Source: a virus
Direction: 5' to 3' (one strand)
DNA: 43,140 nucleotides
IMG/VR virus record: IMGVR_UViG_3300046512_000017
Span: 1 to 43,140 of that record
Shown here: positions 1-43,140 of the stretch, piece after piece
Numbering within the stretch: the stretch's first letter is position 1
How the letters are laid out: each line of letters begins with the position of its first letter
Translations under genes and position numbers: made by a program
Notes under the pieces: generated by a model
What the model was told of the DNA's origin: nothing
Databases searched by the model: none
Seen by the model: only the letters and a program-made list of their open reading frames with translations

Positions 1-153
1 GTATGAAAGAGTTCGAAGGCGAGGACGACGAGTGGTACTACTCCATCGACCTCAAAGAAGTGAAGCACACGCTCCTCCACACCGTCGAGCAAATCAAGAA
101 GGAGCTAGAGGCAACCGATGCAGTCCATTGCATTTCACGAGGCACTACCTTCC
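1..153. repeat. Contig-end overlap, left copy
   Basis: Bases 1-153 recur at 42988-43140 with a single difference (A at 127, T at 43114). The repeat lies inside the exonuclease gene, and the two halves join in frame. This is what a circularised assembly with redundant ends looks like. A natural T7-type terminal repeat would lie in non-coding DNA between terL and the early genes. The non-redundant length would be 42,987 bp. Confidence 0.93.
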
Positions 154-695
154 GGCACGAGATATTTCCAAGCTATAAAGGCGGACGCGGCAGGAAACCT
201 CTTGGTGTTGGTGAGGTTAAGCGATGGCTCCTCGCAGACCATGACGCTAAACTCAAAGAAGGCATCGAGGCTGATGACACACTGGGTATCCTCGCAACGC
301 ACCCTTCACTGATCGAAGGCGAGAAGATCATCGTCTCAGCCGACAAGGATCTCAAGACGATCCCCGGCAACCTCTATCACGGCGGCAATTGGCTGGAGAT
401 AGACGAGACGACAGCCAGGTATAACTGGCTCCTCCAGACGCTGACCGGCGACACCACTGACGGTTACCCCGGTTGCCCCGGCATGGGTCCGGTTTCCGCT
501 GCCAAGCTCCTCGACAAGCTCGACCTAGAGAACGAGGAAGAATGGTGGCCAGCCATCGTTGCTGCCTATGCCAACAAGTCTCTCGATGAAGACTACGCGC
601 TGACGCAGGCTCGCTGCGCCCGCATCCTCCACCACACCGACTATGACTTCAAGAAGAAGGAGGCCATCCTCTGGCGACCAAAGTACTTGCACTGA
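1..695 (+). CDS. 5'-3' exonuclease (T7 gp6-like), 3' portion
   Basis: This is the bulk of the gene that begins at 42930 across the contig join; the full protein is about 250 residues. It belongs to the T7 gp6 / FEN-like 5'-nuclease family, which degrades host DNA and removes RNA primers. Visible family segments are the basic helical arch (FPSYKGGRGRKP), the acidic metal-binding stretches EADDTLG and SADKDLKTIPG, and GDTTDGYPGCPGMG, which fits the helix-hairpin-helix/K+ region. The end (LWRPKYLH) resembles the gp6 C-terminus. It is shorter than T7 gp6 (about 300 residues). The last codons overlap the dNMP kinase start. The left copy encodes AVHCISRG where the right copy has AVLCISRG; Leu fits the buried strand better. 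Confidence 0.93.
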   Translation, partial: MKEFEGEDDEWYYSIDLKEVKHTLLHTVEQIKKELEATDAVHCISRGTTFRHEIFPSYKGGRGRKPLGVGEVKRWLLADHDAKLKEGIEADDTLGILATHPSLIEGEKIIVSADKDLKTIPGNLYHGGNWLEIDETTARYNWLLQTLTGDTTDGYPGCPGMGPVSAAKLLDKLDLENEEEWWPAIVAAYANKSLDEDYALTQARCARILHHTDYDFKKKEAILWRPKYLH

Positions 696-1237
696 CTGGC
701 CCCGCTGGCTCCGGTAAATCCGAAGCTGCCAAGTACCTGACCTATGGCCACGGCTTCACACCAGTGAAGTTCGCCGGTCCACTGAAGGCGATGCTCTCGG
801 CCTTCTATCGTGCCTGTGGTCTCAACGACGACGAGATCCACCGGAAGATAGAGGGTGACCTGAAGGAGGTTCCCTGTGATCACCTCTGCGGTAAGACACC
901 ACGGTACGCCATGCAGACCCTCGGAACCGAATGGGGCCGCGTGTTGATCGGAGATGATCTCTGGACTGACGCATGGCATTCCAAGGTGGCCAAGGTCGAT
1001 GGGGCTGTGGTCACAGATGACTGCCGGTTCCCCAACGAGGCCCACGCCCTGAAGTTCAAGGGTGGCGAGCTGGTCAAGCTGAAGCCTCTGGTAAACCGGC
1101 GTGACACTTCGGAGCACGTCTCTGAGGTAGGTATCCCTGATGAACTCTGCCACCACATCATCGACAACGACGAAGGCATCGGCAAACTCCGTGCCGCAAT
1201 CGACGGCGTATTGTTTCCACTCTCGAGATTACCTTGA
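671..1237 (+). CDS. Deoxynucleoside monophosphate kinase, probable CUG start
   Basis: The enzyme would phosphorylate dNMPs to feed phage DNA synthesis. The frame carries a P-loop (LTGPAGSGKSEAAKYL) right at the N-terminus, then KFAGPLKAML, a basic lid-like region, QTLGTEWGR and VVTDDCRFPNEA, as in phage dNMP kinases. The first ATG (764) would delete the P-loop. No ATG, GTG or TTG precedes it in frame after the upstream gene's Shine-Dalgarno-like AAGGAGG (657-663). A CTG at 671 sits 7 bases behind that site and gives MATKVLALTGPAGSGKS, a natural family N-terminus of about 188 residues. The start overlaps the exonuclease end by 25 bases. The family is clear; the CTG start is inference. Confidence 0.85.
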   Translation: MATKVLALTGPAGSGKSEAAKYLTYGHGFTPVKFAGPLKAMLSAFYRACGLNDDEIHRKIEGDLKEVPCDHLCGKTPRYAMQTLGTEWGRVLIGDDLWTDAWHSKVAKVDGAVVTDDCRFPNEAHALKFKGGELVKLKPLVNRRDTSEHVSEVGIPDELCHHIIDNDEGIGKLRAAIDGVLFPLSRLP

Positions 1238-1247
1238 GGGTGGGGGC

Positions 1248-1266
1248 ATTAGGTTCCCCCCTAGCA
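1248..1266 (+). promoter_or_regulatory. Putative phage RNA polymerase promoter, copy A
   Basis: The sequence ATTAGGTTCCCCCCTAGCA contains the 15-mer AGGTTCCCCCCTAGC (1251-1265), which recurs at 35791-35805 identically and at 23545-23559 with one substitution. It stands in a short intergenic gap right before the first morphogenesis gene, where T7 has promoter phi6.5. It forms no hairpin and encodes nothing. The promoter role is inferred from recurrence and position. Confidence 0.65.
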
Positions 1267-1281
1267 CTACGAAGGTAATCT

Positions 1282-1470
1282 ATGGACGATGCTCCGTATA
1301 TCTCACGTGATCTAGTGGAATGGCTGAACAAGCTGTTCCCGAATGAAATCCCAGACAATCTACTAACCCTCAGCGAAAGGGCCACAGGTGCCCTGCATGG
1401 ACGGCGAGAGCTAATCGCGCTCCTAGAGGTGGCTCTTGCTGCCCAGGAAGAAAGACATGTGTCCACCTAA
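1282..1470 (+). CDS. Small hypothetical protein ahead of the gp7.3-like gene
   Basis: A 62-residue, mostly helical, soluble protein (MDDAPYISRDLVEWLNKLFP...). A weak ribosome site (GAAGG, 1270-1274) precedes the ATG. It is the first gene behind putative promoter copy A and overlaps the next gene by 14 bases. T7-like phages commonly have a small gene here, between exonuclease and the tail/portal genes (T7 6.5-6.7). I recognise no domain and assign no function. Confidence 0.75.
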   Translation: MDDAPYISRDLVEWLNKLFPNEIPDNLLTLSERATGALHGRRELIALLEVALAAQEERHVST

Positions 1471-1687
1471 GAAGCCTAAGATTGATAAGGCTGACCCTGT
1501 AGCGGCAGCGCCTCCTCCGGTTGACGCACCCCAGGCACCGGCCCTCAATGAGGTAGGTACCAGCGGATCAGATGCCGACCTTGCCAACGCCTCGGCCAAG
1601 CGCAAGGGTAAGAAGTCATTGGTCAATTCCCTGTCTAAGCCTACCTCCATCAGCCGTCCCCAGATTGGCGTTAACGTACCGATCTAA
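1457..1687 (+). CDS. T7 gp7.3-like virion protein
   Basis: A 76-residue protein, rich in Lys, Pro and Ala and probably disordered, starting MCPPKKPKIDK and ending with GKKSL...ISRPQIGVNVPI. T7 gp7.3, a small tail/ejection protein, is similarly basic, has a C-terminal GKKSL segment and ends in GGGINI. The position just before the portal also matches. The ATG at 1457 follows AGGAAGAAAG. The stop overlaps the portal ATG by one base (TAATG), suggesting translational coupling. Sequence similarity is limited to short motifs, so the call rests partly on gene order. Confidence 0.7.
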   Translation: MCPPKKPKIDKADPVAAAPPPVDAPQAPALNEVGTSGSDADLANASAKRKGKKSLVNSLSKPTSISRPQIGVNVPI

Positions 1688-3288
1688 TGGCCGACGTCGT
1701 AGAAGTAGTCAAAGCCAAAGCCCTATATGCGTCCCTTGAACAGGACCGCAACTCTTACGTCACCAGAGCTGAGCGCAACGCCAAGCTCACGGTTCCCTAC
1801 CTATTCCCCCCGGCTGGCACCAGTTCCTCAACCGACCTAGAGGACACGAACCAATCCCTCGGTGCCCGTGGTATCCGCCACCTAGCCTCCAAGCTCCAGC
1901 TAGCTTTGTTCCCCGTGAACTCTCCATTCTTCAAGTACCAGATTGACGACCTCGCGCTTCAGGCCCTGACCAAACAGGACGGCAAGCGTGGTGAAGTCGA
2001 GAAGGCCCTGAGCGCCCGTGAACGTGCAGTCATCTCCGAGATGAACGCCTCCATGTTCAGGCCAATCAGCTTTGAGGCATGCAGACAGCTTCTGGTCTCA
2101 GGCAACTACCTACTGTTCATCCCGAAGAAGGGAAGGCCCCGTGGGTTCCGTCTGTCGTCCTATGTGGTCCAGCGTGACCCGTCAGGAAACATCCTAGACA
2201 TCGTCGTCAAGGAAGAGATCGCCAAGACAGCGCTCCCTCCCGAGATCCGCGCAGCTCTTCCGGTGGCCTCTGGTTCCGCAACTCGTGACGCCAAGATCGA
2301 GGTCTACACCAAGATCAGCCTGAACGAAGATGGTACCAAGTACGTCATCACACAGGAGGTCGAGGACCAGATCGTGGCCGGTGGTTACACTGGTGAATAT
2401 CCGGCTGACAAGTTGCCGTGGCTCCCGATCCGCCTGACCTATATCGAAGGCGAAGACTATGGCCGTGCGTTCGTCGATGAATACGTCGGTGACCTCACAT
2501 CCCTGAATGCCCTGACCGGAGCTATCCGAGACGGCACCATGCAGGCCGCTAAGGTCATCTGGCTCATCGCAGCCAACTCCACCACATCAGCAGTCAAGCT
2601 TGCCAAGGCCGAGAATGGCGGCTTCGTCCAAGGTTCGAAAGATCACGTCACCTGCCTCCAGATGGAGAAGGCGGCTGACTTCAGCGTGGCCGAACGCCTC
2701 ATACAATCCCTGACCGAACGCATCTCCTACGGCTTCTTGCTCAACAGCGCGATCCAGCGCAACGGCGAGAGGGTTACCGCAGAAGAGATCCGCTTCATGG
2801 CAGGCGAACTCGACCAAGGTCTGGGCGGCATTTACTCGCTGCTCTCAGAAGAACTCCAGATGCCTGTCGCCAAGCTCTACGGCCAGCGCATGGAATCCGT
2901 ACGCAAGGTACCCCCGCTACCAAAGGAAATCTCCAGCACGTCCATCGTGACAGGTCTGGATGCCCTCGGTCGCGGTAACGATCTGACCAACCTGGACACA
3001 TTCGTCCAAGGGGCTGCACAGCTCTTCGGCCCAGATGTCGTCAAGCAGCGCATCTCTCCCGGCGAGTACTTCAAACGTCGAGGAGCTGCACTAGCAATCG
3101 ACACCGGAGGCCTCGTCCTAAGCGATGAGGATATCGCCGCTGAACAGCAGCAGGAACGTCAACATCAGCTCGCAGTTGCCGCAGCACCTAACGCCGTAGC
3201 CCAGATGGGTGGCGGTATGCGTGATGCACAACAGCAGGCAGCAGATGCCGAACAGGCACAAGCAGAAGCACAACAAGGAACGCAATGA
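1687..3288 (+). CDS. Portal (head-tail connector) protein, T7 gp8-like
   Basis: A 533-residue protein, matching the roughly 535 of T7 gp8. It forms the dodecameric ring through which DNA is packaged and ejected. Family features include the N-terminal ARGIRHLASKLQLALFPVNSPFFKY region, the central LPWLPIRLTYIEGEDYGR, and LLNSAIQRNGERVTAEEIRFMAGELDQGLGGIYSLLSEELQ, which is typical of Bacteriophage head-to-tail connecting proteins. The C-terminus is a Gln/Ala-rich tail. It is followed without a gap by a 51-residue gene and then the scaffold, the usual T7 order. Confidence 0.96.
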   Translation: MADVVEVVKAKALYASLEQDRNSYVTRAERNAKLTVPYLFPPAGTSSSTDLEDTNQSLGARGIRHLASKLQLALFPVNSPFFKYQIDDLALQALTKQDGKRGEVEKALSARERAVISEMNASMFRPISFEACRQLLVSGNYLLFIPKKGRPRGFRLSSYVVQRDPSGNILDIVVKEEIAKTALPPEIRAALPVASGSATRDAKIEVYTKISLNEDGTKYVITQEVEDQIVAGGYTGEYPADKLPWLPIRLTYIEGEDYGRAFVDEYVGDLTSLNALTGAIRDGTMQAAKVIWLIAANSTTSAVKLAKAENGGFVQGSKDHVTCLQMEKAADFSVAERLIQSLTERISYGFLLNSAIQRNGERVTAEEIRFMAGELDQGLGGIYSLLSEELQMPVAKLYGQRMESVRKVPPLPKEISSTSIVTGLDALGRGNDLTNLDTFVQGAAQLFGPDVVKQRISPGEYFKRRGAALAIDTGGLVLSDEDIAAEQQQERQHQLAVAAAPNAVAQMGGGMRDAQQQAADAEQAQAEAQQGTQ

Positions 3289-3440
3289 GCGAAGAAACCA
3301 CCGAGGTCGTTGAGGCCGTCGTAGAACCCGTCGTAGAGGCCCCGAAGGTTACTAAGGTCACCAAGGCTAAGGCAGTAGAACCTGTCCTACCTGAAGGTGC
3401 CGTCCTTCTCAACTCTGGCATCCTGTACATTCCGTCGTAA
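3285..3440 (+). CDS. Small Val/Lys/Glu-rich protein between portal and scaffold
   Basis: A 51-residue protein with a repetitive acidic-then-basic start (VVEAVVEPVVEAPKVTKVTKAK) and a short hydrophobic end (AVLLNSGILYIPS). Its ATG overlaps the portal stop (ATGA), and its TAA overlaps the scaffold ATG (TAATG), so it is locked into the coupled chain portal-this-scaffold. A GGAACG stretch precedes the ATG. I recognise no family. A minor virion or assembly role is possible from position only. Confidence 0.7.
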   Translation: MSEETTEVVEAVVEPVVEAPKVTKVTKAKAVEPVLPEGAVLLNSGILYIPS

Positions 3441-4228
3441 TGGAAAGCTTGACCGTAGGCGCAGCGTCTGAACCTTCCGAGGAACAGGCGCTCGCCGCTC
3501 TCACAGCCGAGGCAGAGAATGCCCCGACGACGACCGAAGAAGCATTAGCAGCCCTCAAGGCTGAAGACAGCATTACCGAAGCAGACGTCGAGGAAGACGA
3601 TTACGTCGAGCCAACCCTAGAGGAGCAGGCCGACGAAGAGGTCCCCGAAGAAGCCGAGGTAACCGAAGAAGACGTCGAGGAAGCTGAAGAGGGTGAAGAG
3701 CCTGAAGGTGAGGACGAAGAGCTTACGGCTTCAGAGGTCGTGGAGTATCTGACTGACCGCTTTGCCGAACAGGAAGGCCAGCTCTCCGACGAAGACTACG
3801 CCATGGCCGAGGATATGGGCTACGACCGAAGCATGGTCGATGCCTACATTGCCGGTCAGCAGGCTCAGGCCGAACTAGCAGAACTCAAGATCCACGAAGC
3901 CGCTGGTGGTGCAGAAGCCCTCAACGACATGTTGGTCTGGGCCGCTACTGGTCTCAGCGCCAAGGAGATCGACGCCTACAACGCCGCCTTGGCTGACAAC
4001 GATCTGACCAAGGCCACCGAAGGTATCGCCAAGCTGCGTCAGCACTACGAAGCAGCAAACGGCGTTGAGCCTAAGCAGCTCCTTGGTGGCCGCCCAGCTC
4101 GTGCAAGCAATGACGTCTTCGGCTCATGGGCTGAAGTCACAAGAGCTATGTCCGATCCGCGCTACGGCACGAAGGACGCAACCTACACAGCAGCAGTAGC
4201 AGCCAAGCTGTCTCGCTCCTCGCTATAA
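3440..4228 (+). CDS. Capsid assembly scaffolding protein, T7 gp9-like
   Basis: A 262-residue, very acidic protein. Residues 1-100 are Glu/Asp-rich and probably disordered, as in phage scaffolds. The C-terminal half has family-type segments: DMGYDRSMVDAYIAGQQAQAE, GGAEALNDMLVWAATGLSAKEIDAYNAAL, and a basic, helical C-terminus that would contact the capsid. It would direct procapsid assembly and then leave. Here it is separated from the major capsid gene by about 3.5 kb holding the lysis cassette and accessory genes; in T7, genes 9 and 10 are adjacent. Confidence 0.9.
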   Translation: MESLTVGAASEPSEEQALAALTAEAENAPTTTEEALAALKAEDSITEADVEEDDYVEPTLEEQADEEVPEEAEVTEEDVEEAEEGEEPEGEDEELTASEVVEYLTDRFAEQEGQLSDEDYAMAEDMGYDRSMVDAYIAGQQAQAELAELKIHEAAGGAEALNDMLVWAATGLSAKEIDAYNAALADNDLTKATEGIAKLRQHYEAANGVEPKQLLGGRPARASNDVFGSWAEVTRAMSDPRYGTKDATYTAAVAAKLSRSSL

Positions 4229-4240
4229 CCAAGGAACAAC

Positions 4241-4639
4241 ATGCCTGTCACTCTCAGCGCCTCAAGCGTCGAGAAGCTGAAGGCTGTGCATCCCGACCTC
4301 GTTCGCGTCGTCAAAAGAGCTGCAACAATGTCCTCCATAGATTTCACCGTCATGGAGGGCACACGCTCGGTTGCCCAGCAGAAGCTGAACGTCGCGAAGG
4401 GTGTATCCTCGACTATGAACTCTCGCCATATCCCGTCCAAGGGTGTGGCCCATGCAGTCGATCTGGTCCCCATAGTTGCCGGTAAGGCCTCGTGGGACTG
4501 GGCCGTCTACAACAAATTAGCCCCCATCGTGAAGGAAGCTGCCAAGATCGAGAACGTCCCCATCGAATGGGGCGGCGACTGGAAGACCTTCAAAGACGGA
4601 CCTCACTTCCAACTGCCATTCAAGCAGTACCCGAAGTGA
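4241..4639 (+). CDS. Endolysin, M15-type L-Ala-D-Glu/D-Ala peptidase
   Basis: A 132-residue single-domain peptidoglycan peptidase that would cleave the cross-bridge peptide at lysis. M15 features: TVMEGTRSVAQQ near the N-terminus, NSRH (His63), AHAVDLVP (His71, Asp74), IEWGGDWKTFKDGPHFQL with a third ligand at His122. The zinc set would be His63 (or His71), Asp74 and His122; the spacing between the first His and Asp is a few residues longer than the usual H-x6-D. There is no signal peptide, so it needs a holin. The ribosome site is CAAGGAAC. It replaces the amidase that T7 encodes as gp3.5. Confidence 0.9.
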   Translation: MPVTLSASSVEKLKAVHPDLVRVVKRAATMSSIDFTVMEGTRSVAQQKLNVAKGVSSTMNSRHIPSKGVAHAVDLVPIVAGKASWDWAVYNKLAPIVKEAAKIENVPIEWGGDWKTFKDGPHFQLPFKQYPK

Positions 4640-4860
4640 CCACCAAACACTCGACCAGAAAGACTTCGAAGCTCTGGTTGGGTGTCGCCATGGTCCTCTC
4701 GTGGATCGCCCTATTCGTCGCCATCGCTCTCAAGCTTGAGACGGCGGCAGTGGGGATCACCGTGCTCATCCCGGCGATGTACACGGCATACACCACGATA
4801 GGTCACATGGACTATCGCAACTACCTCTCCAACACCCAATCACCGGAAACCGTACCCTAA
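4636..4860 (+). CDS. Holin-like two-helix membrane protein
   Basis: A 74-residue protein starting with GTG in a GTGA overlap with the endolysin stop. A basic N-terminus (TTKHSTRKTSK) leads into transmembrane helix 1 (LWLGVAMVLSWIALFVAIAL) and helix 2 (TAAVGITVLIPAMYTAYTTI), with a polar C-tail. Size, topology and a place directly between endolysin and Rz suggest a holin or another lysis regulator. A second holin candidate resembling T7 gp17.5 lies at 21206, so which one sets lysis time is unresolved. Confidence 0.72.
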   Translation: MTTKHSTRKTSKLWLGVAMVLSWIALFVAIALKLETAAVGITVLIPAMYTAYTTIGHMDYRNYLSNTQSPETVP

Positions 4861-5186
4861 TGACAACTGTCTATAAATGGCTGGCAACCCTCCTCGCTGT
4901 CCTCGCTGTTGTCGGGATCATCTACGGCAAGGGTAGGCTCGATAGTGCCCACAAAGCAGAACTCGCCGCAGTCCAGGAACAACTGGTCAAAGCCGAGATC
5001 CTTCGGAAGGCCGAGGCCGCTGCCCGTGCCGCCGATACCGAACTCGCACAAGCTCAAGCCGCAAGGCTCTCTCAACTGAACTCTGACATATCGGGACTGA
5101 ACGCCTATGTTGATGCGCTTCAAGATGCTGATCGTGAGTGCCTTAGTGGCGCTGACACTGACAAGCTGCGCCAGCTTTGGCGTTAA
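4860..5186 (+). CDS. Rz: Rz-like inner-membrane spanin
   Basis: A 108-residue protein with one N-terminal membrane helix (WLATLLAVLAVVGIIYG) followed by a long Ala/Glu/Gln-rich coiled coil in the periplasm. This is the i-spanin plan: with Rz1 it joins inner and outer membranes at the last lysis step. Its ATG shares a base with the previous stop (TAATG). The 3' end overlaps the Rz1 frame by 80 bases, the classical nested arrangement. Confidence 0.85.
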   Translation: MTTVYKWLATLLAVLAVVGIIYGKGRLDSAHKAELAAVQEQLVKAEILRKAEAAARAADTELAQAQAARLSQLNSDISGLNAYVDALQDADRECLSGADTDKLRQLWR

Positions 5187-5391
5187 CCAGCTACCTCCTG
5201 TCTACCCTGAATTACCTGCGGACCTACGCACATGCTTCGATCAGGAAGTGCCGCGACCGGCGCAGGGACCGCTGACCAAGAGGCAGACCATAGTCCTCAT
5301 TGGTGACCTGAAGAAATCCGAAACCACGAAGACGGCATGCGGCCACCGCCTCATCCAGTTCTACGACAACCTTGGGGCATCACATGTCTGA
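5107..5391 (+). CDS. Rz1: Rz1-like outer-membrane spanin lipoprotein
   Basis: A 94-residue protein in a different frame from Rz and overlapping its 3' end. It has a signal sequence (MLIVSALVALTLTSC) with a lipobox LTSC, so the mature lipoprotein begins at Cys and anchors in the outer membrane. A Pro-rich segment follows (QLPPVYPELPADL). The C-terminal half is longer than in lambda Rz1. The start could be 5107 or the in-frame ATG at 5113. The presence of an Rz/Rz1 pair indicates a Gram-negative host. Confidence 0.85.
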   Translation: MLMRFKMLIVSALVALTLTSCASFGVNQLPPVYPELPADLRTCFDQEVPRPAQGPLTKRQTIVLIGDLKKSETTKTACGHRLIQFYDNLGASHV

Positions 5392-5947
5392 ATTTAACAA
5401 AGCATTTAAATCGGCCCGTGCCTCTGGCAAGAAGGTCTTCTCGTTCAACGGCAAGTCCTACACGACCAAGCTGAAGCCTAAGTCCGACCCTCGAAACTCT
5501 CCGTCCTCGCAGGGTGCAACACGCGCCAATCCGGCAAGCTCCGCAACTTCGCAGGGCGCTACTCGTCGTGAAGTGCAGGGTCCTAATAAGCCAGCAGCGG
5601 CACCAGCGAAACCGTCGACACCTAAGCCTGTCCAAGGCCCCACGCCCGCAAAGGCTGTTGGCATTGCTCGGCCCACTTCCGCCATCGCTCAGGCCGCAGC
5701 TCGTACCGCCAACGCACCGAAGGTCACAAACACAGGACCACGTTCGTCCAGCCCCGGTGCCTCTGGTCAGTCCGCTGGCAAGTCCACTCCAGGCGCTGCC
5801 CGTGTGAAGGCCGAAGGTCCTGAGAAGCAGGGTCCTAAGCCTGAAGGTGTCTGGTACGCCAAGAAGGGCTCGGCCATCTCCACCAAGGCGGCTCGTACGG
5901 CAAACGCACCAAAGGTCCGCGCAGCACTAGCAGCGAAGCGCACGTAA
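5384..5947 (+). CDS. Basic Ala/Pro/Ser-rich disordered protein
   Basis: A 187-residue protein. A short folded-looking start (FNKAFKSARASGKKVFSFNGKSYTTKLKP) is followed by low-complexity sequence with repeats SSQGATR/TSQGATR, NAPKV twice and AARTANAPKV twice (about residues 105-115 and 170-180). It has many Lys/Arg and no membrane segment. Similar basic, disordered small proteins occur among T7-like virion genes, and the late-cluster position suits a virion or DNA-binding role. This is inference; no family is recognised. It overlaps Rz1 by 8 bases. Confidence 0.75.
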   Translation: MSEFNKAFKSARASGKKVFSFNGKSYTTKLKPKSDPRNSPSSQGATRANPASSATSQGATRREVQGPNKPAAAPAKPSTPKPVQGPTPAKAVGIARPTSAIAQAAARTANAPKVTNTGPRSSSPGASGQSAGKSTPGAARVKAEGPEKQGPKPEGVWYAKKGSAISTKAARTANAPKVRAALAAKRT

Positions 5948-6204
5948 TGGCCAACCTCGCCGCACTCAACGCTGCCACCACTCCTATCCTCATTCCGGCA
6001 GGGGAAACCTTCGATGTCTCCATCTCTGGGACATTCGTGGGTACAGTGACCATCCAGCGCTCCAAGGACAGCACCACTTGGTTTAGCGTCGAGGACATCA
6101 CTACGCCTTCCCAGAAGTCGGGTGTCACCGGATCTGCATGGTACTACCGCGCTACCCTGTCCGCATACACATCAGGCACTGCTGCCGTGGACCTGTATAA
6201 ATAA
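5947..6204 (+). CDS. Small beta-rich putative virion protein
   Basis: An 85-residue protein starting at an ATG that shares a base with the previous TAA. It looks like one all-beta domain: SISGTFVGTVTIQRSKDSTTWFSVEDI followed by AWYYRATLSAYTSGTAAVDLYK, a pattern seen in small Ig-like or decoration modules in which an imposed noise-like formula describes a mean value. It stands two bases before the SGNH-like gene. A capsid or tail decoration role is suggested by position and fold pattern only. Confidence 0.7.
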   Translation: MANLAALNAATTPILIPAGETFDVSISGTFVGTVTIQRSKDSTTWFSVEDITTPSQKSGVTGSAWYYRATLSAYTSGTAAVDLYK

Positions 6205-6205
6205 T

Positions 6206-7543
6206 ATGGCCGTGACAACCCCAGTTCTCCAGAGCGTTCTAAGGAGCGTTCTCTGGGGAACGTCAAGTCTTACACAACCTGCTGATCCGGCCCCCGCACC
6301 TTACCAGTTCGTGGGGTCTCGCGGTGAGTTGAACATCGCCCTCAGCGGCGTGTCCACCACGGCCAACTATCGACGCACTGGTAGAACCCGACACTACCTC
6401 GGTAACGCTCCGGTGTCTGAGATGAGGCTGTTATTCAACGGCTACATCACGGATTCGGTCGCTGGCGAAACTGACATCCCGAACGCCTACACCATCAAGG
6501 TCAACATCGAGGCGAACGGTCTGTCCGTCCCGATCTACTTCGAAAGTGGCAACCGTACCGGCACTGTAAACCCCGGCGTTGCTGAGTATTCCTCAGACAT
6601 CATCACCCCATCCATGTTTGGCCTTACCGTGTTCCCAGCGAACATGCAGTACTGGGTCAGGCACGAGGTGGCCGTTGTGGCTGGCGGTAAGTTCCCCTAC
6701 GCCCGCACACCGAACTACACCAACCTGATCACCGGAGAAACCTTCTGGATCGGCGGGGCTGCTGCTGTTGACCAGCTCACTCCTACCGGCGACATGACGG
6801 CGGCTTCAGGCTGGACGCAGAACTCTCACCTGTTCCTGCCTATGTGCATGATCGGGCGACCGACGAAGAAGATGATGGCTTGGGTTGTCATTGGTGCATC
6901 CATCGAATACGGCGCTGGTGACAACGCTGGCGATGGTGGCAATGATGGCGGCGGTCACATCCGTCGAGCCCTCTTCGATCTTAACGGCAAGAAGATTGCC
7001 CGCATGACCCTTGCCATCGGCGGGGAGAGTGCGAAGGGCTTCCTCACGACCTGTGCCAAGCGGCGTCAGGTGATCAAGTATGGCACCCACGCGATCTCTG
7101 GTCACGGCGGTAACGACTACACCAACGGCGAAACCCTCGCCAACACGCTAACACGTCTGGCTTCCGTCTGGGCACTGATCAAATCTGAAGGCGTCCCGTA
7201 CGTCGAGCAGATGGCTCTGTCCCCAAAGACCTACACCAGCAATGGCGTCACAGGCTTCGATACACTGGTTGATCAGACCGTCCGTCCCGGCTTTGAAACC
7301 GGAGGCGCATGGCGCGATGCCGGTAACTCTGCGATGGCTGCTGCTGTCCCAACGGACCCGAACCTAGATGGCTTCGTGGACCTTACGGCAGCTCAGGTTG
7401 ACAGCGTTGAAATCGCCAAGTGGAAGGCCCCACCTCGGTCGACAATCGACGGCACACATCCAGAGGCATGGGTACACATCGACATGGCCACATTGAACAA
7501 GCCTCACTACGAAAGCCTCAGGGCCTCGTACGAAGGCACATGA
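6206..7543 (+). CDS. SGNH/GDSL-hydrolase-like virion-type protein
   Basis: A 445-residue protein. The N-terminal half (about 1-215) is beta-rich and not recognised. The second half has the SGNH blocks in order: block I IGASIEYGAG (Ser232), block II Gly in IGGESAKGF (about 272), block III SGHGGND (Asn303), block V DGTHP (Asp415, His418, with the family's D-x-x-H spacing). An esterase that trims a host surface polysaccharide, such as a deacetylase, would fit. It lies two bases after a small beta protein and before the capsid gene, so it is probably virion-associated. The ATG at 6206 follows the previous stop directly; no strong ribosome site is visible. Confidence 0.78.
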   Translation: MAVTTPVLQSVLRSVLWGTSSLTQPADPAPAPYQFVGSRGELNIALSGVSTTANYRRTGRTRHYLGNAPVSEMRLLFNGYITDSVAGETDIPNAYTIKVNIEANGLSVPIYFESGNRTGTVNPGVAEYSSDIITPSMFGLTVFPANMQYWVRHEVAVVAGGKFPYARTPNYTNLITGETFWIGGAAAVDQLTPTGDMTAASGWTQNSHLFLPMCMIGRPTKKMMAWVVIGASIEYGAGDNAGDGGNDGGGHIRRALFDLNGKKIARMTLAIGGESAKGFLTTCAKRRQVIKYGTHAISGHGGNDYTNGETLANTLTRLASVWALIKSEGVPYVEQMALSPKTYTSNGVTGFDTLVDQTVRPGFETGGAWRDAGNSAMAAAVPTDPNLDGFVDLTAAQVDSVEIAKWKAPPRSTIDGTHPEAWVHIDMATLNKPHYESLRASYEGT

Positions 7544-7586
7544 TTACATAAGCCTCGGGCCTCTGACGAAAGTCATGCCTGAGCGG
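7513..7586. repeat. Imperfect direct repeat and hairpin after the SGNH-like gene
   Basis: The end of the SGNH-like gene (from 7513, AAGCCTCAGGGCCTCGTACGA...) is repeated imperfectly from 7550 (AAGCCTCGGGCCTCTGACGA...). The second copy can fold: CTCGGGC pairs with GCCTGAG, and an inner GAC-GAAA-GTC forms a GNRA-capped tip. This looks like a small duplication that now forms an RNA hairpin between the stop codon and the tRNA-like element. Confidence 0.55.
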
Positions 7587-7595
7587 TAAACCTAT

Positions 7596-7659
7596 CGGGG
7601 TGTAGCTCAAATAGTAGAGCGCTAAGGCGTTGCTGGTGCAAATCCAGCCACCCCGTCCA
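7596..7659 (+). other. tRNA-like element lacking a normal anticodon arm
   Basis: The 64 nt fold as a tRNA cloverleaf minus one arm. Acceptor stem CGGGGTG (7596-7602) pairs perfectly with CACCCCG (7649-7655). D-stem GCTC/GAGC encloses the loop AAATAGTA. T-stem GCTGG/CCAGC encloses the 7-base loop TGCAAAT. A discriminator T and an encoded CCA follow (7656-7659). Only 11 bases (7621-7631) occupy the space where about 23 are needed for anticodon arm and variable loop, so no decoding arm is possible. The D-loop also lacks the usual GG. It may be a decayed tRNA or an RNase P-type mRNA processing element upstream of the capsid gene. Confidence 0.7.
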
Positions 7660-7755
7660 AACCTTCCGAACGTTCGAGCAAGTCACACTGTCCTTTTTAG
7701 GCGGTGACTAACGCGCACTGCGCACTCCCCGAACATCGTAAGGACATCTACTGTA
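7660..7755 (+). promoter_or_regulatory. Capsid gene leader with inverted repeats
   Basis: The leader has a GAACGTTC palindrome (near 7667), an AGTCAC...GTGACT inverted repeat around a T-rich loop (about 7680-7709), and GCGC-ACT-GCGC just after. AAGGA sits about 12 bases before the capsid ATG. No copy of the AGGTYCCCCCCTAGC motif is present, so the capsid gene has no visible dedicated phage promoter of that type. Confidence 0.45.
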
Positions 7756-8679
7756 ATGGCTAACGCTATCGTATCTCCATTGGGTCAGGCCAACGGCGCA
7801 GGCGCATCTGATGCACTGTTTCTCAAGGTCGCCACTGGCGAAATCATCACCGCTTTCTCGCGTACTTCGCAGTTCGTAGACAAGCATCAGGTCCGCACCA
7901 TTGCCAACGGCAAGTCGGCTTCCTTCTACGCAACGGGCCGTTCGAACAACGCTGCCTACCACACCCCAGGCACCGAAGTTCTCGGCGGCACGATCCCGGT
8001 CAACGAAGTCGTCATCACCATCGACGACCTCCTGCTGACCTCGACGTTCATCGCGAACATCGAAGAAGCCAAGCTCCACGTTGACGTCCGTGGCGAGTTC
8101 ACGAAGCAGATGGGCGAAGAACTCGCTCAGGCCTTCGACAGGAACGTTGCCATCAACGGCGTCCTCGCTGCACGTCAGACTGCTCGCGTCACTGGTCTCC
8201 CCGGTGGTGGCAAGCTGGTTGGTTCCACGTTCCTCACGGACGCTCAGGCATTCGCTGACGCCCACTTCGATGCTGCCGCTGTGCTCGATGACAAGTTCAT
8301 TCCGTCCACGGAACGCTACTCGTACATGAAGCCCGCGCAGTACTACGCCCTCGTCAAGACGACCAAGGTCATCAACAAGGACTGGGGTGGCGAAGGTTCG
8401 TACGCAAGCGGCACGGTCGCCATGATCGCGGAAATCCTCCCGGTCAAGACGGCTAACCTGCCGAACACCAACATCGTCACCGGCAAGTACCTCGGTGACT
8501 TCACGAAGACTGCCGGTCTGATCACGCACCGCTCTGCGGTTGGCACGGTCAAGCTGATGGATCTCAAGGCCGAGAACGAATACCAGATCTCGCGTCAGGG
8601 TCACCTGTTCGTCGCCAAGTACGCCATGGGCCACGGTCCTGTGCGTTGCGAAGGTGCCATCGAACTCGCCACCGCCTAA
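7756..8679 (+). CDS. Major capsid protein, T7 gp10A-like
   Basis: A 307-residue HK97-fold capsid protein, slightly shorter than T7 gp10A (345). Family-like segments include an N-terminal helix with LFLKVATGEIITAFSRTSQFVDKHQVRTIANGKSASF, the E-loop/spine region VITIDDLLLTSTFIANIEEAKLHVDVRGEFTKQMGEELAQAFDRNV, and YYALVKTTKVINKDWGG. There is no sign of a gp10B-type frameshift product, because the gene ends close to a terminator. Codon choice is strongly biased to C-ending codons, consistent with very high expression. Confidence 0.96.
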   Translation: MANAIVSPLGQANGAGASDALFLKVATGEIITAFSRTSQFVDKHQVRTIANGKSASFYATGRSNNAAYHTPGTEVLGGTIPVNEVVITIDDLLLTSTFIANIEEAKLHVDVRGEFTKQMGEELAQAFDRNVAINGVLAARQTARVTGLPGGGKLVGSTFLTDAQAFADAHFDAAAVLDDKFIPSTERYSYMKPAQYYALVKTTKVINKDWGGEGSYASGTVAMIAEILPVKTANLPNTNIVTGKYLGDFTKTAGLITHRSAVGTVKLMDLKAENEYQISRQGHLFVAKYAMGHGPVRCEGAIELATA

Positions 8680-8689
8680 TTTCTCCCAG

Positions 8690-8720
8690 CCGGGGTCCCT
8701 CACGGGGCCTCGGTTTTTTT
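8690..8720 (+). terminator. Rho-independent terminator after the capsid gene
   Basis: The sequence CCGGGGTCCCTCACGGGGCC... folds into a long GC-rich hairpin (CCGGGG against CCTCGG with one G-T pair, plus CCC/GGG inside) followed by seven T. T7 has its late terminator T-phi at exactly this point, downstream of gene 10, to reduce expression of the tail genes. Confidence 0.9.
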
Positions 8721-8736
8721 CGTCAAAGGAACCCTT

Positions 8737-9330
8737 ATGTCTTCACTTGCTGGCTTAACGCCACTCACGGAGCTTGAGGCGATCAACATTATGCTCGCCA
8801 CCACGGCATCCAGTCCGATCTCTACGCTGGATGAGAACGAGATAACCGACGCCTCCCTAGCTCGAAATACCCTACGTGCGACCCTTGTCGAAGTGCAGAC
8901 GCAAGGGCTCTCGTTCAACAATGAGACCGGCTACATGATCGCCCCCGATCAGGACGGCTACATCATCCTGCCCCGCAACACCTTGAGGGTGGACACGGAC
9001 GGAGCAAACGCCCCGACCAACGTGGTCCAGCGTGGCACCAAGCTCTACAACAAGGACGACCATACCTACATCTGGCCAGCCTCGGTCAGCCTTGACATCA
9101 CCTTCGGTCTCGATTTCGAGGATCTCCCACCTTACGTGGCCAACTTCTGTGTCATCCGTGCTGCTCGCCGGTATCAGGACCAGTACTTCGGTGACGCCGC
9201 TGTTCACTCCTATACCCTGAACGACGAGATGGTGGCCCAGGCTGCTATGATGAATGCCGAGATCGAGACGGCTGACCCGAACATGCTGACCGACAGCCAG
9301 TTCATGCAGGGCCTCCTTGCACGTCGCTAA
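8737..9330 (+). CDS. Tail tubular protein A, T7 gp11-like
   Basis: A 197-residue protein, matching T7 gp11 (196). It would form the adaptor ring below the portal. The N-terminal segment LTELEAINIMLATTASSPISTLDE and C-terminal ANFCVIRAARRYQDQYFGD are typical of the family, as is the ALRNTL-like DASLARNTLRATLVEVQTQG helix. The gene is preceded by AAAGGAACCC and ends in a TAATG overlap with tail tube B. Confidence 0.95.
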   Translation: MSSLAGLTPLTELEAINIMLATTASSPISTLDENEITDASLARNTLRATLVEVQTQGLSFNNETGYMIAPDQDGYIILPRNTLRVDTDGANAPTNVVQRGTKLYNKDDHTYIWPASVSLDITFGLDFEDLPPYVANFCVIRAARRYQDQYFGDAAVHSYTLNDEMVAQAAMMNAEIETADPNMLTDSQFMQGLLARR

Positions 9331-11780
9331 TGTCGCGCATCTCCGGTACTATCTCCAACTTCATCAATGGCGTCTCGCAGCAGGCTATGGCCCTGCGTAT
9401 GGCGTCTCAGGGTGACCTGCAAATCAACTCGCATTCCACGATTGTCGATGGTCTCATCAAGAGGCCTCCGCTCATCCGTGGCCCGCAGCTCGTCGGTGAC
9501 TTCACAGCCAACCCGATCCACTGCCACCCGATCAACCGTGACGCCAATGAGCGCTACGAGACGATCTGGTCCAAGACAGGCGTCCGCGTCTTCACGCTCG
9601 ATGGGCAGGAACGTCAGGTCAACTACTCGGGTGGTCTCCAGTACCTGCAATACGCAGGCACACCAAAGGAACCCCCGTATCGTACGGCCACCATTGGCGA
9701 CTACACATACCTTACGAACACCCAGAGATCCGTTCTGATGGACGCGGGTGTGCTCGAACGGGCGCAGCCTTACGAGGCGATGGTCTACGTCTTGGCCGGC
9801 AACTACGGCAAGACCTACAACATCTCAGTCAACGGCACTCTCGTGGCCAGCTACTCGACGCCTGACGGTACCTCTGGTGCCCAAAGCCCCGGCGTGGATA
9901 CGGCCTACATCGCGAGGCGTCTGGCTACCGGCGAAACCAAGGACCTTGGCCTGACGGTCAACGGTGCTGTCGCGTGGACCTACAAGGCAACCGACAAGAA
10001 CCTAGCGGCTTCCCTCGGTGGCACCATGGTCGTCACGGCTGGCAAGGGTGTGATCTACATGTCATCAGGAACTCCGTTCACGGTGACCGTCGAGGACGGC
10101 TACAACGGCCACGCCATGAAGGCCATCCAGTACGAGACGCAGGACTTCTCAGATCTCCCAGCATTCGGGTTCCCCGGTGTGGCGATCAAGGTCAAGGGTT
10201 CCGTCACGACGGCATACGACGACTACTATGTCCGCTTCACGCCGAACGATGGAACCTGGGGTATCACTGGTGGCCGCTGGGTCGAATGCGCCAAGCCGGG
10301 GAGCCGTCTGGCCTTCGATGCGGAAACCATGCCACACGCCCTAGTGCGCCAGTCTGACGGCACATTCAGCTTCGGCCCTGTGACATGGGAACGCCGCCGC
10401 TGCGGTGACGAAGTGACCAGCCCAAGCCCGTCTTTCGTTGGGGCACCAATCAATGACATCTTCTGGTTTAAGAACCGGCTGGGCTTCCTGTCCGGTGAGA
10501 ACTCCATCCTCGGTAGGGCTGGTGGTCCGTTCGATTGGTGGAAGACGACGGCTACGACAACCATGGACGACGATCCAATCGACGTGGCCTCCTCGGAGAC
10601 CGATGTGTCCGTGCTGAGATCCGCCGTGGGCTTTGCCGATCGATTGATCCTGTTCGCAGATCAGTCACAGGCGATGCTGGCTGGCAATGACACGCTGACC
10701 TACAAGACGGTGAACATCAAACCCTCGACAGCCTACAGCATGTCGTCGCGCTGCCGTCCGGTGGTCAACGGCGACAACGTCTACTTCCCGGTGAAGCGCG
10801 GTCAGTTCTCCATGATCCGCGAGTACACCATCGACCCCGCAAGTGACCTTGGTAAAGCCGAGGACATCACAGGGAACGTCCCGCAGTACCTGAAGGGTGA
10901 CGTGATCAAGATGCGAGCCTCTACCCATGAGGACATCGTGGTCGTCCAGACCGACGAGGGTGGCGGCGGGTTGTACGTCTACAAGTACTTCTATCAAGAC
11001 CGCAGCAAGGTTCAGTCCTCGTGGTCGCGCTGGGAGTTCACTGACGTCACCAACATCTTCGACTTCTGGTTCATCGAGAGCAAGCTCTACGTCCTGTTAC
11101 AGACGACCTCAGGTCGCGTGTGGTTGGAGACGGTGGACATTCAGGCAGGCAACGTTGACGACGGGATGACCTTCCTCGTGAACCTCGATCACCGTATCGT
11201 GCTGCCGGGGACTGGACGAACCTACGACCCAATCACCGACAGGACCACGGTCACCGCAGATCTCACTGGTAGCACCTACGTTCTCGTAAGTGGCGCTGGT
11301 GGATCGTCGCTTGGACCGGGGCTGCTTCTGCACCCCTTGAGCATAACCTCGACCACCTTCAAGCTCGTCGGTGACCTACGTGACCTACCGATCTACGTCG
11401 GGCGGGACTACACCTCACGGTTCAGGCTCTCGACCATCTACCTCAGGGAGCAGGGTCCGCAAGGCAACCCCATCGTCCGAACCGAGGGCAGGCTCCAGTT
11501 GGTCAAGCTGCTCGTCCGCTACGGCAAGACCGCCTACCTTCGGGCAGAGGTCACGCTTCAGGGGATGGCGATGCGGGCCTACGCGACCAATGGCCGTGTC
11601 ATGGGCGACCCGATGAACCGCGCCGACAACATCACGTTGGGCGACGGTGTCCTTTCGGTCCCACTGCTGGCCCAGAACGACAAGGTTGCTGTTGAGCTAA
11701 TCAACGACAGCTACCTCCCATCCTCGATCATCTCTGCGGAGTGGATCGCCAACTTCAACTACAAAACCAAGAGGGTCTAA
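9330..11780 (+). CDS. Tail tubular protein B (nozzle), T7 gp12-like
   Basis: An 816-residue beta-rich protein, close to T7 gp12 (794). The start MSRISGTISNFINGVSQQAMALRMASQGDLQINS and the phrases GLIKRPP, YTYLTNT, FWFKNRLGFLSGENSI, MDDDPIDV and SSRCRPVVNGDNVYFP are hallmarks of the family. It would form the hexameric nozzle of the short tail. It is coupled to the genes before and after by one-base TAATG overlaps. Confidence 0.96.
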   Translation: MSRISGTISNFINGVSQQAMALRMASQGDLQINSHSTIVDGLIKRPPLIRGPQLVGDFTANPIHCHPINRDANERYETIWSKTGVRVFTLDGQERQVNYSGGLQYLQYAGTPKEPPYRTATIGDYTYLTNTQRSVLMDAGVLERAQPYEAMVYVLAGNYGKTYNISVNGTLVASYSTPDGTSGAQSPGVDTAYIARRLATGETKDLGLTVNGAVAWTYKATDKNLAASLGGTMVVTAGKGVIYMSSGTPFTVTVEDGYNGHAMKAIQYETQDFSDLPAFGFPGVAIKVKGSVTTAYDDYYVRFTPNDGTWGITGGRWVECAKPGSRLAFDAETMPHALVRQSDGTFSFGPVTWERRRCGDEVTSPSPSFVGAPINDIFWFKNRLGFLSGENSILGRAGGPFDWWKTTATTTMDDDPIDVASSETDVSVLRSAVGFADRLILFADQSQAMLAGNDTLTYKTVNIKPSTAYSMSSRCRPVVNGDNVYFPVKRGQFSMIREYTIDPASDLGKAEDITGNVPQYLKGDVIKMRASTHEDIVVVQTDEGGGGLYVYKYFYQDRSKVQSSWSRWEFTDVTNIFDFWFIESKLYVLLQTTSGRVWLETVDIQAGNVDDGMTFLVNLDHRIVLPGTGRTYDPITDRTTVTADLTGSTYVLVSGAGGSSLGPGLLLHPLSITSTTFKLVGDLRDLPIYVGRDYTSRFRLSTIYLREQGPQGNPIVRTEGRLQLVKLLVRYGKTAYLRAEVTLQGMAMRAYATNGRVMGDPMNRADNITLGDGVLSVPLLAQNDKVAVELINDSYLPSSIISAEWIANFNYKTKRV

Positions 11781-12247
11781 TGATCACCTTTCGTGAGGCT
11801 ACGGTGGCCGACATGGTCGCCCTGGCCCCACGTCTGCGACCCGAGGACCGTGCCGAGTGCTTAGCTGCATCCGGCGTGGCTCCTGAGATCTCCTTGCCTG
11901 CTTCGGTTGGCATGGGTCCATCGTGGGTGTGGAGCGTTGACGGCAGACCAGAGTGCGCCATAGGCGTCATCCCTGTCGACAATGTCCCCTCCACGGGGGC
12001 CGTATGGATGCTAGCGTCCAATGAAATCCTCAAGCACGTCCGGTACATGGTGAAGAACCTGCCTGACGTGATCGACATGTTGCACGGCCACTTCCCGCTC
12101 CTTGGGAACTACGTGGATGTCCGCAACACCACCCACATCTCATTCATCAAGCACTGTGGCTTCTCGCTCCTCAGGGTCATCCCCGACCATGGCGTAGAGC
12201 GCAGACCATTCATCGAATTTGCGAAACTAAGGAACTCACATGTGTGA
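11780..12247 (+). CDS. Internal virion protein A, T7 gp13-like
   Basis: A 155-residue protein between tail tube B and the gp14-like gene, where T7 has gene 13. N-terminal TFREATVADMVALAPRLR and C-terminal GNYVDVRNTTHISFIKHCGFSLL resemble the gp13 family and the general GNAT acetyltransferase layout (T7: YVWVGNTSHIRFLKTIGA). Catalysis is doubtful; the family acts in virion assembly. The start is the ATG sharing a base with the previous stop. It overlaps the next gene by 8 bases. Confidence 0.85.
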   Translation: MITFREATVADMVALAPRLRPEDRAECLAASGVAPEISLPASVGMGPSWVWSVDGRPECAIGVIPVDNVPSTGAVWMLASNEILKHVRYMVKNLPDVIDMLHGHFPLLGNYVDVRNTTHISFIKHCGFSLLRVIPDHGVERRPFIEFAKLRNSHV

Positions 12248-12767
12248 TCCAGTATCGCTTGCCACCTTCGCCATCGGGGCCGCAAGCCAAGTCACCAGCT
12301 ATATGGGCGCAAGCGCAGAGGCTAAGGCGCAGAACCAGTTGGCGGAGAATAACCGTATCGAGGCCAATCGTGCCGCGACGGACCAGTACGCATCCATCCA
12401 AGAGCGAATGCTTCAGGAGAAGGCTGCCGCTGGCAGGGAACTGGAGAACACCAACACGGAAGCCGCAAAGGCCCGAGGTACAGCTCAGGTTACCTCAGGT
12501 GAGGCAGGTGTCACCGGGATCTCCGTGGACAGCCTTCTTGCCGACTACAACGCCCAGCAGGGGAAGTTCGAGCGGACCAACGAGCAGAACCTCAAGATGA
12601 CGCAGGACAGCCTCCGCGACCAGTTGAAGGGCGTCAAGGCTAACACCGAAGGCCGCATCAACTCAGTCCAGAAGGCCCGTAAGCCTTCGTTCCTCCCATA
12701 CGCCATTGGGGTCGCAAGTAGCGGTCTCGACGCATACACCGCCAACACCAAGAGGAGGGTCGAATAA
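12240..12767 (+). CDS. Internal virion protein B, T7 gp14-like
   Basis: A 175-residue protein, near T7 gp14 (196). It begins MCDPVSLATFAIGAASQVTSYMGASAEAKAQNQLA and continues as a long Ala/Gln/Glu-rich helix, then a Lys/Arg-rich end. The hydrophobic N-terminal helix and coiled-coil body are typical of gp14, which is ejected first and forms the outer-membrane part of the ejection channel. It is followed by the gp15-like gene in a TAATG overlap. Confidence 0.9.
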   Translation: MCDPVSLATFAIGAASQVTSYMGASAEAKAQNQLAENNRIEANRAATDQYASIQERMLQEKAAAGRELENTNTEAAKARGTAQVTSGEAGVTGISVDSLLADYNAQQGKFERTNEQNLKMTQDSLRDQLKGVKANTEGRINSVQKARKPSFLPYAIGVASSGLDAYTANTKRRVE

Positions 12768-14782
12768 TGGCCAACGGTCGCGTAGAAGTTAACACAGACC
12801 TACAGCTCAACACCCAGATCCGACCACAGGCCACCGCAGTGGACACCTTCGCCGCCCCGGCGCAGGCACCTATGGACAAGAACCTCGAACGTCTGTCACA
12901 GGCCCTCGCGGGGTTCAGCACGTCCATCGACAGCTATGGTCAGGTGGCCGCAATCAAGGACAAGGCTGCGTCTGATGAAGCGTTCAAGCTTGAGAAGGCT
13001 CGCCGCTCAGGTCTCTCGTGGGAACAGCTCCAGGCTGAACGCGCCGCCGGTACCCTCAAGGCGTATCAGGACCCAATCAAGCAGTCTGGCATCGAGTCCA
13101 TCGACGGCTTGGTCAGGGGTCGCGCCCTTACTGAGCAGATGACGAACCACCTCAAGACCGAGTACGATCCTGCTAAGGACGGCTCCGTTCGCGACTACGT
13201 TCAGAAGATGCAGAGGGAAGCCATCGTCGGGATGACGGACGCGCAGGCCACTCAAGTCCTGACGCAGTCCAACAGCGTGTCCGAATGGGGTGAAGGCTAC
13301 CTGAACGACAAGGCGAACACCAAGATAGTCGATGATGCCAAGACCTCTGCGTACCAGTACATGGACACGCAGGTTGCCGATGGCGTTAAGACCAACATGG
13401 CACCTGCCGACATCGCCAAGCAGATCTGGTCCAACTACAACAACAAGTCCACCAAGGGATTCCTCGGGGTAGACCAGAAGGACCTCGACAACTCGACCAT
13501 CGCCATCGCCCGCAACTACGCGGACAAGCACCCAGAGGTCGCCATTGCGCTCCTCACGACCCCGAAGACGGGGGATGACGGCAAGGTTCTATCACTGCTG
13601 GATGATCCGAACCGCAGGGAACTGGCAGACAACATCATCGCCACAGCCAATCGGACCCTCGACCTCCATGAGAAGGCCCAGATCGAGACCGACTTAGGTA
13701 CGGCTGCGCTAGCCGCGTTGGAGGGCAAGAGCCTCAATGGTGTCCGCGACGAGGTCAAGCACACAACTCGCGGTACCGAGGTCAAGATGTCGGCTGAGGA
13801 ACTGAAGAAGAAGGGCGTCCAGCTCTACCTCGACAACGTCTCTCCCCAGCTCCAGAAGGATCTCCACGAGAGCGACGAGCAGCGCATACAGCGTGAGTTT
13901 CTCACCTTGAACAGCGCAGGCCAGCAGCACCCATTCATCAAGGGTGAGGTCAACGGCATCAATGCTCTGGCCACCCCGGTCACCATGTCCGACCCAGAGG
14001 CCCGCGATAAGCTCCTGTCACGCACCCACCGTGCCGTCTGGCTGATGAACGTCGGTAAGAACAGCGGCATCGACTACATGAGTGACGAGAAGGACCGGAA
14101 GTTCGCTCAGGCGTTCTCGACGTTCAAGCGTGTGCCCAATCGTGAGGGCAAGACCATGACCGATGATGAGGCCCTGACGGCAGCTATGGAAACCACCAAT
14201 CCCTCCGTGGGTGGCGTGGGTGGCCTTAGCCGTGACGCACAGGACCGCATCAACGAGAAGGTCCGTGACGACATCGCTACTCGACCTGGGTTGCTCTGGG
14301 GTCGCCGTGGTGCCACGCCAAAGAACTTCTCAGTTCCGCAGCAGATGGTCACCGATCTGGCCACCAAGTACATCGTCGGTGGCAACATGGGCGAGGACGA
14401 GGCCATTGAGGCGGCGGTCGATTCCGTCTCCAAATCAGTCTTCACCTACAACGGTGTCGTCTTGACCAAGCCACAGGGCTTCATGGTCAACGAGGACTTC
14501 GAAGAGGTCGTTGATGCAAACATCGACAAATGGTCTGCGGAGAACCCAAAGACCTTGCGGGACAACCACATCAGCAGCTCCGCTGACCTTGCCATCAAGG
14601 AGATCAACGATCCCTACGGCAACAACAGTGGCGGCAGGTTCCGTCTAGTCCACGCCGACGACCTCATGCCCGTCCGAGACGACGATGGTAACCCCGTGAT
14701 CATCTCGGTCCAGCAGCTCCGCGAGGAGAAGGCTGCGGCCAAGGACAAGAAGAACCGTCAGGCAATCCACGACACCCAATAA
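12767..14782 (+). CDS. Internal virion protein C, T7 gp15-like
   Basis: A 671-residue, mainly helical protein (T7 gp15 is 747). N-terminal LERLSQALAGFSTSIDSYGQVAAIKDKAASDEAF and GLSWEQLQAERAAGTLKAYQDPIKQSGIESIDG match the family pattern. With gp14 and gp16 it would build the internal core and, after ejection, the trans-envelope channel. The C-terminus (about 560-671) is charged. It is the second of the three core genes in T7 order. Confidence 0.9.
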   Translation: MANGRVEVNTDLQLNTQIRPQATAVDTFAAPAQAPMDKNLERLSQALAGFSTSIDSYGQVAAIKDKAASDEAFKLEKARRSGLSWEQLQAERAAGTLKAYQDPIKQSGIESIDGLVRGRALTEQMTNHLKTEYDPAKDGSVRDYVQKMQREAIVGMTDAQATQVLTQSNSVSEWGEGYLNDKANTKIVDDAKTSAYQYMDTQVADGVKTNMAPADIAKQIWSNYNNKSTKGFLGVDQKDLDNSTIAIARNYADKHPEVAIALLTTPKTGDDGKVLSLLDDPNRRELADNIIATANRTLDLHEKAQIETDLGTAALAALEGKSLNGVRDEVKHTTRGTEVKMSAEELKKKGVQLYLDNVSPQLQKDLHESDEQRIQREFLTLNSAGQQHPFIKGEVNGINALATPVTMSDPEARDKLLSRTHRAVWLMNVGKNSGIDYMSDEKDRKFAQAFSTFKRVPNREGKTMTDDEALTAAMETTNPSVGGVGGLSRDAQDRINEKVRDDIATRPGLLWGRRGATPKNFSVPQQMVTDLATKYIVGGNMGEDEAIEAAVDSVSKSVFTYNGVVLTKPQGFMVNEDFEEVVDANIDKWSAENPKTLRDNHISSSADLAIKEINDPYGNNSGGRFRLVHADDLMPVRDDDGNPVIISVQQLREEKAAAKDKKNRQAIHDTQ

Positions 14783-14801
14783 CCTAACATAGGAGGCCCG
14801 T

Positions 14802-17800
14802 TTGAGGCTCACATCAGATCAAGTTGTTTCCGGCCTCGTTCAGCGCGGCGTACCCGACCACGTCGCCAAGGGCGTTGCCATGAACTTCGGTGACGAGAGT
14901 GGCCTCGACACGGGCGTCCAAGAGATTAACCCCAAGGCTGGCCGTGGTGGCTTTGGTCTCGCACAGTGGACCGGCCCACGCCGTGTCGCTCTGGAGCAGT
15001 ACGCTGCTGCCAACGGTAAGTCCGTGGACGATACCGACACGCAGCTCGACTACTTCATGGAAGAGAACAAAGGACCGGAGGCCCAAGCATGGGCTGCTGT
15101 CCTGAACACCAAGGATGACAAGGAAGCAGCCGCAGCCTTCGTCACCCATTGGGAGCGCCCAGCTCCTGAACATCTCGCAGCGCGGGTGTCCAAGTACACA
15201 GGTGGCGCAGGCTTCTTGGCCGGTACCGAAGTCAACCTTCAGGCCGACACGTCTGCCATCGACCACGAACCTCGTGCTGAAGATCCTGAGGAGACTAGCC
15301 TCTGGCAGCTCCAGAAGGACGCCTTCAATCAGGAAAGCACTCTCGCCTACCTACTGAACAGCAACCCATACCGTGACGACCCAGACTTCAAGCCATACTC
15401 GGAAGAGCAGCGGCTAAACGACCTGACGTCCCGTGGTCTCGACCCTGAGCATTACGCCAAGTTCACAGGCGGCGCTACGTCGGCAGAAGGCTACAACCGT
15501 CAGCTCCAGAACGCCGTGGAAGACAATGAACGCCTGAAGCGTCTCCAAGGTGCAGGCATGACCGGCGCTGCCCTACAGATTGCCAACCAGTTCCTCGACC
15601 CAGTATCCCTAGCCACCGATGTGGCCGTGGGTGCGGTCGCGCCTCAGATCGTCTTTGGCAAGAGGGCTGGGCAGGTATCTAAGGTACTCGTCGGTGCCCT
15701 GAGCGCTGGCTCCGGTGCAGCAGCATCGACCGGCCTCAACTACGCTGTCAACCCGAATGCCACCAAGGCCGATCTCCTGATGGGCGTGGCGTTTGGTATA
15801 GGTGTCGGTGGCATGGCTGGTAAGCTTATGTCCCGTGCGGCAACCATGGACGAAGGTGCTGCCCTACAGAGGATCGGCCAGCGAACCATTGATGAGCACG
15901 AAGGCGTCAAGCTTGGTGGCTCTGGTTTCGGTGGTGCTGCTCCTTCAGGGGTCAACGAACCGAGGCTCCCGTTCGAGGCACCGATCTCCGAACTGAACCA
16001 TGATGATATCGCCAAGTCAGCCTTCGGCGCTGTTCGTAACGATCTGGCAGTCCAGTTCGATAAGTCTGAGCTGGTCACCACACGTGCCCTCGGTGGCGCT
16101 CTGGTGCAGGAAGGTGTCGGCAAGGTTGGCGGTGCAATCAACGGTAAGGCTGCATCTGAGGAAGCTGAGAACTTCTTCACCGAGTTCCGCAGCGTCTACT
16201 TCCGTACCTACAAGGCTCAGCTCCAGAAGGTCTTCGACAAGGAAGGCGCTGGCATGACTGACAGGTTCTGGAAGGGTACGACCGAACGCAAGTTCAACGA
16301 CGAGGTGGACCGCTATGTCCGCGACAGCACCTACATGGGCGGTGACAAATACAGCGAGGAAGTCCGCGCCGTTGGTAAGGTCATCCGCAGCAACCTCAAG
16401 GAACTGAACCAGCTTCAGAAGAACCCATGGAAGCGTGAGGGCCTCGAAGGTCGCTCTGTCTTTGGGCATGAGGACATCCCAGACAACGCCTACTACATGC
16501 CGCGTGAGTGGCAGTCAGCCAAGATCGCTGCGGCCTACCACACGTACGCCAAGGGGACCCTAGACGACCTGTTCTACGGGGCCTTCAAATCAGCCAACGC
16601 CACCATGGAAGAGGCACCGCTGCGTAAGCTGGCCCAGGGTTTCACCAAGAGCCTAACCGACCGCAGCCTCGGCCTGGACGATAACTTCATCAGGACGATG
16701 TCTGGCGACAACATTGATGAGATGACCGAGATACTGGTCAAGCATAAGGGCCTGTCAGAGGAAGATGCGGCCGAAATCGCTGAGAGCTTCCGTAAGGTTC
16801 CTCAGGGTGACGCCGGTCGCGATGTCCACCAGAGACGCCGGTCGATCCTAGATGAGGACTTCCAGCTACAGTACAAGCCAATGACGGCACATGGCGTCAC
16901 TGACGATCAGCCGCTGTCCATCCGCGACTTCTTCAACACCGACGCCACCTCAGTCCTCGACAGGTACACTCGTAACGCAGCGGGCAACCTAGCAATGGCC
17001 CGTATCCGCGTGGCCGATCCAAAGACTGGAAAGCTCGTCATCGACGGACTGACCAGCCAGACGGAGATAGACGACTACATCAAGCGTATCCGCCAAGAGG
17101 CTGCTGACAATAAGCATGTCACCAAGCAGCAGGTGGAGAAGGACATCAAGAACGTCGAACTCGCGATCAACTCCATCAAAGGCCATCACATCGACGGTCT
17201 TGAGGGAACGGAGCTGGGCTTCTGGCTTCGATCGATACGCAAGTTCAACTTCTCTCGCATCATGAACCAAGCTGGCTTCGCGGCCATCCCAGAGATCGGG
17301 AACATCGTGGGCGGTGCAGGGCTTAAGGCCGCTCTGTCGCAGATGCCTGCTGTCCGACGCATGATCAATGGCGCTGGCGAGCTTGCCCTCAAGGATGGGC
17401 TGGCCGACGACATCGAGTACGCACTAGGCATTGGCACTGAAAGGCTGAACCGATACAGGGCAAGCGACGTCTACGACGACGTCCTGTCTACGGTTGACGA
17501 TGGTTCGAGAGGCTGGCGTGACCATGTAAGCAACGCCCTTGAGCATGCCAACAGGGTCACCGCAGACGCCTCGGGGATGACGTTCATCGACGCTACGACA
17601 CGTCGGTGGGCATCCAAGGCCATCATCCAGAACTTCGCCAACATGGCAAGGAAGGGTAAGGGCATCACTCCCCAGAGACTGGCCGATCTAGGCATCGACG
17701 GCGAGATGTCCAAGCGCATCATGGCTGAGCTTAAGAACCCTGACTTCATACCAATGAATGGTCAGAAGGTTGCTGGCCTGAAGTTCGCTGGGGCCAAGGA

Positions 17801-18461
17801 TAAGGAGGCCGCGGAGTTCTTCCGCCGTGCCGTGATCCGTAAGACCAACCAAGTGATCCAGAAGAACGACATTGGTAACCTGATGCCGTTCATGGGTACT
17901 GCGGTGGGTAAGGTGATCATGCAGTTCCGTTCGTTCATGGCGGCTTCGTACGTCAAGAACTCGCTCAAGTCTCTGCACATGCGGGACCAAGAGGCTGCTA
18001 TTGGGGCTGCGGTTACCACTGGTATCGCCGCACTGACCTACTCGCTACAGACGCAGTTGCAGTCTATCGGGCGCAGTGACCGGGATGAGTTCCTCGCCAA
18101 GCGCCTTGCCACCCCGAACCTGATCAAGTCTGCCGTAGCCCGCTCTGGCTGGTCGTCCATCGCTCCGATGATTGTCGACACAGTCGGTCCAGCTCTGGGC
18201 TTCGATGCTCAGTTCTCCTACGCCCGTACGACAGGGCAGACGTCGAACATCCTGTTTGGTAACCCAACCTTCGGCCTGCTTGACGACGTCGCTGGTGCAA
18301 CCAAAGCAGCCGCTGGTATCGCTCGTCCAGGCTCCCTCTCTCAGGAGGAGCTTCGTGCGTTCTCAAAGATCGCGCCATTCGGCAATGCACTGCCCGCACT
18401 GGGCATGTACAACACCCTGATCTCCGACAATCCAGAGCGAAGGCCAATCAGCGCTCGCTAA
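14802..18461 (+). CDS. Internal virion protein D with N-terminal lysozyme-like domain, T7 gp16-like
   Basis: A 1219-residue core protein (T7 gp16 is 1318). It would be ejected first through the envelope. Residues 1-140 look like a phage tail lysozyme domain rather than the SLT domain of T7 gp16: FGDESGLDTGVQEINPKAGRGGFGLAQWTGPRRVALEQYA with the likely catalytic Glu in DESG. The rest is a long helical body with Gly/Ala-rich hydrophobic segments at about 255-345 and 815-870. The start is TTG at 14802, five bases after AGGAGG; no ATG occurs before the conserved domain. Confidence 0.92.
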   Translation: MRLTSDQVVSGLVQRGVPDHVAKGVAMNFGDESGLDTGVQEINPKAGRGGFGLAQWTGPRRVALEQYAAANGKSVDDTDTQLDYFMEENKGPEAQAWAAVLNTKDDKEAAAAFVTHWERPAPEHLAARVSKYTGGAGFLAGTEVNLQADTSAIDHEPRAEDPEETSLWQLQKDAFNQESTLAYLLNSNPYRDDPDFKPYSEEQRLNDLTSRGLDPEHYAKFTGGATSAEGYNRQLQNAVEDNERLKRLQGAGMTGAALQIANQFLDPVSLATDVAVGAVAPQIVFGKRAGQVSKVLVGALSAGSGAAASTGLNYAVNPNATKADLLMGVAFGIGVGGMAGKLMSRAATMDEGAALQRIGQRTIDEHEGVKLGGSGFGGAAPSGVNEPRLPFEAPISELNHDDIAKSAFGAVRNDLAVQFDKSELVTTRALGGALVQEGVGKVGGAINGKAASEEAENFFTEFRSVYFRTYKAQLQKVFDKEGAGMTDRFWKGTTERKFNDEVDRYVRDSTYMGGDKYSEEVRAVGKVIRSNLKELNQLQKNPWKREGLEGRSVFGHEDIPDNAYYMPREWQSAKIAAAYHTYAKGTLDDLFYGAFKSANATMEEAPLRKLAQGFTKSLTDRSLGLDDNFIRTMSGDNIDEMTEILVKHKGLSEEDAAEIAESFRKVPQGDAGRDVHQRRRSILDEDFQLQYKPMTAHGVTDDQPLSIRDFFNTDATSVLDRYTRNAAGNLAMARIRVADPKTGKLVIDGLTSQTEIDDYIKRIRQEAADNKHVTKQQVEKDIKNVELAINSIKGHHIDGLEGTELGFWLRSIRKFNFSRIMNQAGFAAIPEIGNIVGGAGLKAALSQMPAVRRMINGAGELALKDGLADDIEYALGIGTERLNRYRASDVYDDVLSTVDDGSRGWRDHVSNALEHANRVTADASGMTFIDATTRRWASKAIIQNFANMARKGKGITPQRLADLGIDGEMSKRIMAELKNPDFIPMNGQKVAGLKFAGAKDKEAAEFFRRAVIRKTNQVIQKNDIGNLMPFMGTAVGKVIMQFRSFMAASYVKNSLKSLHMRDQEAAIGAAVTTGIAALTYSLQTQLQSIGRSDRDEFLAKRLATPNLIKSAVARSGWSSIAPMIVDTVGPALGFDAQFSYARTTGQTSNILFGNPTFGLLDDVAGATKAAAGIARPGSLSQEELRAFSKIAPFGNALPALGMYNTLISDNPERRPISAR

Positions 18462-18518
18462 CATCAACATTTGGCGGGACCACTGCGTCCCGTCCTCTCC
18501 ACTCTCGCAAGGAATACC

Positions 18519-19976
18519 ATGGCAACCGAAATCCTCTCCTTCGTCTACTACGATAGCGATGGTACGACCAAGGACTACACCTTCGACTTCCCGTACCTCG
18601 ACCGCGACCACGTCAGGGTCTACGTCAACGGAGCACCATTCGGTGACTTCGTCTGGATGGGCGCTTACGCTCTCCGCTTCAATACCGCTGTACCGCTTGG
18701 CAAGAAGATCAAGATTGGCAGAGAGACCCCGGCATCCCAGCCGCTGACCGTGATCGGCAATGGTGCATCTCTCCGCGCCGAGGATCTCAATCGGCAGTCC
18801 TTGCAGTCCATGTACGTGGCGCAGGAAGCCTCCGACAGCTCGAACTACGTCGCCAGCACGACCATCATCGCTCCAGAGAGTGACGCAGGCCGCGTTGACC
18901 TGATCCTCCCGTCCATCGAAGAGCGCAGAAATCGCCTCATGGGCTTCGACGCCAATGGCGCATTCCGCATCTTCACCGACCAGGACATGCCTAAGGGGCC
19001 GCAGGGCGACAAGGGTCCTGTTGGTGACCGTGGTCCTATCGGGCCAGACGGCGTTCAAGGTCCTCAGGGCTTACAGGGCATCATCGGGCCACAGGGTCCT
19101 CAGGGCGTTCAGGGCATCGTTGGACCACAGGGTCCTCAGGGCGCGACTGGTCCCGTTGGTGCAGCATTCGAGCCCGACGCATCAGACGTCGCCGCTAACA
19201 AATCCCTGTACGACGCAAGCCCCAAGGGGTTCGCCTTCCTCGACCTTACCAACAGGATCATGTACTTCAAGCTGTCAGCTACGAGCGGCGACTGGTCCAC
19301 AGGCGTTTCCTTCGGCGTCGGCGCACAGGGCATCCAAGGTGTCCAAGGTCCTCAGGGTGTCGTTGGTCCTCAGGGTCCCATTGGCGTCACAGGTCCTCAG
19401 GGTCCAATTGGCATCACCGGCGCTACCGGATCGCAAGGCCCCATCGGCGTTACCGGCCCAGAGGGTAGCGGCCTAGCGTGGCAGGGTGTGTGGAACCCAG
19501 TGGTGACTTACGTCCGCAAGGATGTCGTCTTCTGGAATGGCTCATCCTACGTCATGACCTCTGTGACCCCGAGCCTGAATGAAGATCCGTTCCTGACGTC
19601 CACCAAGTGGCAGCTTGTGGCCAAGCAGGGGATTACCGGCGCAACCGGCATACAGGGACCAGTTGGCCCGACTGGACCTCAGGGCAACATCGGCCTCACT
19701 GGTGCCACTGGCCCAACCGGGGCTACCGGCCCACAGGGTCCTACCGGCGCTACTGGTCCGCAGGGTCCCGGTGGTCCTCAGGGTCCCGCTGGCGCATTCC
19801 CGGTGAGCGATGGTGCCTATGGTAACCATACTATATTGACGGCCACCGTCACGAACATGGCCACCGCTGATAACCGCATCCCCGGCGGCTGGGCACGTCG
19901 CGGACCTTGGATTGCTTACAATAGCGACGGAAGCGGCAACAACTACTGCTTCTGCATGATCCAGCGGGTTGGCTAA
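18519..19976 (+). CDS. Tail fibre with T7 gp17-type N-terminus and collagen-like repeats
   Basis: A 485-residue protein. Residues 1-155 match the virion-attachment domain of T7 gp17 ([51 protein letters not shown]). Three collagen-like Gly-X-Y blocks follow (about 163-223, 272-325, 380-430), separated by small beta domains with [25 protein letters not shown]. The end is a short C-rich tip ([12 protein letters not shown]). The repeats would form trimeric rods, and the receptor tip probably lies in the next gene product. The ATG at 18519 follows AAGGAA; the 57-base gap before it holds nothing else obvious. Confidence 0.93.
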
Positions 19977-20614
19977 TGGACCTACAGTCCTTCTTGAACC
20001 TCGGGGTGGTGGGCTATCCCCCCACCTTTGAGGGCGACACCGCCAAACCCGCAGCGACCGATCTTACGCCTTACTACACCAAGGTTCAGGTCGATGCAGG
20101 GTTCTACACCAAGACTGCCTCTGACGCCACCAAGGCCACTCAGGACACGGCAATCGCTGCCAAGTTACCACTGACTGGTGGTACCATCACTGGCCCTGTG
20201 AGTGCGCAGTTTGCAAATGCATATGTGCGGATCAAAGGCACCAACAGGTCGTTCTACATTCAGGCGCAGGATAGTGACGGTTCAATCCGCATTGTCGATG
20301 AGACTGCCGGTGTTGAGATGCTAAAGCTAACCGCCGGTCAACAGTACGGTGTCCTGTCCACATATGTAACGGCTGTGGCCAACGACCGCGCTCTCGCCTA
20401 CGCCAACGACCGCGTGGCCAACCTTCAGTACCGGCATGTCACACTTGGAAGCGTCTCCACCGTATCCAACCAATTTACATACGCGCCGGGAGGTGCGCTC
20501 ATAGTTGGCGGATACCAGCAGTTGACCTCGAACGCCTTCACAGGCTTGCGCTACGTCTACCCCCAAGTCTACGACCCCGTCCGTGGTTGGGTAGGCTTCG
20601 CACAGGCATACTAA
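19976..20614 (+). CDS. Tail-fibre tip / receptor-binding candidate
   Basis: A 212-residue protein in a TAATG overlap with the fibre gene. It has the YYTKVQVDAGFYTKTASDA repeat (YTK-x2-VDA type) and KLPLTGGTITGPVSA, both common in phage tail fibre C-terminal modules. The rest is beta-rich and ends in WVGFAQAY. It is likely the distal part of the fibre made as a separate polypeptide. The gene is compositionally less C-ending than its neighbours around 20200-20500, which may hint at recent exchange of host-range sequence; this is only an impression. Confidence 0.8.
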   Translation: MDLQSFLNLGVVGYPPTFEGDTAKPAATDLTPYYTKVQVDAGFYTKTASDATKATQDTAIAAKLPLTGGTITGPVSAQFANAYVRIKGTNRSFYIQAQDSDGSIRIVDETAGVEMLKLTAGQQYGVLSTYVTAVANDRALAYANDRVANLQYRHVTLGSVSTVSNQFTYAPGGALIVGGYQQLTSNAFTGLRYVYPQVYDPVRGWVGFAQAY

Positions 20615-20621
20615 GGAAATC

Positions 20622-21209
20622 ATGGAAATCGTTAACTTTGGACACTTCTCGTACTACGTGAACGAGGGTGTCCCTTCCTTTAGAAATGAGGAAGACCAAG
20701 ACTGGTACGATCTGCGCTTCGCCTTGACACGGTGGGAGCCCCGCACCGGAGCGTTCGTTGACGCCATCTACGGCGCATGGGCCTTGGTCGATTCCTCGGG
20801 TGTAATCACCAATGTAGAGTACGATCCGTCAAGATTGATGCCGGGGGACCGCACAGTCCTCGGGATTGACGCCCTCTCGACCGAGATCCACCCCGGCCAC
20901 CTATATCAGAACGGCGAAATCGTCGCCCCACCGGAGCCAACCCCAGACGAACTCAGGGCCAACTTCCCAGAGCTTTCGCCACCCCGGTTCTGGAAGGCTG
21001 CCCGTCAGGTTGGCATCACCAAATCCATGGTCCTCACGGAGATCGACAAGGTCACCGACGAGAACCTGCGTGAGGACATGCTCATCGACCTTGATGAATG
21101 CACCTCCTTCATCCGACTGAACTCGACCGTCGTCATCGTGGCGACTTTCTTCAATATCCCTCCCGAACAGTTGGACGACCTCTGGCTATGGGCAGCAACA
21201 CAGGCATGA
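20622..21209 (+). CDS. Tail-fibre-associated / assembly protein
   Basis: A 195-residue protein with AAGGAAATC before its ATG. The N-terminal part is Trp/Tyr-rich (FGHFSYYVNEGVPSFRNEEDQDWYDLR), the middle has GHLYQNGEIVAPPEPTPDELRANFP, like the C-terminal part of tail fibre assembly chaperones, and the end is helical. By context it helps fold the fibre or forms part of the tip. The family assignment is tentative. Confidence 0.7.
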   Translation: MEIVNFGHFSYYVNEGVPSFRNEEDQDWYDLRFALTRWEPRTGAFVDAIYGAWALVDSSGVITNVEYDPSRLMPGDRTVLGIDALSTEIHPGHLYQNGEIVAPPEPTPDELRANFPELSPPRFWKAARQVGITKSMVLTEIDKVTDENLREDMLIDLDECTSFIRLNSTVVIVATFFNIPPEQLDDLWLWAATQA

Positions 21210-21397
21210 CCATTGTGGAACACAACACCACCGTCGTTGCGACTACCGCACTTATGACCCCCTTCTGGCTACCAAGCTTGACTTCGGTATCTCAGGTGGC
21301 CGCGACCGTTACACCAATCCTCGGTGCCATCTGGCTCACAATCCAGATCGTCACCAAAACCTCAGAATGGTTGAAGAAGAAGAATGAAGACAAATAG
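21206..21397 (+). CDS. Class II holin, T7 gp17.5-like
   Basis: A 63-residue protein, matching T7 gp17.5 (67). Residues 15-30 are moderately hydrophobic; a clear membrane helix (VAATVTPILGAIWLTIQIV) is followed by TKTSEWLKKKNEDK, which resembles the gp17.5 end (VVDKMIDWKKANKE). Position between tail fibre and terS is the T7 position. The start chosen is the ATG at 21206 (ATGA overlap); an in-frame ATG at 21188 is possible. With the two-helix protein at 4636 the phage has two holin candidates. Confidence 0.8.
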   Translation: MTIVEHNTTVVATTALMTPFWLPSLTSVSQVAATVTPILGAIWLTIQIVTKTSEWLKKKNEDK

Positions 21398-21653
21398 CGA
21401 GAGCATGGCAGCTCTGTTCGATACGTTCGCAGAAGGGCTCGCCAAGCTACTCAAAGAGGGCAAGACCGCTGTCAACAAGGATGGAGAGGTTGTCCAACTA
21501 ACCCCAGACGCTGCGACCTTCAACGTCGTCCGACAGTTCCTCAAGGACACCGGAACGACCATCGCGCCGAATAGCAACAAGAAAGTGAACGATATCGCCG
21601 AAATGCTGCCCTTTACCGGGGAAGAGCATGAGGAAGATTCGCACTTCCACTAG
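21384..21653 (+). CDS. terS: Terminase small subunit, T7 gp18-like
   Basis: An 89-residue protein, the same length as T7 gp18. It has a helical N-terminal region (ESMAALFDTFAEGLAKLLKEGKT), DAATFNVVRQFLKDTGTTIAP with the family look, and an acidic end (LPFTGEEHEEDSHFH). It would recognise concatemeric DNA and pass it to TerL. It overlaps the holin gene by 14 bases. A structured 121-base gap separates it from terL. Confidence 0.88.
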   Translation: MKTNSESMAALFDTFAEGLAKLLKEGKTAVNKDGEVVQLTPDAATFNVVRQFLKDTGTTIAPNSNKKVNDIAEMLPFTGEEHEEDSHFH

Positions 21654-21658
21654 AACGC

Positions 21659-21746
21659 CCACACAGCCTCACTGAGAGCGTCGGCCCTTCGCTGGACCGA
21701 TGACACCTCCGTGTGCCTCCGTGCCTCTCAGTGAGCACCTGTGTGG
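21659..21746 (+). other. Long branched inverted repeat between terS and terL
   Basis: Left arm CCACACAG-c-CTCACTGAGAG (21659-21678) pairs with right arm CTCTCAGTGAG-cac-CTGTGTGG (21725-21746): 19 perfect base pairs with a small internal loop. The enclosed 46 bases form two further hairpins: TCGG...CCGA with a CC/GG extension (21681-21700), and ACAC-CTCC-GTGT (21702-21713). No T-run follows, so it is not a simple terminator. An RNase III site or a packaging-related RNA/DNA element would fit. Confidence 0.8.
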
Positions 21747-21774
21747 CCCGATATCTCCACACTCAGGAATATTA

Positions 21775-23496
21775 GTGACCAAACTAAAGTCTTCGACCGC
21801 GCTTACCCCGCAGGCCGACCCAATCCTGTCCAATTTCAAGAACTTCCTCTTCCTCGTCTGGAAGCAGTTCCTCGACGGCAAGCTGCCGACCCCTGTCCAG
21901 TACGACATCGCAGACTTCCTACAGCATGGCCCGAAGCGCTCCGTGATCGAGGCCTTCCGTGGCGTAGGGAAGTCTTGGGTCACCTCGGCCTTCGTGGTCT
22001 GGTGCCTGCTGCGCAACCCGAACCTGAACATCCTCGTCATCTCGGCCTCCAAGAACCGCTCTGACGACTTCTCGATCTTCACGATGCGCATCATCCTTGA
22101 GATGCCGATGTGCGCCCACCTCATTCCTGGGCCTGATCAGCGCTCGTCCATGATCGCCTTCGACGTCGGGCCTGCCACCGCATCGCATGCACCGTCCGTC
22201 AAGTCCCTCGGCATCAACTCACAGATCGCCGGTAGCCGTGCTGACATCCTGATTGCCGACGACATCGAGGTCCCGAACAACTCCGACACCCAGCTCAAGC
22301 GTGACCAACTCGGTGAGAAGGTCAAGGAGTTCGACGCCGTCCTGAAACCGGGGGGTCGCATCATCTACCTCGGTACACCGCAGTCCGAACAGTCGCTCTA
22401 CAACGTCCTGCCTGAGCGCGGCTACATCCTACGAATCTGGCCAGCCAGGTATCCCACTGAGCAGCAGTTGGGCAAGTATGGTCCACGCCTAGCTCCCTTG
22501 ATCACCAAGGCTCTCAGTGAGGCTGCTGATGCCGGTGAGGACATATCAGGGAAGTCTACGGACCCCCAGCGCTTCAACGACACAGATCTTGGTGAACGAG
22601 AGTTGTCCTATGGTCGCTCTGGCTTCGCCCTTCAGTTCATGCTGGACACCTCGCTGTCCGACGCGGACAAGTTCCCGCTCAAGCTATCCGACCTGATCGT
22701 CATGCCCCTCGACCTGAACCGTGCCCCTACAGCGCTCTCATGGGCCTCTGGGAAGGATCAGCGCATCGACCACCTACAGGCGGTGGGTCTCCCCGGCGAC
22801 GGCTACCACAGGCCAATGTGGTACGATAAGGAGAGCCTCCCATACGAGGGATCTGTCATGTTCGTTGACCCCTCCGGTCGCGGCGGTGACGAGACTGTCT
22901 GGGCTGTGGTCAAGCACCTCCACGGCAACCTCTACTTCACGGCCATGGGTACCGCCCGAAACAAGGGCTACGACATCGCCGTCCTCAAGAGCATCCTCGC
23001 CTGCGCTAAGAAGCAGAAGGTCAACAAGATCATCGTTGAGCCCAACTTCGGTGACGGCATGTTCGCCCAGCTCCTGCGCAACGAAGCCCTGCTCACCTAT
23101 CCTTGTGAGATCGAGGACAGCGCATGGGCCAAGAACCAGAAGGAGGTCCGTATCATCGATACCCTCGAGCCCGTCATGAACCAGCACCGTCTCATCGTGG
23201 ACGAGGCTGTCATTGAATGGGACTACACGTCCACACAGGACTACGCCAAGGAGGAGCAGCTCTACATGCGACTGATGTACCAGCTTACTCGCCTTACCGC
23301 TCAGCGGGGCTCTCTGGCCAAGGATGACCGTGTTGATGCTCTAGCTGGTGCTGTTGCCTACTGGGTAGAGTTCCTCTCCCGTAACGATAAGACCTCTAGT
23401 GACCAGTTGAAGGCTGACGCCTTGCAGGCTGAGCTGGACAAGTTCCTCGACACCTTCGGTAACGGGGCTCAGGGCTCTGCCCTTCGCTTCTTCTAA
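21775..23496 (+). CDS. terL: Terminase large subunit, T7 gp19-like
   Basis: A 573-residue protein (T7 gp19 is 586), the ATP-driven packaging motor with C-terminal nuclease. Visible motifs are Walker A EAFRGVGKSW (Lys66), SASKNRSDDFSIF, Walker B region ILIADDIE (about 160), the motif III-like IIYLGTPQSEQSLY, and nuclease motif MFVDPSGRGGDE (Asp365), with KDDRVDALAGAVAYW near the end. The start chosen is GTG at 21775 after CAGGAAT. An in-frame ATG at 21700 would run the protein through the terS-terL hairpin, which is unlikely. Confidence 0.95.
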   Translation: MTKLKSSTALTPQADPILSNFKNFLFLVWKQFLDGKLPTPVQYDIADFLQHGPKRSVIEAFRGVGKSWVTSAFVVWCLLRNPNLNILVISASKNRSDDFSIFTMRIILEMPMCAHLIPGPDQRSSMIAFDVGPATASHAPSVKSLGINSQIAGSRADILIADDIEVPNNSDTQLKRDQLGEKVKEFDAVLKPGGRIIYLGTPQSEQSLYNVLPERGYILRIWPARYPTEQQLGKYGPRLAPLITKALSEAADAGEDISGKSTDPQRFNDTDLGERELSYGRSGFALQFMLDTSLSDADKFPLKLSDLIVMPLDLNRAPTALSWASGKDQRIDHLQAVGLPGDGYHRPMWYDKESLPYEGSVMFVDPSGRGGDETVWAVVKHLHGNLYFTAMGTARNKGYDIAVLKSILACAKKQKVNKIIVEPNFGDGMFAQLLRNEALLTYPCEIEDSAWAKNQKEVRIIDTLEPVMNQHRLIVDEAVIEWDYTSTQDYAKEEQLYMRLMYQLTRLTAQRGSLAKDDRVDALAGAVAYWVEFLSRNDKTSSDQLKADALQAELDKFLDTFGNGAQGSALRFF

Positions 23497-23541
23497 GGCC
23501 TACTCCTGACACCTAAGTGACCTCTGTCCTACCTCTGTTTG

Positions 23542-23560
23542 AATAGGTCCCCCCCTAGCA
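23542..23560 (+). promoter_or_regulatory. Putative phage RNA polymerase promoter, copy B
   Basis: AATAGGTCCCCCCCTAGCA matches copy C through TGAATAGGT and differs from A and C by one T-to-C change. It lies 46 bases after terL and reads towards the non-coding/early region. T7 has phi-OR near the right end in the same place. A role in concatemer processing or replication start is possible. Confidence 0.62.
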
Positions 23561-23561
23561 C

Positions 23562-23767
23562 GGGTCCCCTATGGTCACCTAAGGTTACCTAAGGTAGACC
23601 ATGGTCATACCTTGGTAGGCATAGGCCACCATGGTCCTACCTGATGGAGACCAAGGACACCAAGGTCCTACTCAGTAGCCATGAGGGAGAGGGGCCACCC
23701 CCATAGGGGACCCCCACCTAAGGTCAACCATAGACCACCTAAGCCACCGTAGCCTCACCATGGGGTT
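23562..23767. repeat. Cluster of ACC-GGT palindromes framed by an inverted repeat
   Basis: GGGTCCCCTATGG (23562-23574) has a perfect 13-base inverse complement at 23701-23713. Between and just beyond them are many short related palindromes: ACCTAAGGT at least three times, ACCATGGTC twice, ACCTTGGT, ACCAAGG twice, and CACCATGG. The block 23681-23715 also stacks G4 and C4-5 runs. T7 carries arrays of the 7-mer CCTAAAG beside its terminal repeats; the CCTAAGG repeats here, right after terL, suggest a similar end-proximal region. No coding sequence is visible. Confidence 0.65.
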
Positions 23768-24069
23768 CCTGGCCGCATAAGCATTGGTGTACCCTTGATG
23801 AACTCAGGGTTACTCGGGTGACTGCGGTGGCCGATGTTTACACCACAAAAATCCGAGGTGGCATCATATAGAGTGACCGCGCGGCGATACCCCCGTGGCC
23901 CCCCTCGATCTCGCCCATGGCACACGTACGCGCGGTGTAAAGAACACGGGCGCATGGTCTATTCTCCCAAGATTTATCCCAACGAGGCGGATTATACAAT
24001 GAAATCAATGGGGTTGATAGGATTTAACATCTTATCCCGAGTGATCCGACGAGATCCTAAGCGCCCTAG
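23768..24069. other. Non-coding stretch between palindrome cluster and 15-bp array
   Basis: About 300 bases without a convincing gene. An 84-residue frame (23834-24088) has no ribosome site and is Arg/Pro-rich in its first half, so I do not call it. There is a small GGAT...ATCC inverted repeat (about 24026-24043). No clear host sigma-70 promoter is visible. The GC-rich left part gives way to AT-richer sequence near 23945, which may mark a functional boundary such as the genome end. Confidence 0.4.
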
Positions 24070-24325
24070 GGTATCGATAGCGCCCTAATCGATAGCATGC
24101 TAATCATATGTTTGCGCATTGCTGTCTTGCTATCGATGTGTGAGCTAATCGTTAGCATCCTAATCGTTAGGACACCAATGATAACCCTAGAAACCATAAG
24201 CGCCCTAATGTTTCCCTTGCTAATCGATAGTTCGCCAATGGTTGGCATGCTAATCATATGTGCCCTAATCGATAGTGCACCAATAGTTACATAGGCTAAT
24301 CGTTAGTGCCCTAGCGATTCCATGG
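24070..24325. repeat. Array of about 17 degenerate 15-bp repeats (core CTAATCGATAG)
   Basis: Repeat cores begin at 24070, 24085, 24100, 24115, 24130, 24145, 24160, 24175, 24190, 24205, 24220, 24235, 24250, 24265, 24280, 24296 and 24311: a 15-base period with one 1-base slip. Best units are CTAATCGATAG, CTAATCGTTAG and CTAATCATATG. Each is near-palindromic (CTAA-TCG-TTAG). Units at 24115 and 24190 are badly decayed. An every-third pattern is visible (CTAATCG, CTAATCA/G, CCAATGG/A). The array is AT-rich in a GC-rich genome. It looks like an iterated protein-binding site or an origin/packaging element. Confidence 0.85.
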
Positions 24326-24757
24326 TGGCGTCGGTCGGTCGGTCGGTCCGACCATAGGCACCATGGGCCTTCCATGCGCGTTCTCTATACGGCGCGTACA
24401 TGCACGTACGTTCTTGATCCCGTTTTAGGGCGATCGATCGGCAAAAGGCGTGGCAAATCAGTGCCTTGTCCTCGGCTAAGTGATTGATCCGACTCAATTA
24501 TCTGTGCTTTTTCAGTAGCTGATTTGGTGTAATTTCTGGCAAAAAGCGGGCATTTGCATCCGATGGCGTTGAAATAAATGCCCAATGAAAACAGGCACTT
24601 AAACGAATAATTGTCCCAATCGAAAATAGATAGTTGCAGCAGTGGGCGGATTGCCCGATATTCAAATCACACCAAACGAAACACAAACAAACGAAAGCAG
24701 ACGGACATGACGAGCGACACGGCTGACGAGCCTTAAACGTGAGCGGCCTAGCCACTC
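24326..24757. other. Non-coding upstream region of the early genes
   Basis: It begins with a TCGG tetramer repeated about four times that closes into GGTC-GGTCC-GACC (24331-24353), flanked by CCATGG-type palindromes. Further on it is AT-richer and without a credible gene on either strand; a 182-residue minus-strand frame has no coding character. GGCT-GACG-AGCC (near 24719-24732) could form a hairpin. Early host promoters should lie here, but I could not identify a good -35/-10 pair. Confidence 0.4.
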
Positions 24758-24769
24758 GGTTCTTTGACA
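24758..24769 (+). promoter_or_regulatory. boxA-like element (GGTTCTTTGACA)
   Basis: GGTTCTTTGACAACTGAATA resembles the boxA antitermination sequence of bacterial rRNA leaders and spacers (TGYTCTTTRACA). It also contains TTGACA, but nothing like TATAAT follows at 16-18 bases. As the start of a hairpin-rich untranslated leader, an antitermination role for early transcription would make sense. It could equally be chance similarity. Confidence 0.35.
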
Positions 24770-24784
24770 ACTGAATAATTACCA

Positions 24785-25060
24785 GCAGAGAGAGCGTCTC
24801 TGCCAGCCAACGAACAGGCTGGGGCTTAAATGCCCGCATGTAGCTACGAACCACGGTTCCTCTGGCGGATGTAGTGACCGTGTCCACCCAAACGGTCTGA
24901 AAATGAAGAGCACCACCACAGTGCAAACTACGGAGCACCACAGAGTGAGTGCAAACCACGAAACTACCAAGTCGAGGGCCGCTGTACGGACTATAAACAG
25001 AGCGGAACGCCGCTAGGGCGGAAGGCAAGCCTCCTACAATAGGCACCTAGCAGAATTGCT
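24785..25060 (+). other. Hairpin-rich leader upstream of the first early gene
   Basis: Successive perfect stems: GCAGAGA/TCTCTGC (24785-24803, 5-base loop), CCAGCC/GGCTGG (24803-24822), then two mutually exclusive stems sharing one strand. ACCGTG (24877-24882) can pair back with CACGGT (24852-24857), or GACCGT (24876-24881) forward with ACGGTC (24892-24897). A tandem duplication follows (24908-24932 and 24933-24960), each copy holding GCAC...GTGC, then AGCGG-AACG-CCGCT near 25001. No open frame fits. It looks like a structured 5' leader or a small RNA. Confidence 0.5.
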
Positions 25061-25122
25061 TACTTCTCAGTCACTGGCAACGGCGGCTGAGCGGCAACCA
25101 ATTCCAACCACGGAGCCACGGA

Positions 25123-25299
25123 ATGGAAACCTTAAGCTTTACCACGCGAGCTGGTCTTGCCTACAAGATCCGCGTCACGGAAGACATCGGCCACGCTCTA
25201 GTCGGCGAGGTGCTAGAAGCCAAGCGCAAGCACTTCATTGGCAAATACCTTGCCTTCCCAAAGCACGACATGGCCTCGGTCAAGAGGGTAGCGGCATGA
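25123..25299 (+). CDS. First early gene, small basic protein
   Basis: A 58-residue protein, METLSFTTRAGLAYKIRVTED...VKRVAA, with GGAG eight bases before the ATG. It has a beta-like first half and a basic, helical second half (GEVLEAKRKHFIGKYLAFPKHDM). It is the first gene after the long leader, where T7-like phages place host-takeover or anti-defence proteins. No family is recognised. It overlaps the next small frame (ATGA). Confidence 0.7.
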   Translation: METLSFTTRAGLAYKIRVTEDIGHALVGEVLEAKRKHFIGKYLAFPKHDMASVKRVAA

Positions 25300-25367
25300 C
25301 CCTCGCTCTAATCACGGTCGCCGCTTCACTCGGCTTCCTGCGCTGCAACTACGGCAGACCAAGGTGA
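25296..25367 (+). CDS. Very small membrane peptide
   Basis: A 23-residue frame in an ATGA overlap with the preceding gene: MTLALITVAASLGFLRCNYGRPR. It has one short hydrophobic segment followed by a basic end. The overlap and the phage's habit of coding such peptides (see 28011-28340 and 36033) support it, but a chance frame is possible. Confidence 0.45.
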   Translation: MTLALITVAASLGFLRCNYGRPR

Positions 25368-25448
25368 ACATAAAGGCTCGTGGGCCTTAACCACGGGCTC
25401 ATTATGTCCACACATGTGCGCTTATGCACTCACTACAGGAACGCAACC

Positions 25449-26234
25449 ATGTTTAGCTCTCCTACTATCCGCTCTGGTAACAACGCCAAGACAGTCAAGG
25501 GCGATGGCGTCTATGAAACCGCGATCATGTACCTCGCGCCATACAACCTCGCCGGGGCCAACGTCTGCCCGATGGCTGAGCAAGCCGGGTGCATCGCCGG
25601 ATGCCTGAATACAGCCGGTCGCGGCCAAATGTCGAACGTCCAGCGTGGCCGCATCGGCAAGACTAAGCGCTACCTCGCCAACCGCGCCGCCTTCATGGCT
25701 GAGCTGCACCGCGATCTGCTGCGCTTCCTGAACTACTGCCGTAAGAAGGGTGTGCGGCCTGCCGTGCGCCTCAATGGCACCTCGGACATCCAGTGGGAGG
25801 TCGCGCATCCTGTCACCAATCCCGACAGCGGCCACACGTTCGCTTCGATCTTCCACGCCTTCCCTGAGATCCAGTTCTACGACTACACCAAGGTTTACAA
25901 GCGGGTCTATCGTGACCTGCCGGTGAACTATCGGTTGGTTTTGAGCTACTCGGAAGCCAATCCGCGCTATCGGGACGCTGTCATCAAGGCCGCTAACGAG
26001 ACTGGCGTTAATCTCGCTGTCGTCTATCGTCATAAGGCTTTCCGAGATGATGCCGTCATGACCCGAAACCTAAACCGAGCCGCTTGGCAGCTAGTCCAAA
26101 TAGGTATGGAACCACGCCGCGTCATCGACGGCGACAGCGACGACATGCGCTTCCTAGATCCAACCGGCGTGATCGTCGGTCTCTACGCCAAAGGCCCAGC
26201 TAAGCGCGACACCTCGGGCTTTGTCGTGGGCTAA
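25449..26234 (+). CDS. GP88-family phage protein
   Basis: A 261-residue protein resembling the GP88 family known from phages and plasmids. The N-terminus FSSPTIRSGNNAKTVKG leads to a Cys cluster (Cys40, Cys48, Cys52 in NVCPMAEQAGCIAGCLNTAGRG) and then VQRGRIGKTKRYLANRAAFMAELHRDL. The cysteines could bind metal or an iron-sulphur cluster; no activity is established for the family as far as I know. The ATG at 25449 follows CAGGAACG; earlier in-frame starts lack a ribosome site. The 81-base gap before it has no obvious hairpin terminator. Confidence 0.75.
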   Translation: MFSSPTIRSGNNAKTVKGDGVYETAIMYLAPYNLAGANVCPMAEQAGCIAGCLNTAGRGQMSNVQRGRIGKTKRYLANRAAFMAELHRDLLRFLNYCRKKGVRPAVRLNGTSDIQWEVAHPVTNPDSGHTFASIFHAFPEIQFYDYTKVYKRVYRDLPVNYRLVLSYSEANPRYRDAVIKAANETGVNLAVVYRHKAFRDDAVMTRNLNRAAWQLVQIGMEPRRVIDGDSDDMRFLDPTGVIVGLYAKGPAKRDTSGFVVG

Positions 26235-26277
26235 TGCCTGCACCATCGAAACCATTGCACAACAAGGGACAACCATC

Positions 26278-26484
26278 ATGACCATCAAACTCTTCCGCGC
26301 TGTCACCCACACCGAAGTCAACATTGGCGACAAGGTCACCTCATTCCGTGGGGAGGTGGCCAAGGTCACCGGCTGGGCCACGAATGGCCGCAACCGCGTC
26401 TACGTCAAGGAGGATGGATATGAGGCCGAGTACTACCCGTCCGTCTACGACTGCTACCTCGCAACTGAACCGAAGGGTCTCTGA
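26278..26484 (+). CDS. Small hypothetical early protein, SH3-like look
   Basis: A 68-residue protein (MTIKLFRAVTHTEVNIGDKVTSFRGEVAKVTGWA...) with AAGGGA before the ATG. The VNIGDKVTSFRGEVAKVTGW stretch looks like a small beta-barrel (SH3-type) module, a type that recurs at 28509, 31523, 32706 and 36385. The leader before it shares a motif (ACCATTGCAC-AACAAGG) with the gene at 31523. No function is assigned. Confidence 0.72.
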   Translation: MTIKLFRAVTHTEVNIGDKVTSFRGEVAKVTGWATNGRNRVYVKEDGYEAEYYPSVYDCYLATEPKGL

Positions 26485-26486
26485 TC

Positions 26487-26789
26487 ATGGCCTATCCTAA
26501 GCATGCACGTCCAATCGAAACCCGCATCATCTCCAAGCTCATCCGCCGCGCCTTGGCCAAGGACTGGGTGATCTCGGTCAACGACGGGGAGGAGTGGGCG
26601 CTGTCCCGCTCCAAGGACTTCAACGCCATCACCGCCGAGGTCCACGCCACGGAGCAGACCTACCTCCACTTCCGTGACGCTGAGGGCAAGAAGCTGGGCT
26701 GGGTCTGGCTGGTCCACGGCAACGACGAGGATGTTGTGACCGACGCTGTCGACAACGACGCAATGAACGAACTCACGGAGGGTCTGTGA
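26487..26789 (+). CDS. Hypothetical early protein
   Basis: A 100-residue acidic protein starting two bases after the previous stop. It is predicted alpha/beta: IETRIISKLIRRALAKDWVISVNDGEEWALSRSKDFNAI followed by LHFRDAEGKKLGWVWLVHGNDEDVVTDAVDNDAM. The alternating pattern is typical of small plasmid and phage proteins of unknown role. No catalytic motif is evident. Confidence 0.75.
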   Translation: MAYPKHARPIETRIISKLIRRALAKDWVISVNDGEEWALSRSKDFNAITAEVHATEQTYLHFRDAEGKKLGWVWLVHGNDEDVVTDAVDNDAMNELTEGL

Positions 26790-26791
26790 CC

Positions 26792-27067
26792 ATGGACAAC
26801 AACACGCTCTTTAACTGCACCACCGGCTGGCTCGAGCCCGACTGGAATGAGTTCACCCACATCGAGCTGGGAGGATGCCGCCCGTCAGAGGATGGCATCA
26901 ATGGTGGCTTCGACCGCTACGAGGCTGCGTTCTTCACGGTCTACGCTCGTGACCAAGAGGGCTACGCCGAGGCCATCACGGACATCAACGGTACCTTCGA
27001 TGATGCCATGGCCGTCGCTGAGCGTCTGACGGAGCTGTCAGGTCTCGAACTGGAGGTGGTCTGCTGA
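26792..27067 (+). CDS. Hypothetical early protein
   Basis: A 91-residue acidic protein. GGAGGG (26777-26782) favours the ATG at 26792 over the GTG at 26786. It has an aromatic-rich first half (TTGWLEPDWNEFTHIELGG, FDRYEAAFFTVYARDQEGY) and an amphipathic helix (FDDAMAVAERLTELSGLELEV) at the end. The compact design resembles its neighbours 26487 and 27067. No family is recognised. Confidence 0.7.
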   Translation: MDNNTLFNCTTGWLEPDWNEFTHIELGGCRPSEDGINGGFDRYEAAFFTVYARDQEGYAEAITDINGTFDDAMAVAERLTELSGLELEVVC

Positions 27068-27294
27068 TGGAAATCGAGATCCAAGTCTTCGCCATGCATG
27101 GGGACCGCATCGCTGAGCGGGGCGAAACCATGGACTACTACGACATCATCGTGAGCTACGAGCCTGACGAGCACGGCAATATCGAGGTGATCGAGGAGCA
27201 CGACAACCTTCCGCTGGAAGAGGCCGATGACTTAGCCCAGCGCCTTAGCCAGAGATACGACACCTACGTCGATTGGATCGGGGGTGACCTGTGA
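27067..27294 (+). CDS. Small acidic hypothetical early protein
   Basis: A 75-residue, strongly acidic protein (MEIEIQVFAMHGDRI...). The phrase YDIIVSYEPDEHGNIEVIEEHDNLPLEEADDLAQRLSQRY is beta-beta-alpha. Its ATG shares a base with the previous stop (TGATGG), and its own stop overlaps a GTG start. Acidic early proteins may mimic DNA or bind host factors, but that is only a possibility. Confidence 0.7.
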   Translation: MEIEIQVFAMHGDRIAERGETMDYYDIIVSYEPDEHGNIEVIEEHDNLPLEEADDLAQRLSQRYDTYVDWIGGDL

Positions 27295-27455
27295 GCACCT
27301 ACGTCGTCGCCAAGGTCGCTCCCGGTCGATGGGAGCTGCGCTACAGTCAGCCAGGGTGGATCGAAGCCCACCTCGGCTTCTACACCAAACGCAAGAAGGC
27401 CGAGGTAACCGCACGGGTCCTCGCTGGCCGCACAGGAAAGGTCGTCATCCAATGA
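27291..27455 (+). CDS. Small basic hypothetical early protein
   Basis: A 54-residue protein from a GTG in a GTGA overlap: STYVVAKVAPGRWELRYSQPGWIEAHLGFYTKRKKAEVTARVLAGRTGKVVIQ. It has a beta-rich start with a Lys/Arg-rich helix at the end. Its stop overlaps the next ATG (ATGA). The chain of tight overlaps makes it likely real. Confidence 0.65.
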   Translation: MSTYVVAKVAPGRWELRYSQPGWIEAHLGFYTKRKKAEVTARVLAGRTGKVVIQ

Positions 27456-27754
27456 CTGAGAAACTACTCACCGCTCCATCCTACGTCGAGGCCGTCTGGG
27501 TCGATGGCGAGCTGGTCACCCCCGACGATGTCATCAAGTGGGGCGGCAAGGAACCACCGCCACCAATCGGCACCGAGGTCATCGCTCTGATCAACGGCTG
27601 TGGCCCTGCGGTCGTCACTGGCTACTACGTCGAGCACAACTGGCTGGGCCTCATGGTCAAGCTGCACGAGCCACCTGCGTGGTTCCTGAAGCAGAACGGC
27701 GGCAACGTCGAGTGTGTAGTCTTCGGGCCTGAGTTCAAGAGGGTGGAGGCATGA
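27452..27754 (+). CDS. Hypothetical early protein
   Basis: A 100-residue protein with ATGA overlaps at both ends. PPPPIGTEVIALINGCGPAVVTGYYVEHNWLGLMVKLHEPPAWFLKQNG suggests a small beta-barrel that senses or binds a ligand, a layout common in uncharacterised phage proteins. No membrane helix or catalytic motif is seen. Confidence 0.72.
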   Translation: MTEKLLTAPSYVEAVWVDGELVTPDDVIKWGGKEPPPPIGTEVIALINGCGPAVVTGYYVEHNWLGLMVKLHEPPAWFLKQNGGNVECVVFGPEFKRVEA

Positions 27755-28014
27755 GCAACCACCTCATCCGCAGCAACAACCGAACGTTCTTCTGTGAACC
27801 TACGACGGGCCGAAACATCGGCGGGACGCGCTACGGCAACCATGTGATCCAGCACTTCAACCTGCTGGAGTACATCAGCCACCATGGCCGCTATCTGCCC
27901 CGAGAGATCGACATCATCGACATCGGCTACTGGTACACGCTCCACGACGCCCCCATGGCCGGGACGTTCTACGAGCCGCCGGTCTGGCACACGAGAGAGG
28001 CGGTGGCGGCATGA
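27751..28014 (+). CDS. Hypothetical early protein, His/Tyr-rich
   Basis: An 87-residue protein with ATGA overlaps at both ends. It contains many His and aromatic residues (NHVIQHFNLLEYISHHGRYLPREIDIIDIGYWYTLHDA). It could bind metal, but the spacing matches no family I know. It precedes a run of three single-helix membrane peptides. Confidence 0.68.
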   Translation: MSNHLIRSNNRTFFCEPTTGRNIGGTRYGNHVIQHFNLLEYISHHGRYLPREIDIIDIGYWYTLHDAPMAGTFYEPPVWHTREAVAA

Positions 28015-28094
28015 ACCCGCTCTGGTTCCTCCTCATCGCAATCGCATTCTTCCTCTGGCTCCACGTAAAGGCCCTCACCAATGACCCAACCTGA
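28011..28094 (+). CDS. Single-helix membrane peptide 1
   Basis: A 27-residue frame in an ATGA overlap: MNPLWFLLIAIAFFLWLHVKALTNDPT. It is one hydrophobic helix with a short polar tail. It overlaps the next membrane peptide by 14 bases. It is the first of three consecutive membrane peptides in the early operon. Confidence 0.55.
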   Translation: MNPLWFLLIAIAFFLWLHVKALTNDPT

Positions 28095-28224
28095 ACTGAA
28101 CGACCTCCTCGTCGCCATCCTCTGGTTCTACATCGGGGGTGCCCTTGGGCTCTCTACGATCTTCATCGGCTGGCGGATCTACAAGTATCGGGCCAAGCGC
28201 CGCTACGAGCGGATGTTCAAGTGA
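28081..28224 (+). CDS. Single-helix membrane protein 2
   Basis: A 47-residue frame. A short acidic start (MTQPELNDLL) leads into a helix (AILWFYIGGALGLSTIFIGW) and a strongly basic end (RIYKYRAKRRYERMFK), giving an N-out, C-in topology by the positive-inside rule. The stop overlaps the next GTG (GTGA). The function is unknown; superinfection exclusion or inner-membrane takeover would be typical of early membrane peptides. Confidence 0.62.
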   Translation: MTQPELNDLLVAILWFYIGGALGLSTIFIGWRIYKYRAKRRYERMFK

Positions 28225-28340
28225 TCGCCGCGCTCCTCGCTGTCCTCCAGTTCCTCATCCTTGGCGGGGCCGTCGCGGCCACCGTCTTCATCTTCGCCAT
28301 CGTCGCCATGATCGTAAGGGATCGCAAGCCATGCATCTGA
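28221..28340 (+). CDS. Single-helix membrane protein 3
   Basis: A 39-residue frame from GTG in a GTGA overlap: almost entirely hydrophobic (ALLAVLQFLILGGAVAATVFIFAIVAMIV) with a basic end RDRKPCI. The segment is long enough for one long or two short membrane passes. It overlaps the next gene by 10 bases. Confidence 0.58.
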   Translation: MIAALLAVLQFLILGGAVAATVFIFAIVAMIVRDRKPCI

Positions 28341-28483
28341 ACCACCCCAAGCTCGTCGCTGCCCGTCGTGCCGCTGTCGCCCACCACGGTAACGTCCGTA
28401 TGCCTTCACCGGCTGCGGCCATGGTCCGCAACAGTGCGTACTTCATCACCGGGGCTGCGGCTTCCGGCGTTCGCTTCGCTTAA
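28331..28483 (+). CDS. Small basic hypothetical protein
   Basis: A 50-residue, Ala/Arg/His-rich protein (MHLNHPKLVAARRAAVAHHGNVRMPSP...). The N-terminal half could be an amphipathic or nucleic-acid-binding helix. It closes the tightly overlapped early chain that begins at 27067; a 25-base gap follows. No family is recognised. Confidence 0.55.
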   Translation: MHLNHPKLVAARRAAVAHHGNVRMPSPAAAMVRNSAYFITGAAASGVRFA

Positions 28484-28508
28484 TCTCCAGTCAACAAAGG
28501 AAACCATC

Positions 28509-29012
28509 ATGAACTTCAAGAACCTCATCGGTAAGACCGTCGTCGTGAACTACTACGGCGAACACATGACAGGTCCCGTAATCAACACTTATGGCGACGG
28601 CTTCGACATGCTGCGTCTCGACAACGAAGGATGGGAGAGCCTTGAGTACGTAGAGCAGGCCAAGAAGCTTGGCATCGAGATCCCGAACAAGCCACGCTTC
28701 TGGTTCATCGCCAGCGCACATCTTGTCGTTGGTGTCGTCACGCCGCTGTCCGAGTTCACCCAGGCTGAGCCCGAATCACCTGTCGCCATCCCAAGCACAC
28801 CCATCGAACCCACGGCACCGATGACCGCTCAGGTCCTCCAGATGCTGCGCAAGAAGGGCGATGTGACGTCTATCGAGGCGTCGGGTGTCCTGCGCTGCCG
28901 GTCACTTAGTAAGCGCATCACGGAGTTGAAGAGACTGGGACATAATATCACACGTACGTTGCACGAGGACCACACTGGTCAGCGCTACGCTCGTTACATT
29001 CTCGCAGCATAA
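28509..29012 (+). CDS. Two-domain protein with C-terminal helix-turn-helix
   Basis: A 167-residue protein with AAAGGAAACC before the ATG. Residues 1-80 look like a small beta-barrel (NLIGKTVVVNYYGEHMTGPVINTYGDGFDMLRLDNEGWESLEYVEQAKK). A Pro-rich linker (about 90-110) follows. Residues 110-167 (MTAQVLQMLRKKGDVTSIEASGVLRCRSLSKRITELKRLGHNI) match the small winged HTH often found in phage proteins (HTH_39-like: Q-x2-IL-x2-L, EA-x5-C, RI-x-ELK-x2-G). It is the last gene before a 226-base regulatory gap, so an early-gene regulator is plausible. Confidence 0.75.
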   Translation: MNFKNLIGKTVVVNYYGEHMTGPVINTYGDGFDMLRLDNEGWESLEYVEQAKKLGIEIPNKPRFWFIASAHLVVGVVTPLSEFTQAEPESPVAIPSTPIEPTAPMTAQVLQMLRKKGDVTSIEASGVLRCRSLSKRITELKRLGHNITRTLHEDHTGQRYARYILAA

Positions 29013-29103
29013 TCAACGCCTTAACCAGTGGCGGCACGGTGCTACGCCTACACATTCGCTGGCATGTACACTTGGATACACTGTGTTACATAAATCCTAT
29101 CGA

Positions 29104-29121
29104 CATTAACAATTGTTAATG
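29104..29121. promoter_or_regulatory. 18-bp perfect palindrome, operator candidate
   Basis: CATTAACAATTGTTAATG is a perfect 18-base palindrome in the 226-base gap 29013-29238. MarR-type dimers bind palindromes of this size, and a MarR-like gene starts 395 bases downstream. Just upstream TTGGAT (near 29072) and an AT-rich stretch could be part of a host promoter. The gap also has a G-rich block with GGGG-TAGTTAGTAG-CCCC (near 29161-29178) and a CT-repeat before the next gene. Confidence 0.55.
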
Positions 29122-29238
29122 ATCCAAGAAGCTCATATGGATCGCCTAGCCGGGGGGCAGGGGTAGTTAGTAGCCCCAACAATCTCGGCGGTCCTGCACT
29201 GAAAACTCTCTCTCTCTCCCACGAGGATTAAACCCAAA

Positions 29239-29427
29239 GTGTACGCAACTGCCCCAGAATACTTTGAAAGCATCAACCCCGAGGCGGCGGACCTGATGCC
29301 TGACTATATTGAAGACACTGCTTGGCTAATCGCACAGTCAAAGATGCGAGGCCTACGTATAATCTTACCCTCAGATAATTCCGAACCTCTCTTTGCGGAA
29401 GAACTCCTGCACGAACGCTTCAATTAA
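29239..29427 (+). CDS. Small acidic protein upstream of the regulator gene
   Basis: A 62-residue acidic protein from GTG 29239, with GAGG about 12 bases upstream. YFESINPEAADLMPDYIEDTAWLIAQSKMRGLRIILPS looks helix-then-strand. It lies between the palindrome and the MarR-like gene, and its codons are less GC-rich at third positions than neighbouring genes, a possible sign of separate origin of the 29.0-29.9 kb module. Function is unknown. Confidence 0.6.
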   Translation: MYATAPEYFESINPEAADLMPDYIEDTAWLIAQSKMRGLRIILPSDNSEPLFAEELLHERFN

Positions 29428-29515
29428 GTTCTTGCAATTGCTTCATAAATGAGGAAGATGTGCGTGTGGAGACAAAATCACCAATAAACCATTGAAACTG
29501 GGACCACGCATAGCC

Positions 29516-29866
29516 ATGACGAAGGAACAGCAAAACCAGACCGCTAAGGCAGCTCGCAAGGTTGCATCAATCATCGAAGAGTTCAGGAAGCTGAACGCTG
29601 AGATGCAAGCACAACAGATGGCGATCTTCCTCGCCGTAGTCGCAAAGCCAGAATGCACCGTAACCGACCTCGCCAACATCACGGGCCACTCTACCGGCAC
29701 CGTATCGAGGAACGTAGCTGCGCTCAGCAAGATCCACCGCAAAGGCATGCCGGGACTGGACATCATCCAAGCTAAGGAAGATGTCCTCGACCGCCGCAAC
29801 AAGCGGATCACACTCACACCGAAGGGCCAGCGTGTCATGGCCGCACTGGAGGCATTGCTTGATTGA
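29516..29866 (+). CDS. MarR-like winged-helix transcription regulator
   Basis: A 116-residue protein. Helical N-terminus (QTAKAARKVASIIEEFRKLNAEMQAQQMAIFLAV), then helix-turn-helix (CTVTDLANITGHSTGTVSRNVAALS), a wing (DIIQAKEDVLDRRNKRITLTPKGQRVMAALEALL) ending in the MarR-type LTPKG. It would bind a palindrome as a dimer. ATG 29516 is chosen; TTG 29492 is an in-frame alternative, and neither has a strong ribosome site. It is coupled to the integrase (TTGATTGA overlap). A lysogeny or integrase-control role is inferred from that coupling. Confidence 0.82.
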   Translation: MTKEQQNQTAKAARKVASIIEEFRKLNAEMQAQQMAIFLAVVAKPECTVTDLANITGHSTGTVSRNVAALSKIHRKGMPGLDIIQAKEDVLDRRNKRITLTPKGQRVMAALEALLD

Positions 29867-30854
29867 AGCTCGAGGACAGAGTTTCCGCTCAAAGTTCATG
29901 GTGAAAGGGACGTCCTATGTGGCGTCCTTTCCGACTCTGGACGAGGCGGAAGATTGGGAAGCAGACAGCAGGCGGCGTCTCAAGCGTGGCCTGCCGGTCG
30001 AACAGCCAACAGCGATGGTTGGTGGGGCTGACGTTGGCACCATCGGCAACACAACCCGCGCCATCATCAAGGAGCACTGGGAACCGCAGCGCGACAGCAA
30101 GTCTCAGATCGCCAACGCCAAGACGTTCCTAAGCTGGGTGGGTCCTTCGACCCCGGTCACCGAGGCCCTCTCCGCGAAGAACATCACGGCGTTCAGGACG
30201 TACCTCATCCACGAGCGCGGACTGGCACCGACAACGGTCAACCGCTACGGGTCGATGCTGCGGATCATAACCCGTAAGGCGAAGGTCCCCTGGGACCCTG
30301 AGCTATTCCCGCATGACGCCAAGTCGGAAAGGGAGAACGGTCGTGATCGGTTCTTTACGAAGGCCGAGTTCGAGACCATCGTCGCGTGGATGGACCAGAA
30401 CGGCTTCCATCGGCAGCGAGACTTCTTCATCTTCCTGACGCATACCGGCGCTCGTCCATGGAGCGAGGGTGAGCCGCTTAAGTGGTCTGATGTCCACGAC
30501 GGTAAGGTCACCTTCCGTGTGACGAAGACGGGCCGACCGCGTACCGTACCGCTCTCACCAAGGGCGCTGGAGGCGGTCAACAACCAACGCGCTCTCGGCA
30601 AGAATGGGCCATGGACTGGTCTCCGCTGCCGCACGATGGTGTCCTTCTGGAAGATCGTGAAGGATGCAATCCCAGGCCTTGACGACAGTGTCATCTACAC
30701 CTGCCGCCATACCTGCGCATCTTGGCAGGTCCAAGACGGTATATCGCTGTACCATGTCGGAGTGTGGATGGGTCACACCAACCCGCTGACGACGCAGCGC
30801 TACGCCAAGCTCTCTCCTGAGCATCTGGTGGCCAACATGGCTACGTTCGCTTAA
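29859..30854 (+). CDS. int: Tyrosine-recombinase integrase
   Basis: A 331-residue phage integrase. The N-terminal arm-binding region (GQSFRSKFMVKGTSYVASFPTLDEAEDWEADSRRR) is followed by a core-binding domain (about 75-165) and catalytic domain. Catalytic residues: Arg199 (HTGARPWSE), Lys in the beta hairpin (about 222), Arg283 in YTCRHTCAS, His306 in MGHTNPLTT, and Tyr315 in RYAKL. The usual first His of HxxR is Tyr280, a substitution seen in other integrases. The TTG start at 29859 has GGAGG six bases upstream and overlaps the regulator stop; later starts would cut the arm domain. Confidence 0.93.
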   Translation: MIEARGQSFRSKFMVKGTSYVASFPTLDEAEDWEADSRRRLKRGLPVEQPTAMVGGADVGTIGNTTRAIIKEHWEPQRDSKSQIANAKTFLSWVGPSTPVTEALSAKNITAFRTYLIHERGLAPTTVNRYGSMLRIITRKAKVPWDPELFPHDAKSERENGRDRFFTKAEFETIVAWMDQNGFHRQRDFFIFLTHTGARPWSEGEPLKWSDVHDGKVTFRVTKTGRPRTVPLSPRALEAVNNQRALGKNGPWTGLRCRTMVSFWKIVKDAIPGLDDSVIYTCRHTCASWQVQDGISLYHVGVWMGHTNPLTTQRYAKLSPEHLVANMATFA

Positions 30855-30859
30855 AAGCG

Positions 30860-31139
30860 CGGGATAATGGGTGGGATAAATTCTCCCCTTGGGCAAGATG
30901 GGCCTAGCGCCTATCACTGTATTTGCTGGGTTTTCTGGCTGATATTTTCCCAAGGAGGGTAATGCGGATCTCACCCATATCCTTCTCTGTAGTGCAATCA
31001 TCCCACAAACAGCAGCGTTTTCAGCCTGATAAGCAAGGCGCACAGTGGGAAAATGAATGCCTGCACTAGTGCATAGGATTTCTGGGATAATCCCAAATGG
31101 GAAAAACCCTTGGGAAAATGGAGCAAATCATGGGAATGG
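30860..31139. repeat. attP-like region: cluster of TGGGAWAAW sites
   Basis: Directly after int, the 9-mer TGGGAWAAW or close variants occur at 30860, 30872, 31046, 31083, 31098, 31111 and 31131 on the + strand, and inverted as ATTTTCCCA at 30944. At 31083-31095 the site forms a perfect palindrome TGGGATAATCCCA. Clustered short direct repeats flanking a free central stretch (about 30955-31045) are what integrase arm sites look like. No tRNA 3' end is visible in the central part, so the core and host target remain unknown. Confidence 0.68.
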
Positions 31140-31471
31140 ACGTCGTACTCGAGAGTGGTGTTGGCTGCGAACATAGGCCCGAAAGGCATGGCCGCTTGAG
31201 GTCCGTGCAGAACAATAGGTCACCCCCAAAGTTCACCTTCTCGTATGACCGGAGACGTGATGCGCACGAGCTTTGGATCTCCACAAAGGAAGTGGAGTGC
31301 AGCTACAATCAGGACATGCTGACGTGGGGCTACGTGGACGCTGTTGAGGTCCGCATCCACGGTGTGTCCATGCGCCACCTACTGGACGCGCTAATAGAGA
31401 ATGAGGATATCCGCCGGTACCTAGCCAGCGGTGTCGACCATTTCAGAGACAAGGAAAAGGAAGTGGCATGA
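31130..31471 (+). CDS. Hypothetical protein after the attP-like region
   Basis: A 113-residue protein. The chosen ATG (31130) has GGAG six bases upstream; earlier in-frame ATGs lie within the repeat sites. After a basic start it reads PPKFTFSYDRRRDAHELWISTKEVECSYNQDMLTWGYVDAVEVRIHGVSMRHLLDALIENEDIRRYL: beta strands then helix. No family is recognised. Its start region overlaps arm-type sites, so integrase binding could affect its expression. Confidence 0.68.
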   Translation: MGMDVVLESGVGCEHRPERHGRLRSVQNNRSPPKFTFSYDRRRDAHELWISTKEVECSYNQDMLTWGYVDAVEVRIHGVSMRHLLDALIENEDIRRYLASGVDHFRDKEKEVA

Positions 31472-31522
31472 CCAATTGCCTGCACTATGCCAACCATTGC
31501 ACCAACAAGGAGAGCTAGCCTA

Positions 31523-32023
31523 ATGGAAGTTGTATGCACGACAAACGCACCTGGACTTACCGAGGGTAAAGTCTACGCGGTCCTAGATGATCGCGGTAAT
31601 AAGTGGAACATCCGCAATGACAAGGGCGTCCGAAGCTCCTACTTCAAGACGCGCTTCATGCTTGCCAGAAACCTTAACCGCGTCACGGCCACCGAGGTCA
31701 TCGACAGTTGGGATGAAGCTACCCGAGGCCCACGGATGGCCAACCCCACAGGACGGGCGATCTTCAAGTACCCGATCCCGGCGCTTGAGCAGTTCGACCT
31801 GTTCCTGCCGATTGATGCCCAGATCATCCGCATCGATCACATCGACGGCTTCACTTGGCTGTGGGCCGTGGTGGATCTGAGGGCGGACAAGGAGCGCCGT
31901 AGGTTCCGCGCCTTCAAGACCGGAGCCACCATCCGTGACGACTTCGACACCTCCCACTACCTCGGGTTCTACCCGATCAATGTGCAGCAGGAACTTGGTC
32001 TCTACGTATTTGAGGAGAAGTGA
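31523..32023 (+). CDS. SH3-like plus DUF7352-like protein
   Basis: A 166-residue protein. Residues 1-60 are an SH3-like module (VVCTTNAPGLTEGKVYAVLDDRGNKWNIRNDKGVRSSYFKTRF) of the same type as the N-terminus of the gene at 36385. Residues 85-166 (IFKYPIPALEQFDLFLPIDAQIIRIDHIDGFTWLWAVVDL...) follow the pattern of DUF7352, a small phage domain of unknown role. AAGGAG lies ten bases before ATG 31523; the ATG at 31487 has no ribosome site. Confidence 0.75.
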   Translation: MEVVCTTNAPGLTEGKVYAVLDDRGNKWNIRNDKGVRSSYFKTRFMLARNLNRVTATEVIDSWDEATRGPRMANPTGRAIFKYPIPALEQFDLFLPIDAQIIRIDHIDGFTWLWAVVDLRADKERRRFRAFKTGATIRDDFDTSHYLGFYPINVQQELGLYVFEEK

Positions 32024-32025
32024 GC

Positions 32026-32709
32026 ATGACCATGAAATACACCCCAGCAATCTATGGTGCAGCCCCGGTGGACTTGGGCGAGTTCAAGCTCGACACCAGC
32101 GAGATGATGTTCTGGCTGTACCTTCCGATCAAGATGCCTGGACGGGTGGGTACGAAGCTCCCGCCTCAACTGGAAAAATACGACGATCTGGTCGAAGCGG
32201 TGGCGGACGATGTTTGGGACAACATCAGCGCCCACCGCTGGCTGCACAGCTACGTCTACCTCTCGGTCAAGATCACCCACGTCACCCCAGACGCCCCCGG
32301 TAATCGTCCAGGCTGGCACAGCGACGGCTTCCTGACGGACGACCTGAACTACATCTGGGCCGACCGGAACCCGACCGAGTTCTATATCAACGACACCCTC
32401 TTCGACGTTGATGAAGATCACACAGGTTCACTTAAGGTCTTCAATGCCATGGCTAATCAAGCCTATCCGTTCCCCGGTGAACGCTGGGAACACGCCAAGG
32501 TCAACCACCTCTACCGGCTCGACCAGACCATGATCCATCGTGTCTCCCCGAACGTCGAGAGTGGCAAGCGGGCCTTCATCAAGGTCTCGGTCTCCGACAA
32601 GCCGTACGTCCAGTTGGGCAACTCGATCAACCACGGTCTACCTAAGCATCCAAAGCCCACGCTGGAGCGACAGGCTGAACGCAACTGCCCACAAGGAATT
32701 GCAGCATGA
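32026..32709 (+). CDS. Probable 2-oxoglutarate/Fe(II)-type oxygenase
   Basis: A 227-residue protein with a beta-jellyroll look. It has an HxD iron motif in GWHSDGF (His98, Asp100), a distal His171 in TMIHRVSPN, and Arg182 in GKRAFIKVSVS eleven residues later, the right spacing for 2-oxoglutarate binding. Around it are YLSVKITHV and NPTEFYIND strands. Substrate unknown: nucleotide or DNA base modification is possible given the neighbours, but nothing shows it. AGGAGA lies eight bases before ATG 32026. The assignment rests on motifs; a cupin without activity is the alternative. Confidence 0.6.
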   Translation: MTMKYTPAIYGAAPVDLGEFKLDTSEMMFWLYLPIKMPGRVGTKLPPQLEKYDDLVEAVADDVWDNISAHRWLHSYVYLSVKITHVTPDAPGNRPGWHSDGFLTDDLNYIWADRNPTEFYINDTLFDVDEDHTGSLKVFNAMANQAYPFPGERWEHAKVNHLYRLDQTMIHRVSPNVESGKRAFIKVSVSDKPYVQLGNSINHGLPKHPKPTLERQAERNCPQGIAA

Positions 32710-32996
32710 TTAGTTTCAAGAAGGGCGACCTCGTGCGCCGCAGAGACGGCAAGACGCTCGTAGGTTCCGTAGATCGTACGGCCTACATCTATTCCATTAG
32801 AGGCAACACCGCAGTACTGGCGGGGTGCCCCGGCGAGTACTTCTTACACTCCTTGGCGCTAGTCGAGGCGGCACCTAAACCAACGCCCATCCCCATGGTC
32901 AAGGTCCTGACGCTTGACGTGCCAAGGGGTGCCACGCTGGTCACCGTCACGGTCTCCGACAGCGGCGCAAGTTGGGTGTGGGAGTGCGTCGAATGA
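32706..32996 (+). CDS. Hypothetical protein with beta-barrel start
   Basis: A 96-residue protein in an ATGA overlap with the oxygenase-like gene. ISFKKGDLVRRRDGKTLVGSVDRTAYIYSIRGNTAVLAG is an SH3-like barrel; the C-terminal half (VKVLTLDVPRGATLVTVTVSDSGASWVWECV) is beta-rich. No known family. Confidence 0.7.
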   Translation: MISFKKGDLVRRRDGKTLVGSVDRTAYIYSIRGNTAVLAGCPGEYFLHSLALVEAAPKPTPIPMVKVLTLDVPRGATLVTVTVSDSGASWVWECVE

Positions 32997-33289
32997 AGAA
33001 AGATCTTGGACGCTTCAGGATCGTCGCCAAGAGCCCCACAAGCTGGATCGTGGAGGAGTTTGGTATCACCCCCTACCACAAAGGTAAGGCAGGCGAGTGG
33101 GGCGCTGCCAGCGACCTCTTCGAAAACTTCGGAGGGATGGTGCGCCTTACGCAGGTGCATCGCCCAACGAGGCAGGCCTGCATGGACTGGATCGACAATG
33201 AACGCGCTCTCCGGCTGGCGAAGATGGAGAGGGATAAGCTGGAGAACGCCTTTCTCGCCGCCAATCCACCAATGGAGTACCCTATTTGA
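32993..33289 (+). CDS. Hypothetical protein directly before the RNA polymerase gene
   Basis: A 98-residue protein in an ATGA overlap at 32993. RFRIVAKSPTSWIVEEFG is beta-rich; the C-terminal third (PTRQACMDWIDNERALRLAKMERDKLENAFLAA) is a long helix. Its stop overlaps the polymerase TTG start (TTGA), so polymerase translation is probably coupled to this gene. T7 has the kinase gp0.7 upstream of its polymerase; this protein is not a kinase. Confidence 0.7.
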   Translation: MKKDLGRFRIVAKSPTSWIVEEFGITPYHKGKAGEWGAASDLFENFGGMVRLTQVHRPTRQACMDWIDNERALRLAKMERDKLENAFLAANPPMEYPI

Positions 33290-35751
33290 CACCATACGAA
33301 CGACAGATCCAACTTGAGATCACCATGGCTGGCCTCGGTACCGAAAGGTTCCGCGTCCGCTACGAGAAGAACGTGACGCAGGATCGAGGCTCCGAGACTG
33401 ACGGTGGCAGCGTCCTCGTGAAGCGGGCCATCCGCCCACTAGCGGGGGCCATCGAGACCTTCGTCGACGATGTCTACTCAGGCAGGCCGGGGCCGAAGGC
33501 GGTCGCCGCTAAGCTGATCAAGGGCATGAACTACAATGCCGTGGCCCTGATCGTCACCCGCATCATCCTCAATCGCCTGCTGTCTAAGAAGGCTGTAGGC
33601 TACACCACCCTGGCTCGCCTCGTGGCTGCTGGGCTGGAGGACGAGGCACGTTTCAGCAAGTTCGAAACGGAGCACAAGGATCGGTTCAAGCTGGTCGAGG
33701 ACCGGCTGAAGGCAGATGGGGCTACCGACGCCCACAAGCGTACCGTGCTGGCCTATGCCATGGGCAAGTACGATGTCTCATGGGACCGCTGGACCGGCAC
33801 AGACCGACTTCACCTTGGCTTCAAGATGATCGAGCTGTTCTGCGACACGACCATCCTCGCTGAGATCCTCACGGGTGCCGACAGCGCCGACAAGGATGTC
33901 AGGGTTGACCAGTACGTGGTGCAGATCACCGAGAAGGCGGCGAAGTGGGTCGAGGCTTCGGCCTTGAAGGGTGAGGAACTGGCTCAGTTCTTCATGCCCA
34001 CCGTCATCCACCCTAAGCCGTGGGCGGACCTCTCCGGTGGTGGTTACTTCTCCAACGCCATCCGGCCCCTGCCTCTGGTCAAGCGGACACGCTCGGAGCA
34101 CCGGAAGCTACTGGAGAAGGCAGACCTGACCAAGGTCTACGCTGGCCTCAACGCCATCCAGAACACGGCTTGGCAGATCAACCCCAACATCCTCTCAGTC
34201 ATGCGGCAGTTGCTGTCGGTGGGCTCAGCAGAGGTTGGACTGGTCAGCCTGGACGACATCGCGATGCCTGACAAACCAAGCGACATCGACATCAACCCAG
34301 ATGCCGCTAGGGCGTGGCGCTGGGCCGCGAGGGACGTCCACAACGACAACTACGCCTTGAAGCTGGCTCGTAAGGGGCAGGCGGATCTCATGGACGTGGT
34401 TGGCCGGTTCGAACATGAGCCTGCCATCTACTTCCCGCACAACCTCGACTTCAGGGGACGTGCGTATCCCATCCCTGCACTGCTGCATCCGCAGGGGACC
34501 GACGTGGTCAAGGGGTTGCTTCGGTTCGCGGAAGGTCTGCCTTTAGGTGACGATGGTGAACGCTGGCTGGCCATCCATGGGGCGAACTGCTTCGGGGTGG
34601 ACAAGGTCAGCTTCGATGATCGGGTGGAGTGGGTCCTGAACAACGAGGTCCTGATCCGTGCGGTGGCCAATGATCCTCTCGGGTTCAAATGGTGGATGAA
34701 GGCCGACAGTCCTTGGTGCTTCCTCGCGTTCTGCCTTGAGTGGGCGCAGCGGGAGAACCCAGACTTCGTGTCGCACATCCCCGTGGCTCTCGATGGGTCC
34801 TGCAATGGCCTACAGCACTTCTCGGCTATGCTTAGGGACGCGGTAGGTGGCGTGGCCGTCAACCTTACAGACAGCGAGAAGCCACAGGACATCTACCAGC
34901 GTGTTGCGGACGTTGCCATGGCGAAGCTGCGCCTAATCGCCTCCACTGTTGCAGAGGTTGACCCAACGCAGCAGGATGGCAAGCCGACGCCGTTCGACAG
35001 GCAGCGGTGGGCAGAAGGCTGGGTCTACTTCGGGCTCAACCGGAAGATCACCAAGCGTCCTGTCATGGTCCTGCCTTATGGTGGAACGCCACGGTCTTGC
35101 CTCAAGTACGTCCAAGAGGCCGTGGCTGAGCGGATCAAGGACGGCCAGGAGCATAACTTCGGTGACGAGCTGGGGAAGGCCACAGGCTTCCTGAGTGGCA
35201 TCATCTGGGAAAGCATCGGGGATGTCGTCGTTGCTGCCCGTGATGCCATGGGCTGGCTACAAAGTGTCGCCCGTGAACTCTCCAAGGAGAACAGGCCGCT
35301 TGCCTGGGAGACGCCCTCAGGGTTCGTCGCATATCAGGACATCAGGGAGATCACCAGCCGCAGGATCAAGACGAAGCTCCACGGGCTTCTGATCAAGCCG
35401 AGGCTTCCTGACGAGACCGACACGATCAACTCGTCCAAGCAGGCGACGTCGGTCAGCCCTAACTTCGTCCACAGTCTTGATGCTGCGGCCCTGTTCCGCA
35501 CCGTCATCGCGCTGGCCAACCGGGGTGTCACCTCGTTTGCCATGATCCACGACAGCTATGGCACCCATGCCTGCAATGCGACCAAGCTGTCCAACCTGCT
35601 CCGCTTCGAGTTTGTCGAGATGTACCGGGGGGACGTCCTGTCCGACTTCCTCAACATGCTCGACACGTCTGGAGCTGAAATCAAACCGAGGCCACCCATG
35701 GGAACCCTCGATATCAAGGAGGTACTAAGAGCCCAATATTTCTTCGCCTAA
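33286..35751 (+). CDS. Single-subunit DNA-directed RNA polymerase, T7 gp1-like
   Basis: An 821-residue T7-type polymerase (T7: 883) that transcribes the middle and late genes. Palm motif A is DGSCNGLQHFSA (Asp503); fingers motif B is RKITKRPVMVLPYGG (Arg586, Lys590, Tyr598); motif C is MIHDSYGTHA (Asp756); the protein ends in YFFA, like the FAFA foot of T7. The promoter-reading loop lies between DIREITSRRIKTKLHG and SSKQATSVSPNFVHS and differs from T7, fitting the C-rich candidate promoters. It starts with TTG in a TTGA overlap. Confidence 0.98.
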   Translation: MTPYERQIQLEITMAGLGTERFRVRYEKNVTQDRGSETDGGSVLVKRAIRPLAGAIETFVDDVYSGRPGPKAVAAKLIKGMNYNAVALIVTRIILNRLLSKKAVGYTTLARLVAAGLEDEARFSKFETEHKDRFKLVEDRLKADGATDAHKRTVLAYAMGKYDVSWDRWTGTDRLHLGFKMIELFCDTTILAEILTGADSADKDVRVDQYVVQITEKAAKWVEASALKGEELAQFFMPTVIHPKPWADLSGGGYFSNAIRPLPLVKRTRSEHRKLLEKADLTKVYAGLNAIQNTAWQINPNILSVMRQLLSVGSAEVGLVSLDDIAMPDKPSDIDINPDAARAWRWAARDVHNDNYALKLARKGQADLMDVVGRFEHEPAIYFPHNLDFRGRAYPIPALLHPQGTDVVKGLLRFAEGLPLGDDGERWLAIHGANCFGVDKVSFDDRVEWVLNNEVLIRAVANDPLGFKWWMKADSPWCFLAFCLEWAQRENPDFVSHIPVALDGSCNGLQHFSAMLRDAVGGVAVNLTDSEKPQDIYQRVADVAMAKLRLIASTVAEVDPTQQDGKPTPFDRQRWAEGWVYFGLNRKITKRPVMVLPYGGTPRSCLKYVQEAVAERIKDGQEHNFGDELGKATGFLSGIIWESIGDVVVAARDAMGWLQSVARELSKENRPLAWETPSGFVAYQDIREITSRRIKTKLHGLLIKPRLPDETDTINSSKQATSVSPNFVHSLDAAALFRTVIALANRGVTSFAMIHDSYGTHACNATKLSNLLRFEFVEMYRGDVLSDFLNMLDTSGAEIKPRPPMGTLDIKEVLRAQYFFA

Positions 35752-35782
35752 ACGTCTGCACTGTTGCAACAATAGCAACTGT

Positions 35783-35805
35783 GGATGAATAGGTTCCCCC
35801 CTAGC
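35783..35805 (+). promoter_or_regulatory. Putative phage RNA polymerase promoter, copy C
   Basis: GGATGAATAGGTTCCCCCCTAGC: the 15-mer 35791-35805 is identical to copy A, and TGAATAGGT is shared with copy B. It stands 31 bases before the first gene downstream of the RNA polymerase, as T7 phi1.1A/B do. A GTTGC-AACAATA-GCAAC hairpin lies just upstream (about 35763-35779). Confidence 0.65.
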
Positions 35806-35835
35806 TCATTTCGATTTCCAACCAAGGATCATACA

Positions 35836-36036
35836 ATGACACATAAGGTTACACTAAGGTTTGGTGCGGCTCACAATAGTCTCACCGTGGGCGATATCAG
35901 CCTCGATCTAAACCAGCTCAATAAAGATCAGCGATACGAAGCTCGCAAAGCTTTGATCGAGGGCCTCAAGTCTGAGCGATACTTCAGCCGAGACGCCATG
36001 ATCCGCAACAAGGCTTTCCGCAAGGTGGCCGCATGA
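35836..36036 (+). CDS. Small basic protein, first gene behind promoter C
   Basis: A 66-residue protein, MTHKVTLRFGAAHNSLTVGDISLDLNQLNKDQRYEARKALIEGLKSERYFSRDAMIRNKAFRKVAA, here named in pieces: a beta hairpin (KVTLRF, LTVGDISLDL) then a basic helical end. AAGGA lies before ATG 35836. It is in the place of T7 1.1, a small early/middle gene, without visible similarity. Its stop overlaps a membrane peptide start. Confidence 0.7.
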   Translation: MTHKVTLRFGAAHNSLTVGDISLDLNQLNKDQRYEARKALIEGLKSERYFSRDAMIRNKAFRKVAA

Positions 36037-36128
36037 TGCTTGTACTGGCGCACTCAATCCTCGCCGTCTGGATATGCTGGACATCATACATCATCGTAAG
36101 GGAGGCGGCTCGCCCATGGCACGGCTAA
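36033..36128 (+). CDS. Single-helix membrane peptide
   Basis: A 31-residue frame in an ATGA overlap: MMLVLAHSILAVWICWTSYIIV followed by REAARPWHG. It is one membrane helix with a charged tail. It overlaps the next gene by 13 bases and contains that gene's ribosome site (AGGGAGG). Probably real because of the overlap, but too short to be sure. Confidence 0.5.
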   Translation: MMLVLAHSILAVWICWTSYIIVREAARPWHG

Positions 36129-36388
36129 GATTGAACCGAGACAAGATCAACATGGCCCGTCCTCGCGAAGTGGCGGCGGCAGTCATGATGACGCTCAACG
36201 GCCTTCAGGATTACACCCCTGAAATTCAGGTCATGGGCGCAGCGGCAGTGTTTCTCGAACTCGCAGAAGCTCTCGACATTCCTCCTCAGGAAGTCTTCGC
36301 CGCTACCAAGAACCTCATCAACGGGCAGGACGGCAAACGTGCCGAGTTCACCGCCATCCAGGACTACATCCAAGGAGAATTGATTTGA
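36116..36388 (+). CDS. Helical hypothetical protein
   Basis: A 90-residue, all-helical protein (ARPREVAAAVMMTLNGLQDYTPEIQVMGAAAVFLELAEALDIPPQEVFAATKNLINGQDG). AGGGAGG lies about ten bases before ATG 36116. Several T7-like and other phages carry similar small helical proteins in the replication region; the function is unknown. Its stop overlaps the next TTG (TTGA). Confidence 0.75.
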   Translation: MARLRLNRDKINMARPREVAAAVMMTLNGLQDYTPEIQVMGAAAVFLELAEALDIPPQEVFAATKNLINGQDGKRAEFTAIQDYIQGELI

Positions 36389-36966
36389 CGAAGACACCGA
36401 AGTTCAAGACCGGCGACGTGGTGAAGTGCATCGACGTGGGCACCGGCTACTACGTTGGTAAGCTGACGAAGGGGAAAGAATACAATGTTGTCCGTGGCTA
36501 CCTTGATGGAGAATTCCAAGACATGGTCGATGTCATGGGTGACCATGGCTACCTGACTTCACCCTTCTCCAGTCGGTTCAAGAAGGTCGAGGCGCGGCAG
36601 ATACCCGTCATCAAAAGGGGTACATGGCTGGTCGATAAGCAGCGTCAGGAACGTAAGGAAGCCGAAGCGGCCCGTAAGGCTAAGGGTAAGGCACGTGCTG
36701 AAGCCATGCAGAAGGCCCTCTTCAATGTCGACTTCGGCCCTCTTGAGCAGCAAGTGCTGGACTACTTCCGCTACATCCCGAACTGGATGAGCGCTCCCTA
36801 CGGTGGTCAGCCTAAGAAGCCGCTCCTGTTCACCTCTCTCACCGAGGAAGACGTTCACACAGCTCTGGCCAACTACATCCGACCGAAGCTCGGCCTTAAC
36901 CTGAGGGTCATGGATCTAGACAAGACCACTGAAGGCTACAAGCTCACGGTGGTTGGCAACGCATGA
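36385..36966 (+). CDS. SH3-like N-terminal protein of the middle region
   Basis: A 193-residue protein starting with TTG (AAGGAG eight bases upstream). Residues 1-70 are an SH3-like module (FKTGDVVKCIDVGTGYYVGKLTKGKEYNVVRGYLDGEFQDMVDVMGDHGYLTSPFSSRFKKV), similar in layout to the start of the gene at 31523. Residues 80-115 are a Lys/Ala/Glu coiled coil. The C-terminal third (NVDFGPLEQQVLDYFRYIPNW...) is not recognised. It may be a phage adaptor protein. Confidence 0.72.
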   Translation: MTKTPKFKTGDVVKCIDVGTGYYVGKLTKGKEYNVVRGYLDGEFQDMVDVMGDHGYLTSPFSSRFKKVEARQIPVIKRGTWLVDKQRQERKEAEAARKAKGKARAEAMQKALFNVDFGPLEQQVLDYFRYIPNWMSAPYGGQPKKPLLFTSLTEEDVHTALANYIRPKLGLNLRVMDLDKTTEGYKLTVVGNA

Positions 36967-37097
36967 CCATCACGACACCTCTCGCAACAGCAATCATCCT
37001 CTGGAAACGAGGCCTGCCTCTCCCGGTGGACCTATTCGTCCAGCTTCACAATGAAGGCCACGACGTGCCCCGTCTTGAAGCGAAGTATCGCGCCTAA
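36963..37097 (+). CDS. Small hypothetical protein
   Basis: A 44-residue frame in an ATGA overlap: TITTPLATAIILWKRGLPLPVDLFVQLHNEGHDVPRLEAKYRA. It reads like a small helical domain (LPVDLFVQLHNEGHDVPRLEA). Very short proteins of this kind are common in phage middle regions. It is followed by a 39-base gap with an ATTGCAGCAAT inverted repeat before SSB. Confidence 0.6.
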   Translation: MTITTPLATAIILWKRGLPLPVDLFVQLHNEGHDVPRLEAKYRA

Positions 37098-37136
37098 TCC
37101 TCTCCACTATTGCAGCAATCACACAAAGGAATACGA

Positions 37137-37856
37137 ATGTCCAACGACACGCAGAAGCGCATTGAAGCCGTCAAGATCACCACTCCTCGGGCACCGGCTG
37201 TGTTCCCGAAGCTCGACTTCGCAAACCCTGACTACGGTTCCGACCAGTACCCGATTGAGGGTGGCGCGTTCTCCATTCAGGTCCGTCTGGTCAAGAGTGA
37301 CCCTCAGGTTCAGGCACTGCTCGCCAAGCTTGAGAAGGTGATGGCGGTCTCCGAGGCCGAAGCCATCGAGAAGTTCAAGGCGATCCCGATTGCCAGCCGC
37401 AAGAAGATGAAGCTGGAAGAGCCGAAGCGCACGGAGTTCTACTCAGACGTCTACGACGAGGAAGAGAACGAGACCGGCGAGATCATCCTTAAGTTCAAGA
37501 TGAAGCACTCCGGTACCACGAAGAAGGGCAAGGACTGGAAGCGTTACCCGACGCTGATCGACGCCAAGCTACAGGCCCTCAAGAAGGGCACGGCTATCTG
37601 GGGTGGCTCTGTGGTCCGTGTGTCCGGTGGCGCTATCCCATACTGGGTTGCCGGTCAGGCCAGCTACGGTGTCTCTCTCCAGCTTGAAGGTGTCCAGGTC
37701 ATCGAACTGGTGTCCGCTGGTGGCCGCTCGGCCAAGGACATGGGCTTCGACGAAGAGGAAGGCTACGAGAGCAACGACGGCTTCTCCGAAGAAGAGACCT
37801 CGGAAGACGAGGGTGGCACCGGCGAGAAGGCTCCTGCTGGCTCGGACGACTTCTAA
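37137..37856 (+). CDS. Single-stranded DNA-binding protein, T7 gp2.5-like
   Basis: A 239-residue protein (T7 gp2.5 is 232). Typical features are the OB-fold start (ITTPRAPAVFPKLDFANPDYG), DPQVQALLAKLEKV, KFKMKHSGTTKKGKDWKRYPTLIDA and IWGGSVVRVSGGAIPYWVAGQASYGVSLQLEGVQVIEL. The C-terminus is a long acidic tail ending DDF, which in T7 docks the polymerase and helicase. AAAGGA lies before the ATG. It leads the replication gene cluster. Confidence 0.95.
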   Translation: MSNDTQKRIEAVKITTPRAPAVFPKLDFANPDYGSDQYPIEGGAFSIQVRLVKSDPQVQALLAKLEKVMAVSEAEAIEKFKAIPIASRKKMKLEEPKRTEFYSDVYDEEENETGEIILKFKMKHSGTTKKGKDWKRYPTLIDAKLQALKKGTAIWGGSVVRVSGGAIPYWVAGQASYGVSLQLEGVQVIELVSAGGRSAKDMGFDEEEGYESNDGFSEEETSEDEGGTGEKAPAGSDDF

Positions 37857-37859
37857 GCC

Positions 37860-38282
37860 GTGGCACGTAAGATATCTCTGGCACAGGCCGCGAAGCTTAA
37901 GGGCTTCCGGTCTGGTCTGGAAGACGTAGTGGCCTCTTCGCTCACCGCCGGTGGCCACGCATACGAATACGAGAAGCTGAAGATCGAGTACGTCAAGCCT
38001 GCTCGCAAGGCCAAGTACACCCCCGACTTCCACCTCCTCTCGAACGGCATCATCGTTGAAACGAAGGGCCGTTTCCTGACCGAAGACCGGCAGAAGCATC
38101 TGCTGATCAAGAGCCAACATCCGGCATACGACATTCGGTTCGTGTTCTCCAACTCTCGGACGCGCATCTCCAAGACGTCCAAGACGACCTACGGCATGTG
38201 GTGCGAGACCCACGGCTTCCAATACTCCGACAAGTCCATCCCAACATCATGGCTCCACGAGCCCCCGAAAGGTATCCAATGA
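37860..38282 (+). CDS. Endonuclease I (Holliday-junction resolvase), T7 gp3-like
   Basis: A 140-residue protein, nearly the 149 of T7 gp3. Catalytic residues are in place: Glu21 (RSGLED), Asp56 (KYTPDFHL), Glu67 and Lys69 (VETKGRF), corresponding to T7 Glu20, Asp55, Glu65 and Lys67. It degrades host DNA and resolves branched replication DNA. It starts with GTG three bases after SSB and overlaps the next ATG (ATGA). Confidence 0.95.
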   Translation: MARKISLAQAAKLKGFRSGLEDVVASSLTAGGHAYEYEKLKIEYVKPARKAKYTPDFHLLSNGIIVETKGRFLTEDRQKHLLIKSQHPAYDIRFVFSNSRTRISKTSKTTYGMWCETHGFQYSDKSIPTSWLHEPPKGIQ

Positions 38283-38506
38283 TCAAGTCCATCATCGCTA
38301 ACTTCCGCCGCCCGACCACCGAAGCTGCCATCGGCTCGCTCCAGAAGACCCTCGATCAGCTTGACGCCGTTGTGGTGGCTGAGGGGAATGAGAGCCAGCG
38401 CCTCTATGATGTGATCGCGGTTGCCCAGCGCGAACGTGAAGACGCCCAGGCCCGTAAGGCTCGCGCCAAGAACATCGCGGACCGCCTCGCAGCTCTGCTC
38501 TCGTAA
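38279..38506 (+). CDS. Small coiled-coil protein between endonuclease I and primase
   Basis: A 75-residue protein, mainly one long helix or coiled coil (AAIGSLQKTLDQLDAVVVAEGNESQRLYDVIAVAQREREDAQARKARAKNIADRLAALL). T7 has its lysozyme/amidase gp3.5 in this slot; this protein has no amidase features and is far too short. A structural helper role is possible. Its start overlaps the endonuclease stop. Confidence 0.75.
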   Translation: MIKSIIANFRRPTTEAAIGSLQKTLDQLDAVVVAEGNESQRLYDVIAVAQREREDAQARKARAKNIADRLAALLS

Positions 38507-38509
38507 GCC

Positions 38510-40210
38510 TTGCAAGAAAGCGAGTTCGTCGGAAAGGAGCCGTGCCCAAAGTGCGGTTCCAAAGACAACCTTGGCAGATACTCAGATGGTCACGCCTACT
38601 GCTACGGCTGTGGCTATCGAGAACGTGGAGATGGAACCATACAAGAGACAGACGAGGCAGCTCCACCAACGAGCAAGGCCAAGAACCTCCTACCAATAGG
38701 CGAACCCTCCGACTGGAGCAGCCGCAAGATCGACCTTGAGAGTGCCACCAAGTGGGGCTTCACTCGATCTGAGATGGGCGGTGAGGCCGTACGCATCTTC
38801 AACTACCGCGACGTCAACCAGCGCATCGTTGCGCAGAAGGTCAGGTTCGCCAATAAGGACTTCAAGTTCCTTGGCGACACCAAGAACGCTGGCCTCTATG
38901 GCATGCACCTCTGGCGTGACGGCGGCAAGAAGCTGATCATCACCGAGGGTGAGGTCGATGCGATCTCGATCAGCAAGGCGCAGAACCACAAGTGGCCTGT
39001 CGTCTCGGTACCGAACGGCGCTCAGGGTGCCCATGCGGCACTGAAGAAGAACCTTGAGTGGCTCCAGAAGTTCGAGGAGGTCATCCTCTGCTTCGACATG
39101 GATGAACCCGGTAGAGCTGCGGTTGACGACTGCGTCAAGCTGTTCGAACCCGGCAAGTGCAAGACGGCGATCCTTACCCGCAAGGACGCCAATGAGATGC
39201 TCATGCACGGTGAAGTCCAGAAGCTGATCGACTGCCTATGGGGTGCCAAGGTCCTACGACCAGACGGCATCGTGGACGGTAGCGATCTCTGGGACATCAT
39301 GGAAGAGGACGACACGGAGGACCAAGCCAACCTCCCGTGGACCAAGATCAACGAGATGACCATGGGCTTCCGCACCGGGGAACTGGTGACGCTCACTGCC
39401 GGTTCCGGTATGGGCAAGTCAGCCCTTATCCGAGAGACCGTGGACTTCCTGCTTAGGACCACCACGGACAACCTCGGTATCCTCATGTTGGAGGAGCCGA
39501 TCAAGCGGACAGCACGGGGTCTCGTCGGGATACGTTTGTCCAAACCCATCCACCTTGACAAAGATCTCGCTACCGCAGAGGAACGGAGAGCAGCCTATGA
39601 AGCGACAGTCGGCTCGGGTCGTGTATTTCTGTACGATCATTTCGGCTCAACATCCTCTGACAACCTACTGGCAAAGATCAGGTATCTGGCCAAAGGGTGC
39701 GGTTGTAAGCGCATCTTCCTCGACCATCTCAGCATCGTTGTCAGTGGTCAGGAAGACGGCGACGAACGTCGAAACATCGACTTCATCATGACGGCACTGG
39801 CCACCCTGGCCCTCGAATGTGACATCACGATCTTCCTCGTGACGCACCTTAAGAGACCATCGGGTGACAAGGGTCATGAGCAGGGGGCTGAAGTCTCCCT
39901 CGCGCAGCTTCGCGGTTCACACTCCATCGCCCAGCTATCCCACACTGTCATTGGCATCGAGCGCAATCAGCAGTCCGAGGACGAGGTCACCGTTGGTGGT
40001 CTTACGCTTCTGGTCAAGGAGATCACGACCCTCCGTGTCCTGAAGTGCCGATGGACTGGCGAGACTGGGCTGGCCGGTTGGCTGTCCTACGACCGCAAGA
40101 CTGGTCGACTGAGCGAGATCCATTCCGACCCATTCGCTGAGAAAGGCGAGAAGAGCAACCGAGGAGCTGTGTCCAGCTTCGAAGACGAGAGCGGGGACGT
40201 ACCCTTCTGA
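38510..40210 (+). CDS. Primase-helicase, T7 gp4-like
   Basis: A 566-residue bifunctional protein, the same length as T7 gp4A. The zinc-binding domain has four cysteines (PCPKCGS, CYGCG, about residues 12-36). The TOPRIM primase core has ITEGEVDAIS (about 145) and CFDMDEPG. The ring helicase has Walker A GSGMGKSALI (about 297-306), Walker B RIFLDHLSIVV, and HLKRPSGDKGHEQG. The C-terminus is acidic. It starts with TTG at 38510, needed to keep the zinc finger; the upstream ribosome site is weak, suggesting coupling. Confidence 0.96.
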   Translation: MQESEFVGKEPCPKCGSKDNLGRYSDGHAYCYGCGYRERGDGTIQETDEAAPPTSKAKNLLPIGEPSDWSSRKIDLESATKWGFTRSEMGGEAVRIFNYRDVNQRIVAQKVRFANKDFKFLGDTKNAGLYGMHLWRDGGKKLIITEGEVDAISISKAQNHKWPVVSVPNGAQGAHAALKKNLEWLQKFEEVILCFDMDEPGRAAVDDCVKLFEPGKCKTAILTRKDANEMLMHGEVQKLIDCLWGAKVLRPDGIVDGSDLWDIMEEDDTEDQANLPWTKINEMTMGFRTGELVTLTAGSGMGKSALIRETVDFLLRTTTDNLGILMLEEPIKRTARGLVGIRLSKPIHLDKDLATAEERRAAYEATVGSGRVFLYDHFGSTSSDNLLAKIRYLAKGCGCKRIFLDHLSIVVSGQEDGDERRNIDFIMTALATLALECDITIFLVTHLKRPSGDKGHEQGAEVSLAQLRGSHSIAQLSHTVIGIERNQQSEDEVTVGGLTLLVKEITTLRVLKCRWTGETGLAGWLSYDRKTGRLSEIHSDPFAEKGEKSNRGAVSSFEDESGDVPF

Positions 40211-40383
40211 AACACGACCACACCAACGAGAACATCCCCTCGAGCCTGCACGTCAAGCGCTCGGGGGACACCATCACCATCAAGTTCCGCACGGCCACGA
40301 TCACCCTGACGAAGACTGGGGCACAGGATCTGGCACACGCAATATTGGAGATTACGCATGAAGGCATCGCACTACCTCGCTGA
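40207..40383 (+). CDS. Small protein in a CTGA overlap with primase-helicase
   Basis: A 58-residue open frame that reads like a real protein (SLHVKRSGDTITIKFRTATITLTKTGAQDLAHAILEITHEG): beta hairpins, then a helix. No ATG, GTG or TTG is available before the folded part. A CTG at 40207 shares bases with the helicase stop (CTGA), with GGGGA upstream; CTG 40246 is the alternative. It overlaps the next gene by 26 bases. If translated, it is a second CUG start in this genome. Function unknown. Confidence 0.55.
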   Translation: MKHDHTNENIPSSLHVKRSGDTITIKFRTATITLTKTGAQDLAHAILEITHEGIALPR

Positions 40384-40579
40384 TTACGCTGACAATCTGA
40401 ATGATCACATCGACAGGCTGAGTAAGGATCACGTACGTCAGGAAGAGAAGATCGAGGCGCAGGCCCGCATCATCGACCAATACCGCAAGAAGCTCGATGA
40501 TCTCTATGGTGAGATCGCCAGCCTCAAGGACGAGAACAAGAAGCTCGACGCCCTCTGCGCACAGGCCATCCTCATTTGA
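40358..40579 (+). CDS. Small coiled-coil protein before DNA polymerase
   Basis: A 73-residue protein, almost entirely coiled coil (LADYADNLNDHIDRLSKDHVRQEEKIEAQARIIDQYRKKLDDLYGEIASLKDENKKLDALCAQA), with leucine/isoleucine heptads from about residue 25 on. Its stop shares bases with the polymerase ATG (TGATG). It may be an adaptor of the replication complex, by position only. Confidence 0.75.
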   Translation: MKASHYLADYADNLNDHIDRLSKDHVRQEEKIEAQARIIDQYRKKLDDLYGEIASLKDENKKLDALCAQAILI

Positions 40580-42567
40580 TGGATACCCTCGTCTTCGACA
40601 TAGAAAGCGACGGCCTGATACCCGAGATGACCGTGGTTCACTCACTGGTCATCAAGGACTGCACGACTGGCTCCGTGGTCCACTTCACCGACCACGATTA
40701 CCCCGGCGCTCTACCCATCGCCACCGGCGTCAAGGTCCTCATGGACGCCTACTGCATCGCCGGTCACAACATTCAAGGCTTCGACATCCCGGCCATAGCG
40801 AAGATCTACCCGTGGTTCAAACCGCAGGGGATCGTCCTCGATACGGTCATCATGTCACGCACCATCTACCCAGACATGCGAGACGCCGACTTCCGGCAAG
40901 CTGAGAAGCAGGAGAAGCTTGGTCGCAAGTGGATACCTGGACAGATGAACGGTCGCCACAGTCTGGAAAGCTGGGGCTATCGCCTCGGTCTCTGGAAGGG
41001 TGACTACGGCAAGGAACGTGAGGCCATGGGTAGAGCCCTCGGTCTCAAGGGTCCTGATCTGACAGCCTACGTCTGGGGCTCATGGTCAGTCGCCATGCAG
41101 GACTACTGCGGGCAAGACGTTGAGGTAACCTATGCACTGTTGCAGAGGTTGCAGAAGAAGGGGTTCTCCGATGAGAGCATCCAGCTTGAGCATGATGTCC
41201 AACGCATCATCAGCAGGCAGGAGGCACATGGGTGGGCTTTCGATGAGAAGGCAGCTCATGCGTTCTACGCCCAGCTTCGCGGATCTCAGACAGATATCGA
41301 GGACAAGCTGGCTGGCATCTTCGCACCATGGTTCCGCTTCGACGGCGTCATGACACCGAAGGCCGACCGAACGGTCAAGCGTACCGACCTCGATGTCACC
41401 ATCACGAGACGGCGGTTCTCCGACAAGACCGGCAAGGAGCTAACGCCATACGTCGGCCCTGTGCAGGAGACGTATCACGCCGATGCGCCCTACACGAAGA
41501 TCAAGATGAAGCCGTTCAACCCAGCGTCTCGTCCTGACATCGCGAACCGGCTGAAGACCCTCTACGGCTGGGAGCCCAAGCTCTTCACGCCCGATGGTCA
41601 GCCTAAGGTGGACGATGAAGTCCTGAGCAGTCTGAAGTATCCCGGCGTGTCTTTGCTGACCGAGTATCTCCAGATCGCCAAGCTCACCGGCATGTTGGCC
41701 GAGGGTAAGGAAGCGTGGCTCAAGGCTGTCAAGAACGGGCGCGTCCACGGTCGCGTCAACACCATGGGCACCGTGACATCCCGCATGACGCACTCCAAGC
41801 CGAACATGGCTCAGGTGCCATCCGGCAAGGTCAAGTGGGGCCATGAGTGCCGCGCCCTGTTCATCGCGAACAAGGGTCAGGTCCTCGTTGGCTGTGACGC
41901 CGATGCGCTAGAGCTGCGTTGCCTCGCTGGCTACATGGCCGCGTGGGACAAGGGCGCTTACATCAAGACCATCCTTGAGGGGAAGAAGGAAGACGGCACG
42001 GACATGCACACGCTGAACGCTAAGGCGCTTGGCTGTGACCGTGACACCGCGAAGACATGGATCTACGCCATGCTCTACGGTTCCGGCGACTTGAACCTCG
42101 GTGCTGTTCTTGGTGTCCGAGGCTCCGACCAGAAGGTGGCAGGGGCTGGTAAGGCTGCTCGCACCAAGCTGATGAAGGCCTTCCCGGCACTCAAGAAGCT
42201 GGTGGACGCATGTAAGGCTCGGGCTCTCGATGGAAAGCTCAAGGGTCTCGATGGTCGCTTCGTACCTGTCAGGTCAGCTCACTCCGCACTGAACACGCTC
42301 CTACAGTCTGCTGGCGCTATCATCATGAAGAAGGGTCTCGTCATCCTCGACGCACTCCTCCAGGCTGAAGGCTTCGTCCCTCAGGTCCACTACGAGTTCG
42401 TCGGCAACATCCATGACGAATGGCAGATCAGCACCAACCCCGACATCGCTGACCGCGTTGGCTTCTTGGCCACCGAGGCAATCCGTCTGGCTGGTGAAGC
42501 ACTGAACTTCCGCTGCCCACTAAAGGGCAACTTCGACATCGGACCCAACTGGGGTGCCACTCACTAA
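40579..42567 (+). CDS. Family A DNA polymerase with 3'-5' exonuclease, T7 gp5-like
   Basis: A 662-residue replicative polymerase (T7: 704). Exo motifs: DIESDG (Asp7, Glu9), AGHNIQGFDIPA and DYCGQDVEVTY. Polymerase motif A is CDADALELRCLAGYM, motif B RDTAKTWIYAMLYGSGD, motif C IHDEWQIS. In the O-helix the Lys and the two Tyr of T7 gp5 are kept, so ddNTP and substrate handling should be similar. The thumb region that binds thioredoxin in T7 is not obvious to me. ATG 40579 is preferred over TTG 40576. Confidence 0.97.
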   Translation: MDTLVFDIESDGLIPEMTVVHSLVIKDCTTGSVVHFTDHDYPGALPIATGVKVLMDAYCIAGHNIQGFDIPAIAKIYPWFKPQGIVLDTVIMSRTIYPDMRDADFRQAEKQEKLGRKWIPGQMNGRHSLESWGYRLGLWKGDYGKEREAMGRALGLKGPDLTAYVWGSWSVAMQDYCGQDVEVTYALLQRLQKKGFSDESIQLEHDVQRIISRQEAHGWAFDEKAAHAFYAQLRGSQTDIEDKLAGIFAPWFRFDGVMTPKADRTVKRTDLDVTITRRRFSDKTGKELTPYVGPVQETYHADAPYTKIKMKPFNPASRPDIANRLKTLYGWEPKLFTPDGQPKVDDEVLSSLKYPGVSLLTEYLQIAKLTGMLAEGKEAWLKAVKNGRVHGRVNTMGTVTSRMTHSKPNMAQVPSGKVKWGHECRALFIANKGQVLVGCDADALELRCLAGYMAAWDKGAYIKTILEGKKEDGTDMHTLNAKALGCDRDTAKTWIYAMLYGSGDLNLGAVLGVRGSDQKVAGAGKAARTKLMKAFPALKKLVDACKARALDGKLKGLDGRFVPVRSAHSALNTLLQSAGAIIMKKGLVILDALLQAEGFVPQVHYEFVGNIHDEWQISTNPDIADRVGFLATEAIRLAGEALNFRCPLKGNFDIGPNWGATH

Positions 42568-42869
42568 TGGCGTCACTGAAGGGTGACTACCTCTACGTAC
42601 TCACCCACCCCCTGTACCCAAACACCTGCAAGATCGGGAAGACCGTCCGACCGATCGATCGACTACGCGTCTACAACACCTCAGACCCCCACAGGAGATA
42701 TGCCTATGCCCACATCGAAGAGACGTTCGACAGTCACTTGGCTGAGCAAGCTGTACATCGCCTGCTGGCTTCGTATCGCATCGGCAAGACGGAGTGGTTC
42801 AAGATCCACCCAGACGACGCCATACGTACCCTTCGTACCCTCTACGCCTCCACCGTTGTCGAAGGCTGA
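42567..42869 (+). CDS. GIY-YIG-like protein (T5orf172/MUG113 type)
   Basis: A 100-residue protein in a TAATG overlap with DNA polymerase. It follows the T5orf172 pattern: GDYLYVLTHPLYPNTCKIGKTVRPIDRLRVYNTSDPHRRY, with YVLTH...IGKT as the GIY-YIG-like strands and Arg in PIDRLRVYN, then FDSHLAEQAVHRLLASYRIGKTEWFKI with the Glu in AEQ. Free-standing enzymes of this type nick DNA; some are homing or defence-related. Residues 42870-42929 hold nothing convincing before the exonuclease. Confidence 0.78.
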   Translation: MASLKGDYLYVLTHPLYPNTCKIGKTVRPIDRLRVYNTSDPHRRYAYAHIEETFDSHLAEQAVHRLLASYRIGKTEWFKIHPDDAIRTLRTLYASTVVEG

Positions 42870-42929
42870 CGAGAGCGCGATGGAAGAGAACCTCACCAAC
42901 ACCTACGGCATCAGGAGCATCTACGCTTA

Positions 42930-43140
42930 GTGAAACGCACCCTACTGATTGACACCGACATCCTGATCGTATCCGGCTGCGCTGCCGGTATGAAAGAGTT
43001 CGAAGGCGAGGACGACGAGTGGTACTACTCCATCGACCTCAAAGAAGTGAAGCACACGCTCCTCCACACCGTCGAGCAAATCAAGAAGGAGCTAGAGGCA
43101 ACCGATGCAGTCCTTTGCATTTCACGAGGCACTACCTTCC
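42930..43140 (+). CDS. 5'-3' exonuclease (T7 gp6-like), 5' portion
   Basis: True start of the exonuclease: GTG at 42930 gives MKRTLLIDTDILIVSGCAAG before the Met at contig position 3, supplying the first metal-binding aspartates (Asp8, Asp10) found at the N-terminus of this nuclease family (T7 gp6: LVMDGDWLVF). It runs off the contig end and continues in frame at position 1. This copy reads AVLCISRG where the left copy has AVHCISRG. Confidence 0.93.
   Translation, partial: MKRTLLIDTDILIVSGCAAGMKEFEGEDDEWYYSIDLKEVKHTLLHTVEQIKKELEATDAVLCISRGTTF
42988..43140. repeat. Contig-end overlap, right copy
   Basis: Repeats 1-153 with one mismatch (T at 43114 against A at 127). See the left copy. The shared sequence closes the molecule into a circle or a concatemer/permuted form. 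Confidence 0.93.

Follow-up and report, generated by a model that had tools for sequence, protein, structure and literature searches.

A 15-base repeat array at the predicted genome end of a T7-like phage, a probable counterpart of the short-repeat array of T7

Results

Genome context and layout of the locus

The window analysed here, 43,140 bases long, is the whole of virus record IMGVR_UViG_3300046512_000017; it is T7-like (Autographiviridae), circularly closed and contains an integrase. It encodes a T7-type RNA polymerase (55% identity to that of Mesorhizobium phage Lo5R7ANS and 43% to that of Rhizobium phage Pasto), a primase-helicase, DNA polymerase, portal, large and small terminase subunits and a tyrosine integrase. 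The closest relatives are IMG/VR records with large terminases that are 84-93% identical, together with one Rhizobium genome record, and because of these relatives the host is probably a member of Rhizobiales. A winged-helix HTH_39 gene, a MarR-like gene and the tyrosine integrase gene are consecutive at 28368-30854; a tRNA-Leu is present in this region of Lo5R7ANS and Pasto, and no tRNA was found in the window. A MarR-integrase pair is typical for temperate T7-like phages (PMC10134795).

The two tips of the record (1-153 and 42988-43140) overlap by 153 bases at 99.3% identity, leaving about 42,990 unique bases. Since this overlap falls within the exonuclease gene, the circular assembly was cut open arbitrarily, and fragments of a single gene make up both the first and the last ORF. 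The overlap stems from the assembly and is no terminal repeat, and the true genome ends are thus internal to the window. A circular assembly is the expected outcome when a T7-like phage has its terminal repeats collapsed (PMC3350473).

A gap separates the end of the large terminase gene (23496) from the next plausible gene start, near 25056. The features in and just ahead of this gap are as follows:

21384..21653, + strand: small terminase subunit, 89 aa (DNA_Packaging_2; PF11123, E 4.4e-07; phrog_891)
21700..23496, + strand: large terminase subunit, the last gene ahead of the array region (phrog_38, E 3e-110)
23560..23760, no strand: weaker array of 10-base CCTAAGG / CCATGG words (lag-10 z 6.1), between the terminase and the predicted terminal repeat
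23847..23863, no strand: left boundary block AAAAATCCGAGGTGGCA, just ahead of the predicted repeat start, laid out as T7 AAAAATCTGAG-N6^ and Pasto AAAAATCCGAG-N6^
23864..24131, no strand: predicted direct terminal repeat, 268 bases, in single copy (collapsed in the assembly), placed by homology, not reads
24055..24325, no strand: 15-base repeat array, about 17 units, core CTAATCG(T/A)TAG, with a 1-base slip between 24280 and 24296
24130..24144, no strand: array unit CTATCGATGTGTGAG holding the predicted right-hand cut (24131^24132), by homology to T7 and Pasto

A GGTC/GTCG tetranucleotide run (24328-24350; 4.8 copies, 100% match) lies directly past the last unit of the 15-base array. Upstream of the first early genes, 24759-24771 (GTTCTTTGACAAC) holds the stretch GGTTCTTTGACAACTGAATAAT, which we would liken to the boxA antitermination element of ribosomal RNA leaders; the same exact 13-mer is found downstream of the array region in the relatives labelled L003, L004 and L011. 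A search of the non-coding region against 50,697 phage records gave no match.

Structure of the 15-base array

A strong periodicity is evident where the sequence-only reading had placed an array. The two-unit pattern has seven matches, all within 24070-24290, and none in 100 shuffles; the lag-15 self-match has a z of 10.5 against dinucleotide shuffles, a value reached by 0 of 300; and the array is the strongest periodic segment of the window (z 11.7), above the 9-base repeats inside a gene at 19.2-19.9 kb. Units start at 24085, 24100, (24115), 24130, 24145 and so on to 24280, and then, after the single slip, at 24296 and 24311, with weaker units extending back to about 24055; the spacing, the approximate unit number and the one slip all agree with that reading, as does its description of an AT-rich run in a GC-rich genome (45% G+C in the array vs 58% overall). 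The consensus was built from 12 units chosen by the word C(C/T)AAT, so that its first five bases are fixed by selection; the positions that follow are C, G, T, T, A and G, each in 8 to 9 of the 12 units, which gives CTAATCG(T/A)TAG. Because the units have diverged, Tandem Repeats Finder, the kind of check that had been proposed, reports only a 2.2-copy piece, and it is the lag and pattern tests that confirm the period.

Other parts of the initial description hold less well. The best units had been called near-palindromic, and CTAATCGTTAG does agree with its reverse complement at 8 of its 11 positions; no more than three units reach that level, however, and the relatives' units that we checked form no consistent palindromes. 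The array strand folds better than shuffled sequence (z -3.35); we do not rely on a hairpin reading, since near-palindromic repeats alone would yield such folding. A 45-base super-period is not borne out: the mean identity of units three apart is 0.44, not above that at other distances, and the highest values (0.54) are at distances 4 and 8. The accompanying helical argument is weak as well, because at 10.5 bases per turn 15 bases make 1.43 turns and 45 bases 4.29.

A predicted terminal repeat that ends inside the array

In an alignment of the gap from nine phages, two boundaries are strongly conserved. The left boundary, AAAAATCCGAG-GTGGCA^TCA, matches T7 AAAAATCTGAG-TGACTA^TCTC and Pasto AAAAATCCGAG-ACACTG^AACT, where ^ marks the repeat start. 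The right boundary, CT^ATCGATGT, matches CCCT^ATCTGTT at the repeat ends of T7 (160) and Pasto (271, annotated as a PhageTerm prediction), and ATCGNTGT in the unit at 24130..24144 is invariant across nine aligned relatives. From this homology with T7 and Pasto we infer a terminal repeat at 23864-24131. Its predicted right-hand cut falls inside the array and in register with the 15-base lattice, so that the array would comprise the last ~75 bases of the repeat, the cut site as one unit, and ~190 bases beyond; the suggestion that the array lies near the probable genome end fits this placement.

We also looked at the relatives' contig tips as possible genome ends: 127- or 153-base overlaps occur in two of six and none in the others, and no tip is at the predicted boundary. 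When the phase of CNAT words is taken relative to the cut site in the relatives, the cut phase has the most matches (17 of 67); these come mainly from L008, L002 and L013, and L003, L007 and L010 peak at other phases, so the agreement is only suggestive.

Turnover of the array among relatives

The array is retained in close relatives, with gains and losses of whole units. Lag 15 is significant in seven of ten (L002, L003, L004, L006, L007, L008 and L013), an independent count below seven since L002, L004 and L006 form one cluster; L010 and L012 favour lag 10, and L011 has no significant lattice. After position 7449, L011 shows no lattice to the right of the cut motif and carries there what is apparently inserted, possibly coding, DNA. 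Most flanks of L002 and L004 are 99-100% identical, and their arrays differ by a net 30 bases; L002 and L006 differ by a net 45 bases with a 4-base irregularity. Units within one array share 0.34-0.53 identity, vs 0.25-0.27 when shuffled, and the words of different phages fall into at least two families (L002, L003 and L008 vs the window and L013), drifting to ~0.3-0.4 identity while the 15-base spacing persists. The alignment of related phages that had been asked for therefore shows a lineage-specific array, one that has neither vanished nor simply decayed among close relatives. Words similar to those of the 10-base array are also carried by relatives. A sister clade (L052 and L054; 59-65% terminase identity) has kept AATCGGTGT and has no clear array, which argues that the array is not strictly required for cutting.

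Short-period arrays at the ends of other T7-like phages

The sequence-only reading knew of no such array in T7-like phages; T7 itself has one directly to the right of its terminal repeat. In its record, words like CCTAAAG start at 175, 188, 213, 226, 239, 280, 293, 306, 319, 332 and 355; they form a 13-base lattice that directly follows the repeat end at 160, and the lag-13 score exceeds all shuffles. In SP6 and Pasto a lag-12 signal, higher than in any shuffle, starts at the repeat end or just past it; for SP6 we take this end to be at about 174. Short periods are found in the same stretch of Lo5R7ANS (11), where the end (~247) is approximate, being read from the record's two tips, and more weakly in T3 and gh-1 (12). 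P-SSP7 has no array at its mapped end. In a survey of 46 distant terminase loci, strong short periods were seen in L065 (12), L088 (11), L089 (12), L069 (21) and L071 (23); we left these arrays uncounted, as their repeat ends are unplaced and coding controls are sometimes equally high.

The T7 repeats beside the terminal repeat are presumably those named SRL and SRR, for which we know of no settled function. A literature search found no paper describing this array or explaining the repeats beside the T7 terminal repeat.

Discussion

The window array is a regular head-to-tail lattice that adjoins a predicted terminal repeat end, in a T7-like genome with the terminase genes upstream. It has neither the CCTAAAG word nor the 13-base spacing specific to T7; SP6, Pasto and the relatives also differ in these, and we therefore do not treat word and spacing as defining arrays of the T7 type. 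On these grounds the window array is very probably a genome-end array of the T7 kind.

Since the array sits at the concatemer junction, a function in concatemer processing and packaging is the first choice, and of the roles suggested at the outset a packaging signal fits best; an origin, a partition site and a MarR operator fit worse. We propose, at about even odds, that concatemer cutting and packaging use the array as an accessory region for recognition or spacing. In the concatemer, the order would be terminase gene, 10-base array, one terminal repeat, 15-base array and early region. Around the right-hand cut the 15-base array may then offer a landing region, multivalent and dependent on spacing, to the DNA-maturation machinery, which could be the small and large terminase subunits or a protein working with them; binding there would raise the efficiency of cutting and packaging, and the position of the cut itself would be set by the better conserved boundary motifs. 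The location of the array directly downstream of the terminase genes is consistent with such a role, and the small terminase (21384..21653) is a candidate actor. Strict reading of the word by this protein is unlikely, because the words change while the small terminase stays 64-81% identical among close relatives, and the large terminase identity of 84-93% likewise speaks against strict word reading by terminase; a degenerate, multivalent or spacing-based contact, or contact by another protein, is more likely. In a narrower version, which we think unlikely, the array would be the ruler, or scaffold, of an oligomeric maturation complex, with the cut site as one of the array's units. Selection in the clade would then have favoured the spacing (15 bases around the cut) over the word, and both the length of the ruler (10 to 15) and the word would have changed among T7-like lineages. 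If true, the ruler reading would make the array a spacing-coded packaging element.

The main rival to a packaging role is a by-product explanation: as the DNA is replicated and the terminal repeat completed, slippage, end repair or recombination would generate short repeats at the concatemer junction, and these would be tolerated in non-coding DNA without binding any protein. The gain and loss of units between close relatives, the variable words and period, the lack of a clear array in a sister clade that keeps the boundary, and the mapped end of P-SSP7 are all what such an origin would give. However, the spacing stays at 15 bases despite the drift of the words, a register that mutation by itself should tend to blur, and distant T7-like phages have arrays at this boundary too; we regard the by-product explanation as somewhat unlikely, though a serious contender. 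That arrays comparable to this one occupy the same place in the lytic phages T7 and SP6 also speaks against the idea of an operator or silencer array, through which a MarR-like, winged-helix or host protein would control early transcription or the choice between lysis and lysogeny. Iterated near-palindromic units would suit such a protein, and the phage and its relatives do encode MarR-like and HTH_39 proteins, but L010, L011 and L012 have both proteins without a significant 15-base lattice, a scan of 23400-25200 found no sigma-70-like promoter, and the MarR-like gene of LUZ100 lies far from the ends and shares a transcript with the integrase (PMC10134795). We consider this quite improbable.

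Two further roles would read the array as a set of sites for plasmid-like maintenance or replication. Regularly spaced direct repeats in A+T-richer non-coding DNA (45% G+C) are what origin iterons look like; this phage, however, has a T7-type RNA polymerase, primase-helicase and DNA polymerase, and replication of the T7 type is initiated from phage promoters rather than from iterons with an initiator protein. No initiator family appeared among the proteins scanned, a subset of the ORFs, and an iteron origin is very improbable. A centromere-like partition site for a plasmid state, which shares with the array only the general form of iterated sites, is hardly credible given that an integrase is present and that the same subset of proteins yielded no ParA, ParB or ParR family.

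The clade offers a natural series: the terminase is near-constant among close relatives, their arrays vary in word, period and number of units, and a sister clade has no clear array; one can thus ask whether word, spacing or number matters in concatemer cutting. Where a T7-like phage has been assembled as a circle, such arrays also mark its collapsed genome ends.

Comparison with known systems places the array closest to those of other T7-like phages. Like the terminase recognition sites of cos and pac systems, the units would be sites near a cut that are read by the small terminase; in PaP3, the small terminase has been proposed to contact the outer ends of a ~20-base cos site (PMC7672466). 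The array differs from these in that terminase is a putative binder, in that its words vary among close relatives, and in that a sister clade is without a clear array. With SP6 and Pasto it shares a short-period array that begins at the repeat end or just after it, although those phages have a 12-base period and other words (CCTTAGT in SP6, GCACCCATCGG in Pasto). As in T7, the array lies to the right of the terminal repeat's right-hand end, downstream of the terminase genes and upstream of the early genes, and consists of imperfect short units, head to tail on a fixed lattice, with homologous boundary motifs; T7 also has CCTAAGG and CCTAAAG words in its right-end repeat position, which matches the place of the 10-base array. 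Unlike T7, with its 13-base lattice and CCTAAAG word, the window has a 15-base lattice with the core CTAATCG(T/A)TAG, which enters the predicted terminal repeat by ~75 bases and makes the cut site itself a unit, and the phage belongs to another host group and has a temperate lifestyle. We take the 15-base array to be a further example of a known feature, the counterpart of the short-repeat array of T7.
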